Assembly: GCA_016195665.1 (NCBI GenBank)
Contig: JACPZD010000038.1
Location: 1 to 46,131 of the forward strand
DNA: 46,131 bases
From: Gammaproteobacteria bacterium
GTDB taxonomy: Bacteria > Pseudomonadota > Gammaproteobacteria > SURF-13
Reading direction: 5' to 3'
The notes under the pieces were generated by a model. It had not been told where the DNA came from, made no database searches, and saw only the letters and a program-made list of their open reading frames with translations. Every line of letters starts with the position of its first letter. Within the stretch, counting starts at the first letter, position 1. The position numbers were made by a program, and so were the translations under genes. Below are positions 1-46,131 of the stretch, piece by piece.

Positions 1-1
1 A

Positions 2-124
2 TTGCGCAAGGCCGCCAAACGTACAGTCAGCGATTTGTGGGATGAAATCGGAAAACTCCTTGATGCGTTCTCGCTAGACGAATGCAAAAACTATTTTGCG
101 TCTTCTGGATATGTATGTGCTTAA
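2..124 (+). mobile_element. IS630-family transposase, C-terminal end (cut by window start)
   Basis: The first 124 bases read as an open frame to a TAA stop, giving 40 residues that begin LRKAAKRTVSDLWDEIGKLL and end NYFASSGYVCA. A closing stretch with RTV..LW..IG.LL..F...EC.NYF...GY is what I know from the C-terminus of IS630-type DDE transposases, after the last catalytic residue. The start, the catalytic residues and the left end lie outside the window, so I cannot say whether the element is intact. Its right end must lie within the few tens of bases before the flgA promoter, so the insertion sits directly upstream of the flagellar genes. Confidence 0.7.
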
Positions 125-148
125 ATCAAAAATGCTCTAGAAGAAAAT

Positions 149-176
149 GCGGCATAGCCTTTGCATTTAACCGATG
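149..176 (+). promoter_or_regulatory. Sigma54 (RpoN) promoter of flgA
   Basis: GG at 151-152 and GC at 163-164 are separated by exactly 10 bases, within GCGGCATAGCCTTTGCATT, close to the TGGCAC-N5-TTGCA consensus. Transcription would start near 175, about 24 bases before the flgA start. RpoN/FleQ control of flgA is known in polar-flagellated gammaproteobacteria. No FleQ site was identified; the sequence just upstream belongs to the transposase remnant. Confidence 0.65.
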
Positions 177-198
177 AAGGCTGCCCCGAAGGCTCAGA

Positions 199-969
199 TT
201 GAAACTATTTTTTACATTTATTCAATTACTTACCAATATGACCCTAAAGCTATCCAGGACAAATGCCGATTATTTGACTGTAGCCAAGCGAATCATGATG
301 GCTAGCCTGATCGGGGTTGCAGCGGTGCACGCTGAAGGCATCCAGCCGCTGGATACGATTTATGCCGCAGCGAAGGATTTCCTCGTCAGCCGGAATCCGG
401 GGCAACAACAGGCCCAGCAGATCGAAGCCGGTCCGCTCGATGCGCGTCTGGCCTTGACCGCCTGCGAAGTCCCTCTGGAGGCCTTTATGCCTCCTGGCAG
501 TTCGACGTATGGCAACACCACTGTCGGCGTGCGCTGCCCGGGGGCAAAACCCTGGTCCGTGTATGTTCCGGTAAAGATTAAGATATCCACCGCCGTGGTG
601 GTCGCGGCCCGGCCGCTGATGCGGGGAGCGCAGTTGAGTGGGGCGGACCTCACCACCTCCACGCTTGACGCGGGCAGTCTGCCGCCCGACTATCTGACCG
701 ATCCGCAGCAGGCTGTCGGCCAGCAGCTCAAGCGGCCCCTCTCGATCGGCATGGCGGTGGCCGCAGGGATGCTGGGTACGCCCCTGATGGTGCGCCGGGA
801 TGAGCGCGTGACGATACTGGCCGAGGAGGGCGGATTAGAGGTGCGCATGACCGGTCAAGCTCTCGAGGACGGCGCCTTGGGTCAGCCGATCAAGGTGCGT
901 AACCTGGTGTCCAAGCGGATCGTGGGCGGCGTCATCGCGGCCCCTGGGATCGTGAAGGTACAGATGTAA
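199..969 (+). CDS. flgA: Flagellar basal body P-ring assembly chaperone FlgA
   Basis: FlgA is a periplasmic chaperone that helps FlgI polymerise into the P ring. The 256-residue product has a hydrophobic N-terminal segment ending near VAAVHAEG (export signal). It then has the usual cysteine-containing N domain and a SAF-type domain around VVVAARPLMRGAQLSGADL. The C-terminus, VTILAEEGGLEVRMTGQALEDG...QPIKVRNLVSKRIVGG, is diagnostic of the family. I chose the TTG at 199 because GAAGG precedes it by six bases and the sigma54 promoter fits. An ATG at 238 would give a more conventional signal peptide but has no clear ribosome site. It heads the flgA-flgM-flgN group, as in Pseudomonas and relatives. 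Repeat B1 starts three bases after the stop. Confidence 0.9.
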   Translation: MKLFFTFIQLLTNMTLKLSRTNADYLTVAKRIMMASLIGVAAVHAEGIQPLDTIYAAAKDFLVSRNPGQQQAQQIEAGPLDARLALTACEVPLEAFMPPGSSTYGNTTVGVRCPGAKPWSVYVPVKIKISTAVVVAARPLMRGAQLSGADLTTSTLDAGSLPPDYLTDPQQAVGQQLKRPLSIGMAVAAGMLGTPLMVRRDERVTILAEEGGLEVRMTGQALEDGALGQPIKVRNLVSKRIVGGVIAAPGIVKVQM

Positions 970-972
970 AAT

Positions 973-1107
973 TAAGGGATCTCTGATTTATTCATACTGA
1001 ACCGCCAAGACGCCAAGAACGCCAAGACTTTTCCTTACAATTCAAGCTCTTTTCTTGGCGGCCTTGGCGCCTTGGCGGTTGGCGATATATTTTTCAGAGC
1101 TTCCTTA
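973..1107 (+). repeat. Dispersed hairpin repeat, family B copy 1
   Basis: This 135-bp element is shared with 10971-11098. It starts TAAGGGATCTCTGATTTATTC and ends TTTTTCAGAGCTTCCTTA, so its ends are imperfect 14-bp inverted repeats. The interior is a long hairpin built from short tandem units (AACCGCCAAG, CGCCAAG) pairing with CTTGGCG units and CTTGGCGGTT. It lies between flgA and the flgM promoter. No coding potential is seen. Confidence 0.85.
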
Positions 1108-1114
1108 AGAATGC

Positions 1115-1141
1115 TAAAGTTTTTGTAAAATCTGCCGCTAA
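1115..1141 (+). promoter_or_regulatory. Sigma28 (FliA) promoter of flgM
   Basis: TAAAGTTT at 1115-1122, an 11-base spacer, then GCCGCTAA at 1134-1141 match the FliA consensus TAAAGTTT-N11-GCCGATAA with one difference. The site is 40 bases upstream of the flgM ATG. FliA-driven flgM expression, feeding back on its own sigma factor, is established flagellar logic. Confidence 0.85.
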
Positions 1142-1180
1142 TTTGAGCTAGAAGAAGTACTATATTTAGGAGTGAGTGAT

Positions 1181-1495
1181 ATGCCTATTGAAATCAATGG
1201 CTTACCTATAACGGTCCTGAAAAATCCCAAGGATGGGCCGCAGGTAGATACAGGGCGCAACAAACCTGCCCCGGCCCAAGAGGAGACGGGTAAGCCCGCC
1301 TCGTCCGACACGGTGACCCTGACAGACACCGCCGCACGGCTACGCGCCCTGGGGAACACTCTGTCCGCACTGCCCGTGACCGATACTCAGCGAGTGGAAG
1401 GCGTCAAAAAGGCCATCGAGGACGGCGACTATACGGTGGATGCCGGGCGCGTGGCGCAGAAAATGATCGAGTTCGAGAAACTGCTTAAATCCTAA
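1181..1495 (+). CDS. flgM: Anti-sigma28 factor FlgM
   Basis: FlgM binds and inhibits the flagellar sigma factor FliA until the hook is finished, and is then exported. The 104-residue product opens MPIEINGLPITVLKN, has a disordered Pro/Lys-rich middle, and ends in the conserved FliA-binding region (RVEGVKKAIEDGDYTVDAGRV followed by AQKMIEFEKLL). I chose ATG 1181 over the in-frame GTG at 1172 because AGGAG at 1168-1172 gives eight-base spacing to the ATG, and MxIEING is the family's usual start. A sigma28 promoter lies just upstream. flgN follows after 18 bases. Confidence 0.93.
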   Translation: MPIEINGLPITVLKNPKDGPQVDTGRNKPAPAQEETGKPASSDTVTLTDTAARLRALGNTLSALPVTDTQRVEGVKKAIEDGDYTVDAGRVAQKMIEFEKLLKS

Positions 1496-1513
1496 CGCCG
1501 GACGCTGACCTTC

Positions 1514-1993
1514 ATGAATCCTACTGAGCATATCCAGTTGATGGGCGTGACCCTGCAGCACGAGGTCGAGGTCGTATCCCGACTCATGGAATTATTGCTG
1601 CAAGAGCGCGAAGCCCTTGCCGCGCACGACGCCGGCGCGCTGGAAAAGGCCGCTCAGGATAAACAACAGCAGCTTTCCAAGGTAGAGTCTTGGGAACAGG
1701 AGCGCAACCATCTGCTGACCTCCGGCGGCTATCCTGCGACGCAACATGGGATGGAGCAGTACCTCAAGGCGCAGAATAACCCCCGGCTCGACCGTTTGTG
1801 GCAGCAGCTCCTCAGCCTCAGCGGTAAATGCCATCACCAGAATCAGGTCAACGGCGGCATCGTGGAGGCAGGACGTCACCATATCCAGCGGGCGCTTGCC
1901 ATCCTGCGCGGTGTCAGCCCTGACGCCGAGCTGTATGGCCCGGCAGGCAAGACTCGTTCCCTACATCTCCCCAACACCCTTACCACCGCTTAA
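1514..1993 (+). CDS. flgN: Flagellar export chaperone FlgN
   Basis: FlgN is the cytosolic export chaperone for the hook-filament junction proteins FlgK and FlgL. The 159-residue product is mostly helical with heptad-like character (LMELLLQEREALAAHDAGAL, KAAQDKQQQLSKVE). It carries the C-terminal region that ends YGPAGKTRSL, close to the LYGPxGxT signature of the family. The position directly after flgM, 18 bases away, supports the call. It probably shares the flgM sigma28 transcript. The ycgR remnant starts 27 bases downstream. Confidence 0.9.
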   Translation: MNPTEHIQLMGVTLQHEVEVVSRLMELLLQEREALAAHDAGALEKAAQDKQQQLSKVESWEQERNHLLTSGGYPATQHGMEQYLKAQNNPRLDRLWQQLLSLSGKCHHQNQVNGGIVEAGRHHIQRALAILRGVSPDAELYGPAGKTRSLHLPNTLTTA

Positions 1994-2019
1994 GCTTCCG
2001 GCGCACCCTCCGGCAGCCT

Positions 2020-2391
2020 ATGCAATCCAAGGATAGCTGCGGCGACCCTGAGCGGCGTGAGCCGCGTAACATGCTTTCCCTCGGCGCCGAAAAAATCCGG
2101 GACCCGGCGCGCATCATCACCATGCTGGCCCACATCGAACAGGATCACCCTGCTCACCGTCGCCCTTCCGGGTTCCGACAGCCTTTATAACAGCGCCCTG
2201 CTCGGGGTCAGCCGTGATACTGGCAGCTTACTCCTGGATGAACTACATCCGCACATCGGCCACCTGCAACTCCAAGTGGTGCAACGCGCCGGTTTATCGG
2301 CCTTACCCCTGTCCACCGCAAAGGTATTAAACGCTTCGTCGCCGGCCTCGACCGGGAATTATGTAAAAAGCTGATGAAGTATTACTCATAA
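2020..2391 (+). pseudogene. ycgR: ycgR (PilZ flagellar brake) remnant: frameshifted, with the middle deleted
   Basis: Translation from ATG 2020 gives MQSKDSCGDPERREPRNMLS through RIITMLAHIEQDH. The frame is then lost near 2150, and a second frame carries LLTVALPGSDSLYNSALLGV through GSLLLDELHPHIG. This is the N-terminal YcgR-type domain that precedes PilZ. Close to 2290-2390 a third frame reads RKGIKRFVAGLDRELCKKL, typical of a YcgR C-terminus. Most of the N domain's end and the c-di-GMP-binding PilZ domain (no RxxxR or DxSxxG seen) are missing. YcgR binds c-di-GMP and slows the motor; this copy cannot. Location after flgN fits ycgR elsewhere. The last-frame stop, TAA at 2389-2391, lies inside repeat A1. 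Confidence 0.7.
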
Positions 2392-2533
2392 GTCAGTAAT
2401 TAAGACTACACTTCATGTTACGTCTCCGCCCCCTATTGAGGGGGCGGGACAGGGTGGGGGTAGAGTAAACAGGGTTTTTACTCAGGAGTCACATTATAAC
2501 GTTGTAGCCTTATTTTCTGACTCCTGAGTAAAA
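2382..2533 (+). repeat. Dispersed structured repeat, family A copy 1
   Basis: This is the reference copy of a family of six. Three hairpins are visible: a small 5' one (TTACT...AGTAA), a GC-rich one (CCGCCCCC...GGGGGCGG), and a 3' one with a perfect 16-bp stem, arms 2476-2491 and 2518-2533. The element's first bases TTACTCATAAGTCA and last bases TGACTCCTGAGTAA form imperfect inverted ends. It matches 45989-46131 with two visible differences. No open frame or transposase is present, so it is MITE- or REP-like. Confidence 0.9.
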
Positions 2534-2535
2534 GC

Positions 2536-2616
2536 CACACCGCGAAGAGCGCGGAGAAGAAACAAACCCTTCTTGAGGGTATTCCTCTGCGACCTCTGCG
2601 GTAGATTATTTATAGC
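2536..2616 (-). repeat. Dispersed hairpin repeat, family C copy 1
   Basis: On the minus strand this reads ACCGCAGAGGTCGCAGAGG, then ATACCCTCAAGAAGGGT, then a CTCCGCGCTCTTCGCGGT arm, folding into a long imperfect hairpin. The same sequence, diverged, occurs on the plus strand at 34565-34644. It begins three bases after repeat A1 ends. The bases 2617-2734, before the tRNA, hold no gene that I can see. Confidence 0.8.
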
Positions 2617-2650
2617 GCCAGGGACGGCGGAGATGACCTTAACCAATCGC

Positions 2651-2667
2651 GTTGGTCGGGGGGTGAG
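2651..2667 (-). repeat. Near-duplicate of the tRNA-Pro 3' end
   Basis: GTTGGTCGGGGGGTGAG at 2651-2667 repeats GTTGGTCGGGGTGAG at 2733-2747, the 3' end of the tRNA-Pro gene, with two extra G. It could be a relic attachment site or a decayed second tRNA. The match is short and may be chance. Confidence 0.35.
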
Positions 2668-2734
2668 GTACGAAGCAACGAACGCCCGACGCTTGGAGCG
2701 CCGGGCCGGGAATCCGATCACCCAACATGGAGGT

Positions 2735-2811
2735 TGGTCGGGGTGAGAGGATTTGAACCTCCGGCCCCTAGCTCCCGAAGCTAGTGCTCTACCAAGCTGA
2801 GCTACACCCCG
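2735..2811 (-). tRNA. tRNA-Pro(CGG)
   Basis: The minus strand folds as a 77-base cloverleaf. Acceptor CGGGGTG pairs with CACCCCG, the D-arm is GCTCAGCTTGGTAGAGC, the anticodon stem CTAGC/GCTAG encloses loop TTCGGGA with anticodon CGG, and the T-arm contains GGTTCAAAT. CCA is encoded at the 3' end. It lies three bases beyond the ispB stop on the same strand, so it is probably co-transcribed with ispB. Confidence 0.95.
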
Positions 2812-2814
2812 TGG

Positions 2815-3783
2815 TCAGTACGTGCGATTTACGGAAAATTCGGCCAGGGCGCGCAGCGCATCCCGGTAGGGAGAAGACGGCACTGCCGCCAAGGCCTCAA
2901 TCGCCTTATCCGCCTCTTCCCTAGCCAAGCGCGCAGTGTACGCGATGGCGCCGGTGGATTCAATGGCCAGACCGACCGCTGCCATGTCCCCTGCCCCCCC
3001 GCTCTCGATCGCCTGACGGATGATCGCAGCCTGTTGTGGTGTGCCCTGCCGCAGGGCGTGGATCAAGGGCAGGGTCGGTTTACCCTCGGCGAGATCGTCG
3101 CCGATATTCTTGCCCAATTGCGGCGCCGCACCGCTGTAATCCAGTGCATCATCCACGAGCTGAAAGGCCGTGCCGAGGTGCAACCCATAGCTCGCCAGAG
3201 CCTGTTCGATCGATACGGCCTGCCCGCTCAGCACAGCCCCCAACCGGGCCGCGGCCTCGAACAGCGTTGCCGTTTTATAACGGATGACCTGCAAATAGCG
3301 TTCTTCAGTGGTCTCGGGATCGCGGCAATTGAGCAACTGCAACACCTCGCCCTCGGCAATGACGTTGGTCGCATGAGCGAGGATTTCCATCACGCGCAGA
3401 TTGCCAATCTCGACCATCATTTCAAAGGAGCGTGAATAAAGAAAATCACCGACCAGTACGCTGGCCTCGTTCCCCCACACCGTATTGGCCGTCTCACGGC
3501 CGCGGCGCAGTTCCGAGGCGTCAACCACGTCGTCGTGCAGCAAGGTCGCGGTGTGGATGAACTCAATGACGGCCGCCAGGGCAACGTGCTGCGCACCTTC
3601 ATAGCCCAAGGCGCGGGCGCAGAGCAGCACGAGCGCGGGGCGCAGCCGCTTGCCGCCGCTGTTGACGATGTAGTGGCTAATCTGGTTGATGAGTACTACA
3701 TCCGAGTGCAGGCGCTGCTGGACCAAGGCATCCACGGCGCGCATATCCGCAGCGATTAAGGACTGAATAGGGGCTAAATTCAT
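2815..3783 (-). CDS. ispB: Octaprenyl-diphosphate synthase (all-trans polyprenyl synthase)
   Basis: This enzyme extends farnesyl diphosphate with isopentenyl diphosphate to make the isoprenoid tail of ubiquinone. The 322-residue product has GGKRLRP at 43-49, the first aspartate-rich motif in LLHDDVVD at 81-88 and the second in LVDDALDYSG at 209-218; both metal-binding motifs are intact. I start at the ATG giving MNLAPIQSLIAADM. An upstream in-frame ATG would add 17 basic, proline-rich residues not expected in the family. The gene is divergent from rplU-rpmA and is followed by tRNA-Pro, a common gammaproteobacterial arrangement. The exact chain length of the product cannot be read from sequence. 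Confidence 0.93.
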   Translation of the reverse strand: MNLAPIQSLIAADMRAVDALVQQRLHSDVVLINQISHYIVNSGGKRLRPALVLLCARALGYEGAQHVALAAVIEFIHTATLLHDDVVDASELRRGRETANTVWGNEASVLVGDFLYSRSFEMMVEIGNLRVMEILAHATNVIAEGEVLQLLNCRDPETTEERYLQVIRYKTATLFEAAARLGAVLSGQAVSIEQALASYGLHLGTAFQLVDDALDYSGAAPQLGKNIGDDLAEGKPTLPLIHALRQGTPQQAAIIRQAIESGGAGDMAAVGLAIESTGAIAYTARLAREEADKAIEALAAVPSSPYRDALRALAEFSVNRTY

Positions 3784-3848
3784 GGAATTTGGGGCGGCGG
3801 GGGCTTTGCGCATCCTAGGTGGCCGGACCAGCAAGTGTCAAGCCGGGT

Positions 3849-3877
3849 TTGACGTGGCGTTGGCTACAGGTTAAAAT
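3849..3877 (+). promoter_or_regulatory. Sigma70 promoter of rplU-rpmA
   Basis: TTGACG at 3849-3854 and TAAAAT at 3872-3877 are separated by 17 bases, an almost ideal sigma70 promoter. It lies 35 bases upstream of the rplU ATG, which has a TAGGA ribosome site. This suits strong ribosomal protein expression. Confidence 0.75.
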
Positions 3878-3912
3878 TTGCGGTTCAAAACTCAAGTATT
3901 TAGGAATTCAAC

Positions 3913-4227
3913 ATGTACGCGGTCATTATAACCGGTGGTAAGCAATATCGTGTGGCCGAAGGCGACACCCTGAAGGTCGAGAAGCTGCCCGCCGAGGAAG
4001 GCGCCACGGTGACCTTCGACAAGGTACTGCTGGCTGGCGAAGGCACTGATGTCAAGGTCGGCGCCCCGTATCTCACGGGCGGCGCCGTCACTGCCACCGT
4101 CACGGCGCACGGCCGTCACGACAAGATCCGGATCATCAAATTCCGCCGCCGCAAACACCACATGAAACAGCAGGGACACCGGCAGTATTACACCGAATTA
4201 CAGATCACCGGCATCAGCGCCGGCTAA
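3913..4227 (+). CDS. rplU: 50S ribosomal protein L21
   Basis: L21 is a large-subunit protein that binds 23S rRNA. The 104-residue product opens [20 protein letters not shown], the family signature, and carries the basic C-terminal region [20 protein letters not shown] ending in LQITGI. Length is normal. A strong sigma70 promoter lies just upstream, and rpmA follows after 12 bases in the near-universal rplU-rpmA pair. Confidence 0.98.
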
Positions 4228-4239
4228 CGAGGTTCAGCA

Positions 4240-4497
4240 ATGGCACATAAAAAGGCAGGCGGCAGTACCCGCAACGGGCGCGATTCCCAATCCAAACGGC
4301 TGGGCGTAAAGTGCTTCGGCGGCGAGCAGGTCATCGCGGGCAACATCATCATACGGCAACGCGGCACTCAAGTTCATGCCGGCGTCAATGTGGGTCTGGG
4401 CAATGACCACACTCTCTACGCCAAGGCCGACGGCAAGGTGCTGTTCCACCGCAAGGGTCCGAAACACCGCAAATACGTAAGCATCGTTGCCGGTTAA
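4240..4497 (+). CDS. rpmA: 50S ribosomal protein L27
   Basis: L27 reaches toward the peptidyl-transferase centre through its N-terminus. The 85-residue product begins [20 protein letters not shown] and continues [20 protein letters not shown], both diagnostic. Because the sequence starts directly with AHKKAGG, there is no cleavable N-terminal extension as in Firmicutes. It is co-transcribed with rplU and followed by a clear intrinsic terminator. Confidence 0.98.
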
Positions 4498-4518
4498 ACC
4501 CATCTACTGGCAATCCCC

Positions 4519-4549
4519 AAAAGCCCCGCTCACGCGGGGTTTTTTATTT
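4519..4549 (+). terminator. Intrinsic terminator of rplU-rpmA
   Basis: CCCCGC at 4524-4529 and GCGGGG at 4534-4539 form a six-pair GC stem with a four-base loop, flanked by AAAAG and a run of six T from 4540. It lies 26 bases after the rpmA stop. Confidence 0.9.
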
Positions 4550-4558
4550 GTCTCACGA

Positions 4559-4972
4559 TCAGGAAAACCAGCGCAGTACCGCGGCGGCGGCGAGGGGGGT
4601 GGCGGCCACCCAGAACAGTATTCGCCATCGCTCATGCCGCACCGTCTCATCCCACGCGGATGATTTTGCGAGATAGCGGAGCACTAAAATAAAACCGGCG
4701 ACAGCGCACGCGATTTTTATCAACAGCGCAGCGATAGCGATGGCTTTGATATCAGGAAATTTGCCGTAGAAGTAATAACTGGTTACGCCAAAACCGGCGC
4801 CGGTCAGGCCTTGTATGACCCAACCCAGGGCCATGAGCCAGGCAAGGCGACGTTGCGAGGAGGAGTCGGAGACGAGCCAGGCGGCGGCGGCGGAACTGCC
4901 CACCACCGCCACGGCTCCAAAGTTATGTGCGAGTTGTACCCCGCTGTAGGCGAGGTTTTCGAGTAATGCCAC
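4559..4972 (-). CDS. Small four-helix membrane protein of unknown function
   Basis: I do not recognise a family. The 137-residue product, from a GTG start, has about four hydrophobic stretches: NFGAVAVVGSSAAAAWLV, the region around LAWLMALGWVIQGLTGAGFG, AIAIAALLIKIACAVAGFIL, and a C-terminal ILFWVAATPLAAAAVLRWF. It looks like an inner-membrane protein with short loops. Its start codon overlaps the stop of the upstream periplasmic protein by one base (TAGTG), which indicates translational coupling and a joint role. No catalytic motif or haem-binding pattern is obvious. The downstream neighbour, rpmA, converges on it. Confidence 0.75.
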   Translation of the reverse strand: MALLENLAYSGVQLAHNFGAVAVVGSSAAAAWLVSDSSSQRRLAWLMALGWVIQGLTGAGFGVTSYYFYGKFPDIKAIAIAALLIKIACAVAGFILVLRYLAKSSAWDETVRHERWRILFWVAATPLAAAAVLRWFS

Positions 4973-5310
4973 TACTCGCCGATGACTTTGATTGTCTTCT
5001 CGATACCTACCGGCGTATGGCCCTTGTCTACCACCTTAAGGGTGATGGTGTTTTCACCCGTCTTCAGCCCTGACAAGGCGTAGCTGCCTTTGAGCGAGCG
5101 CACCACGTCTTCCTTCCCGTTGACATACATATGAAAGTGATCGCCGTTAGGGCCGGGATCAATTTCATATTCCACCTTGTTTTCCGCACCCACTTTGAGC
5201 TTGGCGCGGTCGGCGGGGGATTTGATGGTGACCGAGCCCGCCCCGGCGAACGCCAGTGAAGCTGCACCTAACAGCAAGCCCAGCAGGGTTCCAGATTTGA
5301 CTAGTTTCAT
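4972..5310 (-). CDS. Small secreted beta-sandwich-like protein of unknown function
   Basis: The 112-residue product has a clear signal peptide (MKLVKSGTLLGLLLGAASLA, cleavage near AFA-GA). The roughly 90-residue mature part is rich in beta-type sequence, with VTIKSPADRAKLKVGAENKV, YEIDPGPNGDHFHMYVNGKE and LKTGENTITLKVVDKGHTPV. This resembles small periplasmic immunoglobulin-like domains. The DHFHMY stretch could bind a metal, but that is inference. The start is firm: AGGAGG sits six bases before the ATG. It is coupled to the membrane protein downstream by a one-base overlap. Confidence 0.8.
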   Translation of the reverse strand: MKLVKSGTLLGLLLGAASLAFAGAGSVTIKSPADRAKLKVGAENKVEYEIDPGPNGDHFHMYVNGKEDVVRSLKGSYALSGLKTGENTITLKVVDKGHTPVGIEKTIKVIGE

Positions 5311-5438
5311 AAAACCTCCTATATGAAGATGTTTGTATTGAGTTCGCTCCGTTGAATATCCGTGCCCAAAACCGGATTTTAGGCGCGGATAATGTCAGTT
5401 AGATCAAGATCTGACTGAAAAGTTTAACCTTGGACGCT

Positions 5439-6008
5439 TTATTGACTGGCCGGTTTACCCTGAAAGCCCGTAAGACTGGCGATTCCCATCAGCAGAAGCC
5501 CCAGCAGTATCAAGGCCGGTCCAACAATACCGAATGGGCTACCCAATATCGCGCCGGCCCAGGGCAAACCCAGCGCCACGGCGAGATAAAGCAGGCCGGA
5601 ATGGAGCAGAGCGCCCAGTATAAACACCCAGCTGATCACCTGCTTGAATGTAGCGGACACTGTCAAAAAACCAAGCACCAGTCCCACCACGATATTCAAC
5701 ATAGCCTCCAGATTTCCGTGCGCGTGCGGCCCGCCCTTGATGCCTTGTATGGGGGCGTAGCTGTTGAGGCGCGCGGACAGCGCCAGCAGTCCGTTCGCCG
5801 TTTGTTTCGCGATCTCGTCCGCGTTCATCGGGGTGAGATTCGTCTCGAATTGATTCTCGGCCGCCTGTTGCAAGGCGCCCAGCTTTTCCTGTTTGACCGC
5901 CTCGGTCTTGTCCACGTCGCCCAAAAAAGTCACCACCATGTAAGGACCCAGCGCCGCTGTCAGCACCAGATAGAAAAATCCAAATACGATGTTCTTTTTA
6001 CCGATCAT
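5439..6008 (-). CDS. Membrane protein of unknown function with HAHGN motif
   Basis: I do not recognise a named family. The 189-residue product has an N-terminal transmembrane segment ([19 protein letters not shown]) and a soluble stretch of about 70 residues with helical character. It then has [20 protein letters not shown] and two or three further hydrophobic helices ending in [15 protein letters not shown]. The His pair before the second helix could bind a metal or haem; that is a guess. ATG 6008 is chosen over GTG 6011 because AAGGAG stands seven bases upstream. The start overlaps the end of dtd by 11 bases. A 128-base gap separates it from the secreted protein below. Confidence 0.75.
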
Positions 6009-6465
6009 CACATTTCTCCTTTACCTGATTAGTACGTAGCAGAAAAGTCACCGGGCCGTCGTTGATCAGACTCACCTGCATGTCCGCACCGAATAGGCCG
6101 CTTTCTACCTTACCATGAAGGCCCCGGGCCTGTTGCAGTAGATAATCAAACAGATGCGCGCCGTGCGCAGGATCTGCGGCGGGGGTAAAGCCGGGGCGCA
6201 GCCCTTTCTGCGTATCGGCGGCGAGCGTGAATTGCGGAACGAGCAGTAACTCTCCCCGAATATTGCGCAGGCTGAGATTCATTTTCCCGGCGGCGTCGGC
6301 AAACACGCGGTAGCCAAGCAGACGTTCCAGCAACCGCTCCGACTGTGCTTCGCCGTCGGCGCGTTCGACGCCGATGAACACCAACAGCCCTTTGCCGATG
6401 CGCGCGATGGTTTGTCCGTCAACATCAACCTGCGCCTGCGCAACGCGCTGCAACAGGGCGATCAT
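5998..6465 (-). CDS. dtd: D-aminoacyl-tRNA deacylase
   Basis: DTD hydrolyses D-amino acids mischarged onto tRNA, a proofreading step in the cytosol. The 155-residue product starts [17 protein letters not shown] and contains [18 protein letters not shown], matching the SQFTL..D...G.RP.F active-site signature. It also has NDGPVTFLL near the C-terminus, matching the Gly-cisPro loop. I trimmed an upstream extension because the ATG at 6465 overlaps the stop of the peptidase gene as ATGA, and the family begins exactly here. It is in one transcription unit with the upstream peptidase and the downstream membrane protein. Confidence 0.95.
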
Positions 6466-7412
6466 ATAAGGCGCTGCGCCATGTCTTCCGCCGCCCGCAT
6501 CAGGGCGTCGGTTATGCCCTTTTCGCTCGCGGCGTGCCCGGCGTTGGGGATAATCTTGAATTCCGCCTGCGGCCAGGCCTTGTGCAAATCCCAAGCGCTC
6601 TCCAACGGGCAGACGATGTCGTAACGGCCGTGCACGATCACACCGGGGATGTTGTGTAAACGATGCGCGTCGCGCAATATCTGATTTGGCGCAAGGAAGC
6701 TGTCATGCGCGAAATAATGACACTCGATGCGCGCCAGGCTGAGCGCCGTCCTGGGATCGCTGAAATGATCCACCACGGAACGATTCTCCAGCAGCGTCAA
6801 GGTGCGCCCTTCCCACAAAGACCAGGCCTTGGCCGCCGCCATGCGCGCGATTTCGTCCGCTCCTGTCAACACGCGATAGTAAGCATGCAGCAAATCGTCA
6901 CGTTCTTTCTCGGGAATAGGGCGTAAGAAATCCTGCCAGTAATCGGGGAAGATGTGGTTGGCGCCTTCCTGATAAAACCACCGGATCTCGCGCGGACGGC
7001 ACAAAAAAATACCGCGCAAGATCAATCCTAAAACACGTTCTGGATGCGTCTCCGCATAGACTAGAGCAAGCGTCGAGCCCCACGAACCGCCGAACAACAC
7101 CCAGCGCTCGATGCCCAGATGATCGCGTATACGCTCGATATCCGAGACCAGCGCTTGCGTGTTATTCCCTGCAAGTTCCGCGTGAGGAACGGAACGACCG
7201 CAGCCACGCTGGTCGAATAAAATGATGCGGTAGACGTTTGGATCAAAAAACCGCCGATGATACGGTTCGCAACCTGCGCCCGGCCCGCCATGCACGAACA
7301 ACACCGGTAAACCCTGAGGATTGCCGCATTCTTCGACGTGGAGCACATGCTGGGGGTCCACCGCCAGGCTGTGCTGCACGTAAGGTTTGATGTCGGGGTA
7401 TAGAGTAAGCAT
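6462..7412 (-). CDS. pip: Proline iminopeptidase (alpha/beta hydrolase, family S33)
   Basis: The enzyme removes N-terminal proline from peptides in the cytosol. The 316-residue product has the oxyanion-region motif HGGPG at 41-45, FDQRGCGRS at 66-74 and the nucleophile elbow GGSWGS around Ser110. The acid is likely in HGRYDIVCP and the base in NAGHAASE near residue 296. These are all in the order and spacing of bacterial proline iminopeptidases, and length is typical (about 313-320). Its stop is overlapped by the dtd start (ATGA). It is divergent from the toxin-antitoxin pair across an 89-base gap. Confidence 0.93.
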
Positions 7413-7445
7413 GCGGAGCTGCCATGTCCTGGGCGGCTTGCGCCG

Positions 7446-7470
7446 CTTTACTTTTCAATATAAAGTAAAG
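7446..7470 (+). promoter_or_regulatory. Perfect palindrome upstream of the toxin-antitoxin pair (candidate operator)
   Basis: CTTTACTTT (7446-7454), seven bases, then AAAGTAAAG (7462-7470) form a perfect inverted repeat 31 bases before the antitoxin start. TATAAAG inside it could serve as a -10 box. Antitoxins of this type usually bind such palindromes to repress their own operon; that role is inferred. Confidence 0.5.
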
Positions 7471-7501
7471 GAACATACAATGCAAGCAAGGCGCCAGGCA
7501 G

Positions 7502-7720
7502 ATGACTTATTTAAAATTATCCTCCAAGAACCAGATCGTGCTCCCTAAGGAGGCGCGCGCCGCCATGCAGGTCAAGGCGGGCGACCGGGTACTGGTAGTG
7601 GTCAAAGGTAAAGTCACGATTTTAATGCCCAAGCCAAAAAGCTACATGCAAGCCTTGGCGGGCATCGGTAAGGGGATGTACCCGAAAAACCACCTCAAGC
7701 GCGAACGCCGCGCGTGGTGA
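7502..7720 (+). CDS. AbrB/MazE-type (SpoVT-AbrB fold) antitoxin
   Basis: The 72-residue product begins MTYLKLSSKNQIVLPKEARA and continues MQVKAGDRVLVVVKGKVTIL, the swapped-hairpin DNA-binding fold of AbrB/VapB antitoxins. The typical K..QI.LP...R pattern is present. The tail (KSYMQALAGIGKGMYPKNHL) is the probable toxin-binding arm. The gene overlaps the PIN toxin by seven bases. It would neutralise the toxin and repress the operon through the upstream palindrome. The ribosome site is weak. Confidence 0.88.
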   Translation: MTYLKLSSKNQIVLPKEARAAMQVKAGDRVLVVVKGKVTILMPKPKSYMQALAGIGKGMYPKNHLKRERRAW

Positions 7721-8160
7721 GCCTTGCCGATATGGAGCGATTTCTCCGGCGCCACAAGGTGGTCGGGCTCGACTCTAATATCCTGATTTATCTCATCGAA
7801 GCTCATCCGCAATACCAGGACTTCTGCAAAAAAATATTTACTTCGATAGAATCCGGCCGCAACCTCGGTATTTGCTCAACGGTTTCACTGCTTGAAATTC
7901 TGGTCCAGCCCTACCGCAAAAAGGATGATGAAACGGTAAACCGCTGTTACGGCTTACTGACCACCTACCCTCACCTTGCCTGGGTGGAGTTATCGGTTGC
8001 AATCGCCGATCTGGCCGCCCAACTGCGAGCTCAATACCGGCTAAAAACACCCGACGCAATCATATTGGCCACGGCCCTGGATTCCGGGGCAACGGGCTTG
8101 ATCGCCAATGATGTTCAACTGAAGCGCGTCGCGGAACTGGAGTTATTGGTGCTGAACTAA
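7714..8160 (+). CDS. PIN-domain toxin (VapC-like ribonuclease)
   Basis: PIN-domain toxins are Mg-dependent RNases, often cutting tRNA or rRNA. The 148-residue product has the first acidic residue in VVGLDSNILIYLIE, a middle acidic residue in STVSLLEILVQPY, and the last cluster in LKTPDAIILATALDSGATGL and IANDVQL. All expected acidic positions appear present, so it should be active. The start is one of two adjacent GTG codons (7714 or 7717), overlapping the antitoxin stop; ATG 7732 is a third option. The TAA stop at 8158-8160 is also the first three bases of palindrome B3. The RNA target is unknown. Confidence 0.87.
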   Translation: MVSLADMERFLRRHKVVGLDSNILIYLIEAHPQYQDFCKKIFTSIESGRNLGICSTVSLLEILVQPYRKKDDETVNRCYGLLTTYPHLAWVELSVAIADLAAQLRAQYRLKTPDAIILATALDSGATGLIANDVQLKRVAELELLVLN

Positions 8161-8190
8161 GGAATCCCTGATTTATTCAGGGATTCCTTA
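8158..8190. repeat. Minimal family B element: perfect 14-bp palindrome
   Basis: TAAGGAATCCCTGA (8158-8171) and TCAGGGATTCCTTA (8177-8190) pair perfectly around TTTAT. This equals the outer ends of family B (TAAGG.ATCTCTGATTTATT ... TCAGAGCTTCCTTA) with the interior missing. It lies between two convergent genes, starting on the PIN gene's stop codon and ending four bases before the thiC stop. It may act as a two-way terminator, though no long T run is present. Confidence 0.75.
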
Positions 8191-8194
8191 GCCA

Positions 8195-10075
<1,881 letters not shown>

Positions 10076-10104
10076 TCACCTCGATAGGCGCAGGACAGGC
10101 CGGC

Positions 10105-10206
10105 GACGCCGCTTTCCTACGCCGGGATTAACCGGATCAGGTTCAAAGGGTTCTCTCAGCCCCGCGCTTTGATCGGATTTCGAGGCGGGGGCACCCCTAG
10201 CTGCAC
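10105..10206 (-). promoter_or_regulatory. TPP riboswitch controlling thiC
   Basis: On the minus strand the Thi-box core reads GGGGCTGAGAGAACCC, with CTGAGA at 10154-10159, followed by TTTGAACCTGATCCGGTTAA and CCGGCGTAGGAA. A GGGGTGCCCCCGCCTCG arm precedes it. This is the complete TPP aptamer, ending about 35 bases before the thiC start. Control is probably at translation initiation or early termination. Confidence 0.95.
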
Positions 10207-10319
10207 TGCCCACCGTAGCTTATAGTACATGCATTTGCAATATGCTTAGACTTGCGTCGCGCCTGCAAAGCCCGTACCCTTTTGCGTTGCGATTTTTGGA
10301 TCCTGAATAGGTAGCAACG

Positions 10320-10973
10320 ATGAATATGGAACAGGCCCGCTTTAACATGATCGAGCAGCAGATCCGTACCTGGGAGGTGCTCGATCCCGCCGTGCTGGAT
10401 TTATTGGGCCGCATCCCGCGCGAGGATTTCGTGCCGATGAAATACCGCAACCTGGCCTTTGCGGATCTTAATATCCCCTTGGGGCACGGGCAGGTCATGA
10501 TGGCGCCCAAGGTCGAAGGCCGGTTGATTCAGGCGCTCGGCATCAAGCCGGATGACGCCGTTCTCGAGGTGGGCACCGGCAGTGGTTACCTCACCGCGCT
10601 TCTCGCTAGCCTGGCCAAGCATGTCTACAGCGTGGATATCTTCCCGGAGTTCAAGACGCAGACCCAGCAAAAACTCGCCGCGCTGGGGCTCTCCAACGTC
10701 ACTATTGAGACAGGAGACGCCGCGCTGGGGTGGGAGCGACATGGCCCTTATGACGTCATCGTCATCACCGGCTCTTTCCCCCTCTATCCCGAACATTATC
10801 AGCGTAGCCTGCGCGTCAACGGGCGGATGTTTGTGATTGCGGGCCGTGCGCCCGCGATGGAGGCCCTGCTCGTCACCCGGGTAGGTGAGGCGGACTGGAT
10901 GCGTGAGAGCCTGTTCGAGACCGACATCCCAGCGTTGATTAACGCACCGCAGCCTCAGTCCTTCGTGTTTTAA
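10320..10973 (+). CDS. Protein-L-isoaspartate O-methyltransferase family protein
   Basis: The 217-residue product opens MNMEQARFNMIEQQIRTWEV and carries the SAM-binding motif VLEVGTGSGYLTALLA near 80-95, with ETGDAALGW and YDVIVITGSFPLYPE as later motifs. This is the PCMT fold. It belongs to the divergent branch usually found beside tolC/waaA in gammaproteobacteria rather than to surE-linked Pcm, so activity on isoaspartyl residues is uncertain. ATG 10326 is an alternative start. The stop codon TAA (10971-10973) is the first triplet of repeat B2. The bases 10207-10319 upstream hold the riboswitch leader promoter and this gene's promoter; I could not pick the boxes. Confidence 0.85.
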   Translation: MNMEQARFNMIEQQIRTWEVLDPAVLDLLGRIPREDFVPMKYRNLAFADLNIPLGHGQVMMAPKVEGRLIQALGIKPDDAVLEVGTGSGYLTALLASLAKHVYSVDIFPEFKTQTQQKLAALGLSNVTIETGDAALGWERHGPYDVIVITGSFPLYPEHYQRSLRVNGRMFVIAGRAPAMEALLVTRVGEADWMRESLFETDIPALINAPQPQSFVF

Positions 10974-11098
10974 GGCATCTCTGATTTATTCGTGCTGAAC
11001 CGCCAAGAACGCCAAAATTTTTCCTTACAATTCAAGCTTTTTTTCTTGGTGATCTTGGCGCCTTGGCGGTTGGCGATATATTTTTCAGAGCTTCCTTA
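10971..11098 (+). repeat. Dispersed hairpin repeat, family B copy 2
   Basis: This 128-bp element has the same ends and interior as 973-1107: TAAGGCATCTCTGATTTATTC at the start (first 20 bases match well) and TTTTTCAGAGCTTCCTTA at the end, with an AACCGCCAAG/CTTGGCGGTT hairpin between. One interior unit is shorter than in copy 1. It begins on the stop codon of the methyltransferase gene. Confidence 0.85.
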
Positions 11099-11138
11099 GG
11101 TAACCTCTGCGAACCCCTTAAGACACGCCAGGAGACTG

Positions 11139-11167
11139 TTGCAAACCGACCGTCCGGTCTGTAGACT
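11139..11167 (+). promoter_or_regulatory. tetR promoter with embedded TetR operator
   Basis: TTGCAA (11139-11144), 17 bases, then TAGACT (11162-11167) look like a sigma70 promoter. Its spacer is filled by ACCGACCGTCCGGTCTGT (11145-11162), with perfect arms GACCG/CGGTC around TC. Palindromes of the ACCG..CGGT type are typical TetR/AcrR operators, so autorepression is likely. Confidence 0.65.
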
Positions 11168-11204
11168 TTATACTGCCCTTTATTCAAGGTATTAAGGCTA
11201 TTTC

Positions 11205-11879
11205 GTGTCGCCCCATTCACCCCCGGACCATTCCATAGACGCATCCATCCCGCTTGGCGCGGCGGACGCCACACAGCGCATCTTGGCCACCGCCGAACGG
11301 CTATTCGCCGAGTTGGGTTTTGACGCCGTTTCCATGAACATGATCGCCGAACAGGCCGGCGTGAGCAAAGGCAATATCTTCCATCACTTCGCCTCCAAGG
11401 ATGCCCTCTATCTTACGGTATTGAAATCGGCGTGCGCCGAATCCACCCGCTTGATGGACGACTTGGGGAACATCAACGGCAGCCTGGCTGACCGGCTCGT
11501 GCATTTTACCCAGGCACATCTCGCCCACCTAAAGAAGCATCATCACATTGCAACGCTGATACAGCGTGAGATGTTCGAGGACGGCCCGCGTCGCGGCAAG
11601 GTCCTGGCCGAGCGGGTATGCAGTGAAAATTTCACCCGCCTGGTGGACATGCTGCGCGACGACCGGGCGCGAGGTGAGTTGAGTAAGGATTGCGATCCGG
11701 CCATCATTGCCCATCTGCTGGTGAGCGCGAACATCTTTTTCATGCAGGCCCGCGACATGCTGCGCCACTCGCCCGACCTGGATTTCGCGGAGGACCCGGC
11801 GCGTTACAGCCGCAAGGTCGTCGAGGTCATCCTCACGGGAGTGCAGGAATCAAAAACGTACTATGAAGAAACAAAGTAA
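11205..11879 (+). CDS. TetR/AcrR-family transcriptional regulator of the RND pump
   Basis: The 224-residue product has a disordered start, then a helix-turn-helix domain: TQRILATAERLFAELGFDAV, NMIAEQAGVSKGNIFHHF and ASKDALY, about residues 24-75. A helical ligand-binding domain follows, with the TetR C-terminal pattern including HLLVSANIFFMQARDML. The GTG at 11205 is used; AAGG lies nine bases upstream. It precedes the adaptor-permease-TolC genes on the same strand and has a palindromic operator in its own promoter, so it probably represses the pump and itself. Odd: the last residues (YYEETK, then TAA) are encoded by one arm of a perfect 24-bp palindrome belonging to repeat A6. Confidence 0.9.
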   Translation: MSPHSPPDHSIDASIPLGAADATQRILATAERLFAELGFDAVSMNMIAEQAGVSKGNIFHHFASKDALYLTVLKSACAESTRLMDDLGNINGSLADRLVHFTQAHLAHLKKHHHIATLIQREMFEDGPRRGKVLAERVCSENFTRLVDMLRDDRARGELSKDCDPAIIAHLLVSANIFFMQARDMLRHSPDLDFAEDPARYSRKVVEVILTGVQESKTYYEETK

Positions 11880-12010
11880 GCGGACATCGCTTACTTTGTT
11901 TCTTCATAGTAAAAACCCTGTTTTACTTACCCCCACCCTGTCTCTCCCCCTAGACAGGGGGAGTGAACGTATAGGAAAGTGTCGTCTTACTAATGAACTT
12001 CTTAGTAACT
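11859..12010 (-). repeat. Dispersed structured repeat, family A copy 6 (variant arms)
   Basis: Read on the minus strand this copy has the family order: a 5' hairpin with TTACTAAGAAG, a GC-rich hairpin (CTCCCCCT...AGGGGGAG), the conserved ACAGGGTGGGGGTAAGTAAA and AACAGGGTTTTTACT stretches, and a 3' hairpin. The 3' stem is a perfect 24-bp inverted repeat, arms 11859-11882 and 11888-11911, loop GACAT. Its sequence is unlike the ACTCAGGAGTCA stem of other copies and equals the 3' end of the tetR frame. Length is again 152. Confidence 0.8.
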
Positions 12011-12029
12011 CACCCAAACGAGGGTTTTC

Positions 12030-13133
12030 ATGGATAAAAAAATAATCAAAGCGATAGCAGCCGGCTTCGTGCTCAGTCTGGCAGTCGGCGCCTGCACCGA
12101 CTCAGGAGGACAGAAGGGCGCTACGCCGGGCAAGGACGCCAAGCCGCAAGGCCCTATGGCGATGCCGGTCGAGGCAGTGACGGTCGAGACCGGCGCCGTC
12201 ACGCGCGACATCACGGCCGTAGGATCAATGCGCGCCAACGAATCGGTGATCATCCGCTCGGAAATCGCAGGACGGATTCAGGCGATTCACTTCTCCGAAG
12301 GCGAGAGCGTCACGCAAGGCGCCGAATTGGTAACGCTTGACGCGACCGAATTTCGAGCGCAACTCGCCGAGACGACCGCCACGGTAAAACTCAATGAGCT
12401 TAATTTCCGGCGCGCGCAGGAATTGCAGACCAAAAATCTGCTGAGCCGCCAGAGCTACGATGAGGCGCAGGCAAAGCTGGCGGAGTCGCGTGCACAGCAA
12501 AACGTCGATGAGGCGCGCCTCGCCAAGACCAAACTATTCGCTCCGTTTGCGGGTGTGCTGGGGTTGCGGCAGGTGAGCCCCGGCGATTACATCAAAGAGG
12601 GACAAGATATCGTCAATCTCGAAGACATTGCTTCATTGAAGCTGGATTTCCGTGTCCCGGAGACGTACTTCGCCGAGATCAAGCTCGATCAAGAGGTCAA
12701 CATAGAAGTAGATGCCTATCCCGGCAGGACATTCAGCGGCAAGGTCTACGCCATAGACCCGCGCATTGATGCGCAGACGCGCACCGTGTTGCTGCGCGCC
12801 CACATCCCCAATACCGATCTGCTGTTGCGTCCCGGCATGTTCGCGCGCGTAAATCTGGTGCTCGAACAGCGCAGCGCGGCGCTGCTGATCCCTGAAGAGG
12901 CGCTGGTGTCCAAGGGTGACGAGCAATTTGTGTATCGTATTGTCGAAGGCAAGGCGTTGCAAAGCATGGTCAAGACCGGCCAGCGCCGCAACGGCATGGT
13001 AGAGATTTTAGAGGGGCTCAGTTCCGGCGATACCGTCGCCACCGCCGGGCAGACCAAGCTTCACGACGGCGCGCCGGTAATGGTGGTCAGTCCGGCTGAT
13101 AAAAACCAGGTTAGGCTTCCGGCCCGAGGCTGA
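12030..13133 (+). CDS. RND efflux periplasmic adaptor (membrane fusion) lipoprotein
   Basis: This subunit bridges the inner-membrane RND permease and the outer-membrane channel. The 367-residue product starts MDKKIIKAIAAGFVLSLAVG followed by ACTD, a lipoprotein signal with Cys near residue 22. It then has a barrel-sandwich half (IAGRIQAIHFSEGESVTQGA), a coiled-coil hairpin (around NFRRAQELQTKNLLSRQSYD), the second lipoyl half (LFAPFAGVLGLRQVSPGDYI), and beta-barrel and membrane-proximal domains (RPGMFARVNLVLEQRSAALL). It is AcrA/MexA-like. The permease follows four bases after the stop. Substrates cannot be read from sequence. Regulation is probably by the TetR gene upstream. Confidence 0.92.
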   Translation: MDKKIIKAIAAGFVLSLAVGACTDSGGQKGATPGKDAKPQGPMAMPVEAVTVETGAVTRDITAVGSMRANESVIIRSEIAGRIQAIHFSEGESVTQGAELVTLDATEFRAQLAETTATVKLNELNFRRAQELQTKNLLSRQSYDEAQAKLAESRAQQNVDEARLAKTKLFAPFAGVLGLRQVSPGDYIKEGQDIVNLEDIASLKLDFRVPETYFAEIKLDQEVNIEVDAYPGRTFSGKVYAIDPRIDAQTRTVLLRAHIPNTDLLLRPGMFARVNLVLEQRSAALLIPEEALVSKGDEQFVYRIVEGKALQSMVKTGQRRNGMVEILEGLSSGDTVATAGQTKLHDGAPVMVVSPADKNQVRLPARG

Positions 13134-13137
13134 TTGC

Positions 13138-16100
13138 ATGGTGCTCTCCGATCTTTCTATCCGCCGCCCGGTGCTCGCCACCGTGATGAGCCTGATGCTG
13201 ATCCTGATCGGCGTCATTTCCTACCAGCGCCTCTCGGTGCGCGAATATCCGAATATCGACGCGCCGGTGGTGTCGGTACGCACCGTGTACACCGGCGCGA
13301 GCGCGGAGATCATCGAGAGCCAGGTGACGCGCCCGCTGGAGGATTCACTGGCGGGCATCGAGGGCATCAAGACCATCAAATCGGTGAGCCGCGAAGAGGT
13401 GAGCCAGATCACCGTGGAATTTATACTCTCGCGCGACCCGGATAACGCCGCCAGTGACGTGCGCGACCGTGTATCCAGAGTGCGCGGGCGGCTGCCGGAC
13501 GACGTGGATGAGCCGGTGATCGCCAAGGTAGAGGCCGACGCCCAGGCCATCCTGTGGCTCGCCTTCTCCAGCGATAGACACAACGCGCTTGAGATCACCG
13601 ATTACGCGGATCGAGTGGTGCAAGACCGTCTGCAGACCCTGCCCGGCGTGGCGAGCGTGATCATCGGCGGCGAACGGCGCTATGCGATGCGCATCTGGCT
13701 GGATCGCGACCGCCTCGCGGCGTATCAATTGACCCCGCAAGATGTGGAGGGCGCGCTGCGCAATCAAAATCTCGAAGTCCCGTCCGGGCGCATCGAGAGC
13801 AGGAATCGAGAATTCACCGTGCTCACGCAGACCGACTTGCAGACGCCGGAACAATTCAACCGTCTCATTATCCGCGAAGTGAACGGGTATCCGATACGCC
13901 TCTCCGACGTAGGCCGGGCCGAGATTGACGCCGCCGATGAGCGTAACGCGGTGCGCGTGAACGGTAACCCCGCTGTGGGGCTGGGCGTTGTCAAGCAATC
14001 CACCGCCAATACGCTCTCCGTCGCCCAGGCCGTTAAAAGTGAATTGCCCAAGATCATCGCGGCATTACCGGAGGGGATGAAGCTCAAGGTCGCCTTCGAT
14101 CAATCCCTGTTCATTGAGGAATCTATCTCCGCGGTGTTCAAGGCCATGGGTGAGGCGCTCATCCTGGTCGTGGTGGTGATCTTTCTGTTTCTGCGCACGC
14201 TGCGCGCCACTCTCATTCCGTTCGTCACCATTCCGGTCTCTCTGATCGGGGCCTTTATCTTTCTTTATGCGATGGGATTCTCTATCAATGTCCTCACCCT
14301 GCTGGGTCTGGTATTGGCCATTGGCCTGGTGGTGGATGACGCCATCGTGATGCTGGAAAACATCCAGCGCCGCATCGAGCATGGCATGAATGCGCTGCAG
14401 GCCGCATTCGAGGGCAGCAAGGAGATCGCCTTTGCGGTGATCGCCATGACGCTCACCCTCACCGCGGTGTTCGTGCCGCTTGCGTTCATGACCGGCAATA
14501 CCGGCCGCTTGTTTACCGAGTTCGCGCTCACCGTGGCGAGCGCGGTGCTGGTGTCCGGCTTCGTCGCACTGACGCTGACGCCGATGATGTGCTCAAAAAT
14601 TCTACGCCCTCAAAAAACCCACGGCCGCGTGTACCGGATCAGTGAACAGTGGCTGCTGGGCCTCAACAATGGTTATCGCCGGCTGCTTACGGCCGCACTG
14701 AACAAACGCTGGTGGATTATCCTGCTGGGCGGCATTGTTGCGGGTATTAGCGTCCCTTTATTCACAGGCATCAGCATCCCTGCTCCCAAAGGCAATAGCG
14801 TCCCGTTGCTCACGGGACTCAAATCGGAACTCGCCCCGCTGGAAGACCGCGGCCTGCTGATCGGCATCATGATCGCGCCCGAGGGCGCGACCATGAGCTA
14901 CACCGACCGCTACGCGCGGCAGGTGGAAGACTTTTACTCCCAGGCGCCCGAGATCTTCAACTATTTCATGGTGGTCGCACCGGGCCTGGAGCGGCCCAAT
15001 CCCGTCACCTTTGCACTCTCGTTCGTCAATCTCACACCTTGGGAACAACGGAGCCGCAGCGCGCAGGAGATCGCGACGGCGCTCGGACCGAAGATGTTCA
15101 TGCTGCCCGGCGTGCTGGCCTTCCCTATCAGTCCGCCCTCGCTCGGCCAGAGCTTCCGCAATCCACCGGTGCAGTTCGTGGTGCAGGGCAACTCTTATGC
15201 AGAGTTGCAAACCATGGTGGACGCCCTCCTCGCCAAGGCCTTCAGGTTTCCGGGGCTGGTCAACGTGGACAGTGACCTCAAGCTCAACAAACCGCAGCTC
15301 AAGGTGATGCTGGACCGCGACAAGGCCGCCAGCGTGGGGGTCGAGGTGGGCCAGGTGGGCCGCACGCTGGAAACATTGTTAGGCGGACGGCAGGTGACGC
15401 GTTTCAAGCGCGAGGGTGAACAGTACGACGTGATCGTCAAGCTCAGGGAGGAAGAACGCACCAATCCGAATGACCTCTCTTCCATCTTCGTGCGCGGTAA
15501 TGACGGTCAGTTGATTCAACTGGCGAATCTGGTGCGCATAAAAGAAACCGTTGCGCCGAAGGAACTCAACCATTTCGACCGGCTGCGCTCCGCCACGATT
15601 TCCGCGAACCTTGCCCCGGGTTATTCACTGGGACAGGCGCTGGAGTTTATGGAAGGCGCCGCCAAGGAAGTGCTCACCACCGGCGCGAAGACCTCGCTGG
15701 ACGGTCAATCGCGCGAGTTTAAGGAGTCGGGCGCCGCCTTGTACCTGACGTTTGTGCTTGCGCTGATCTTTATCTATTTAGTGCTGGCGGCGCAGTTCGA
15801 GAGTTTCCTTTCGCCGTTCATTATCATGCTCACCGTGCCGCTCGCCATGACGGGTGCTTTATTGTCTCTGAAACTGACCGGCGGGACCCTCAATGTGTAC
15901 AGTCAAATCGGTATGGTCATGTTGATAGGTCTTATCACCAAACACGGCATCCTGATCGTCGAGTTCGCCAATCAGTTACAGGGGCGCGGCTACGATCTGC
16001 GCGACGCGGTCATCGAGGCGGCCAGTCTCCGGTTACGCCCCATACTGATGACCACCGCCGCGATGGTGTTGGGTACGCTGCCGCTGGCGCTGGCCACCGG

Positions 16101-16257
16101 CGCCGGCGCCGAGAGCCGTCAGCAGATCGGCTGGGTGATCGTGGGGGGGCTTCTGCTCGGCACCTTTCTCACCCTGTTCGTCATCCCCAGCGTTTACACA
16201 CTGGTATCGCGCGCCCGGAAACAGGTAACATATCCGGCAGAGGCAACTCAAGGATAA
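13138..16257 (+). CDS. RND multidrug efflux permease (HAE1 family)
   Basis: This is a proton-driven inner-membrane trimeric pump. The 1039-residue product begins MVLSDLSIRRPVLATVMSLM, has the TM4 proton-relay Asp pair in LAIGLVVDDAIVMLENIQRR (about residues 400-415), and the TM10-12 region with QIGMVMLIGLITKHGILIVE and LRPILMTTAAMVLGTLPLAL. Two periplasmic loops and 12 helices are laid out as in AcrB/MexB. Odd: at residues 536-559, after TM7 and before LKSELAPLEDRG, there are three tandem 8-residue units (GISVPLFT, GISIPAPK, GNSVPLLT), so this linker looks longer than usual. It is in an operon with the adaptor and the TolC channel. Confidence 0.95.
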   Translation: MVLSDLSIRRPVLATVMSLMLILIGVISYQRLSVREYPNIDAPVVSVRTVYTGASAEIIESQVTRPLEDSLAGIEGIKTIKSVSREEVSQITVEFILSRDPDNAASDVRDRVSRVRGRLPDDVDEPVIAKVEADAQAILWLAFSSDRHNALEITDYADRVVQDRLQTLPGVASVIIGGERRYAMRIWLDRDRLAAYQLTPQDVEGALRNQNLEVPSGRIESRNREFTVLTQTDLQTPEQFNRLIIREVNGYPIRLSDVGRAEIDAADERNAVRVNGNPAVGLGVVKQSTANTLSVAQAVKSELPKIIAALPEGMKLKVAFDQSLFIEESISAVFKAMGEALILVVVVIFLFLRTLRATLIPFVTIPVSLIGAFIFLYAMGFSINVLTLLGLVLAIGLVVDDAIVMLENIQRRIEHGMNALQAAFEGSKEIAFAVIAMTLTLTAVFVPLAFMTGNTGRLFTEFALTVASAVLVSGFVALTLTPMMCSKILRPQKTHGRVYRISEQWLLGLNNGYRRLLTAALNKRWWIILLGGIVAGISVPLFTGISIPAPKGNSVPLLTGLKSELAPLEDRGLLIGIMIAPEGATMSYTDRYARQVEDFYSQAPEIFNYFMVVAPGLERPNPVTFALSFVNLTPWEQRSRSAQEIATALGPKMFMLPGVLAFPISPPSLGQSFRNPPVQFVVQGNSYAELQTMVDALLAKAFRFPGLVNVDSDLKLNKPQLKVMLDRDKAASVGVEVGQVGRTLETLLGGRQVTRFKREGEQYDVIVKLREEERTNPNDLSSIFVRGNDGQLIQLANLVRIKETVAPKELNHFDRLRSATISANLAPGYSLGQALEFMEGAAKEVLTTGAKTSLDGQSREFKESGAALYLTFVLALIFIYLVLAAQFESFLSPFIIMLTVPLAMTGALLSLKLTGGTLNVYSQIGMVMLIGLITKHGILIVEFANQLQGRGYDLRDAVIEAASLRLRPILMTTAAMVLGTLPLALATGAGAESRQQIGWVIVGGLLLGTFLTLFVIPSVYTLVSRARKQVTYPAEATQG
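14743..14814 (+). repeat. Three tandem 24-bp units inside the RND permease gene
   Basis: The stretch encodes GISVPLFT-GISIPAPK-GNSVPLLT in frame. Each 24-bp unit starts GG(T/C)A and contains A(T/G)CGTCCC or a close variant. The units are diverged, so this is an old duplication that keeps the reading frame. It adds about 16 residues between TM7 and the porter domain. Confidence 0.6.
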
Positions 16258-16265
16258 TAACCACC

Positions 16266-17579
16266 ATGCCTAAGCTCACTCAAGTCTTGTTGCTGATTCC
16301 ACTCCTTTTTCACGGCGGCGCTTACGCCGAGGACCTGTTTCAGATCTATCAGCTCGCGCAGCAAAGCGACCCGCAACTCAAGGCAGCGCAGGCGTCGCGG
16401 TTGGCGACGCTGGAGATCAAACCGCAGAGCCAGGCCTTGTTATATCCCACCATCAGCGCCAGTGCCAATACAACCGGCAACCGTTTGAACATCACGCAAC
16501 CCACCTCCGTGGCGGGAGAGACCTATTTCAACAGCAATGGCTACACCTTGAGCCTTACGCAGCCGGTCTACCATCGTGACACCTATGTGCAGTTGCGCCA
16601 AGCCGACGCGCGCATCGCTCAGGCCGACTCTCAGTTGGCCGGAGCAGAACAGGATTTAATCCTGCGTGTGTCCGGCCGCTATTTCGATGTGCTTGCCGCC
16701 CAGGATAATCTGGAGTTCGCCCGCGCGGAAAAAAAGGCCATTGCACGCGAACTGGAGCAGAGTCAGCAGCGGTTTGATGTCGGCCTCGTCGCAATCACCG
16801 ATGTGCAGGAGGCGCAGGCGCGTTACGATCAGGCGATTGCACAGGAAATCGCCGCTGAAAGGCAGCTCTCTACCAGCCGCGAACTGCTGCGTGAAATCAC
16901 CGGCCAGGATCATGCCGCCTTGGCGATGCTCGGAGAGCAGATTCCCTTCCTCACCCCCGAGCCCGCGGATATCGAACAATGGACGCAAACTGCGCTCAAA
17001 CAGAACCAGCAACTTACCGCCGCCCTATACGCCGCGGAGATCGCCCGCGAGGAGATCGAGCGGCAACGTTCAGGCCATTATCCCAGCGTGGATGTAGTGG
17101 GCACCCACGTCTACTCCAAATCAGGCGGCGGTCGGTTCGGCGCCAGTGAGACGGACGGCAACGCGGTCGGTCTGCAACTTAATATACCGATTTATCAAGG
17201 CGGCCTGATCACTTCGCGTACCCGCGAAGCGGAATACAGACACAGCCAGGCACGAGAAAACCTGGAGCAGCAGCAACGCGCCGCCGTGCGCCAGACGCGC
17301 GACTCTTATACCGGTGTGGTCGCCAACATCAGCCGCGTCAACGCGCTTAAACAGGCAGTGACATCCAGCAAGACTGCGTTAGAGGCGACTGAGGCCGGCC
17401 TTGAAGTGGGAACACGCACCCAGGTTGACGTGCTCGATGCCCAACGCGAACTGTTTCGCGCCGAGCGTGACCATGCCAGGGCGCGTTACGACTATATTAT
17501 CGAGACGCTACGACTCAAGCAGGCCGCAGGAACCTTGAGCCCTACTGATCTTGAGCAGATCAACGGCTGGCTGAAGTAG
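16266..17579 (+). CDS. tolC: TolC-family outer-membrane efflux channel
   Basis: The 437-residue product has a signal peptide (MPKLTQVLLLIPLLFHGGAY, cleavage AYA-ED). Two outer-membrane efflux repeats follow: DLFQIYQLAQQSDPQLKAAQ at the start of the first, AEIAREEIERQRSGHYPSVD at the start of the second, and the closing LDAQRELFRAERDHARARYD. It forms the trimeric channel-tunnel for RND pumps and possibly type I secretion. It lies eight bases after the permease gene, and is also near waaA, the usual place of tolC in this class. The other RND pair in the window (41684-45963) lacks a channel and may use this one. Confidence 0.93.
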   Translation: MPKLTQVLLLIPLLFHGGAYAEDLFQIYQLAQQSDPQLKAAQASRLATLEIKPQSQALLYPTISASANTTGNRLNITQPTSVAGETYFNSNGYTLSLTQPVYHRDTYVQLRQADARIAQADSQLAGAEQDLILRVSGRYFDVLAAQDNLEFARAEKKAIARELEQSQQRFDVGLVAITDVQEAQARYDQAIAQEIAAERQLSTSRELLREITGQDHAALAMLGEQIPFLTPEPADIEQWTQTALKQNQQLTAALYAAEIAREEIERQRSGHYPSVDVVGTHVYSKSGGGRFGASETDGNAVGLQLNIPIYQGGLITSRTREAEYRHSQARENLEQQQRAAVRQTRDSYTGVVANISRVNALKQAVTSSKTALEATEAGLEVGTRTQVDVLDAQRELFRAERDHARARYDYIIETLRLKQAAGTLSPTDLEQINGWLK

Positions 17580-17587
17580 CCCTACTC

Positions 17588-18154
17588 ATGACGGCCACGG
17601 CTGCCCTATGCTCCGCCGGCCAGAGTCTGCTGGTCGTGGTGGACACTCAGACCAAGCTCGCGGCTGCGATGCCGCCCCCCAAGCGCGACGAGATATTACG
17701 TAACGCCGCGATACTGCTACAGGCGGCGGGTTTACTCAGTGTGCCCGTGCTGATCACCGAGCAGTATCCCAAGGGTCTGGGAAAAACCGAGGCTGCCCTT
17801 ATCCAACACCTGTCCCCCGCCACTCCCGTCATCGAAAAGACGTGCTTCTCCTGTTGTGGCGCGGCAGATTTCATGGAGGCAGTGCGGCGTAGCCGCAGAA
17901 ATCAAATCATATTGGCCGGCATGGAGGCGCATGTGTGCGTGTTACAAACCGCGCTGGAATTACAATCAACCAATACGCAGGTATTCGTGGCTGAGGATGC
18001 AGTCTGTTCACGCCGCATGAGAAATAAGACCAACGCCCTCGCCCGGCTGCGCAACACGGGTGTTATCGTCACCAACACAGAATCGCTATTGTTTGAATGG
18101 TTACGCGATGCGCGGCACGAGCATTTTAAAAAGATTTCTAAGTTGATACTCTAG
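17588..18154 (+). CDS. Isochorismatase-family cysteine hydrolase
   Basis: The 188-residue product has the Asp-Lys-Cys triad of the fold: Asp in LLVVVDTQTKL (residue 19), Lys in VIEKTCFSCCG (about residue 80), and Cys in GMEAHVCVLQTALEL (about residue 117). It resembles the YcaC-like branch of small amidohydrolases rather than true isochorismatase; the substrate is unknown. It begins eight bases after tolC and is probably in the pump transcript. Its last 17 bases overlap the end of waaA on the other strand. Confidence 0.87.
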   Translation: MTATAALCSAGQSLLVVVDTQTKLAAAMPPPKRDEILRNAAILLQAAGLLSVPVLITEQYPKGLGKTEAALIQHLSPATPVIEKTCFSCCGAADFMEAVRRSRRNQIILAGMEAHVCVLQTALELQSTNTQVFVAEDAVCSRRMRNKTNALARLRNTGVIVTNTESLLFEWLRDARHEHFKKISKLIL

Positions 18155-19415
18155 TCGACGCAAAAGATAAAATAATTTCTACCAGCGCATCCAAAGCGCC
18201 CCGATTACCCTCAACGAATTCCCTTCCCTTCTGACCCGTCATATAGCGCTGGTTGGCGTCCTTGAGGAACATCACTACGGCATCACTCAATTGCTGCGTA
18301 GTGTGGATCTCCATGGCGGCGCCCGCTTCACACAACTGTTGGGCGATTTCCGCGAAATTAAATGTGTAGGGGCCGGTGATGACCGGGACCCCCTGCGCGG
18401 CGGGTTCAATGAGATTGTGCCCTCCTGTGGGTACCAAGCTGCCGCCGACAAAGGCCACATCGGAGGCGGCGTAGAATAAATTCAGCTCACCCATGCTGTC
18501 GCCGATGACTATCTCGGTACTTGCGTCACAGACACGCTGATCGCTGCGCCGTATAATGCGGTAGCCTGACCTTTCGCACAGCGCGGCGACTTTGGCGAAG
18601 CGCTCGGGGTGACGCGGCACGATTACCAGCAGCGCGTGAGGTAGCTCGCTGCGCACTGCTGCGTAGGCATCTAGGACTTTCTGCTCTTCGCCTTCGTGGG
18701 TGCTGGCGGCGATCCACACACCGCGCTCGACGCCCCAGGAGCGCCGCAACACTTCAGCCTCTTCCCGCAGGCTCGCGGGCGGCTTCATATCGTATTTGAT
18801 ATTACCGGTGACGCGCACGATCCCGGAGGGGGCATCCAGTTCGATGAAACGCCGCGCATCCTGCTGAGTTTGCGCCGCAATCGCGGAAAGCATGGCCAGC
18901 ATTTCCGACGCCAGTTTTTTCACATACCGATAGCGCGCCGCGGAACGCTCCGAGAGGCGTCCATTGGCGAGCACCACCGGTATATGTTGCGTGTAGCAGT
19001 AATGGATAAGATTGGGCCAGAGCTCGGTCTCCATGATGATGAGCAAGCGCGGGCGCAAGCGCCGCACAAAGCGCCGCACCGCTCCGGGCAGATCATAGGG
19101 GAGGTAATAATGGGTAACATCTTGATGCAGCGCGGCCTGCACGCGCTCCGCGCCGGTCGGAGTCATGGTGGTGGCAACGATGCGCCATTCGGGATAACGC
19201 ACGCGCAAGGCCTTGACCAGCGGCACAGCGGCCTGGACTTCGCCTACTGAAACGGCGTGCACCCACAGGCAGTCCTCACGCGCCTGCGGTATCCAGCCAA
19301 AGCGCTCCGGCCAACGCCGCCAATAGGCGGGTGCGCGCAGCCCGCGCCATAGCAAACGCAACACGACCAGAGGCGTGAGCAGATATAAAAGGAAGGTGTA
19401 GATGGACCGCGTCAA
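18138..19415 (-). CDS. waaA: 3-deoxy-D-manno-octulosonic acid (Kdo) transferase WaaA
   Basis: WaaA transfers Kdo from CMP-Kdo to lipid IVA at the inner membrane, the first step of the LPS core. The 425-residue product has an N-terminal membrane anchor ([20 protein letters not shown]), followed by [29 protein letters not shown] and [10 protein letters not shown], the GT30 signature. The donor domain has [20 protein letters not shown] and [20 protein letters not shown]. Length is standard. It follows hldD with a four-base overlap, in an hldE-hldD-waaA unit. Whether it adds one or two Kdo residues cannot be told. Confidence 0.97.
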
Positions 19416-20359
19416 CGGACTCGAAGCTGGTCCATGTAGGCATCTACACCCTGTTCAATATCCTTGAACGGTTGAGTGTAGCCGATAGCGCGCAGCGCGG
19501 ACATATCGGCCTCGGTAAAGCTTTGATAGCGACCACGCAGATGATCGGGGAATGGAACGTACTCGATTTCGCCCTTCCCCTCTGCTTTGATGACGGCGCG
19601 CGCCACATCGTTAAAGCAATGGCTCTTGCCGGTGCCTAGATTGAAAATTCCAGATTTATCACGCTGCGCCAGAAACCACAGATTCACCGCTACTGCGTCG
19701 CCGACGTAGATAAAGTCGCGGCGCTGCGCGCCATTCGCATAGCCGTCGCTGCCTTCGAATAATCTGACCTTGCCGGCATCTCGAATCTGATTACGAAAAT
19801 GAAACGCGACGCTGGCCATCGCCCCCTTGTGCTGTTCACGCGGACCATAGACGTTAAAATACCGCAGTCCGACTATTTGGGTCTTAGCCGTAGGCAGTAA
19901 CCCGCGCACGTATTGATCGAACAGAAACTTCGAGTAGCCGTAGACATTGAGCGGGGCTTCGCACTCGCGGCTCTCTTTAAACACCTTGCCACCCCCATAA
20001 ACCGCGGCGCTGGAAGCATAGATGAAGGATATCTTGTGCTTCATGCAATAATGCAGCAGGTGTTTGGAGTAGTCGTAGTTGTTGCGCATCATGTAACGGC
20101 CATCCCACTCCGTGGTTGTAGAGCACGCCCCCTGATGCAGGATGGCCTCGATGGGCGGCATGAATTCCTTCTGCGACTGTATCGCGGACAGGAATTCGTC
20201 CTTATCCATGTAGTCCTGAATTTCGCAGTCCACCAGATTGACAAACTTCGCGCCGTTCTCCAGATCGTCAACGACGAGAATATCGGTACGTCCCTGCTCA
20301 TTCAAGCCCTTGACGAGGTTGCTGCCGATAAAGCCGGCGCCGCCAGTGATCACAATCAT
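19412..20359 (-). CDS. hldD: ADP-L-glycero-D-manno-heptose 6-epimerase
   Basis: HldD converts ADP-D,D-heptose to ADP-L,D-heptose, the precursor for the inner core. The 315-residue product begins [20 protein letters not shown] (NAD(P)-binding GxxGxxG). It has [12 protein letters not shown] and the [10 protein letters not shown] active-site Tyr-Lys pair, with [20 protein letters not shown], typical of HldD. Its start overlaps the hldE stop by four bases and its end overlaps waaA by four, so the three genes are tightly coupled. Confidence 0.97.
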
Positions 20360-21804
20360 GCCGTTGATCCTTTGTTATCGGTACGAATGTTTTCGATGAT
20401 GCGGCTTGTTGAAATGCCTTGTTCATAGCCTAGAATCCGCACCTGGCCACCATGAGCCGTGACACATTGATGGCCCGCAATCTGCTGCGGCCGGTAGTCG
20501 CCGCCTTTCACCAGGATATCGGGTAATACGCGGCAAATGAGCCGCTCCGGCGTGTCTTCCGAAAAGGGCACGACCCAGTCCACGCTTTTCAATGCCGCCA
20601 ACACACGCATGCGCTGTGCGAGCGGATTGACCGGCCGCTGGGCGTCACCATTGCCCTTCAAGCGCCGAACCGAGGCGTCGTCATTCACGGCCACAATCAG
20701 GCGATCTCCCAGCCGCTTGGCCTGCTCCAGGTAACTCACGTGTCCGGCGTGTAAAATATCGAAACAGCCGTTGGTCATCACCACCCGTTCGCCGCGCGCG
20801 CGCGCCTCCGCCACCGCCGCCAGCAGTTCATCCTCCGTCGGCAGCGCAGAGCTCACAGCAGCACCCTCCCCCATCGCACTGCGCAACTCATCAGTGCTTA
20901 CAGTCGCCGCACCGAGCTTGCCCACCACAATGCTGGCGGCCGCATTCGCCAAGGCAGTGGCGGCGGCAAAATCTTCACCTGCCGCCAAGGCGGCCGCCAG
21001 CACGGAGACGACGGTATCGCCGGCGCCGGTCACGTCATAGACTTCACGTGCGTGCGCGGGCAGATGCAGGGCCGCGGTCCCTTCACGCAACAAGGTCATG
21101 CCGCGTTCGCTGCGGGTAATCAACAGAGCGTGCAGATCGAGACGGCGACGCAGTTGTTCACCCTTGGCGACCAACTCCTGCTCATCGCGGCAATGACCGA
21201 CGACGGTCTCAAACTCCGCAAGATTGGGCGTAATCAATGTCGCGCCGCGGTAGATGTCGAAATCCGCGCCTTTAGGGTCCACCAACACGCGCTTGCCGGC
21301 CTGGCGGGCAAGCTCAATCAATTCACCTACTGCACGCAACGCCCCTTTGCCATAATCCGACAATACGACCACGCCGGCTTGCGGCAGTAATTTTTTGAAC
21401 CGCTCCACCAGGTTCGCAGGGATATGGTCCGTGAAGCCATCCTCGAAATCCAGGCGGATCAGTTGCTGGTGGCGGCTCAGCACGCGCAGCTTGGTGATCG
21501 TGGAGTAACCTTGCACCTGTTCAAACGCACAGCTCACGTTGGCGGCCGAGAGCTGGGTTTGCAAAATGTCCGCCGCCTCGTCTTGCCCAGTGAGGCCCAG
21601 GAGGGTGACCTGCGCCCCCAGTGCGGCAATGTTTAATGCTACGTTACCCGCTCCCCCGGCGCGCTCCACCGCCTGTTCGATGCGCACCACCGGCACCGGC
21701 GCCTCGGGCGAGATACGCACCGTCACACCATGCCAGTAACGATCGAGCATGATATCCCCAACCACGAGCACCCGGGCGGCGGTAAAGTCAGGTAGGTGAG
21801 TCAC
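20356..21804 (-). CDS. hldE: Bifunctional heptose 7-phosphate kinase / heptose 1-phosphate adenylyltransferase
   Basis: HldE carries out two steps of ADP-heptose synthesis. The 482-residue product has a PfkB-type kinase half, with [15 protein letters not shown] near the start, [20 protein letters not shown], and [20 protein letters not shown] with the catalytic Asp around residue 260. Its second half is a nucleotidyltransferase with [20 protein letters not shown] (HxGH near 355) and the [12 protein letters not shown] loop. Both halves look intact and length is standard. It heads the hldE-hldD-waaA unit. Repeat A2 lies upstream of its start, 29 bases away. Confidence 0.97.
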
Positions 21805-21832
21805 GAATCCCTCTGCGTGTCGATTTTAGGGG

Positions 21833-22062
21833 TTACTCATAAGTCAATAAATAAGTCTACACTTCCCGCTATGTTCCCGCCCCCTATGTAGGGGGGTGAG
21901 GCAGCAAAGCTGCCGAACGGGTGCACAAGGATGTGCACCCTGGACTTTTGCGCGGCGCAGGAAGCATAGCGCAAAAGACAGGGTGGGGATAGGTAAAAAG
22001 GGTATTTACTCAGGAGTCACATCATAAGGATTGTAATCTGATTTTGCGACTCCTGAGTAAAT
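21833..22062 (+). repeat. Dispersed structured repeat, family A copy 2, with a nested insertion
   Basis: This fills most of the 337-base gap between the divergent hldE and the next GT9 gene. The family ends and 3' hairpin (arms with TTTACTCAGGAGTC and GACTCCTGAGTAAA) are present. Between the GC-rich hairpin and ACAGGGTGGGG there are about 78 extra bases (roughly 21896-21977) with three perfect hairpins: GGCAGC/GCTGCC, GGGTGCAC/GTGCACCC and CTTTTGCGC/GCGCAAAAG. Copy 2 is closest to copy 3 at its 5' end (CACTTCCCGCTA). Confidence 0.85.
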
Positions 22063-22141
22063 CATAGCATAATAGACACAAGCGATCCGACGGCTGAAAT
22101 ATCCGGCTCAATGAAAATCCTTTTGCAAAGCGCCCCGTACC

Positions 22142-23260
22142 TTGGCTAGCCGTCTTCAATCCAGATTGACGGTCATCAGCCGCGCCCTGCCGCGGCTAGT
22201 CAGATTCGGGTGTCGCCGACCGTCCGTTGTGCCGCAGCGCATCCTGATTGCCCATCATCTACTACTCGGCGACACACTGATGCTGACACCCCTCCTCGCC
22301 AAGCTGCGCCAGAATTTTCCGTCAGCCGAGATCGTGATGACCACGCCCAAGGCCATCACGCCTTTGTACGCAAAATCACCCTATGGCGTGCGCGCCCTGC
22401 CCTTCGATCCGCGCGACGCCGCAACGCTGCCACCGCTGTTTGCCGAGTCCGGCTTCGATCTCGCCATCGTACCCGGCGACAACCGCCATGCGTGGCTTTC
22501 GCTGGCGCTCGGTGCACGCTGGATCGTCGCATTCGCGGGCGACCGGCCTGCCTACAAAAGTTGGCCAGTAGACGAACTGATACCCTACCCCAATACCCCC
22601 GCCGCCTGGGGCGACATGGTCGCACAACTGGCGCCAGGGCCAGCGCCACAGACCTATGCACCCGGCGACTGGCCTGCGCCACCCTTTAGATCTTTCGACA
22701 CCCCCACCAGCCCCTATTGTGTGTTGCACGTCGGGGCGAGTACACCGCTCAAGCTGTGGGAACCAGACAAATGGCGCATCCTTGCCAACATGCTCACGCA
22801 GCGCGGCCTGCAAGTCATCTGGAGCGGTGGCAAATACGAAGAGCGCATCGTTGCCCAAATAGACCCGGACGGAGATTTTCAATCCTACGCGGGCCGGCTC
22901 GATCTGGCTCAGCTTTGGCATCTCGTGCAGGGCGCGCAGCTATTGGTGTCACACGACACGGGCGTGGCGCACCTGGGGCGTCTTACCGGCACACCCACCG
23001 TCACCCTGTTCGGGCCCGGATCGAGTATCATCTGTGGCGCCGGCGATTTCTGGCGCAACGCACCCTACCGCGCGGTCACCATTCCAGACTTCCCATGCCG
23101 CGACCAACGCGTCCTGTTCAAGCGCGAAATCGCCTGGGTACGCCGCTGTGGCCGCGGCATAGACAAGTGCGCCGCGCCGCGCTGCATGCAGGCGATGGAC
23201 ACTGCGTTGGTCATGAACGCCATCAATGACCTGCGCCTATCAACCGCTAACGCGTCATAG
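22142..23260 (+). CDS. Glycosyltransferase family 9 (heptosyltransferase-like)
   Basis: GT9 enzymes transfer heptose from ADP-heptose to the LPS core on the cytosolic face of the inner membrane. The 372-residue product has a basic N-terminal extension of about 30 residues, then RILIAHHLLLGDTLMLTPLL (acceptor domain) and LLVSHDTGVAHLGRLTGTPT with VTLFGPGS (donor domain). The C-terminus is Cys-rich (CRDQ, RRCGRGIDKCAAPRC), as in several GT9s. The start is uncertain. The frame opens after a stop at 22112-22114, and TTG 22142 is the first usable codon. A short frame from ATG 22111 (MKILLQSAPYLG, stop at 22149) overlaps it, so coupling or a 5' frameshift is possible. Sugar specificity is unknown. 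Confidence 0.82.
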   Translation: MASRLQSRLTVISRALPRLVRFGCRRPSVVPQRILIAHHLLLGDTLMLTPLLAKLRQNFPSAEIVMTTPKAITPLYAKSPYGVRALPFDPRDAATLPPLFAESGFDLAIVPGDNRHAWLSLALGARWIVAFAGDRPAYKSWPVDELIPYPNTPAAWGDMVAQLAPGPAPQTYAPGDWPAPPFRSFDTPTSPYCVLHVGASTPLKLWEPDKWRILANMLTQRGLQVIWSGGKYEERIVAQIDPDGDFQSYAGRLDLAQLWHLVQGAQLLVSHDTGVAHLGRLTGTPTVTLFGPGSSIICGAGDFWRNAPYRAVTIPDFPCRDQRVLFKREIAWVRRCGRGIDKCAAPRCMQAMDTALVMNAINDLRLSTANAS

Positions 23261-23273
23261 GTTGGCGAACACA

Positions 23274-24215
23274 ATGAGCCCATCAGGCATCTCACTTAGC
23301 GGCCCGTTTCCCGTAAAAAAATTTCTGGCGCCTGGTTACTGGCCAACCTGGATCGGATTGGGGATCCTCTGGTGCATCGCACAACTTCCTCATCGCTGGC
23401 AATTTCAAATCGGAAAACTCATCGGACGGATGATGTATCTGAGCTCCCGGCGGCGCAGACATATCGCTGAAATCAATCTCAAACTGTGCTTCCCAGAACT
23501 CGATGAAAATCAGCGCACGCACTTATTGAAAAAGCACTTCGCTTCACTGGGAATGGGTCTGGTGGAAACGGCGATGTCCTGGTGGACGTCCGATGCACGC
23601 ATGCGCAAGCTGGCGCGCATCGAAGGACTCGAACACCTGGAGCAGGCCTTGCGATACGGCAAGGGCGTGATCTTGCTCAGCGCCCACTTTACCAATCTGG
23701 AAATCGGCACGCATTTATTGGCCATCCACACCCGATTCCACGCCATGTACAGGGCGCACAAGAACCCGTTATTCGATGCGGTCATGAAGCGCGCGCGCGA
23801 GGCGCGTTGTGAAAAGGCCATCTCCAGCGACGACGTGCGCGGCATGCTGAACAGCCTGAAACAGAACATCCCGGTCTGGTACGCCTCTGACCAGAATTAC
23901 GGACTCAAACACAGCGTGTTTGTCCCTTTCTTTGGAATCATGGCGGCCACCAACCCCGCGCCGGCGCGACTGGCGCGGCTCAGCGGGGCGCCGATTGTCC
24001 CCTTCATGATTCAAAGGCGCGACGACCGGCATGATTATCTCCTCACCCTGTTGCCCGCGATGGATGGGATACCCGGCGATGACCTGAAACGTGACATGTT
24101 GTGCATCAGCCAATTGATCGAAACACAGGTGCGCAAAGCGCCGGAGCAATATCTCTGGGTACACCGGCGGTTCAAGGATCGGCCTCCAGGCGAAGCTAGT
24201 TTTTATGAATCTTAA
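23274..24215 (+). CDS. Lipid A acyltransferase, LpxL/HtrB family
   Basis: This membrane-bound enzyme adds a secondary acyl chain to Kdo-lipid A. The 313-residue product has an N-terminal hydrophobic segment (YWPTWIGLGILWCIAQLP), the catalytic HX4E motif in LLSAHFTNLEIGTHLLA, the MYRAHKNPLFDAVMKRAREA region and a C-terminal YLWVHRRFKDRPPGE, which is typical of LpxL. ATG 23274 is chosen; an upstream ATG at 23226 would run into the preceding gene. LpxL, LpxM and LpxP types cannot be separated here. It overlaps the next gene by 11 bases. Confidence 0.93.
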   Translation: MSPSGISLSGPFPVKKFLAPGYWPTWIGLGILWCIAQLPHRWQFQIGKLIGRMMYLSSRRRRHIAEINLKLCFPELDENQRTHLLKKHFASLGMGLVETAMSWWTSDARMRKLARIEGLEHLEQALRYGKGVILLSAHFTNLEIGTHLLAIHTRFHAMYRAHKNPLFDAVMKRAREARCEKAISSDDVRGMLNSLKQNIPVWYASDQNYGLKHSVFVPFFGIMAATNPAPARLARLSGAPIVPFMIQRRDDRHDYLLTLLPAMDGIPGDDLKRDMLCISQLIETQVRKAPEQYLWVHRRFKDRPPGEASFYES

Positions 24216-24984
24216 GGAGCCGCGTGTGGCTTATCCGGTGACCGTCACTGTTATTACACTGAATGCCTCACAACATATCCGGCAGTGCCTGGAGAGTGTG
24301 CGCTGGGCGGATGAGATCGTGATTGTGGATTCGGGCAGCACGGATGATACGCTGACCATAGCGAGGGAGTTTACCGATCGTATCGTGCATCGTGATTGGG
24401 TAGGGTATGGTCCGCAGAAGCAATTTGCCGTCAGCCAGGCGAAGCACGACTGGATACTCAGCCTGGATGCCGACGAATCACTTAGTCCCGAGTTGGTTGG
24501 AAATATCCGGCGCGTTCTGCAAGAGAGACCGCCTTTTTATGCCTACACTCTGAGACGCTGCAATCAATTCATGGGGCAGTGGCTGAAACACGGCGAGGGT
24601 TATCCTGACTTGGTGCTGAGGCTGTTTGATCGCCGTCATGCGCGCTGGAGCGTTGATGTCATCCACGAGAAGGTTATTCATGACGGTCGCGCAGGAGAAT
24701 TGGCAGGCGACCTGATGCATAAATCAGAAAATGGCATTGCGGCTTATCTGGAGAAGCAGAATCACTACACCAGCTTGCAAGCAGAGAAGCTGTATGAGCA
24801 GGGTGTGCGCACCGGTATCGTGCAACTGCTGTTCAGTCCGATGGTGCGTTTCATCAAGTTCTATTTTATTCGCCTCGGTTTTCTTGATGGGCTCCCCGGC
24901 CTTGTTCATATCATGATAGGCTGTTTCAATTCTTTTATTAAATATGTAAAGCTGATGGAATTGAACAGGCGCTCAAGAAAATAG
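24205..24984 (+). CDS. Glycosyltransferase family 2, WaaE/KdtX-like LPS core transferase
   Basis: The 259-residue product has the GT-A nucleotide-sugar motifs TVTVITLNASQHIRQCLESV, IVIVDSGSTDDTL and WILSLDADESLSPELV (DxD metal site). It then has the core-glucosyltransferase-like stretch LRRCNQFMGQWLKHGEGYPD and a hydrophobic C-terminal region (RFIKFYFIRLGFLDGLPGLV). This resembles WaaE/KdtX, which adds glucose to heptose I. It is coupled to the acyltransferase by an 11-base overlap. The final 12 bases overlap the convergent GT9 gene. Confidence 0.88.
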   Translation: MNLKEPRVAYPVTVTVITLNASQHIRQCLESVRWADEIVIVDSGSTDDTLTIAREFTDRIVHRDWVGYGPQKQFAVSQAKHDWILSLDADESLSPELVGNIRRVLQERPPFYAYTLRRCNQFMGQWLKHGEGYPDLVLRLFDRRHARWSVDVIHEKVIHDGRAGELAGDLMHKSENGIAAYLEKQNHYTSLQAEKLYEQGVRTGIVQLLFSPMVRFIKFYFIRLGFLDGLPGLVHIMIGCFNSFIKYVKLMELNRRSRK

Positions 24985-26019
24985 CGTTTTGGTAAGCAAG
25001 TGCTCAAAGGCAACCATCACTTCATCTACACTAATATCTTTTACATCCAGACTGCGTGGCTGCAACAGTTCATAAGGCACACCCCATGGGTGCCAGCGCG
25101 TTACATCCGATTTACCAAAGAAACACACAATGGGTTTTCCCAAGGCGGCTGCGATATGCATGGCCCCGCCATCACTGCAAATCACTTCGTTACAGAGTGA
25201 CAGCGCCCCGATCAAGTCGCCGAGATCCCCAGTCGGATAGGCGATAATCGGGAAGCCCGCCAACTGAGTCATGATCGCCTGCGCATTGCCGTCATCACCG
25301 GGGTGCATGGGGTTGTCGGCGGCGCCGGGTGACCAGAGCAGCACAAAGTTTGCATCGTATTTCTCACGCAGCTTTTTTATCAACTCGATAAATTTTTCCA
25401 CCGGCCAACGTTGGCTGGGTTTGCGCGCACTGATGTGCACGCCCAACAACATCCTGGCGGCCAACAATCCATGCTGTTTTAATTTCTGTTGCACCCGCAT
25501 CACTTTCGACGGGCTGGGGATGAGGTGTGCCGGTGGTGGCGGTGACTGGATGCCCAATGGCGCCAGCAAGCGAAAGATGTCCTCCACTTCATGCATCGCC
25601 CTTTCCGTGGAGTATGGAGCCGCGATATCTATGCGCTCAATTCCAGGCCTCCCCTCCTCGGTAAAACCTATGATATGCCTGGGCTTGATCCACGATAATG
25701 TTCGTACTACGCGCGGCCAAAACCCAGGGGCCGCTATGATGGCGTAATCAAAACGCTCCCTGCGTAATCGCAGCAACAATCGGAACCGATCCCAATAGAC
25801 GGCAAGGATGCTCTTGCCTTGCGGCTTATGCTTGGCCTTGGTGTAGGCGAATACCTCATCAATGTCCGGGTTATTTTCCAGAACAGGCAGATTGTAACTG
25901 TTGACCAACGCACAGATACGGGCGTCCGGGAAACGCGAGCGCAGGGCGGCGATTACGGGTGTAGTGCAGACGAGATCGCCGATATTGTCACGGCGCACGA
26001 CGAGGATTTTATTACTCAT
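24973..26019 (-). CDS. Glycosyltransferase family 9 (heptosyltransferase-like)
   Basis: The 348-residue product starts MSNKILVVRRDNIGDLVCTT and carries the GT9 donor motifs LLGVHISARKPSQRWPVEKF, WSPGAADNPMHPGDDGNAQA and CSDGGAMHIAAALGKPIVCF. This fits ADP-heptose:LPS heptosyltransferases of unassigned position. I use the ATG at 26019 rather than one seven codons upstream because the family begins with K-I-L. The start overlaps the end of the ligase gene by eight bases, so the two are co-translated. It shares the GDDxxA region with the GT9 at 27534, suggesting that the two are closely related. Confidence 0.9.
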   Translation of the reverse strand: MSNKILVVRRDNIGDLVCTTPVIAALRSRFPDARICALVNSYNLPVLENNPDIDEVFAYTKAKHKPQGKSILAVYWDRFRLLLRLRRERFDYAIIAAPGFWPRVVRTLSWIKPRHIIGFTEEGRPGIERIDIAAPYSTERAMHEVEDIFRLLAPLGIQSPPPPAHLIPSPSKVMRVQQKLKQHGLLAARMLLGVHISARKPSQRWPVEKFIELIKKLREKYDANFVLLWSPGAADNPMHPGDDGNAQAIMTQLAGFPIIAYPTGDLGDLIGALSLCNEVICSDGGAMHIAAALGKPIVCFFGKSDVTRWHPWGVPYELLQPRSLDVKDISVDEVMVAFEHLLTKTLFS

Positions 26020-27280
26020 GGGGAGCGGCCGCTCTTTCACCCCCGATGGCGCCCAGCACCGTGCCGGTCAACATCCAGAATAACAGCGCCCCATCTCTCA
26101 CAAAAAAATCGTCGGTCATATTTTTTGTTAGCAACCCCACTATCATGACCGCACAGGCTGTTGCGTAGGCATGGAGCGGTGAGATCTGCTGACGCCGCGT
26201 GCGTGGAACCCAAACAGCACGCAGCACCGCGAATATCAAACCTAGAAAGGCCAACATGCCGAGTATACCCATTTGCACGCCTTTGTTGAGGAGTATGTTA
26301 TGGGCATGCCAGTAGTTGGTGTTCTCCTTGAAAAATTCCGGATTGCGCAGTCTGAATACCTCACGGCCGAACCCCGCGCCGATTAGGGGGTGAGCGCGAA
26401 TATTCTCGACGGCCACGCGCCAAATTATCCAGCGCTGATCAGGTTCGTCTGCAGAGGTGGCTCCAAGCTCCGCTTGGTGCAACACGATGCGCTCATTCAT
26501 CTGCTTTACGAATAAGCCTGTAAGAACGACTGCCAGTACGATTATTGTTACCAGGAACCTACGTTGTGCGCGTGGAAAAATGGAATCTCTGAGGAGATAT
26601 ACCGCGAGCAGCAGCTCGACCAGCAATGAAACAAGACCCGCCCTATTCCCGCTGAAGTAGAGCGCAATGATATTCAACGCCAACACAGCCAATAAAAGGT
26701 AATATATCGTTTTATGAGTGTCTTTCAATTGCAGGGCATAAGCGGCTACAAAGGGCAACACCGTAATCAGATACGTGCTGAACATCCCGACACCGCTGAA
26801 CGAGCCTTCTTGCAAATACGACTGTCCCAGTCCGGAAACTACTATATTAAAAACGGCATAACCCACCATGAGCAGATTGCCCGCTACGACGACGCCCATG
26901 ATTCGTGACAGAGCTTCAGTGCTGCGCACCCACGACGCCGCAAGCACCAAGACAAGGATACCGTAGCCCAACTCGCGCTTGACTTCACTCAACGAGTAGG
27001 CCGGGTCTATGGCGTACATCACGGAAAATAATGCGATGGCCGCATACACCGCCCAAGCCCATGCGACCGGGAAGGAGAGCCTTAAGCGGTATCTCCATGT
27101 CGCCCACAGCGTCAAAAGCAACAGCGAGTAGAAGGCGATGTGGCGTACGGCGATGGTGTGGGCGATGGGCAAAACCAATAAATAGGCCCCCATTAAAAAA
27201 AACGCCCAGCAATTGAGCGCGCAACTCAACGAGCCGTTCGGCGCAGGCCAGGCTATTGTTCTGCAGATCTTTTTCAACAT
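26012..27280 (-). CDS. O-antigen ligase (WaaL / Wzy_C family)
   Basis: This polytopic inner-membrane protein would join undecaprenyl-linked O-antigen to the lipid A core in the periplasm. The 422-residue product has about 10-12 hydrophobic helices and a large periplasmic loop with IWRVAVENIRAHPLIGAGFG and NYWHAHNILLNKGVQMGILG, matching the Wzy_C His motif. GNRAGLVSLLVELLLAVYL is also typical. No O-antigen synthesis genes are in the window, so a Wzy-like polymerase role cannot be excluded. It lies in a two-gene unit with the GT9 downstream; repeat A3 is upstream. Confidence 0.85.
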   Translation of the reverse strand: MLKKICRTIAWPAPNGSLSCALNCWAFFLMGAYLLVLPIAHTIAVRHIAFYSLLLLTLWATWRYRLRLSFPVAWAWAVYAAIALFSVMYAIDPAYSLSEVKRELGYGILVLVLAASWVRSTEALSRIMGVVVAGNLLMVGYAVFNIVVSGLGQSYLQEGSFSGVGMFSTYLITVLPFVAAYALQLKDTHKTIYYLLLAVLALNIIALYFSGNRAGLVSLLVELLLAVYLLRDSIFPRAQRRFLVTIIVLAVVLTGLFVKQMNERIVLHQAELGATSADEPDQRWIIWRVAVENIRAHPLIGAGFGREVFRLRNPEFFKENTNYWHAHNILLNKGVQMGILGMLAFLGLIFAVLRAVWVPRTRRQQISPLHAYATACAVMIVGLLTKNMTDDFFVRDGALLFWMLTGTVLGAIGGERAAAPHE

Positions 27281-27346
27281 TTCTTTTATTTTGAATATGT
27301 GCGTATAGGCAAGTGAAGTATAATTCGCTAAATCGCTTCAGCGAAA

Positions 27347-27498
27347 TACTCATAAGTCAATAAGTAACGCTACACTTCCCGCTAAGTCCCCGCCCCCTAT
27401 GTAGGGGGCGGGACAGGGTGGGGGTAGGTAAAACAGGGTATTTACTCAGGAGTCACATCATAAGCAGTGTTGCCTTACTTTGTGACTCCTGAGTAAAT
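27347..27498 (+). repeat. Dispersed structured repeat, family A copy 3
   Basis: This copy lies in the 253-base gap between the divergent ligase and GT9 genes. It has the family's ACTCATAAGTCAATAAGTAA start, the CCCCGCCCCC/GGGGGCGGGG-type hairpin, ACAGGGTGGGGGTAGGTAAA, and a 3' hairpin whose 18-bp stem starts ATTTACTCAGGAGTCACA. It is most similar to copy 2. It begins directly after an AAATCGCTTCAGCGAAA stretch that itself contains a small hairpin. Confidence 0.9.
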
Positions 27499-27533
27499 AA
27501 TTTTCCGATTATACCTCCGCACTGAATCAACCC

Positions 27534-28577
27534 ATGAAGATCCTGATAATAAAGCGCGACAAGATTGGAGATATGCTGCTTACCACACCGATGCTGCAGC
27601 ACCTGCGGCGATCCCTGCCGAGTGCGGAGATCCACTTGCTTGCCAATGACTACAATGCCTGGGTGGTCAGCAACAACCCTAACATTGACAGGTTGTGGGT
27701 ATACCCTCGGGTGCGTATCGGCAGAAAAATCCGCCTCACCGCCGCATTCAAACAGCTTTGGCAAATCTTACAGTTGCGCCGCGAGCATTTCGATGTTGCC
27801 CTGGCTGCGGGCGGCGAAGAGTCTCTGCGAGCCATACGGCGCGCCTTGCGTGTCGGTGCGAAGCGTGTCATCGCCTACTGCGATGACGAGGCACTGAAAA
27901 ACCAATTAACAGATCCATTGAAAGCCCCAAACAGCAACCACGAGATAGACCGCATGTTGGGTCTATTGATTCCATTAGGAATCCCGCTGCCCGCTTCGCC
28001 TATTTACCCTCATTATGATTTGCCGGCCGTCTGGCATCAATTTGCCGTCAATTGGGTGACTGAACGCAACCTAAAATCTAATACCTATATCGTGCTTGGC
28101 CTTGGGGCGCGGCGCTCCAATAGGCAACCCACCCCGCAGCAAGTTTTACGCTGGTGTGCGCACTTCAAGGAACGCTATAACCTGACCACTGTCTTCATGT
28201 GGACACCCGGAAAAAGCGATAACCCGCTCTATCCGGGCGATGATGACATCGCGCAGCCTGTATTGGACAACCACGTGCCTTACATTCACCCCTTTCGAGG
28301 CCCTATCATGCCCGCCTTAGGCCTGATCTGGCATGCGCGCACCTCGATCTTCCCCGACAGCGGCTTCATGCATTTCGCCGCCGCAAGTCCCGGAGGCGTA
28401 TTGGGTTTATTCGCCGCGAGCCGCAGTTCACCTTCCCCCAAACAATGGGGACCACGAGGGATCAAGGCGGACTATCTCGAGGCGGAAACAACCGTCCCAG
28501 ACATAAGCGACGCGGAACTCTATCAAAGAATAGAAAAACTGATTTTCCGACGCGTTCCAGAGACCACTAACCTTTAG
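27534..28577 (+). CDS. Glycosyltransferase family 9 (heptosyltransferase-like)
   Basis: The 347-residue product starts MKILIIKRDKIGDMLLTTPM, with LRRSLPSAEIHLLANDYNAW in the acceptor domain and VFMWTPGKSDNPLYPGDDDI plus FPDSGFMHFAAASPGGVLGL in the donor domain. It is similar in layout to the GT9 at 24973 and may be a paralog acting on a neighbouring core position. It stands alone on the plus strand, 35 bases after repeat A3. Its last 11 bases overlap the end of the DUF4254 gene on the opposite strand. Confidence 0.88.
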   Translation: MKILIIKRDKIGDMLLTTPMLQHLRRSLPSAEIHLLANDYNAWVVSNNPNIDRLWVYPRVRIGRKIRLTAAFKQLWQILQLRREHFDVALAAGGEESLRAIRRALRVGAKRVIAYCDDEALKNQLTDPLKAPNSNHEIDRMLGLLIPLGIPLPASPIYPHYDLPAVWHQFAVNWVTERNLKSNTYIVLGLGARRSNRQPTPQQVLRWCAHFKERYNLTTVFMWTPGKSDNPLYPGDDDIAQPVLDNHVPYIHPFRGPIMPALGLIWHARTSIFPDSGFMHFAAASPGGVLGLFAASRSSPSPKQWGPRGIKADYLEAETTVPDISDAELYQRIEKLIFRRVPETTNL

Positions 28578-29172
28578 TTTGATACAGGCAGGGATTTAAG
28601 CTCGGATCGTTGTACATCTTGAATTGCCGGTAAATTTTAAAGTAGGCTCGCCCCTGTTCCGCAGCCGCAAGCAGGGTACCCAGACATTTTTGCAGATCGT
28701 TGCGCTGCTCCATCAATCTCGATAATTTTTGCTTACAGTTTTCTATGTGCATATCATCAACGTCGGTACGCTCTGCTTGCACCCGCATGTGAAAAATCTT
28801 CAGGCTGAGGATAGACAGACGATCAATCATGGCACCCGCTGTCTCGCTATTTAACCAGGCATCCGCATCTGGCGTAACATGACTCAGGCGCTGCAATAGA
28901 AGCACGTCAATATTTTCAATGGCGTCGTTGCGTTTTTGGTTATAGCCATCAATGGCGCGCTTGTTGGCGGCAATTTCGCTATCAGCGACATCTCTGCGCC
29001 GGGCCAAATCTTCCTCGGCCCATAGCAGGCAATTATAGCGGTGATTGAGCTCAATATAGCCCCACATCCCTGAAGCAAATTCCGCTGCGGAGGAACTAGC
29101 CCAACCCAAAGTCGCGAGACAGGTATCGTGAAACAGACTGATTCGTTGCGCCGTCACGTCATCAAAAATCAT
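28567..29172 (-). CDS. DUF4254 domain protein, LPS cluster
   Basis: The function is unknown. The 201-residue product is almost wholly helical and soluble. The stretch NSETAGAMIDRLSILSLKIF, preceded by ENIDVLLLQRLSHV, is the DUF4254 signature as I know it. It is rich in Trp, Asp and Arg, with no signal peptide or membrane segment. It follows the GT4 gene with a four-base overlap (ATGA) and is the last gene of the long minus-strand core-LPS run. DUF4254 genes often sit in LPS gene clusters, which makes a role in core sugar handling or regulation plausible, but that is inference. Confidence 0.8.
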   Translation of the reverse strand: MIFDDVTAQRISLFHDTCLATLGWASSSAAEFASGMWGYIELNHRYNCLLWAEEDLARRRDVADSEIAANKRAIDGYNQKRNDAIENIDVLLLQRLSHVTPDADAWLNSETAGAMIDRLSILSLKIFHMRVQAERTDVDDMHIENCKQKLSRLMEQRNDLQKCLGTLLAAAEQGRAYFKIYRQFKMYNDPSLNPCLYQTKG

Positions 29173-30257
29173 GCGTCACCCACCTCGGTAAAAATCGCCT
29201 CCATTTTATCCAGCATGGCGGTCAATCCAAATCTTTCCTGCGCATATCTGCGCGCGGCCTCACCCAGCCTCTGCCGCAATGAGGCATCGGAAAGCAACCG
29301 CTCCATGGCGCCGGCCAACGCCTGAGGATTTTTCGGTTCAACGATAAGCCCGGTCTGTTCATGTTGAACCGCCTCTTGGATGCTGCCTACCGAAGTGGTA
29401 ATCACCGGCAGCGCGCAGAGCATGGCCTGCACCAACGCTTGCGGCACACCTTCATTGGCATAGGAGGGTAGCACAAAAATATCCATCGCCTGCAACCAAG
29501 GCAAAACATCGTGCTGATTGCCCGCCATGATGATACGATCATCGAGGTCCCGTTCAGCGATTTGTTTTTTCAAGGCCTCCCGCTGCGGTCCATCGCCGAC
29601 GATTACCAGCCAAGTATGTTCGTCAGCCAACTTGGCGAACGCCTCGATGAGATAGCAATGCCCTTTCCAACTCCGCAGCGTGGCCACAATGCCGATCAGG
29701 AAAACATTTTCGACCAACCCGAGTTTACGGCGCGCCTTCATTCGGTCGCCGGGCACAAAGCGCCCGGTATCTATCCCGGTTGGGATCGAGGTAATCCGCC
29801 CGCTGGAATAGCCATTAACGGCGATAAGCTGTTGGCGCAGGGCCTCGCCGGTGGTGACGATGTGACGGCTCGCCTTGGTATACAACCAGCGCGTAGGGGC
29901 ATTATCGGGTATCGCCGCCGAGATATGTCGGGTACGAATTATCGGCGGCGGATTTCTGAGCAAACACGCAGCGAGGGCAACCAGCCAACTGTCTGTAGAG
30001 CTATGGGTATTCACGATGCTGACTCGATGATTTTTTAACCATTGCACTATCGCATAAAGTCCTTGCGGGGACTTGCGCGCTATCGGGAGCGCTACCACAG
30101 CGACACCGCGGCTGATGGCCTCGTGATAAATAGTGGATTCGCGCGGGCACAACAAAGTGACTGTATGCCCGCGCGCCAGCATACCCTCGGCCTCTGTAAG
30201 GATACGAATCTCCTGGCCGCCCCAACCCAGCGAGGATTCTGTGTGCAGGATGTGCAT
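29169..30257 (-). CDS. Glycosyltransferase family 4
   Basis: The 362-residue product starts MHILHTESSLGWGGQEIRIL, with the donor domain VATLRSWKGHCYLIEAFAKL, DRIIMAGNQHDVLPWLQAMD and FVLPSYANEGVPQALVQAML (the EGxPxxxxE-like motif reads EGVPQALVQAM). It is a retaining GT-B enzyme in the cytosol, near the membrane, probably adding a hexose or heptose to the core. It follows the WaaG-like gene by 10 bases and overlaps the DUF4254 gene. The specific sugar is unknown. Confidence 0.9.
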   Translation of the reverse strand: MHILHTESSLGWGGQEIRILTEAEGMLARGHTVTLLCPRESTIYHEAISRGVAVVALPIARKSPQGLYAIVQWLKNHRVSIVNTHSSTDSWLVALAACLLRNPPPIIRTRHISAAIPDNAPTRWLYTKASRHIVTTGEALRQQLIAVNGYSSGRITSIPTGIDTGRFVPGDRMKARRKLGLVENVFLIGIVATLRSWKGHCYLIEAFAKLADEHTWLVIVGDGPQREALKKQIAERDLDDRIIMAGNQHDVLPWLQAMDIFVLPSYANEGVPQALVQAMLCALPVITTSVGSIQEAVQHEQTGLIVEPKNPQALAGAMERLLSDASLRQRLGEAARRYAQERFGLTAMLDKMEAIFTEVGDA

Positions 30258-30267
30258 GCAGGTTTAA

Positions 30268-31398
30268 TTACCTGCTGAGCAGACTTTCGTAAAGCGGCAG
30301 TAACTGCTTTCCCATATTCTCCTCGCTGAGCATCTCCGCGACCTTACGTGCCGCGCCGCCGGCGGCACGTCTGTACTCTGATCCAGACATCGTTTCCATG
30401 GCCTCCACCCATCCCCCCTTATCCAAGGCATCGCATACCAGGCCGCAGTTATTTTTTTCAATAATCTCAGCGGCGCCGCACTGGGTACTGGTAATGACCG
30501 GTAAGCCTGTAGCCAATGCCTCTAACACGACGTTGGGGAAAGGATCGTACAAGGTCGGCAGCACAAAGGCATCGGCGGCTCCGTAGTACGGCCTGACATC
30601 CTGCTGCGCCCCGGCAAAATGCACGCGGTCTTTCAGCATCAGGGTTTCGGCCAGGATGATAAAGCGAGGCAGGTTTTTGTCTCTTCCCACCACCAATAAA
30701 TGTGTAGAGTCAGGTAACTGTGTCATAACCTCAAGTAAAATAGGTATCCCCTTGCGCTCGAAACCGGAACCTACAAAAAGGAATAACATCGCATCAGGAG
30801 GGATCGCGTAGTGGGCGCGGATTGAGGAACGGAAACGTTGCAGGTCAGGATGAAACTGAGTACTGTCTACGCCGTTATAGATCACATGCAGCTTGTTCTC
30901 GGGGAATGCGAAATAGTGGTTGATCTCCTGCTTGACCCTATACGAATTACAGATCACTGCACGCAATCGGGCGCTGTTGAATAGCCGCTTTTCCGCAAAC
31001 CGCACATAGTAATGGTACGGATTTAAGGCAAGACGTAACTTTCCCCAACGTCCCAAGGCGCGGCGGCGTTGTTTCAGCCATTCACGATGCACACCATCGC
31101 CCGCGCGGTAAATGTCACAGCAGGGGATGCGCTCGTGGGACTGTACCAGATCAAATTTCTGCTTTTTGAGCACCCGGCACACGCTGAATGCAAATCCGGC
31201 GTCACGCCATAGACTTCCCAAATAAAAAGGATTGCAGCGCAGCACCGGTTGCGACGATTCCTGACCCCAGGAGCGCGTGACCAGCGACACGTTTACGCCT
31301 GCGTTATGCAGTAAAGACATCACCCTCGAAACGAATTGCTCCGCGCCACCGTCTGATTGGTAGCGCTGCCGTACCAGCGCCATACTGAATTTTTTCAC
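30268..31398 (-). CDS. Glycosyltransferase family 4, WaaG-like
   Basis: The product is 376 residues. It starts at a GTG that overlaps the waaQ-like stop (GTGA). The family-like start KKFSMALVRQRYQSDGGAEQ follows at once, so the 54-residue upstream extension of the open frame is rejected. SHERIPCCDIYRAGDGVHRE is the characteristic WaaG-type motif. The donor domain has FLFVGSGFERKGIPILLEVM and LPTLYDPFPNVVLEALATGL. WaaG adds the first outer-core glucose to heptose II in enterics; the exact sugar here is unproven. Confidence 0.88.
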   Translation of the reverse strand: MKKFSMALVRQRYQSDGGAEQFVSRVMSLLHNAGVNVSLVTRSWGQESSQPVLRCNPFYLGSLWRDAGFAFSVCRVLKKQKFDLVQSHERIPCCDIYRAGDGVHREWLKQRRRALGRWGKLRLALNPYHYYVRFAEKRLFNSARLRAVICNSYRVKQEINHYFAFPENKLHVIYNGVDSTQFHPDLQRFRSSIRAHYAIPPDAMLFLFVGSGFERKGIPILLEVMTQLPDSTHLLVVGRDKNLPRFIILAETLMLKDRVHFAGAQQDVRPYYGAADAFVLPTLYDPFPNVVLEALATGLPVITSTQCGAAEIIEKNNCGLVCDALDKGGWVEAMETMSGSEYRRAAGGAARKVAEMLSEENMGKQLLPLYESLLSR

Positions 31399-32483
31399 GT
31401 CTGATCCGAAAGCAGATCCTGCACCGCCTGCAAGACACCGAGAACCGGCAGCGTAGTGAGGCATTCGCTTACCTTTCCGCCTCCGCAGCCGTCCAGGCCA
31501 CACGGCCGGCAGGAGTGGTCTGAGGCTATCACCCGATGTCTGACTTGCCAGGGACCCCACACCTGTTCACTGCTCGGCCCGAACAAGGCGACGACGGGTG
31601 TTTGCATGGCCGCGGCGATGTGCATGGGCACGGAATCCACACCGACGAAGCATTTTGCCCGTGCGGTGAGCGCGGCCAATTGCTTCAGGGTCAATCGGCC
31701 GGAAAGATCTATCGCGGGGCGAGTTAGTCTCTCGGTGATGCGGCGCACGGCCGCCATTTCTTTTTCATCAGGCGCCGCCGTGATAACCACCTGCTCACCG
31801 GCCTCATGCAGGGCGTTGATCAAGTCGACATAGTAATCGTTCCGCCAGGTCTTGAACGACCAGCGCGAGCTAGGATGAAGGTGAATAAATTTGTTCAGGC
31901 CCCGCTGCTTCAGCAACCGGTCAATGAACGCCTCCGCTTCCTGCCCGGGGATCAGGACCAAACGCCGCTCCTCGACGTCTGGATAAATTCCCAGTCTCCG
32001 CAAGGCGTCCAGGTGTTGTTCCACGGTGTGGCGCGGCGTCGCCGGCTGGCGATAGAGGTGCGAAAAACTGCTGCGCCACAATGTCCCGCGCCGGTGCGAG
32101 AATTCTCCCGCTACGCTGTAACGCGGCGCCAGCAACCGTGTCAGCCATGCCCCACGCGGGTGTTCGGTGAGATGAACGATCAAATCATAGCGTCGGTTTC
32201 GCAATTCTTTTAACAAGCTCAACTCGTATTTTATCCGGTTGCCCAAACTCTGTCTTTTCCAGTCCCGGTCTATGGTGAACACGCGCTGTATCGCCGGGTG
32301 TAAGGTCAACAGCTCTTGAGTATCCTGATAGACCAGTGCATCCACCTCTACCTGCGGCAGGTGATTTTTGAGCACCGAAAACACCGGCGAGGTCAGCAGG
32401 ACATCGCCGTGATGACGCAACTTGATCACCAACGCCCGGCGCAAGAGATCCGGATCTATCGCGTCAGCCAAGGAATTCCTCAC
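31395..32483 (-). CDS. waaQ: Lipopolysaccharide heptosyltransferase III-like (WaaQ)
   Basis: WaaQ adds the side-branch heptose to heptose II in enterics. The 362-residue product opens with LLRRALVIKLRHHGDVLLTS, then HLTEHPRGAWLTRLLAPRYS, FIHLHPSSRWSFKTWRNDYY, and CFVGVDSVPMHIAAAMQTPV with VALFGPSSEQVWGPW. This pattern (RHHGDVLLTSPVF and HPSSRWSFKTW) fits the putative heptosyltransferase III group of GT9. The C-terminus carries CRPCGLDGCGGGKVSEC. Its stop is overlapped by the WaaG-like start. It follows waaC by 12 bases on the minus strand. Confidence 0.85.
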   Translation of the reverse strand: MRNSLADAIDPDLLRRALVIKLRHHGDVLLTSPVFSVLKNHLPQVEVDALVYQDTQELLTLHPAIQRVFTIDRDWKRQSLGNRIKYELSLLKELRNRRYDLIVHLTEHPRGAWLTRLLAPRYSVAGEFSHRRGTLWRSSFSHLYRQPATPRHTVEQHLDALRRLGIYPDVEERRLVLIPGQEAEAFIDRLLKQRGLNKFIHLHPSSRWSFKTWRNDYYVDLINALHEAGEQVVITAAPDEKEMAAVRRITERLTRPAIDLSGRLTLKQLAALTARAKCFVGVDSVPMHIAAAMQTPVVALFGPSSEQVWGPWQVRHRVIASDHSCRPCGLDGCGGGKVSECLTTLPVLGVLQAVQDLLSDQT

Positions 32484-32495
32484 CGGGAACCTCCC

Positions 32496-33518
32496 TCACC
32501 CTGTAATATAAGGAGTGATGGTATCCCAAACCTTGGCGGGAGAGACAGTCTGATAACACGCCGGTTGCACATCGGCCGCGCCGCGATAGGTACAGATACG
32601 CCTGCCGCAGGGGGCACAGACGAACTCGGCGCACAGGTGCGCCTGACCAGACCCAACGGTTCCAGTCAACTCCGGCCGGGTCGCGCCGTAAATAGTCACG
32701 GCCGGCGCCGACAGTGACGCCGCCAGGTGGGCGAGACCGGTATCCACACCCACCACGCCACGGGCATGGGCCAGCACAGCGGCCAGCCCTGCGAGATTCA
32801 TCTTAGGCAACACCGTAACACCTGAACACTGTACGGCGATATGCTGCGCGCGCTGTTGTTCTTCCTCGTTTCCCCACGGCAGATAGACTTTATAGCCCGC
32901 CTCCGTGGCGAGACTCGCCAATTGTACCCAATATTCCACTGGCCATTGTTTGCTTGCCCATGCCGTGCCGTGCAGGAAGACCACATATCTCTCATCCGCC
33001 GGAATAGGACTGAAGCGGCCGCGCGATATACCATAGTCAGGCGGCGTGACCGGACAGGGATAACCCAGCGCGGCGGCAAATAATTCGCGCACGCGGGCGA
33101 TGGCGTGTTTATTTTTTCCTATTGAAAACCTGTGCCCATAAGCCAGTGCCGCAAGCGGCTCCCGCGCGGAGTGACGATCCAACCCATAGCGCGGGCCGCG
33201 CGCCATGCGAGTAAGCAGCCCACTCTTGATGAGACCTTGGGCATCAATAATTTTATCGTAGGTCTCGACACGCAATTGGCGCTGGAAACGCTGCCACTCG
33301 CCGCTCATTACGGCTGTCATCGGGCGTTTGCGCCAACGCCGCAGGGCCACCGGGATCACGCGCGCCACGGCCGGATGCCAGGCGGGAATCTCGGCATAGG
33401 TCTCTTCCACCACCCAATCAAAACGGACCTCCGGCATGGCATGCACAGCATCACTCAGCGCAGGCAGGGTATGAATGACATCGCCCAGCGATGAGGTTTT
33501 GACGACGAGGATTTTCAT
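32496..33518 (-). CDS. waaC: LPS heptosyltransferase I (WaaC)
   Basis: WaaC transfers the first heptose from ADP-heptose to Kdo2-lipid A. The 340-residue product starts MKILVVKTSSLGDVIHTLPA, a WaaC hallmark, with FDWVVEETYAEIPAWHPAVA, the ID(A)QGLIKSGLLTR region, LHGTAWASKQWPVEYWVQLA and VGVDTGLAHLAASLSAPAVT followed by IYGATRPELTG. I start at the ATG that overlaps waaF's stop (ATGA) and discard 32 upstream residues. Length is about 20 longer than enteric WaaC. It is in the waaF-waaC-waaQ run. Confidence 0.95.
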   Translation of the reverse strand: MKILVVKTSSLGDVIHTLPALSDAVHAMPEVRFDWVVEETYAEIPAWHPAVARVIPVALRRWRKRPMTAVMSGEWQRFQRQLRVETYDKIIDAQGLIKSGLLTRMARGPRYGLDRHSAREPLAALAYGHRFSIGKNKHAIARVRELFAAALGYPCPVTPPDYGISRGRFSPIPADERYVVFLHGTAWASKQWPVEYWVQLASLATEAGYKVYLPWGNEEEQQRAQHIAVQCSGVTVLPKMNLAGLAAVLAHARGVVGVDTGLAHLAASLSAPAVTIYGATRPELTGTVGSGQAHLCAEFVCAPCGRRICTYRGAADVQPACYQTVSPAKVWDTITPYITG

Positions 33519-34537
33519 ATCTCCGTCGCCTCGTCCATTACCCTCAGTACCTGCTCCGGCTTCAGATCGCGCAGGCACTTCAAGTGACCCAGCGGACACT
33601 CGCGCTGGAAGCAAGGACTACAGGAAAGTTTCAGCCATTGTATCTTCGCCTGTGTACTGAGCGGCGGCGTAAACCCCGGGTCGGAAGACCCGTAAATCGC
33701 TATCAATCTTCGGCCGAGGGCGGCGGCCACATGCATCAGACCGGAATCGTTGGTCACCACCCGGTCGGCCAGTGACAGCAAGTCTATCGCCTCGGCGAGC
33801 GTGGTGCGGCCGGCAAGGTCTACGCACTCCATGCCCGCGAGGGCACGCACCTGGGCGGTGATCGCGGCGTCTTTTTCGGAACCGAATAACCAGACCTGCC
33901 AGCCTTGCATAAGTTTAGTCCGGGCGATCTCGGCGAAGTATTCCGCCGGCCAACGCTTGGCCGGGCCGTATTCCGCTCCGGGACAAAGCGCCAGCAGCGG
34001 CGCGCCGGGAGGCGCAAGATTCAACCGCGTCAAGGCTGTCTCCACGCCGCCCTCGGTCACCGCCAGACGCGGATACGGCAACTCGGCAGGCAGAGGATCA
34101 CCGTCCTCCATGCCCAGCGCGACGAAACGTTGCACCGTCATCGGCAATCGGGTCTTGTCGAGGCGACGGACATCATTGAGTAAGCCCCAGCGCCACTCAC
34201 CGACATAGCCGGTGCGCACGGAGATCTTCGCCCAAAAGGGGATCAATGCGGACTTGAGGGAATTAGGTAACACGATCGCCTGGTCATAGCCGCGATCGCG
34301 CAGGTTACGTGCAAACCGGTAACGCGCCGCGAGTTTCAACTGCCCATGCTTGAAGGGTAGGTCCAGCGCCTCGTGCACCTCCGGCATGCGGTGGAGCAGC
34401 GGCAAGGTCCAGAAGGGGGCAAGGACATCAATCTGCGCGCTCGGATGACGCTGCTTAATAAGCCTGAACAGACTCTGCGCCATCACCATGTCGCCTATCC
34501 AGGAAGCACCGACGACCAGGATTTTTTTTCTGTTCAC
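33515..34537 (-). CDS. waaF: LPS heptosyltransferase II (WaaF)
   Basis: WaaF adds heptose II to heptose I. The 340-residue product starts MNRKKILVVGASWIGDMVMA and has LPNSLKSALIPFWAKISVRT with GYVGEWRWGLLNDVRRLDKT, all diagnostic for WaaF. The donor domain shows LLALCPGAEYGPAKRWPAEY and RVVTNDSGLMHVAAALGRRL. It ends with CFQRECPLGHLKCL, the usual Cys-rich tail. It overlaps waaC by four bases. Between its start and the zinc-finger gene upstream lies repeat C2, so it may have its own promoter. Confidence 0.96.
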   Translation of the reverse strand: MNRKKILVVGASWIGDMVMAQSLFRLIKQRHPSAQIDVLAPFWTLPLLHRMPEVHEALDLPFKHGQLKLAARYRFARNLRDRGYDQAIVLPNSLKSALIPFWAKISVRTGYVGEWRWGLLNDVRRLDKTRLPMTVQRFVALGMEDGDPLPAELPYPRLAVTEGGVETALTRLNLAPPGAPLLALCPGAEYGPAKRWPAEYFAEIARTKLMQGWQVWLFGSEKDAAITAQVRALAGMECVDLAGRTTLAEAIDLLSLADRVVTNDSGLMHVAAALGRRLIAIYGSSDPGFTPPLSTQAKIQWLKLSCSPCFQRECPLGHLKCLRDLKPEQVLRVMDEATEI

Positions 34538-34562
34538 CGCTGCAGAGTAACTAAGAACTTAT

Positions 34563-34680
34563 CCATAAATAATTTACCGCAGAGGACGCAGAGTAATACC
34601 CTCAAGAAGGGTTTTTTCTCCTCCGCGCCCTCCGTGGTGAAGCCTTTTCATCGCAAGAGACACAGGGGAACTATTTATGG
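34563..34680 (+). repeat. Dispersed hairpin repeat, family C copy 2
   Basis: This occupies most of the 194-base gap upstream of waaF. The core (34565-34644) matches 2536-2616 in the opposite orientation: ACCGCAGAGGACGCAGAG, ATACCCTCAAGAAGGGT, then CTCCTCCGCGCCCTCCGTGG. The outer bases CCATAAATA (34563-34571) and TATTTATGG (34672-34680) are perfect 9-bp inverted repeats, which may mark the element's ends. No gene is seen here. Confidence 0.75.
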
Positions 34681-34731
34681 GCACCTCTAAAAATGCGTCC
34701 CTTATGAATATGTTCTAAGCCTTATGCCAGA

Positions 34732-34941
34732 TTAGCTTTTGAGGACATAATCCGCACCACAGTATGGACACTTCGCTTTACCGGTAGCTTCAATCGGCAG
34801 ATACACGCGCGGATGGGAGTTCCACAGACTCATGCTGTCCATAGGGCAGTTCAAAGGTAAATCAGCGCGCGTCACGTGATAGAGATTTTGCGCATTGGGC
34901 TCGACGTATTTCTTTTGCGAGGAGTTATGTTTTTCAGCCAC
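34732..34941 (-). CDS. Small CHCC-type zinc-finger protein
   Basis: The 69-residue product has LPLNCPMDSMSLWNSHPRVY and LPIEATGKAKCPYCGADYVL, giving a C-H-C-C zinc site as in the zf-CHCC family (related to the NDUFS6 subunit of complex I). Function in bacteria is not established. I start at GTG 34941 (VAEKHNSSQ); a longer frame reaches GTG 34983, but those extra codons are read from repeat A5 and would not be conserved. It follows ilvE in a glnE-ilvE-zinc finger-waaF order that I recognise from other gammaproteobacteria. Repeat A5 separates it from ilvE. Confidence 0.85.
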   Translation of the reverse strand: MAEKHNSSQKKYVEPNAQNLYHVTRADLPLNCPMDSMSLWNSHPRVYLPIEATGKAKCPYCGADYVLKS

Positions 34942-34952
34942 GGCTCTCTCTA

Positions 34953-35104
34953 CCCACTCAGGAGCCACAAAGTAAGGATACACCGCCGACCGGGTGTCTC
35001 CTGAGTAAAAACCCTGTTAACTCTACCCCCACCCTGTCCCGCCCCCTGAACAGGGGGCGGGAACGGGTCGGAGAGTGTAGACTTAATGATGAACTCATTA
35101 GTAA
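34953..35104 (-). repeat. Dispersed structured repeat, family A copy 5
   Basis: Read on the minus strand this 152-bp copy has TTACTAATGAGTTCATCATT at the 5' end, a GC-rich hairpin (TCCCGCCCCCTG...AGGGGGCGGGA), ACAGGGTGGGGGTAGAGTTA, AACAGGGTTTTTACTCAGGA and a 3' hairpin with ACTCAGGAG/CTCCTGAGT arms and a changed loop. The stop codon of ilvE (35098-35100) lies inside its first seven bases. The other end is 11 bases before the zinc-finger start codon. Confidence 0.85.
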
Positions 35105-36042
35105 TTACACAAGGTCAGCCACTCGGGGTACTGACTGCGCCGCCCGTGCACCTGGTCGAAATATAACGATTGCAGGCGTGTGGTGATCGGTCCGCGCGTA
35201 CCGTCGCCGATGCTGCGGCCGTCCAGTTCGCGGATCGGCGTGACTTCCGCCGCGGTGCCGGTGAAGAAGGCCTCGTCGGCGATATACACCTCGTCGCGAG
35301 TGATGCGCTTTTCGCGCACCTCGACGCCGATCTCTGCGGCGAGCTTGAAGATCGTGTCGCGGGTGATGCCGTCCAGCGCCGAAGTCAGTTCCGGCGTGTA
35401 AAGCACACCGTCGCGCACGATAAAGATGTTCTCGCCACTCCCTTCCGCCACATAGCCATCCACGTCGAGCAGCAGCGCCTCGTCCACACCGCAGGAAAGC
35501 GCCTCGCGCAGCGCCATCATCGAGTTCATGTAATTGCCGTTGGCCTTGGCCTTGCACATGGTGATGTTGACATGATGGCGCGTGAACGATGAGGTCTTGA
35601 CGCGTATGCCCTTCTCCACGCCCTCCTCGCCCATATACGAACCCCACAACCAGGCCGCGACGATGGCGTGCACCTTGAGGTTATCGGCGCGCAGCCCCAT
35701 GCCCTCCGATCCGTAGAAACACATGGGACGAATATAGACCGACTTGGAACCCGACAACTCCAAACTGTTTTCGCGCACCGCGACACGGCATGCCTCGCTC
35801 AGCGTGCGCTTATCGTAAGGCATGTCCATGCCCAGGATGTGCGCGGAGCGGAATAAACGATCCATGTGCGCATCGAGACGGAAGATGGCTGTGCCTTTTT
35901 CCGTTTTATACGCGCGGACGCCTTCGAACACTCCCATGCCGTAATGCAGCGTATGCGTCAGCACATGCACCTTGGCATCGCGCCAGGGCGCCAGCTTCCC
36001 GTCGAACCAGATGACGCCGTCGCGGTCATCCATTGTTGTCAT
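35098..36042 (-). CDS. ilvE: Branched-chain amino acid aminotransferase
   Basis: This PLP enzyme performs the last step of Ile, Leu and Val synthesis. The 314-residue product has VIWFDGKLAPWRDAKVHVLT, YGMGVFEGVRAY, the PLP-Lys region MCKAKANGNYMNSMMALREA, and GYVAEGSGENIFIVRDGVLY followed by TPxxxSALDGITRDT-like sequence. These are typical of BCAT class IV. The ribosome site AAGGAG is eight bases before the ATG. Odd: the frame ends PEWLTLCNY with a TAA inside repeat A5. The usual end in relatives is near EWLT, so the last few residues were probably rewritten by the repeat. It follows glnE by 65 bases on the minus strand. Confidence 0.96.
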   Translation of the reverse strand: MTTMDDRDGVIWFDGKLAPWRDAKVHVLTHTLHYGMGVFEGVRAYKTEKGTAIFRLDAHMDRLFRSAHILGMDMPYDKRTLSEACRVAVRENSLELSGSKSVYIRPMCFYGSEGMGLRADNLKVHAIVAAWLWGSYMGEEGVEKGIRVKTSSFTRHHVNITMCKAKANGNYMNSMMALREALSCGVDEALLLDVDGYVAEGSGENIFIVRDGVLYTPELTSALDGITRDTIFKLAAEIGVEVREKRITRDEVYIADEAFFTGTAAEVTPIRELDGRSIGDGTRGPITTRLQSLYFDQVHGRRSQYPEWLTLCNY

Positions 36043-36066
36043 GCAAAGTTCTCCTTTAATCTTGTC

Positions 36067-36111
36067 GTAGGGCCGAATTCATTCGGCCGAATGCGAATTT
36101 GTCGCACCTAC
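36067..36111 (-). repeat. REP element, GTAG...CTAC type (family D)
   Basis: On the minus strand it starts GTAGGTGCGACAAATTCGC, then ATTCGGCCGAATGAATTCGG and ends CCCTAC. It includes a perfect GGCCGAAT/ATTCGGCC hairpin and GTAG/CTAC ends, as in REP sequences mobilised by RAYT transposases. It lies in the 65-base gap between glnE and ilvE, and its first GTAG contains the TAG stop of glnE. Only one copy is seen in the window. Confidence 0.7.
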
Positions 36112-39014
36112 CTCCCCATTAACTCATGCCAGATCCGCACCACCGCTGCCCGATAATCCCGAAACTCGGTGTCGGACACGAGCGCCGCTTCATCCTGCAA
36201 GGCTGCGCGATGCAATGAGGCACGATAAGCACGGTAGGCGTCACTTAATACTTGCACATCCGGCGCGCTCATTAACTCCGCCGCAGCGAAGCCCTGCAGC
36301 AGGCGGATGTTGTCGGTCCAGACCAACAGTGCAGGGTGTCGGTGAGCTGCTAGTAAAACTGTGTATTGAACCATAAATTCGATGTCCGCGATACCTCCCC
36401 TGCCCTGCTTGAGGTCGAACTGCCCCTCCACCGGCCGGCCGAGTTCGGCGTACATCCGCTCCCTCATGTCAGACACCTCGGTACGCAGCGCCGCCGGGTC
36501 GCGCTTGCGCCCCAGGATATCGGTGCGCAGCCGTTCAAACTGCGCGGCTATGGCCCCCTTGTCCGGGCCGATTTCCGCCACCACACGGGCACGCACCAAC
36601 GCCTGATGTTCCCACGTCCAGGCTTGGCCCTGTTGATAGTCGGCGAAGGCGGCGACGCTGCTCACGAGCAGGCCGGAGGCGCCGCTCGGTCGCAGCCGCA
36701 CATCCACGTCATAGAGCACGCCGCCGGGCGTAGAGGCATTGAGTATGTGGATGACACGCTGCGCCAGCCGCGCAAAATACACGCTGTTGTCAATGCTTTT
36801 GGTCCCCGTGGTGCGCTGCTCATCGCCCTGGCTATCGTGTAAAAACACCAGGTCCAGATCGGAGCCGTAGCCCAACTCGATCCCGCCGAGTTTTCCATAA
36901 CCGACGATGGCAAAGCCGGGTTCGTGAGGCTTGCCTTCGATACTGCACCGCGGCGTACCATGCCTCGCCGCCAAATAGTTCCATGCCAGATTCAACACCT
37001 GTTGTAACGCCACCTCGGCGAGCCAGGTGAGATGATCGCTCACCTTCATCAGCGGCAGCTCACCCGCGGTATCGGCCGCGGCGATGTGCAACACCTGCAC
37101 CTGCTTGAAATGGCGCAACGCCTCCATCTGCTGCTCCAGGTCGTCTTCCGGGATAGAAGATAAAATCCGGCGCAGTTCTTCTTCCATGCCCGCCTTGTCC
37201 AACACGGCGTACAGAGTGCGCGTATCCAACAACTCATCGAGCAACAACGGGTGACGGGTCAGCAAGGCACTGATCCAGGGACTCGCGGAGCACAGCTTCA
37301 CGAGCTGCGACAAGGCCATCGGATTTTCGATCAACAAGGAAAGGTAGGTGCTGCGCTGTGCGATAGCCTCGATGAGACGTACCACGCGCAGCAGCGTAAC
37401 ATCAGGGCCGGCGCCCAATCCCGCCGCCGCAATCAACAGAGGCATGAGTGTGTCCATGCGGGCGCGGCCACGCTCACTGAGCACGCGGTAGCCATATCCC
37501 TCACGTAACTCGGTGAGCCAACGCAGGACGTCATCGGCCTGCGCAAAACCCATCGAGGTGAGCAGCTCCCGAGAACGCCCTTCCTCCAGCGACCCCAGCC
37601 AGAGACCGGTCAAGTCCGGCCGGTTCGCGTCAACTGATTGCTCGGCCTGGGGCGCGGTGAACACTTGCTCAAAATGGCTTTGCACGCGTCTGCGGTGCAT
37701 ATCTAAAGCGTGCTCAAAAACCTCCCGATTGTCATAGCCCATCGAGTAGGCCAGGCGCAGCCGCCCGGCCTCGTCCGCCGGCAGGCTGTGGGTCTGCTCG
37801 TCGGCGGCCTCTTGCAGACGGTTTTCCACTTGGCGCAGAAAGACATAACTCTCCGCGAGTTCGCGTGCCACGTAATCGGGCAGATACCCGGTCGCGCTGA
37901 GAGTCTCTAAAATAGGCAGCAGTTCGGGCCGCTGCAGCCTGGCGTCCCGCCCGCCGCGGATGAGTTGGAAGACCTGTCCGATAAATTCGACCTCACGTAT
38001 TCCGCCCCGGCCCAGCTTGATATTACCCTCCATGCCCTTGCGCCGGATCTCTTGCGCAATCAACGCCTTCATGTCGCGCAGGGACTCGAAGGCGCCGAAG
38101 TCCAGGTAGCGGCGATAGACGAACGGCTTTAGCGTCCGCATCAGGCGCGACCCCGCCACGCGGTCGCCCGCCACGACGCGCGCCTTGATAAAGGCATAGC
38201 GTTCCCACTCGCGCCCGTGGGTCTGGTAATAATCCTCCATCGCCTCAAAACTCAGGGCCAGCGGACCGCTCTCGCCGAACGGACGCAACCGGCTGTCTAC
38301 CCGGAACACCAAGCCCTCGCCGGTCGGCGTATCAAGCCCCGCGATCAGGCGCTGCGCCAGCCTGACGAAATATTCCTCATTACTGACACGACGCCGGCGG
38401 CCGAGCGTCTCACCTTCATCGGGGTAGGCGAAGACCAGATCAATATCCGATGAAAAATTCAGTTCACCCCCGCCCAGCTTTCCCATCCCGATGACCACCA
38501 GCGACTGCGGCTCGCCGCTTCCGCTGCAGGGCCAACCCAGTTCAGCCGCCTGCCAGGCATGCAGCGCGTCCAGCGCCGATTCGACACAGGCCTCCGCAAA
38601 CAGCGAGAGGTCTCGCAGGGTCTCGTCCAACTTGGCCCAGCCGGCCAGGTCGCGCCAGGCGATACGCACCATCTCGCGCCGCCGCACCTGCCGCAGGACC
38701 ACCCCCAGTTCGCGCTCATCTGCGCTTGTGCCCAGTACACTTTGCAGTTGCCGCCGATAGGTATGGGGCGAATACTCCCTCAGCAGGTCACCGCTATGCA
38801 GGAGGTCAGCCAGGAGCGTCGGGGAATGGATACAGCTTTGCGCCACAAATTCACTGCATGCCCACACCCGATGCAAGACCTTCAAAAAATCGGGATGAGC
38901 AGGGATGGCTACACCACTTTCTGTGGCGGCCTCCACAAAGGTCTGCCAATAGATGGCGACGTGCTCGCTTAGCGCAGAGGGTAAGGCTTCTAGTACATTT
39001 TTTGAAAGAAACAT
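36108..39014 (-). CDS. glnE: Bifunctional glutamine synthetase adenylyltransferase/deadenylase
   Basis: GlnE adds or removes AMP on glutamine synthetase in response to PII. The 968-residue product has two nucleotidyltransferase domains: VIGMGKLGGGELNFSSDIDL in the first half (deadenylase) and IVGYGKLGGIELGYGSDLDL in the second (adenylylase), with both DxD pairs intact. Helical PII-binding regions lie between and after. It is slightly longer than the enteric enzyme (946). I start at the ATG giving MFLSKNVLEALPSALSEHVA; the 59 residues upstream are repeat-derived. Its TAG stop is inside the family D REP. It starts the long minus-strand run glnE-ilvE-zinc finger-waaF and onward. Confidence 0.96.
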   Translation of the reverse strand: MFLSKNVLEALPSALSEHVAIYWQTFVEAATESGVAIPAHPDFLKVLHRVWACSEFVAQSCIHSPTLLADLLHSGDLLREYSPHTYRRQLQSVLGTSADERELGVVLRQVRRREMVRIAWRDLAGWAKLDETLRDLSLFAEACVESALDALHAWQAAELGWPCSGSGEPQSLVVIGMGKLGGGELNFSSDIDLVFAYPDEGETLGRRRRVSNEEYFVRLAQRLIAGLDTPTGEGLVFRVDSRLRPFGESGPLALSFEAMEDYYQTHGREWERYAFIKARVVAGDRVAGSRLMRTLKPFVYRRYLDFGAFESLRDMKALIAQEIRRKGMEGNIKLGRGGIREVEFIGQVFQLIRGGRDARLQRPELLPILETLSATGYLPDYVARELAESYVFLRQVENRLQEAADEQTHSLPADEAGRLRLAYSMGYDNREVFEHALDMHRRRVQSHFEQVFTAPQAEQSVDANRPDLTGLWLGSLEEGRSRELLTSMGFAQADDVLRWLTELREGYGYRVLSERGRARMDTLMPLLIAAAGLGAGPDVTLLRVVRLIEAIAQRSTYLSLLIENPMALSQLVKLCSASPWISALLTRHPLLLDELLDTRTLYAVLDKAGMEEELRRILSSIPEDDLEQQMEALRHFKQVQVLHIAAADTAGELPLMKVSDHLTWLAEVALQQVLNLAWNYLAARHGTPRCSIEGKPHEPGFAIVGYGKLGGIELGYGSDLDLVFLHDSQGDEQRTTGTKSIDNSVYFARLAQRVIHILNASTPGGVLYDVDVRLRPSGASGLLVSSVAAFADYQQGQAWTWEHQALVRARVVAEIGPDKGAIAAQFERLRTDILGRKRDPAALRTEVSDMRERMYAELGRPVEGQFDLKQGRGGIADIEFMVQYTVLLAAHRHPALLVWTDNIRLLQGFAAAELMSAPDVQVLSDAYRAYRASLHRAALQDEAALVSDTEFRDYRAAVVRIWHELMGR

Positions 39015-39044
39015 CTTAAAGAACCCAAAGCGATAGAACGAGAA

Positions 39045-39193
39045 TTTTGATCCGAGGCAAGGCGCAGCGCAGTCGAGCACCGGTCGCTCCTGCGCGTCCT
39101 GCGCTCGCGACATTCGTACCTCCGTGTACAGCACAGCATACAGAGAAGTATGTGAGGAGCGCAGACAAGCTGCAACACAGCATCGGATCAAAA
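39045..39193. repeat. 149-bp element with 11-bp perfect inverted ends (family E)
   Basis: TTTTGATCCGA (39045-39055) and TCGGATCAAAA (39183-39193) are perfect inverted repeats enclosing palindrome-rich sequence with GTACAGCACAGCATACAGAG and GCGCAGACAAGCTGCAACAC. It is upstream of glnE, between it and the groEL terminator. I recall similar sequences as dispersed palindromes in other proteobacteria, but only one copy is in this window. It holds no credible gene. Confidence 0.6.
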
Positions 39194-39210
39194 GGCGAAG
39201 TTATATAGCA

Positions 39211-39242
39211 AAAAAAAGCCCCATCTGTCGCCAGATGGGGCT
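39211..39242 (-). terminator. Intrinsic terminator of groES-groEL
   Basis: AGCCCCATCTG (39217-39227) pairs with CAGATGGGGCT (39232-39242) around TCGC. On the minus strand the stem is followed by a run of U from the seven A at 39211-39217. It lies 29 bases after the groEL stop. Confidence 0.95.
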
Positions 39243-39270
39243 CAGCACCCTATACAGGAGCTTGGTTTGT

Positions 39271-40929
<1,659 letters not shown>

Positions 40930-40954
40930 TTAATGGATCCAGGCCTGTCAGGAC

Positions 40955-41239
40955 TTACTGGATGACACCCATGATGTCGTCTTCGCGCATCATGAGCAGT
41001 TCCTTGCTGCCGGGCACCTCGGTGCCGGCGTATTTGCCAAACAGGACCTTGTCACCGGCCTTTACATCCAGCGGGTGCACGCTCCCGTTATCGAGAATCT
41101 TGCCCTTGCCCACGGCGACTACCTCACCGCGGCTGGGCTTCTCGGCGACGTTATCAGGGATCACGATACCACCGGCAGTGGTACGCTCTTCTTCCAGCCG
41201 GCGTATCAGCACGCGATCATGCAACGGACGAATATTCAT
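40955..41239 (-). CDS. groES: 10 kDa co-chaperonin GroES
   Basis: GroES caps the GroEL chamber. The 94-residue product starts [20 protein letters not shown], has the mobile-loop [20 protein letters not shown], and [16 protein letters not shown] near the end. Length is normal. It is the first gene of the operon, with the CIRCE operator 81 bases upstream, at the likely transcription start. Confidence 0.99.
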
Positions 41240-41319
41240 TGTCTTCTATCTCCTTACAAAGCAAAAAAGGGGTTAATATCTGTGCGTGTGGCTCTCTATA
41301 ATACAATAGATGGGGGTTA

Positions 41320-41376
41320 TTAGCACTCATCTACATCGAGTGCTAATAATGATAGCGGCAAATACCGGAGAGTCAA
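41320..41376 (-). promoter_or_regulatory. CIRCE operator and promoter of groES-groEL
   Basis: TTAGCACTC (41320-41328), nine bases, GAGTGCTAA (41338-41346) is a perfect CIRCE element, the binding site of the heat-shock repressor HrcA. On the minus strand TTGACT (41371-41376) and TATCAT (41349-41354) with a 16-base spacer give a promoter whose start falls at the operator, so HrcA would block initiation. hrcA itself is outside the window. No sigma32 promoter was identified. Confidence 0.92.
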
Positions 41377-41377
41377 G

Positions 41378-41548
41378 ATGTTGTTTATAAAAAATATATA
41401 AAACAACATGTTAGCATTGTATTGTGATTTGTTTTGAGCGCGACCAGGGCGGTAACCAGGAATACCTGCATAGACGGCTAAGTCGGGAGTAGGTATCCTA
41501 GCCCTCCCTTGCCCTCATCCCCACCCCTTCTCCCAGGGGGAGAAGGGG
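41378..41548. repeat. Two hairpins in the groES to tRNA-Arg gap
   Basis: The 239-base gap holds no gene. ATGTTGTTT (41378-41386) and AAACAACAT (41401-41409) pair around an A/T-only loop. Further on, CCCCTTCTCCC (41524-41534) and GGGAGAAGGGG (41538-41548) form a perfect 11-bp stem preceded by CCCTCATCCCCA. That composition resembles the GC-rich core of family A and the widespread CCCTCxCCCC-type palindromes, so it may be another REP copy. Confidence 0.5.
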
Positions 41549-41585
41549 GCGAGCCGAGGCGCTGCGCGCAACTTGTTCTTTACTT

Positions 41586-41662
41586 GCGCCCTTAGCTCAG
41601 TTGGATAGAGCGTTGGGTTCCGATCCCAAAGGTCAGAGGTTCGAATCCTCTAGGGCGCGCCA
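41586..41662 (+). tRNA. tRNA-Arg(CCG)
   Basis: The 77-base cloverleaf has acceptor GCGCCCT/AGGGCGC, D-arm GCTCAGTTGGATAGAGC, anticodon stem TTGGG/CCCAA with loop TTCCGAT (anticodon CCG), and T-arm AGAGGTTCGAATCCTCT. The discriminator base is G and CCA is encoded. It lies 21 bases from the end of the convergent RND permease gene. Confidence 0.95.
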
Positions 41663-41683
41663 ATTATTTATTCTCTCCGCTGG

Positions 41684-44600
41684 TCATGATAATTTCGCCT
41701 GTTCCAGACCATCGCCCGCCTTCGGCGCAGAAGGCGCCGCAGGTCCGCGCTTGATGTGCCGTAACAGCCACTGCACCATGTCGTCTACATAGGTGAACAG
41801 CACCGGAATGATGAGCAGGCTCAGGAAGGTGGAGGTAATCAGCCCGCCGATCACGACGATGGCCATCGGGGCACGGAAGCTCGGATCAACGCCGATACCC
41901 AGCGCAATGGGCAGCATGCCCGCACCCATGGCGATGGTGGTCATCACGATGGGTCGTGCGCGTTTGTGGCAGGCATCGAGCAGCGCTTCTCCGCGCGTCA
42001 GGCCACGGTCACGTCGCGCCGTGATGGCGTACTCCACCAGTAGAATTGAGTTCTTGGTGGCAATGCCCATCAGCATAATCAAACCGATCATGGACGGCAT
42101 TGAGATGGCAGTCTGAGTGATGAACAGTGCAAGGAAAGCGCCGGGGATCGAGAGCACCAGCGCTGCCAGAATCGTCACGGGCTGCACGAAGTCCTTGAAT
42201 AGCAGCACCAGTACGATGTAGATACACAGCACGCCAGTGAGCATGGCCAGACCAAAGCTCGAAAACAGATCAGCCATTGCCTCGGCATCGCCTACGCTAG
42301 TCTGAATCACGCCAGCAGGCAGATTCCGCAGGCTGGGCAGCGCAAGCGCCTGCCTCTCCACGCTGCCCAGCGGCTGCTGGTTCAGCTCAATCTCGAAGTT
42401 GATGTTGCGCAGCCGGTCGTAACGGTCAATCTCGGCCGGCCCGCTGTCAATGGCCAGTGTGGCTACGTTGCCGAGCATCACCGGACCGCGCGCGCCCGGC
42501 ACGGCCAGGCGTGACAGCAGATCGAGATCGGTGCGTGCATCGGCTTTGAGCTTCACCACCACCGGCACCTGGCGTTGCGACAGATTGAGCTTGGCCAGAC
42601 TCTGATCGTAATCACCAGATGTCGCAATGCGCAACGTGTCAGCGATGGCCGCAGACGTCACACCAAGGTCGGCGGCGCGCGCAAAATCAGGTCGCACCAT
42701 CAGTTCGGGCCGCACCAGGCTGGAGGTGGAGGTCACGTTGCCGATGCCGGGAATGGTGCGCAGATCACGTTCCACCCGGCGCGCGTAGTCGGTGAGCACG
42801 CGCCCGTCTTCTCCAGCCAGTACCAGCACATACTTCTCGTTTGAGCCGCCTAAGCCCACCTTGATACGTGCGCCGGGCAGCACGCTCACCGCTTCGCGCA
42901 ACTGCGATTCAATGGTTTGTTTGCTTAAGCCCCGGCGCTCGCCGCGCGGCGTCATGTTGATGGTGAGGGTGGCCTTGCGCACCTCGACCGCACCGCCGGG
43001 CGCGAACGGATCGCCGCCGGTGTTGCCGCCGCCTATGGCCGTGTACACCAGCTTCACATGCGGGTTCTGCTGCACGATCTCGCGCGCCTGTTCTGCCGCC
43101 GCATAAGTCTGCGTGAAAGTGCTGCCCGGCGGTAAAGAAATGATCACCTGCGTTTGCGACAGGTCGTCGGGCGGGATGAAGCCGGTAGGCAGCAACGGCA
43201 CCAGCGCGAACGAGCCCACCAAGAAGCCGACCGCGGCCAGCGTGGTGAGCACGCGGTGTTTCAGGCACCACCGGGCCCAGCGCATGTATAGCGCCATCCA
43301 GCTCGGCTCGCGGTATTCGCGCTTCGGCGCCTTGAGGATGTAGGCCGCCATCATCGGCGTCAGCATGCGCGCGACCACCAGCGAGAAGAACACGGCGATG
43401 GCTGCCGTCCAGCCGAACTGCACAAAGAACTTACCCGGCACGCCACTCATGAACGCGGTGGGTAGAAACACGGCAATCAGCGTGAAGGTGGTGGCAATGA
43501 CCGCAAGACCAATCTCGTCGGCCGCCTCCATCGCCGCTTGGAACGGCGTCTTGCCCATGCGCAGGTGACGCATGATGTTTTCGATCTCGACGATGGCGTC
43601 GTCCACCAGAATGCCCACCACCAGCGACAACGACAGCAGCGTGACCACGTTGATGGTGAAGCCGAACAGGTGCATGAGCGCGAACGTCGGGATCGCCGAC
43701 AACGGCAGTGCGATGGCGGCCACCAGAGTGGCGCGCCAGTCGCGCAGGAAGAGCCACACCACGATCACCGCGAGGATGGCGCCCTCGTACAGCAGCAACA
43801 TCGAGCCGTTGTAGTTTTCCTGCACCGGGTCTACGAAGTTGAACGCTTCCGTTACAACGACATCGAGGTGCGCGGCTTTGAGCTTTTCCAGCTCCTTGCG
43901 CACGCCGGCCGCCACGTCCACCTCACCGGCGCCGCGGCTGCGCGTGACTTCGAAACCGACCACCGGCTGGCCATTGAGCAGCGCCGCAGAGCGCTGCTCT
44001 GCCACCGTGTCCGTCACCAGCGCCACCTGGTTGAGGCGAATGCGACGGCCATCGGACAACGCGATTTCCATGCGCGCCAGTTCTTCAGCCGACTGTACGG
44101 TAGCGATAGTGCGCACCGACTGTTCGGCGCCGCCCACGTCGGTGCGGCCGCCCGAGGCCTCTTGCTGTATCTGGCGCAACTGACGTGAAATATCGGCTGC
44201 CGTGGCATTGAGCGCCTGCAACCGCGCCGGGTCAAGCTCGACACGCACTTCACGCGTCACACCCCCCACCCGCGCGACCGCGCCCACACCGCGCACGTGG
44301 AGCATGGATTTAGTAATGGTGTTGTCTACAAACCAGCTCAGGGCTTCATCGTCCATGCGGCTGGAAGCCACGGTGTAGGTAAGGATTGGCGCGCCCGACA
44401 ATTCCATTTTCGAGATGATCGGGTCGCGCAGGTCACCTGGCAGATCGGAGCGCACGCGGGTGACGGCGTCGCGCACGTCATCCAATGCCTGCTGGGTGGG
44501 TTTTTCCAGCCGGAACTCCACCGTGATGATGGCGGCGCCGTCCTGCACCTTGGTGTAAATGTGCTTCACGCCTTGCAGCGTGGCGATCGAATTTTCAATC

Positions 44601-44797
44601 TTGCGCGCGACCTCGGTTTCGAGTTGCACGGGAGAGGCGCCCGGCAGCGACGCTGTCACCGTCACGGTGGGCAGGTCTATGTCGGGGAAGTTCTGGATTT
44701 TCATCGCCCGAAAGCTCATCAGGCCCACCAACGTGAGCATAATGAACAACAGGATCGCCGGAATCGGATTGCGGATTGACCAGGCGGAAACGTTCAT
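41684..44797 (-). CDS. RND efflux permease (HAE1 family), second system
   Basis: The 1037-residue product begins MNVSAWSIRNPIPAILLFIM, has the TM4 Asp pair in SLVVGILVDDAIVEIENIMR, the porter-domain start GFIPPDDLSQTQVIISLPPG, and the TM10-12 region with GLIMLMGIATKNSILLVEYA and RPIVMTTIAMGAGMLPIALG. It is a 12-helix proton-driven pump, less like AcrB than the permease at 13138. It is transcribed after the adaptor gene, 23 bases downstream, with no outer-membrane channel in the unit. Substrate unknown. The C-terminal tail (RGPAAPSAPKAGDGLEQAKL) is short and polar. Confidence 0.95.
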   Translation of the reverse strand: MNVSAWSIRNPIPAILLFIMLTLVGLMSFRAMKIQNFPDIDLPTVTVTASLPGASPVQLETEVARKIENSIATLQGVKHIYTKVQDGAAIITVEFRLEKPTQQALDDVRDAVTRVRSDLPGDLRDPIISKMELSGAPILTYTVASSRMDDEALSWFVDNTITKSMLHVRGVGAVARVGGVTREVRVELDPARLQALNATAADISRQLRQIQQEASGGRTDVGGAEQSVRTIATVQSAEELARMEIALSDGRRIRLNQVALVTDTVAEQRSAALLNGQPVVGFEVTRSRGAGEVDVAAGVRKELEKLKAAHLDVVVTEAFNFVDPVQENYNGSMLLLYEGAILAVIVVWLFLRDWRATLVAAIALPLSAIPTFALMHLFGFTINVVTLLSLSLVVGILVDDAIVEIENIMRHLRMGKTPFQAAMEAADEIGLAVIATTFTLIAVFLPTAFMSGVPGKFFVQFGWTAAIAVFFSLVVARMLTPMMAAYILKAPKREYREPSWMALYMRWARWCLKHRVLTTLAAVGFLVGSFALVPLLPTGFIPPDDLSQTQVIISLPPGSTFTQTYAAAEQAREIVQQNPHVKLVYTAIGGGNTGGDPFAPGGAVEVRKATLTINMTPRGERRGLSKQTIESQLREAVSVLPGARIKVGLGGSNEKYVLVLAGEDGRVLTDYARRVERDLRTIPGIGNVTSTSSLVRPELMVRPDFARAADLGVTSAAIADTLRIATSGDYDQSLAKLNLSQRQVPVVVKLKADARTDLDLLSRLAVPGARGPVMLGNVATLAIDSGPAEIDRYDRLRNINFEIELNQQPLGSVERQALALPSLRNLPAGVIQTSVGDAEAMADLFSSFGLAMLTGVLCIYIVLVLLFKDFVQPVTILAALVLSIPGAFLALFITQTAISMPSMIGLIMLMGIATKNSILLVEYAITARRDRGLTRGEALLDACHKRARPIVMTTIAMGAGMLPIALGIGVDPSFRAPMAIVVIGGLITSTFLSLLIIPVLFTYVDDMVQWLLRHIKRGPAAPSAPKAGDGLEQAKLS

Positions 44798-44820
44798 TTT
44801 TAGAGGCGCCCTTATCTCTG

Positions 44821-45963
44821 TTACTGAGTTGCCGTGGTAATGCTGGACGCTGCTGACTTTACCGCCGCCGCCTCGACCACTCGCACCCTGTCACCATCGG
44901 CCAGAAAGCCGCCACCGGCGGCAACCACGTGCGCCAAGACATCGAGTCCACTGATGATCTCGATGCGGTCACCCACACGGCGTCCAACTGTAACCTTGAC
45001 CTCAGCGACCTTCGAGTCGGGGCCGACACGGAAGACATAGCTGAAGCCGTCACGCAGTAACACCGCACTTTGCGGCAGCGTCAGCCCCTGACCGCTGCCG
45101 ACCTCGAATTCGCCGCGTGCGAACATGCCTGCCTTGGCCGCACCTGGTGTCGGTAAGTCAACATATACCAAGCCGTTGCGGGTCTGCACTTCGACGGTCG
45201 GCGCCACCATGCGCACTATACCCTTGATAGGGGTCACATTAGCGGGCCTGACGATCACGCTCATGCCGGGTTTCAACGACGCGAGTTCGGCGGATGAAAC
45301 TTCAGCACGCCACTCAAGCCGGCTCTGACGGATCATGCGAAACAGCTCCTGCCCACTCGGCAGGACGGCGCCCACCGTGGCGCTGCGTGCCGAGATTACA
45401 CCATCGTCAGGCGCCAGCACTTGCGTTTGCTGCAAGCGTAGCTGTTGCACCTTGATCGCCGCGCGCTGCGCCTCTAGCCGCGCCTGGGCGGTACGCTCGG
45501 CGGTGAGGTACTGGTTGATCTGCTGCGCACTCAGGGCGTCCCTGGTTTGAAGATTGCGCGCACGCTGTCCATTCGCGGCTGCCTCGGCCAACGCGGCCTC
45601 GGCCTCGGCAAGAGCGGCGCGCACTTGCGCCAGGTCGGCCTCCATCGTGTCGGACGCGAAGGTGGCCAGCACCTGACCGCGTTGGACAACGTCGCCCACA
45701 TTGACACGCACCTCGTCCAGTCGCAAGCCATTGGTCTCGGTGCCGATGCTGGCCTCTTGCCACGCCGCGATATTGCCGTTGGCGCTAATCGTCACAGGCA
45801 GATTCGTGTCTTGCGGTTGCGTGGTGGTCACTGTCAGCGCCGGCTTGATGGCCGCTACCGGCGCAGGCTTTTTGTCATCGCTTGTGCGCATGCCGAACGT
45901 CACAAAGACAATACCGAACAAGCCCGCTGTGATCAGCGTAAAGAGAAGACGTTTGCGATTCAT
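44821..45963 (-). CDS. RND efflux periplasmic adaptor, second system
   Basis: The 380-residue product has an uncleaved-looking N-terminal membrane anchor (MNRKRLLFTLITAGLFGIVF); no lipobox Cys follows. It then has the lipoyl half LRLDEVRVNVGDVVQRGQVL, an Ala/Gln-rich coiled coil (AEAEAALAEAAANGQRARNL), the second lipoyl half APDDGVISARSATVGAVLPS and the beta-barrel region with GMFARGEFEVGSGQGLTLPQ. It is a typical adaptor for HAE1 permeases. It heads the two-gene unit with 41684-44797. Repeat A4 lies 25 bases upstream of its start. Confidence 0.93.
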   Translation of the reverse strand: MNRKRLLFTLITAGLFGIVFVTFGMRTSDDKKPAPVAAIKPALTVTTTQPQDTNLPVTISANGNIAAWQEASIGTETNGLRLDEVRVNVGDVVQRGQVLATFASDTMEADLAQVRAALAEAEAALAEAAANGQRARNLQTRDALSAQQINQYLTAERTAQARLEAQRAAIKVQQLRLQQTQVLAPDDGVISARSATVGAVLPSGQELFRMIRQSRLEWRAEVSSAELASLKPGMSVIVRPANVTPIKGIVRMVAPTVEVQTRNGLVYVDLPTPGAAKAGMFARGEFEVGSGQGLTLPQSAVLLRDGFSYVFRVGPDSKVAEVKVTVGRRVGDRIEIISGLDVLAHVVAAGGGFLADGDRVRVVEAAAVKSAASSITTATQ

Positions 45964-45988
45964 GTCTTTGAGAGTTTCTTGGTATTAG

Positions 45989-46131
45989 TTACTCATAAGT
46001 CAGTAATTAAGACTACACTTCATGCTACGTCTCCGCCCCCTATTGAGGGGGCGGGACAGGGTGGGGGTAGAGTAAACAGGGTTTTTACTCAGGAGTCACA
46101 TTATAACGTTGTAGCCTTGTTTTCTGACTCC
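45989..46131 (+). repeat. Dispersed structured repeat, family A copy 4 (cut by window end)
   Basis: It starts TTACTCATAAGTCAGTAATT and runs to the window's last base in the 3' hairpin arm (CTGACTCC). By eye it differs from copy 1 (2382-2533) at two positions in 143: GTTA to GCTA and TTATT to TTGTT. That closeness, across 43 kb, points to recent spread or gene conversion. The last 9 bases of the element are outside the window. Confidence 0.9.

Follow-up and report, generated by a model that had tools for sequence, protein, structure and literature searches.

A probable TA-inserting MITE family with a REP-like centre in a gammaproteobacterial draft genome

The features tabulated for TA-terminal MITEs are inverted repeats, TA termini, target duplication, a length of 100–200 bp and a strong fold (PMC2229807). 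Correia/NEMIS, ERIC/IRU/RU-1 and RUP are of the same size class as the element described here and share its inverted-repeat ends, terminal 5'-TA-3' and duplication; Correia/NEMIS, ERIC and RUP also resemble it in being intergenic, strongly folded and without a transposase, and Correia, like the element, has a short form and a long one, the latter with an internal insert (PMC2229807). However, the sequence of the element was unrelated to those of Correia, ERIC and RUP, and its ends were not paired end-to-end; an internal third repeat paired with the right end, and a G-rich hairpin stood separately in the centre. It departs from TA-terminal MITEs in its three-copy end arrangement, in having a REP-like centre and in its exchangeable insert.

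Caulobacter CIR repeats have, like the element, a two-arm fold and no single end-to-end stem; they carry a GANTC motif and lack the usual terminal inverted repeats, and the likeness noted here is one of fold (PMC2229807). REP/REPIN repeats (BIME-type) are 20–60 bp long, stand alone or in inverted pairs, and have neither the terminal repeats nor the 3' hairpin of the element; neither of the REP definitions GTAG and CGTC-1 to CGTC-4 (PMC3733652) clearly fits its module. QMITE2 of Coxiella burnetii is a gammaproteobacterial MITE of about 190 bp with inverted repeats of 23–29 bp, its truncated copies resemble REPs, and its direct repeats are 7–9 bp, whereas those of the element are 2 bp (PMC10969869). 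Within a known type, the TA-type MITE, the element forms a new family, unusual chiefly for a centre that resembles a different class of bacterial repeat and adopts conserved hairpins. Uncultivated Gammaproteobacteria gain with it a MITE family whose ends and target duplication are resolved.

Copies in the window, the genome and its relatives

The window, a stretch of 46,131 nt, is contig C38 of a draft MAG (G000; 2.38 Mb, 41 contigs). A sequence-only reading had described six copies of a fixed-length, hairpin-rich, MITE-like repeat there, and all six were present at the places and on the strands given. Copy 1 (subfamily A', 2382–2531, plus strand) reads TTA-CTCATAAGTCA ... TGACTCCTGAG-TAA, has its TA dinucleotides at 2383–2384 and 2529–2530, and was near-identical to about 11 other copies of the genome. 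Copy 2 (21833–22060, or to 22062 in wider bounds, plus strand) is a long variant with a structured insert. Copy 3 (27346–27496, plus strand; TA at 27347–27348 and 27494–27495) belongs to subfamily A and is the best full-length example. Copy 4 (45989–46131, plus strand), of subfamily A', is cut by the contig end; as had been noted, it differs from copy 1 at two positions (99% identity over 143 nt). Copy 5 (34954–35104, minus strand) is of an intermediate subfamily, and copy 6 (11858–12008, minus strand), of subfamily B, has the ends TTACTAAGAAGTTCA / TTTGTTTCTTCATAGTA. Pairwise identity among the window copies ranged from about 74% to 99%. The statement that all copies share one motif stands apart from copy 2, which reads ACAGGGTGGGGATA, one base off.

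A covariance model built on 28 of the genome's full copies recovered 6/6 window copies (107–181 bits, E 1e-20 to 1e-37). Searches gave about 54 copies in the genome; 50 were extracted and at least four more were found. Further copies lay at C12:7259 (with insert), C31:8587 (a deletion form) and C40:80336, and a remnant at C28:17854. Full copies were about 143–154 nt long without the insert and about 230 nt with it. Folding against shuffled sequences gave z = -7.4 for the plus strand and z = -9.4 for the minus strand. Because of the roughly 54 genome copies and a fold 7–9 SD below shuffles, the repeat is not a chance occurrence.

Subfamily A is marked by TTACTCATAAGTCA, and subfamily B, which includes window copy 6, by TTACTAAGAAGTTCA. 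Subfamily A', to which window copies 1 and 4 belong, comprised about 12 near-identical copies in the genome and is a recent burst. According to simple ORF calls, the 50 extracted copies lay between co-directional (25), convergent (12) and divergent (10) genes, inside an ORF (1) or at edges (2). Relative to the co-directional genes, 11 copies had the same and 14 the opposite orientation, which is no preference. Copies thus stand in all gene configurations and in no preferred orientation, which speaks against their having a dedicated role in transcripts that read through them. At its length, the element has no coding capacity for a transposase.

The element was also found in four genomes of the same family and in one genome from another family of the class, so that the search of genome and relatives proposed in the sequence-only reading yielded more copies in both. 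A pattern scan for the central G tract in 84,980 species genomes showed the whole element in gammaproteobacterial MAGs (G001, G005, Chromatiaceae, Ectothiorhodospiraceae and others). Searches of plasmid, phage and viral-contig collections gave no match to the element; one viral contig matched the REP-like core only. Rfam gave nothing at threshold for the element, only sub-threshold chance matches to microRNAs, and a literature search with the core and end sequences returned only unrelated matches to human genes.

Hairpins, REP-like module and insert

The 3' hairpin has as its 5' arm a third copy of the terminal repeat, which lies inside the element. In copy 3 (27441–27496, plus strand) this copy, TTTACTCAGGAGTCAC, pairs with the right terminal repeat, GTGACTCCTGAGTAAA. 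The 5' arm was 85% identical to the right end, compared with 67% between the left and right ends (15 positions, in a slightly offset comparison). Alignment of 103 distinct copies from several genomes, including loci fetched by a pattern within the central G tract, showed that 15/15 pairs of the hairpin had a double change in at least one sequence. The two arms change together and form a near-perfect palindrome.

The central G-rich hairpin, the REP-like module, lies in copy 3 at 27371–27427 (plus strand) and reads ACACTTCCCGCTAAGTCCCCGCCCCC TATG TAGGGGGCGGGACAGGGTGGGGGTA. RAYT-mobilised REPs carry an unpaired GTAG or CGTC tag at one end of the palindrome; in the element, ACGTC stands before the central stem and is partly paired, GTAG occurs in subfamily A only, and GTAAG in B. 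Among the genome's own copies, which had been found by similarity and not by the G-tract pattern, the G arm had 3 changes in 476 cells and the C arm 45 in 470, and 37/45 of the latter were transitions. Counted on a tree, the C arm had 29 transition and 8 transversion events, and the unpaired C/T columns had 50 and 51 (p = 0.003). A folding plus strand that tolerates G-U (or G-T) pairs would be expected to leave such a pattern on the C arm. The almost unchanged G arm and tail, with a C arm that drifts within pairing, suggest folding of the plus strand, either as RNA or as single-stranded DNA; a strand-specific constraint of this kind is not needed by a plain MITE. The covariation of hairpin bases noticed earlier was thus real, carried mainly by the 3' hairpin, while the GC-rich hairpin changed mostly on one side (C<->T). 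The two constraints are unusually clearly split, with a symmetric 3' palindrome as the signature of a DNA end and a fixed-G central hairpin as that of a strand-specific fold.

A G-quadruplex was rejected as the sole cause of the conserved G strand: its motif was present in 41/50 copies and missing from the copies with the insert, and it would also leave the pairing-preserving drift of the C arm unexplained.

The central hairpin and its GACAGGGTGGGGGTA tail matched REP/REPIN repeats of Devosia, Rhizobiales and Gallionella (83–96% over 21–41 nt). Devosia, a Rhizobiales MAG and other alphaproteobacteria carried the core only, in REPIN-like inverted pairs, and Gallionella also carried the core only. 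A 61-nt unit from Devosia matched its own genome 74 times, often as close inverted pairs, the Rhizobiales genome 12 times and Gallionella 9 times. In G000 it had 40 matches, nearly all within MITE copies, and a standalone REP of similar type was located at C37:104702. Homology of the REP module is likely; it falls short of proof because the G-tract scan itself selected for the core. REP-like modules within a transposon-like element bear on the spread of those REPs that lack a known transposase.

The insert of copy 2 (21895–21977, plus strand) is an 83-nt module of three hairpins, and its second loop, ACAAGGATGT, resembles a CsrA site. Seven MITE-borne and two diverged copies of the insert were found in G000, and homologues in G001, G003 and G005. 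The long form of the element folds into a multi-branched junction, with the central stem closing it. In the second hairpin of the insert, the stem was replaced between genomes with compensation, and the GGA of the loop was kept in 12/12 homologues; their loops read ACARGGATGT, CAGGACG or CACGGACG. The CsrA motifs are CAGGA(U/A/C)G and RUACARGGAUGU in a hairpin loop (PMC7652899), and the insert loop fits this consensus as a putative site. Its stem is longer than those of most SELEX ligands. A csrA gene is present in the genome, and no genome-wide enrichment of GGA-loop hairpins was seen. The CsrA-site-like hairpin repeat was observed both inside MITEs and free-standing (window 21895–21977; L252, L253, L254, L259). 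A second kind of insert, AGCCTGCCCCCGGCTTGAACGGGGG, occupied the same element position at loci L165, L107 and L210 of G001/G005.

A speculative reading, to which we give a small chance, is a mosaic: a TA-type MITE acquired a REP module, some copies also took up a CsrA-site hairpin, and transposition would spread plus-strand RNA structures and CsrA-binding sites. If this is true, selection would act both on the DNA ends and on the transcript.

Ends, target site and mode of movement

The terminal inverted repeat of the element is about 23 bp long and imperfect, with the consensus TTACTCATAAGTCAATAAGTAAG on the left and TTACTCAGGAGTCACAAAGTAAG on the right (reversed); in copy 3 the left repeat is ATACTCATAAGTCAATAAGTAAC (27346–27368, plus strand). 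The short ends first proposed (TTACTCA..AGTCA) were correctly taken for inverted repeats, and are better described as this longer imperfect repeat with a third, internal copy.

Comparison of empty and filled sites, also suggested in the sequence-only reading, was carried out between the relatives G001 (JAQBXX) and G005 (JAURVQ), which are about 90% identical, and showed insertion polymorphism with a 2-bp duplication. In each of the nine filled/empty pairs, the empty site consisted of the left flank, 2 bp and the right flank. The dinucleotide of the empty site was TA at five loci (one of them, L213, clear at the left junction only), TG at one, GA at two and CA at one. At the TG locus, the filled site reads GGTGTAGT-TG-CTCATAAG...CCTGAG-TG-GTTGCG and the empty site GGTGTAGG-TG-GTTG, and both element ends at the filled site are also TG; since TG lies outside the family consensus, this locus is best read as a true duplication. 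The GA or CA in 3/9 empty sites, where the filled site has TA, is explicable by the local divergence of about 10–20%. Over the genome's own copies the direct-repeat statistic was weak (z 2.3, the best of many tests), and conservation of TA at the ends alone is indistinguishable from membership in the terminal repeat.

Duplication of TA is the mark of enzymes of the Tc1/mariner-IS630 type and of a small number of further DDE groups. The Y1 enzymes (IS200/IS605/RAYT) are not known to make a target duplication. With a probability of about 0.8, the element is a TA-inserting MITE that encodes no proteins, has imperfect inverted-repeat ends of about 23 bp and is moved in trans by a DDE transposase, the enzyme that its TA-type MITE anatomy implies. 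Copies insert at TA, rarely TG, and duplicate the dinucleotide; the ends would be recognised by an enzyme of the Tc1/mariner-IS630-like or another TA-duplicating family, and this helper may have been lost, left unassembled or become too divergent for recognition. The third terminal repeat, inside the element, makes the 3' hairpin, which is conserved as a near-perfect palindrome, and some copies carry an exchangeable structured insert within the REP-like central module.

Nine Y1 (PF01797) genes were found in G000, and 0/9 had the element or its ends at their flanks; these carried other repeats, such as GGGGTCAGGCC inverted repeats. Some of the genes resembled those of TIRYTs: their GGGGTCAG, like the GGGGTCAGGCC inverted repeats, fits GGGGWSAS, the motif given for TIRYTs (PMC3733652). 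RAYT/TIRYT-type transposases at L188, L189 and L191 were flanked by GGGTCAAGTCTTGAC or GGGGTCAGGCCTTAC repeats. An IS630 partner was rejected, as the sole DDE_3 gene of G000 (L205) has the ends TAAACATGACG, which do not match the element; three DDE_Tnp_1 genes in G000 and several rve genes across the family were likewise without element ends. The IS or RAYT gene with element-like ends sought after the sequence-only reading was thus not found among the Y1 genes of G000, a draft MAG, or the DDE_3, DDE_Tnp_1 and rve genes of G000 and relatives. No autonomous copies, with terminal repeats a transposon length apart, were found in the fetched loci or among the G000 and G001 matches listed. Many accepted MITE families are likewise without a known helper.

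The RAYT-like system proposed from the sequence alone belongs to a wider alternative, a REP/REPIN-like element moved through a single-strand intermediate by RAYT or another IS200/IS605-type Y1 enzyme, with the hairpins as recognition structures. The REP/REPIN matches in Devosia (74), Rhizobiales and Gallionella, the nine Y1 genes, the strong covarying 3' hairpin, the strand asymmetry of the central hairpin and the absence of strong direct repeats among the genome's own copies all speak for it; nevertheless, the element has two-ended inverted repeats, its empty sites show a 2-bp target duplication that includes a duplicated TG, and the Y1 genes carry other flanking repeats. The RAYT reading fails on the duplication and these flanking repeats, and Y1 movement as a whole is unlikely. 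Dispersal, by duplication, of a conserved gene for a structured RNA or of a family of regulatory RNAs would account for fold z-scores of -7 to -9, the 15 compensated pairs and the pairing-preserving C-arm drift, but not for exact dinucleotide insertion with empty sites in relatives; the neighbourhood is not conserved (25 unidirectional, 12 convergent and 10 divergent; 11 same and 14 opposite) and Rfam has no family at threshold, which makes this reading very improbable.

Several near-identical A' copies lack 8–30 terminal bases. Such a loss is unexpected for end-dependent transposition, and assembly error is likely in some copies. The window contig end (46131) and a 3'-cut copy (G000 C36:103208) stop at the same element base (CTGACTCC), which suggests assembly joins as the origin of some truncated A' copies. 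Target-directed or retro-type movement, for example of a reverse-transcribed RNA, would make the copies without 5' or 3' ends its incomplete products; truncations occur at both ends, however, complete copies have paired inverted-repeat ends, and the C36 truncation points to assembly, so this reading is hardly credible.

Neighbouring repeats and other features

Another intergenic repeat of about 90 bp (CGCCAAGAACGCCAAGACTTTTCC...TTCAGAGCTTCCTTA) was found in the window at 1011–1107 and 11001–11098 (93–95% identical), and it also adjoins the MITE remnant at C28:17854. An inverted pair of a further repeat (CCGCAGAGGACGCAGAG type, 92%) lies at 2561–2613 and 34565–34617, and this type also stands beside the MITE copies at C36:103067 and C28:70348. 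The ends of contigs C6, C24, C27 and C35 (L197–L200) share a sequence of about 140 bp followed by attC-like GTTAGGC/GTTAGCC, possibly representing several integron attI/attC junctions. A TPP riboswitch aptamer (Rfam RF00059, 67 bits) was located in the window at 10097–10208 on the minus strand.
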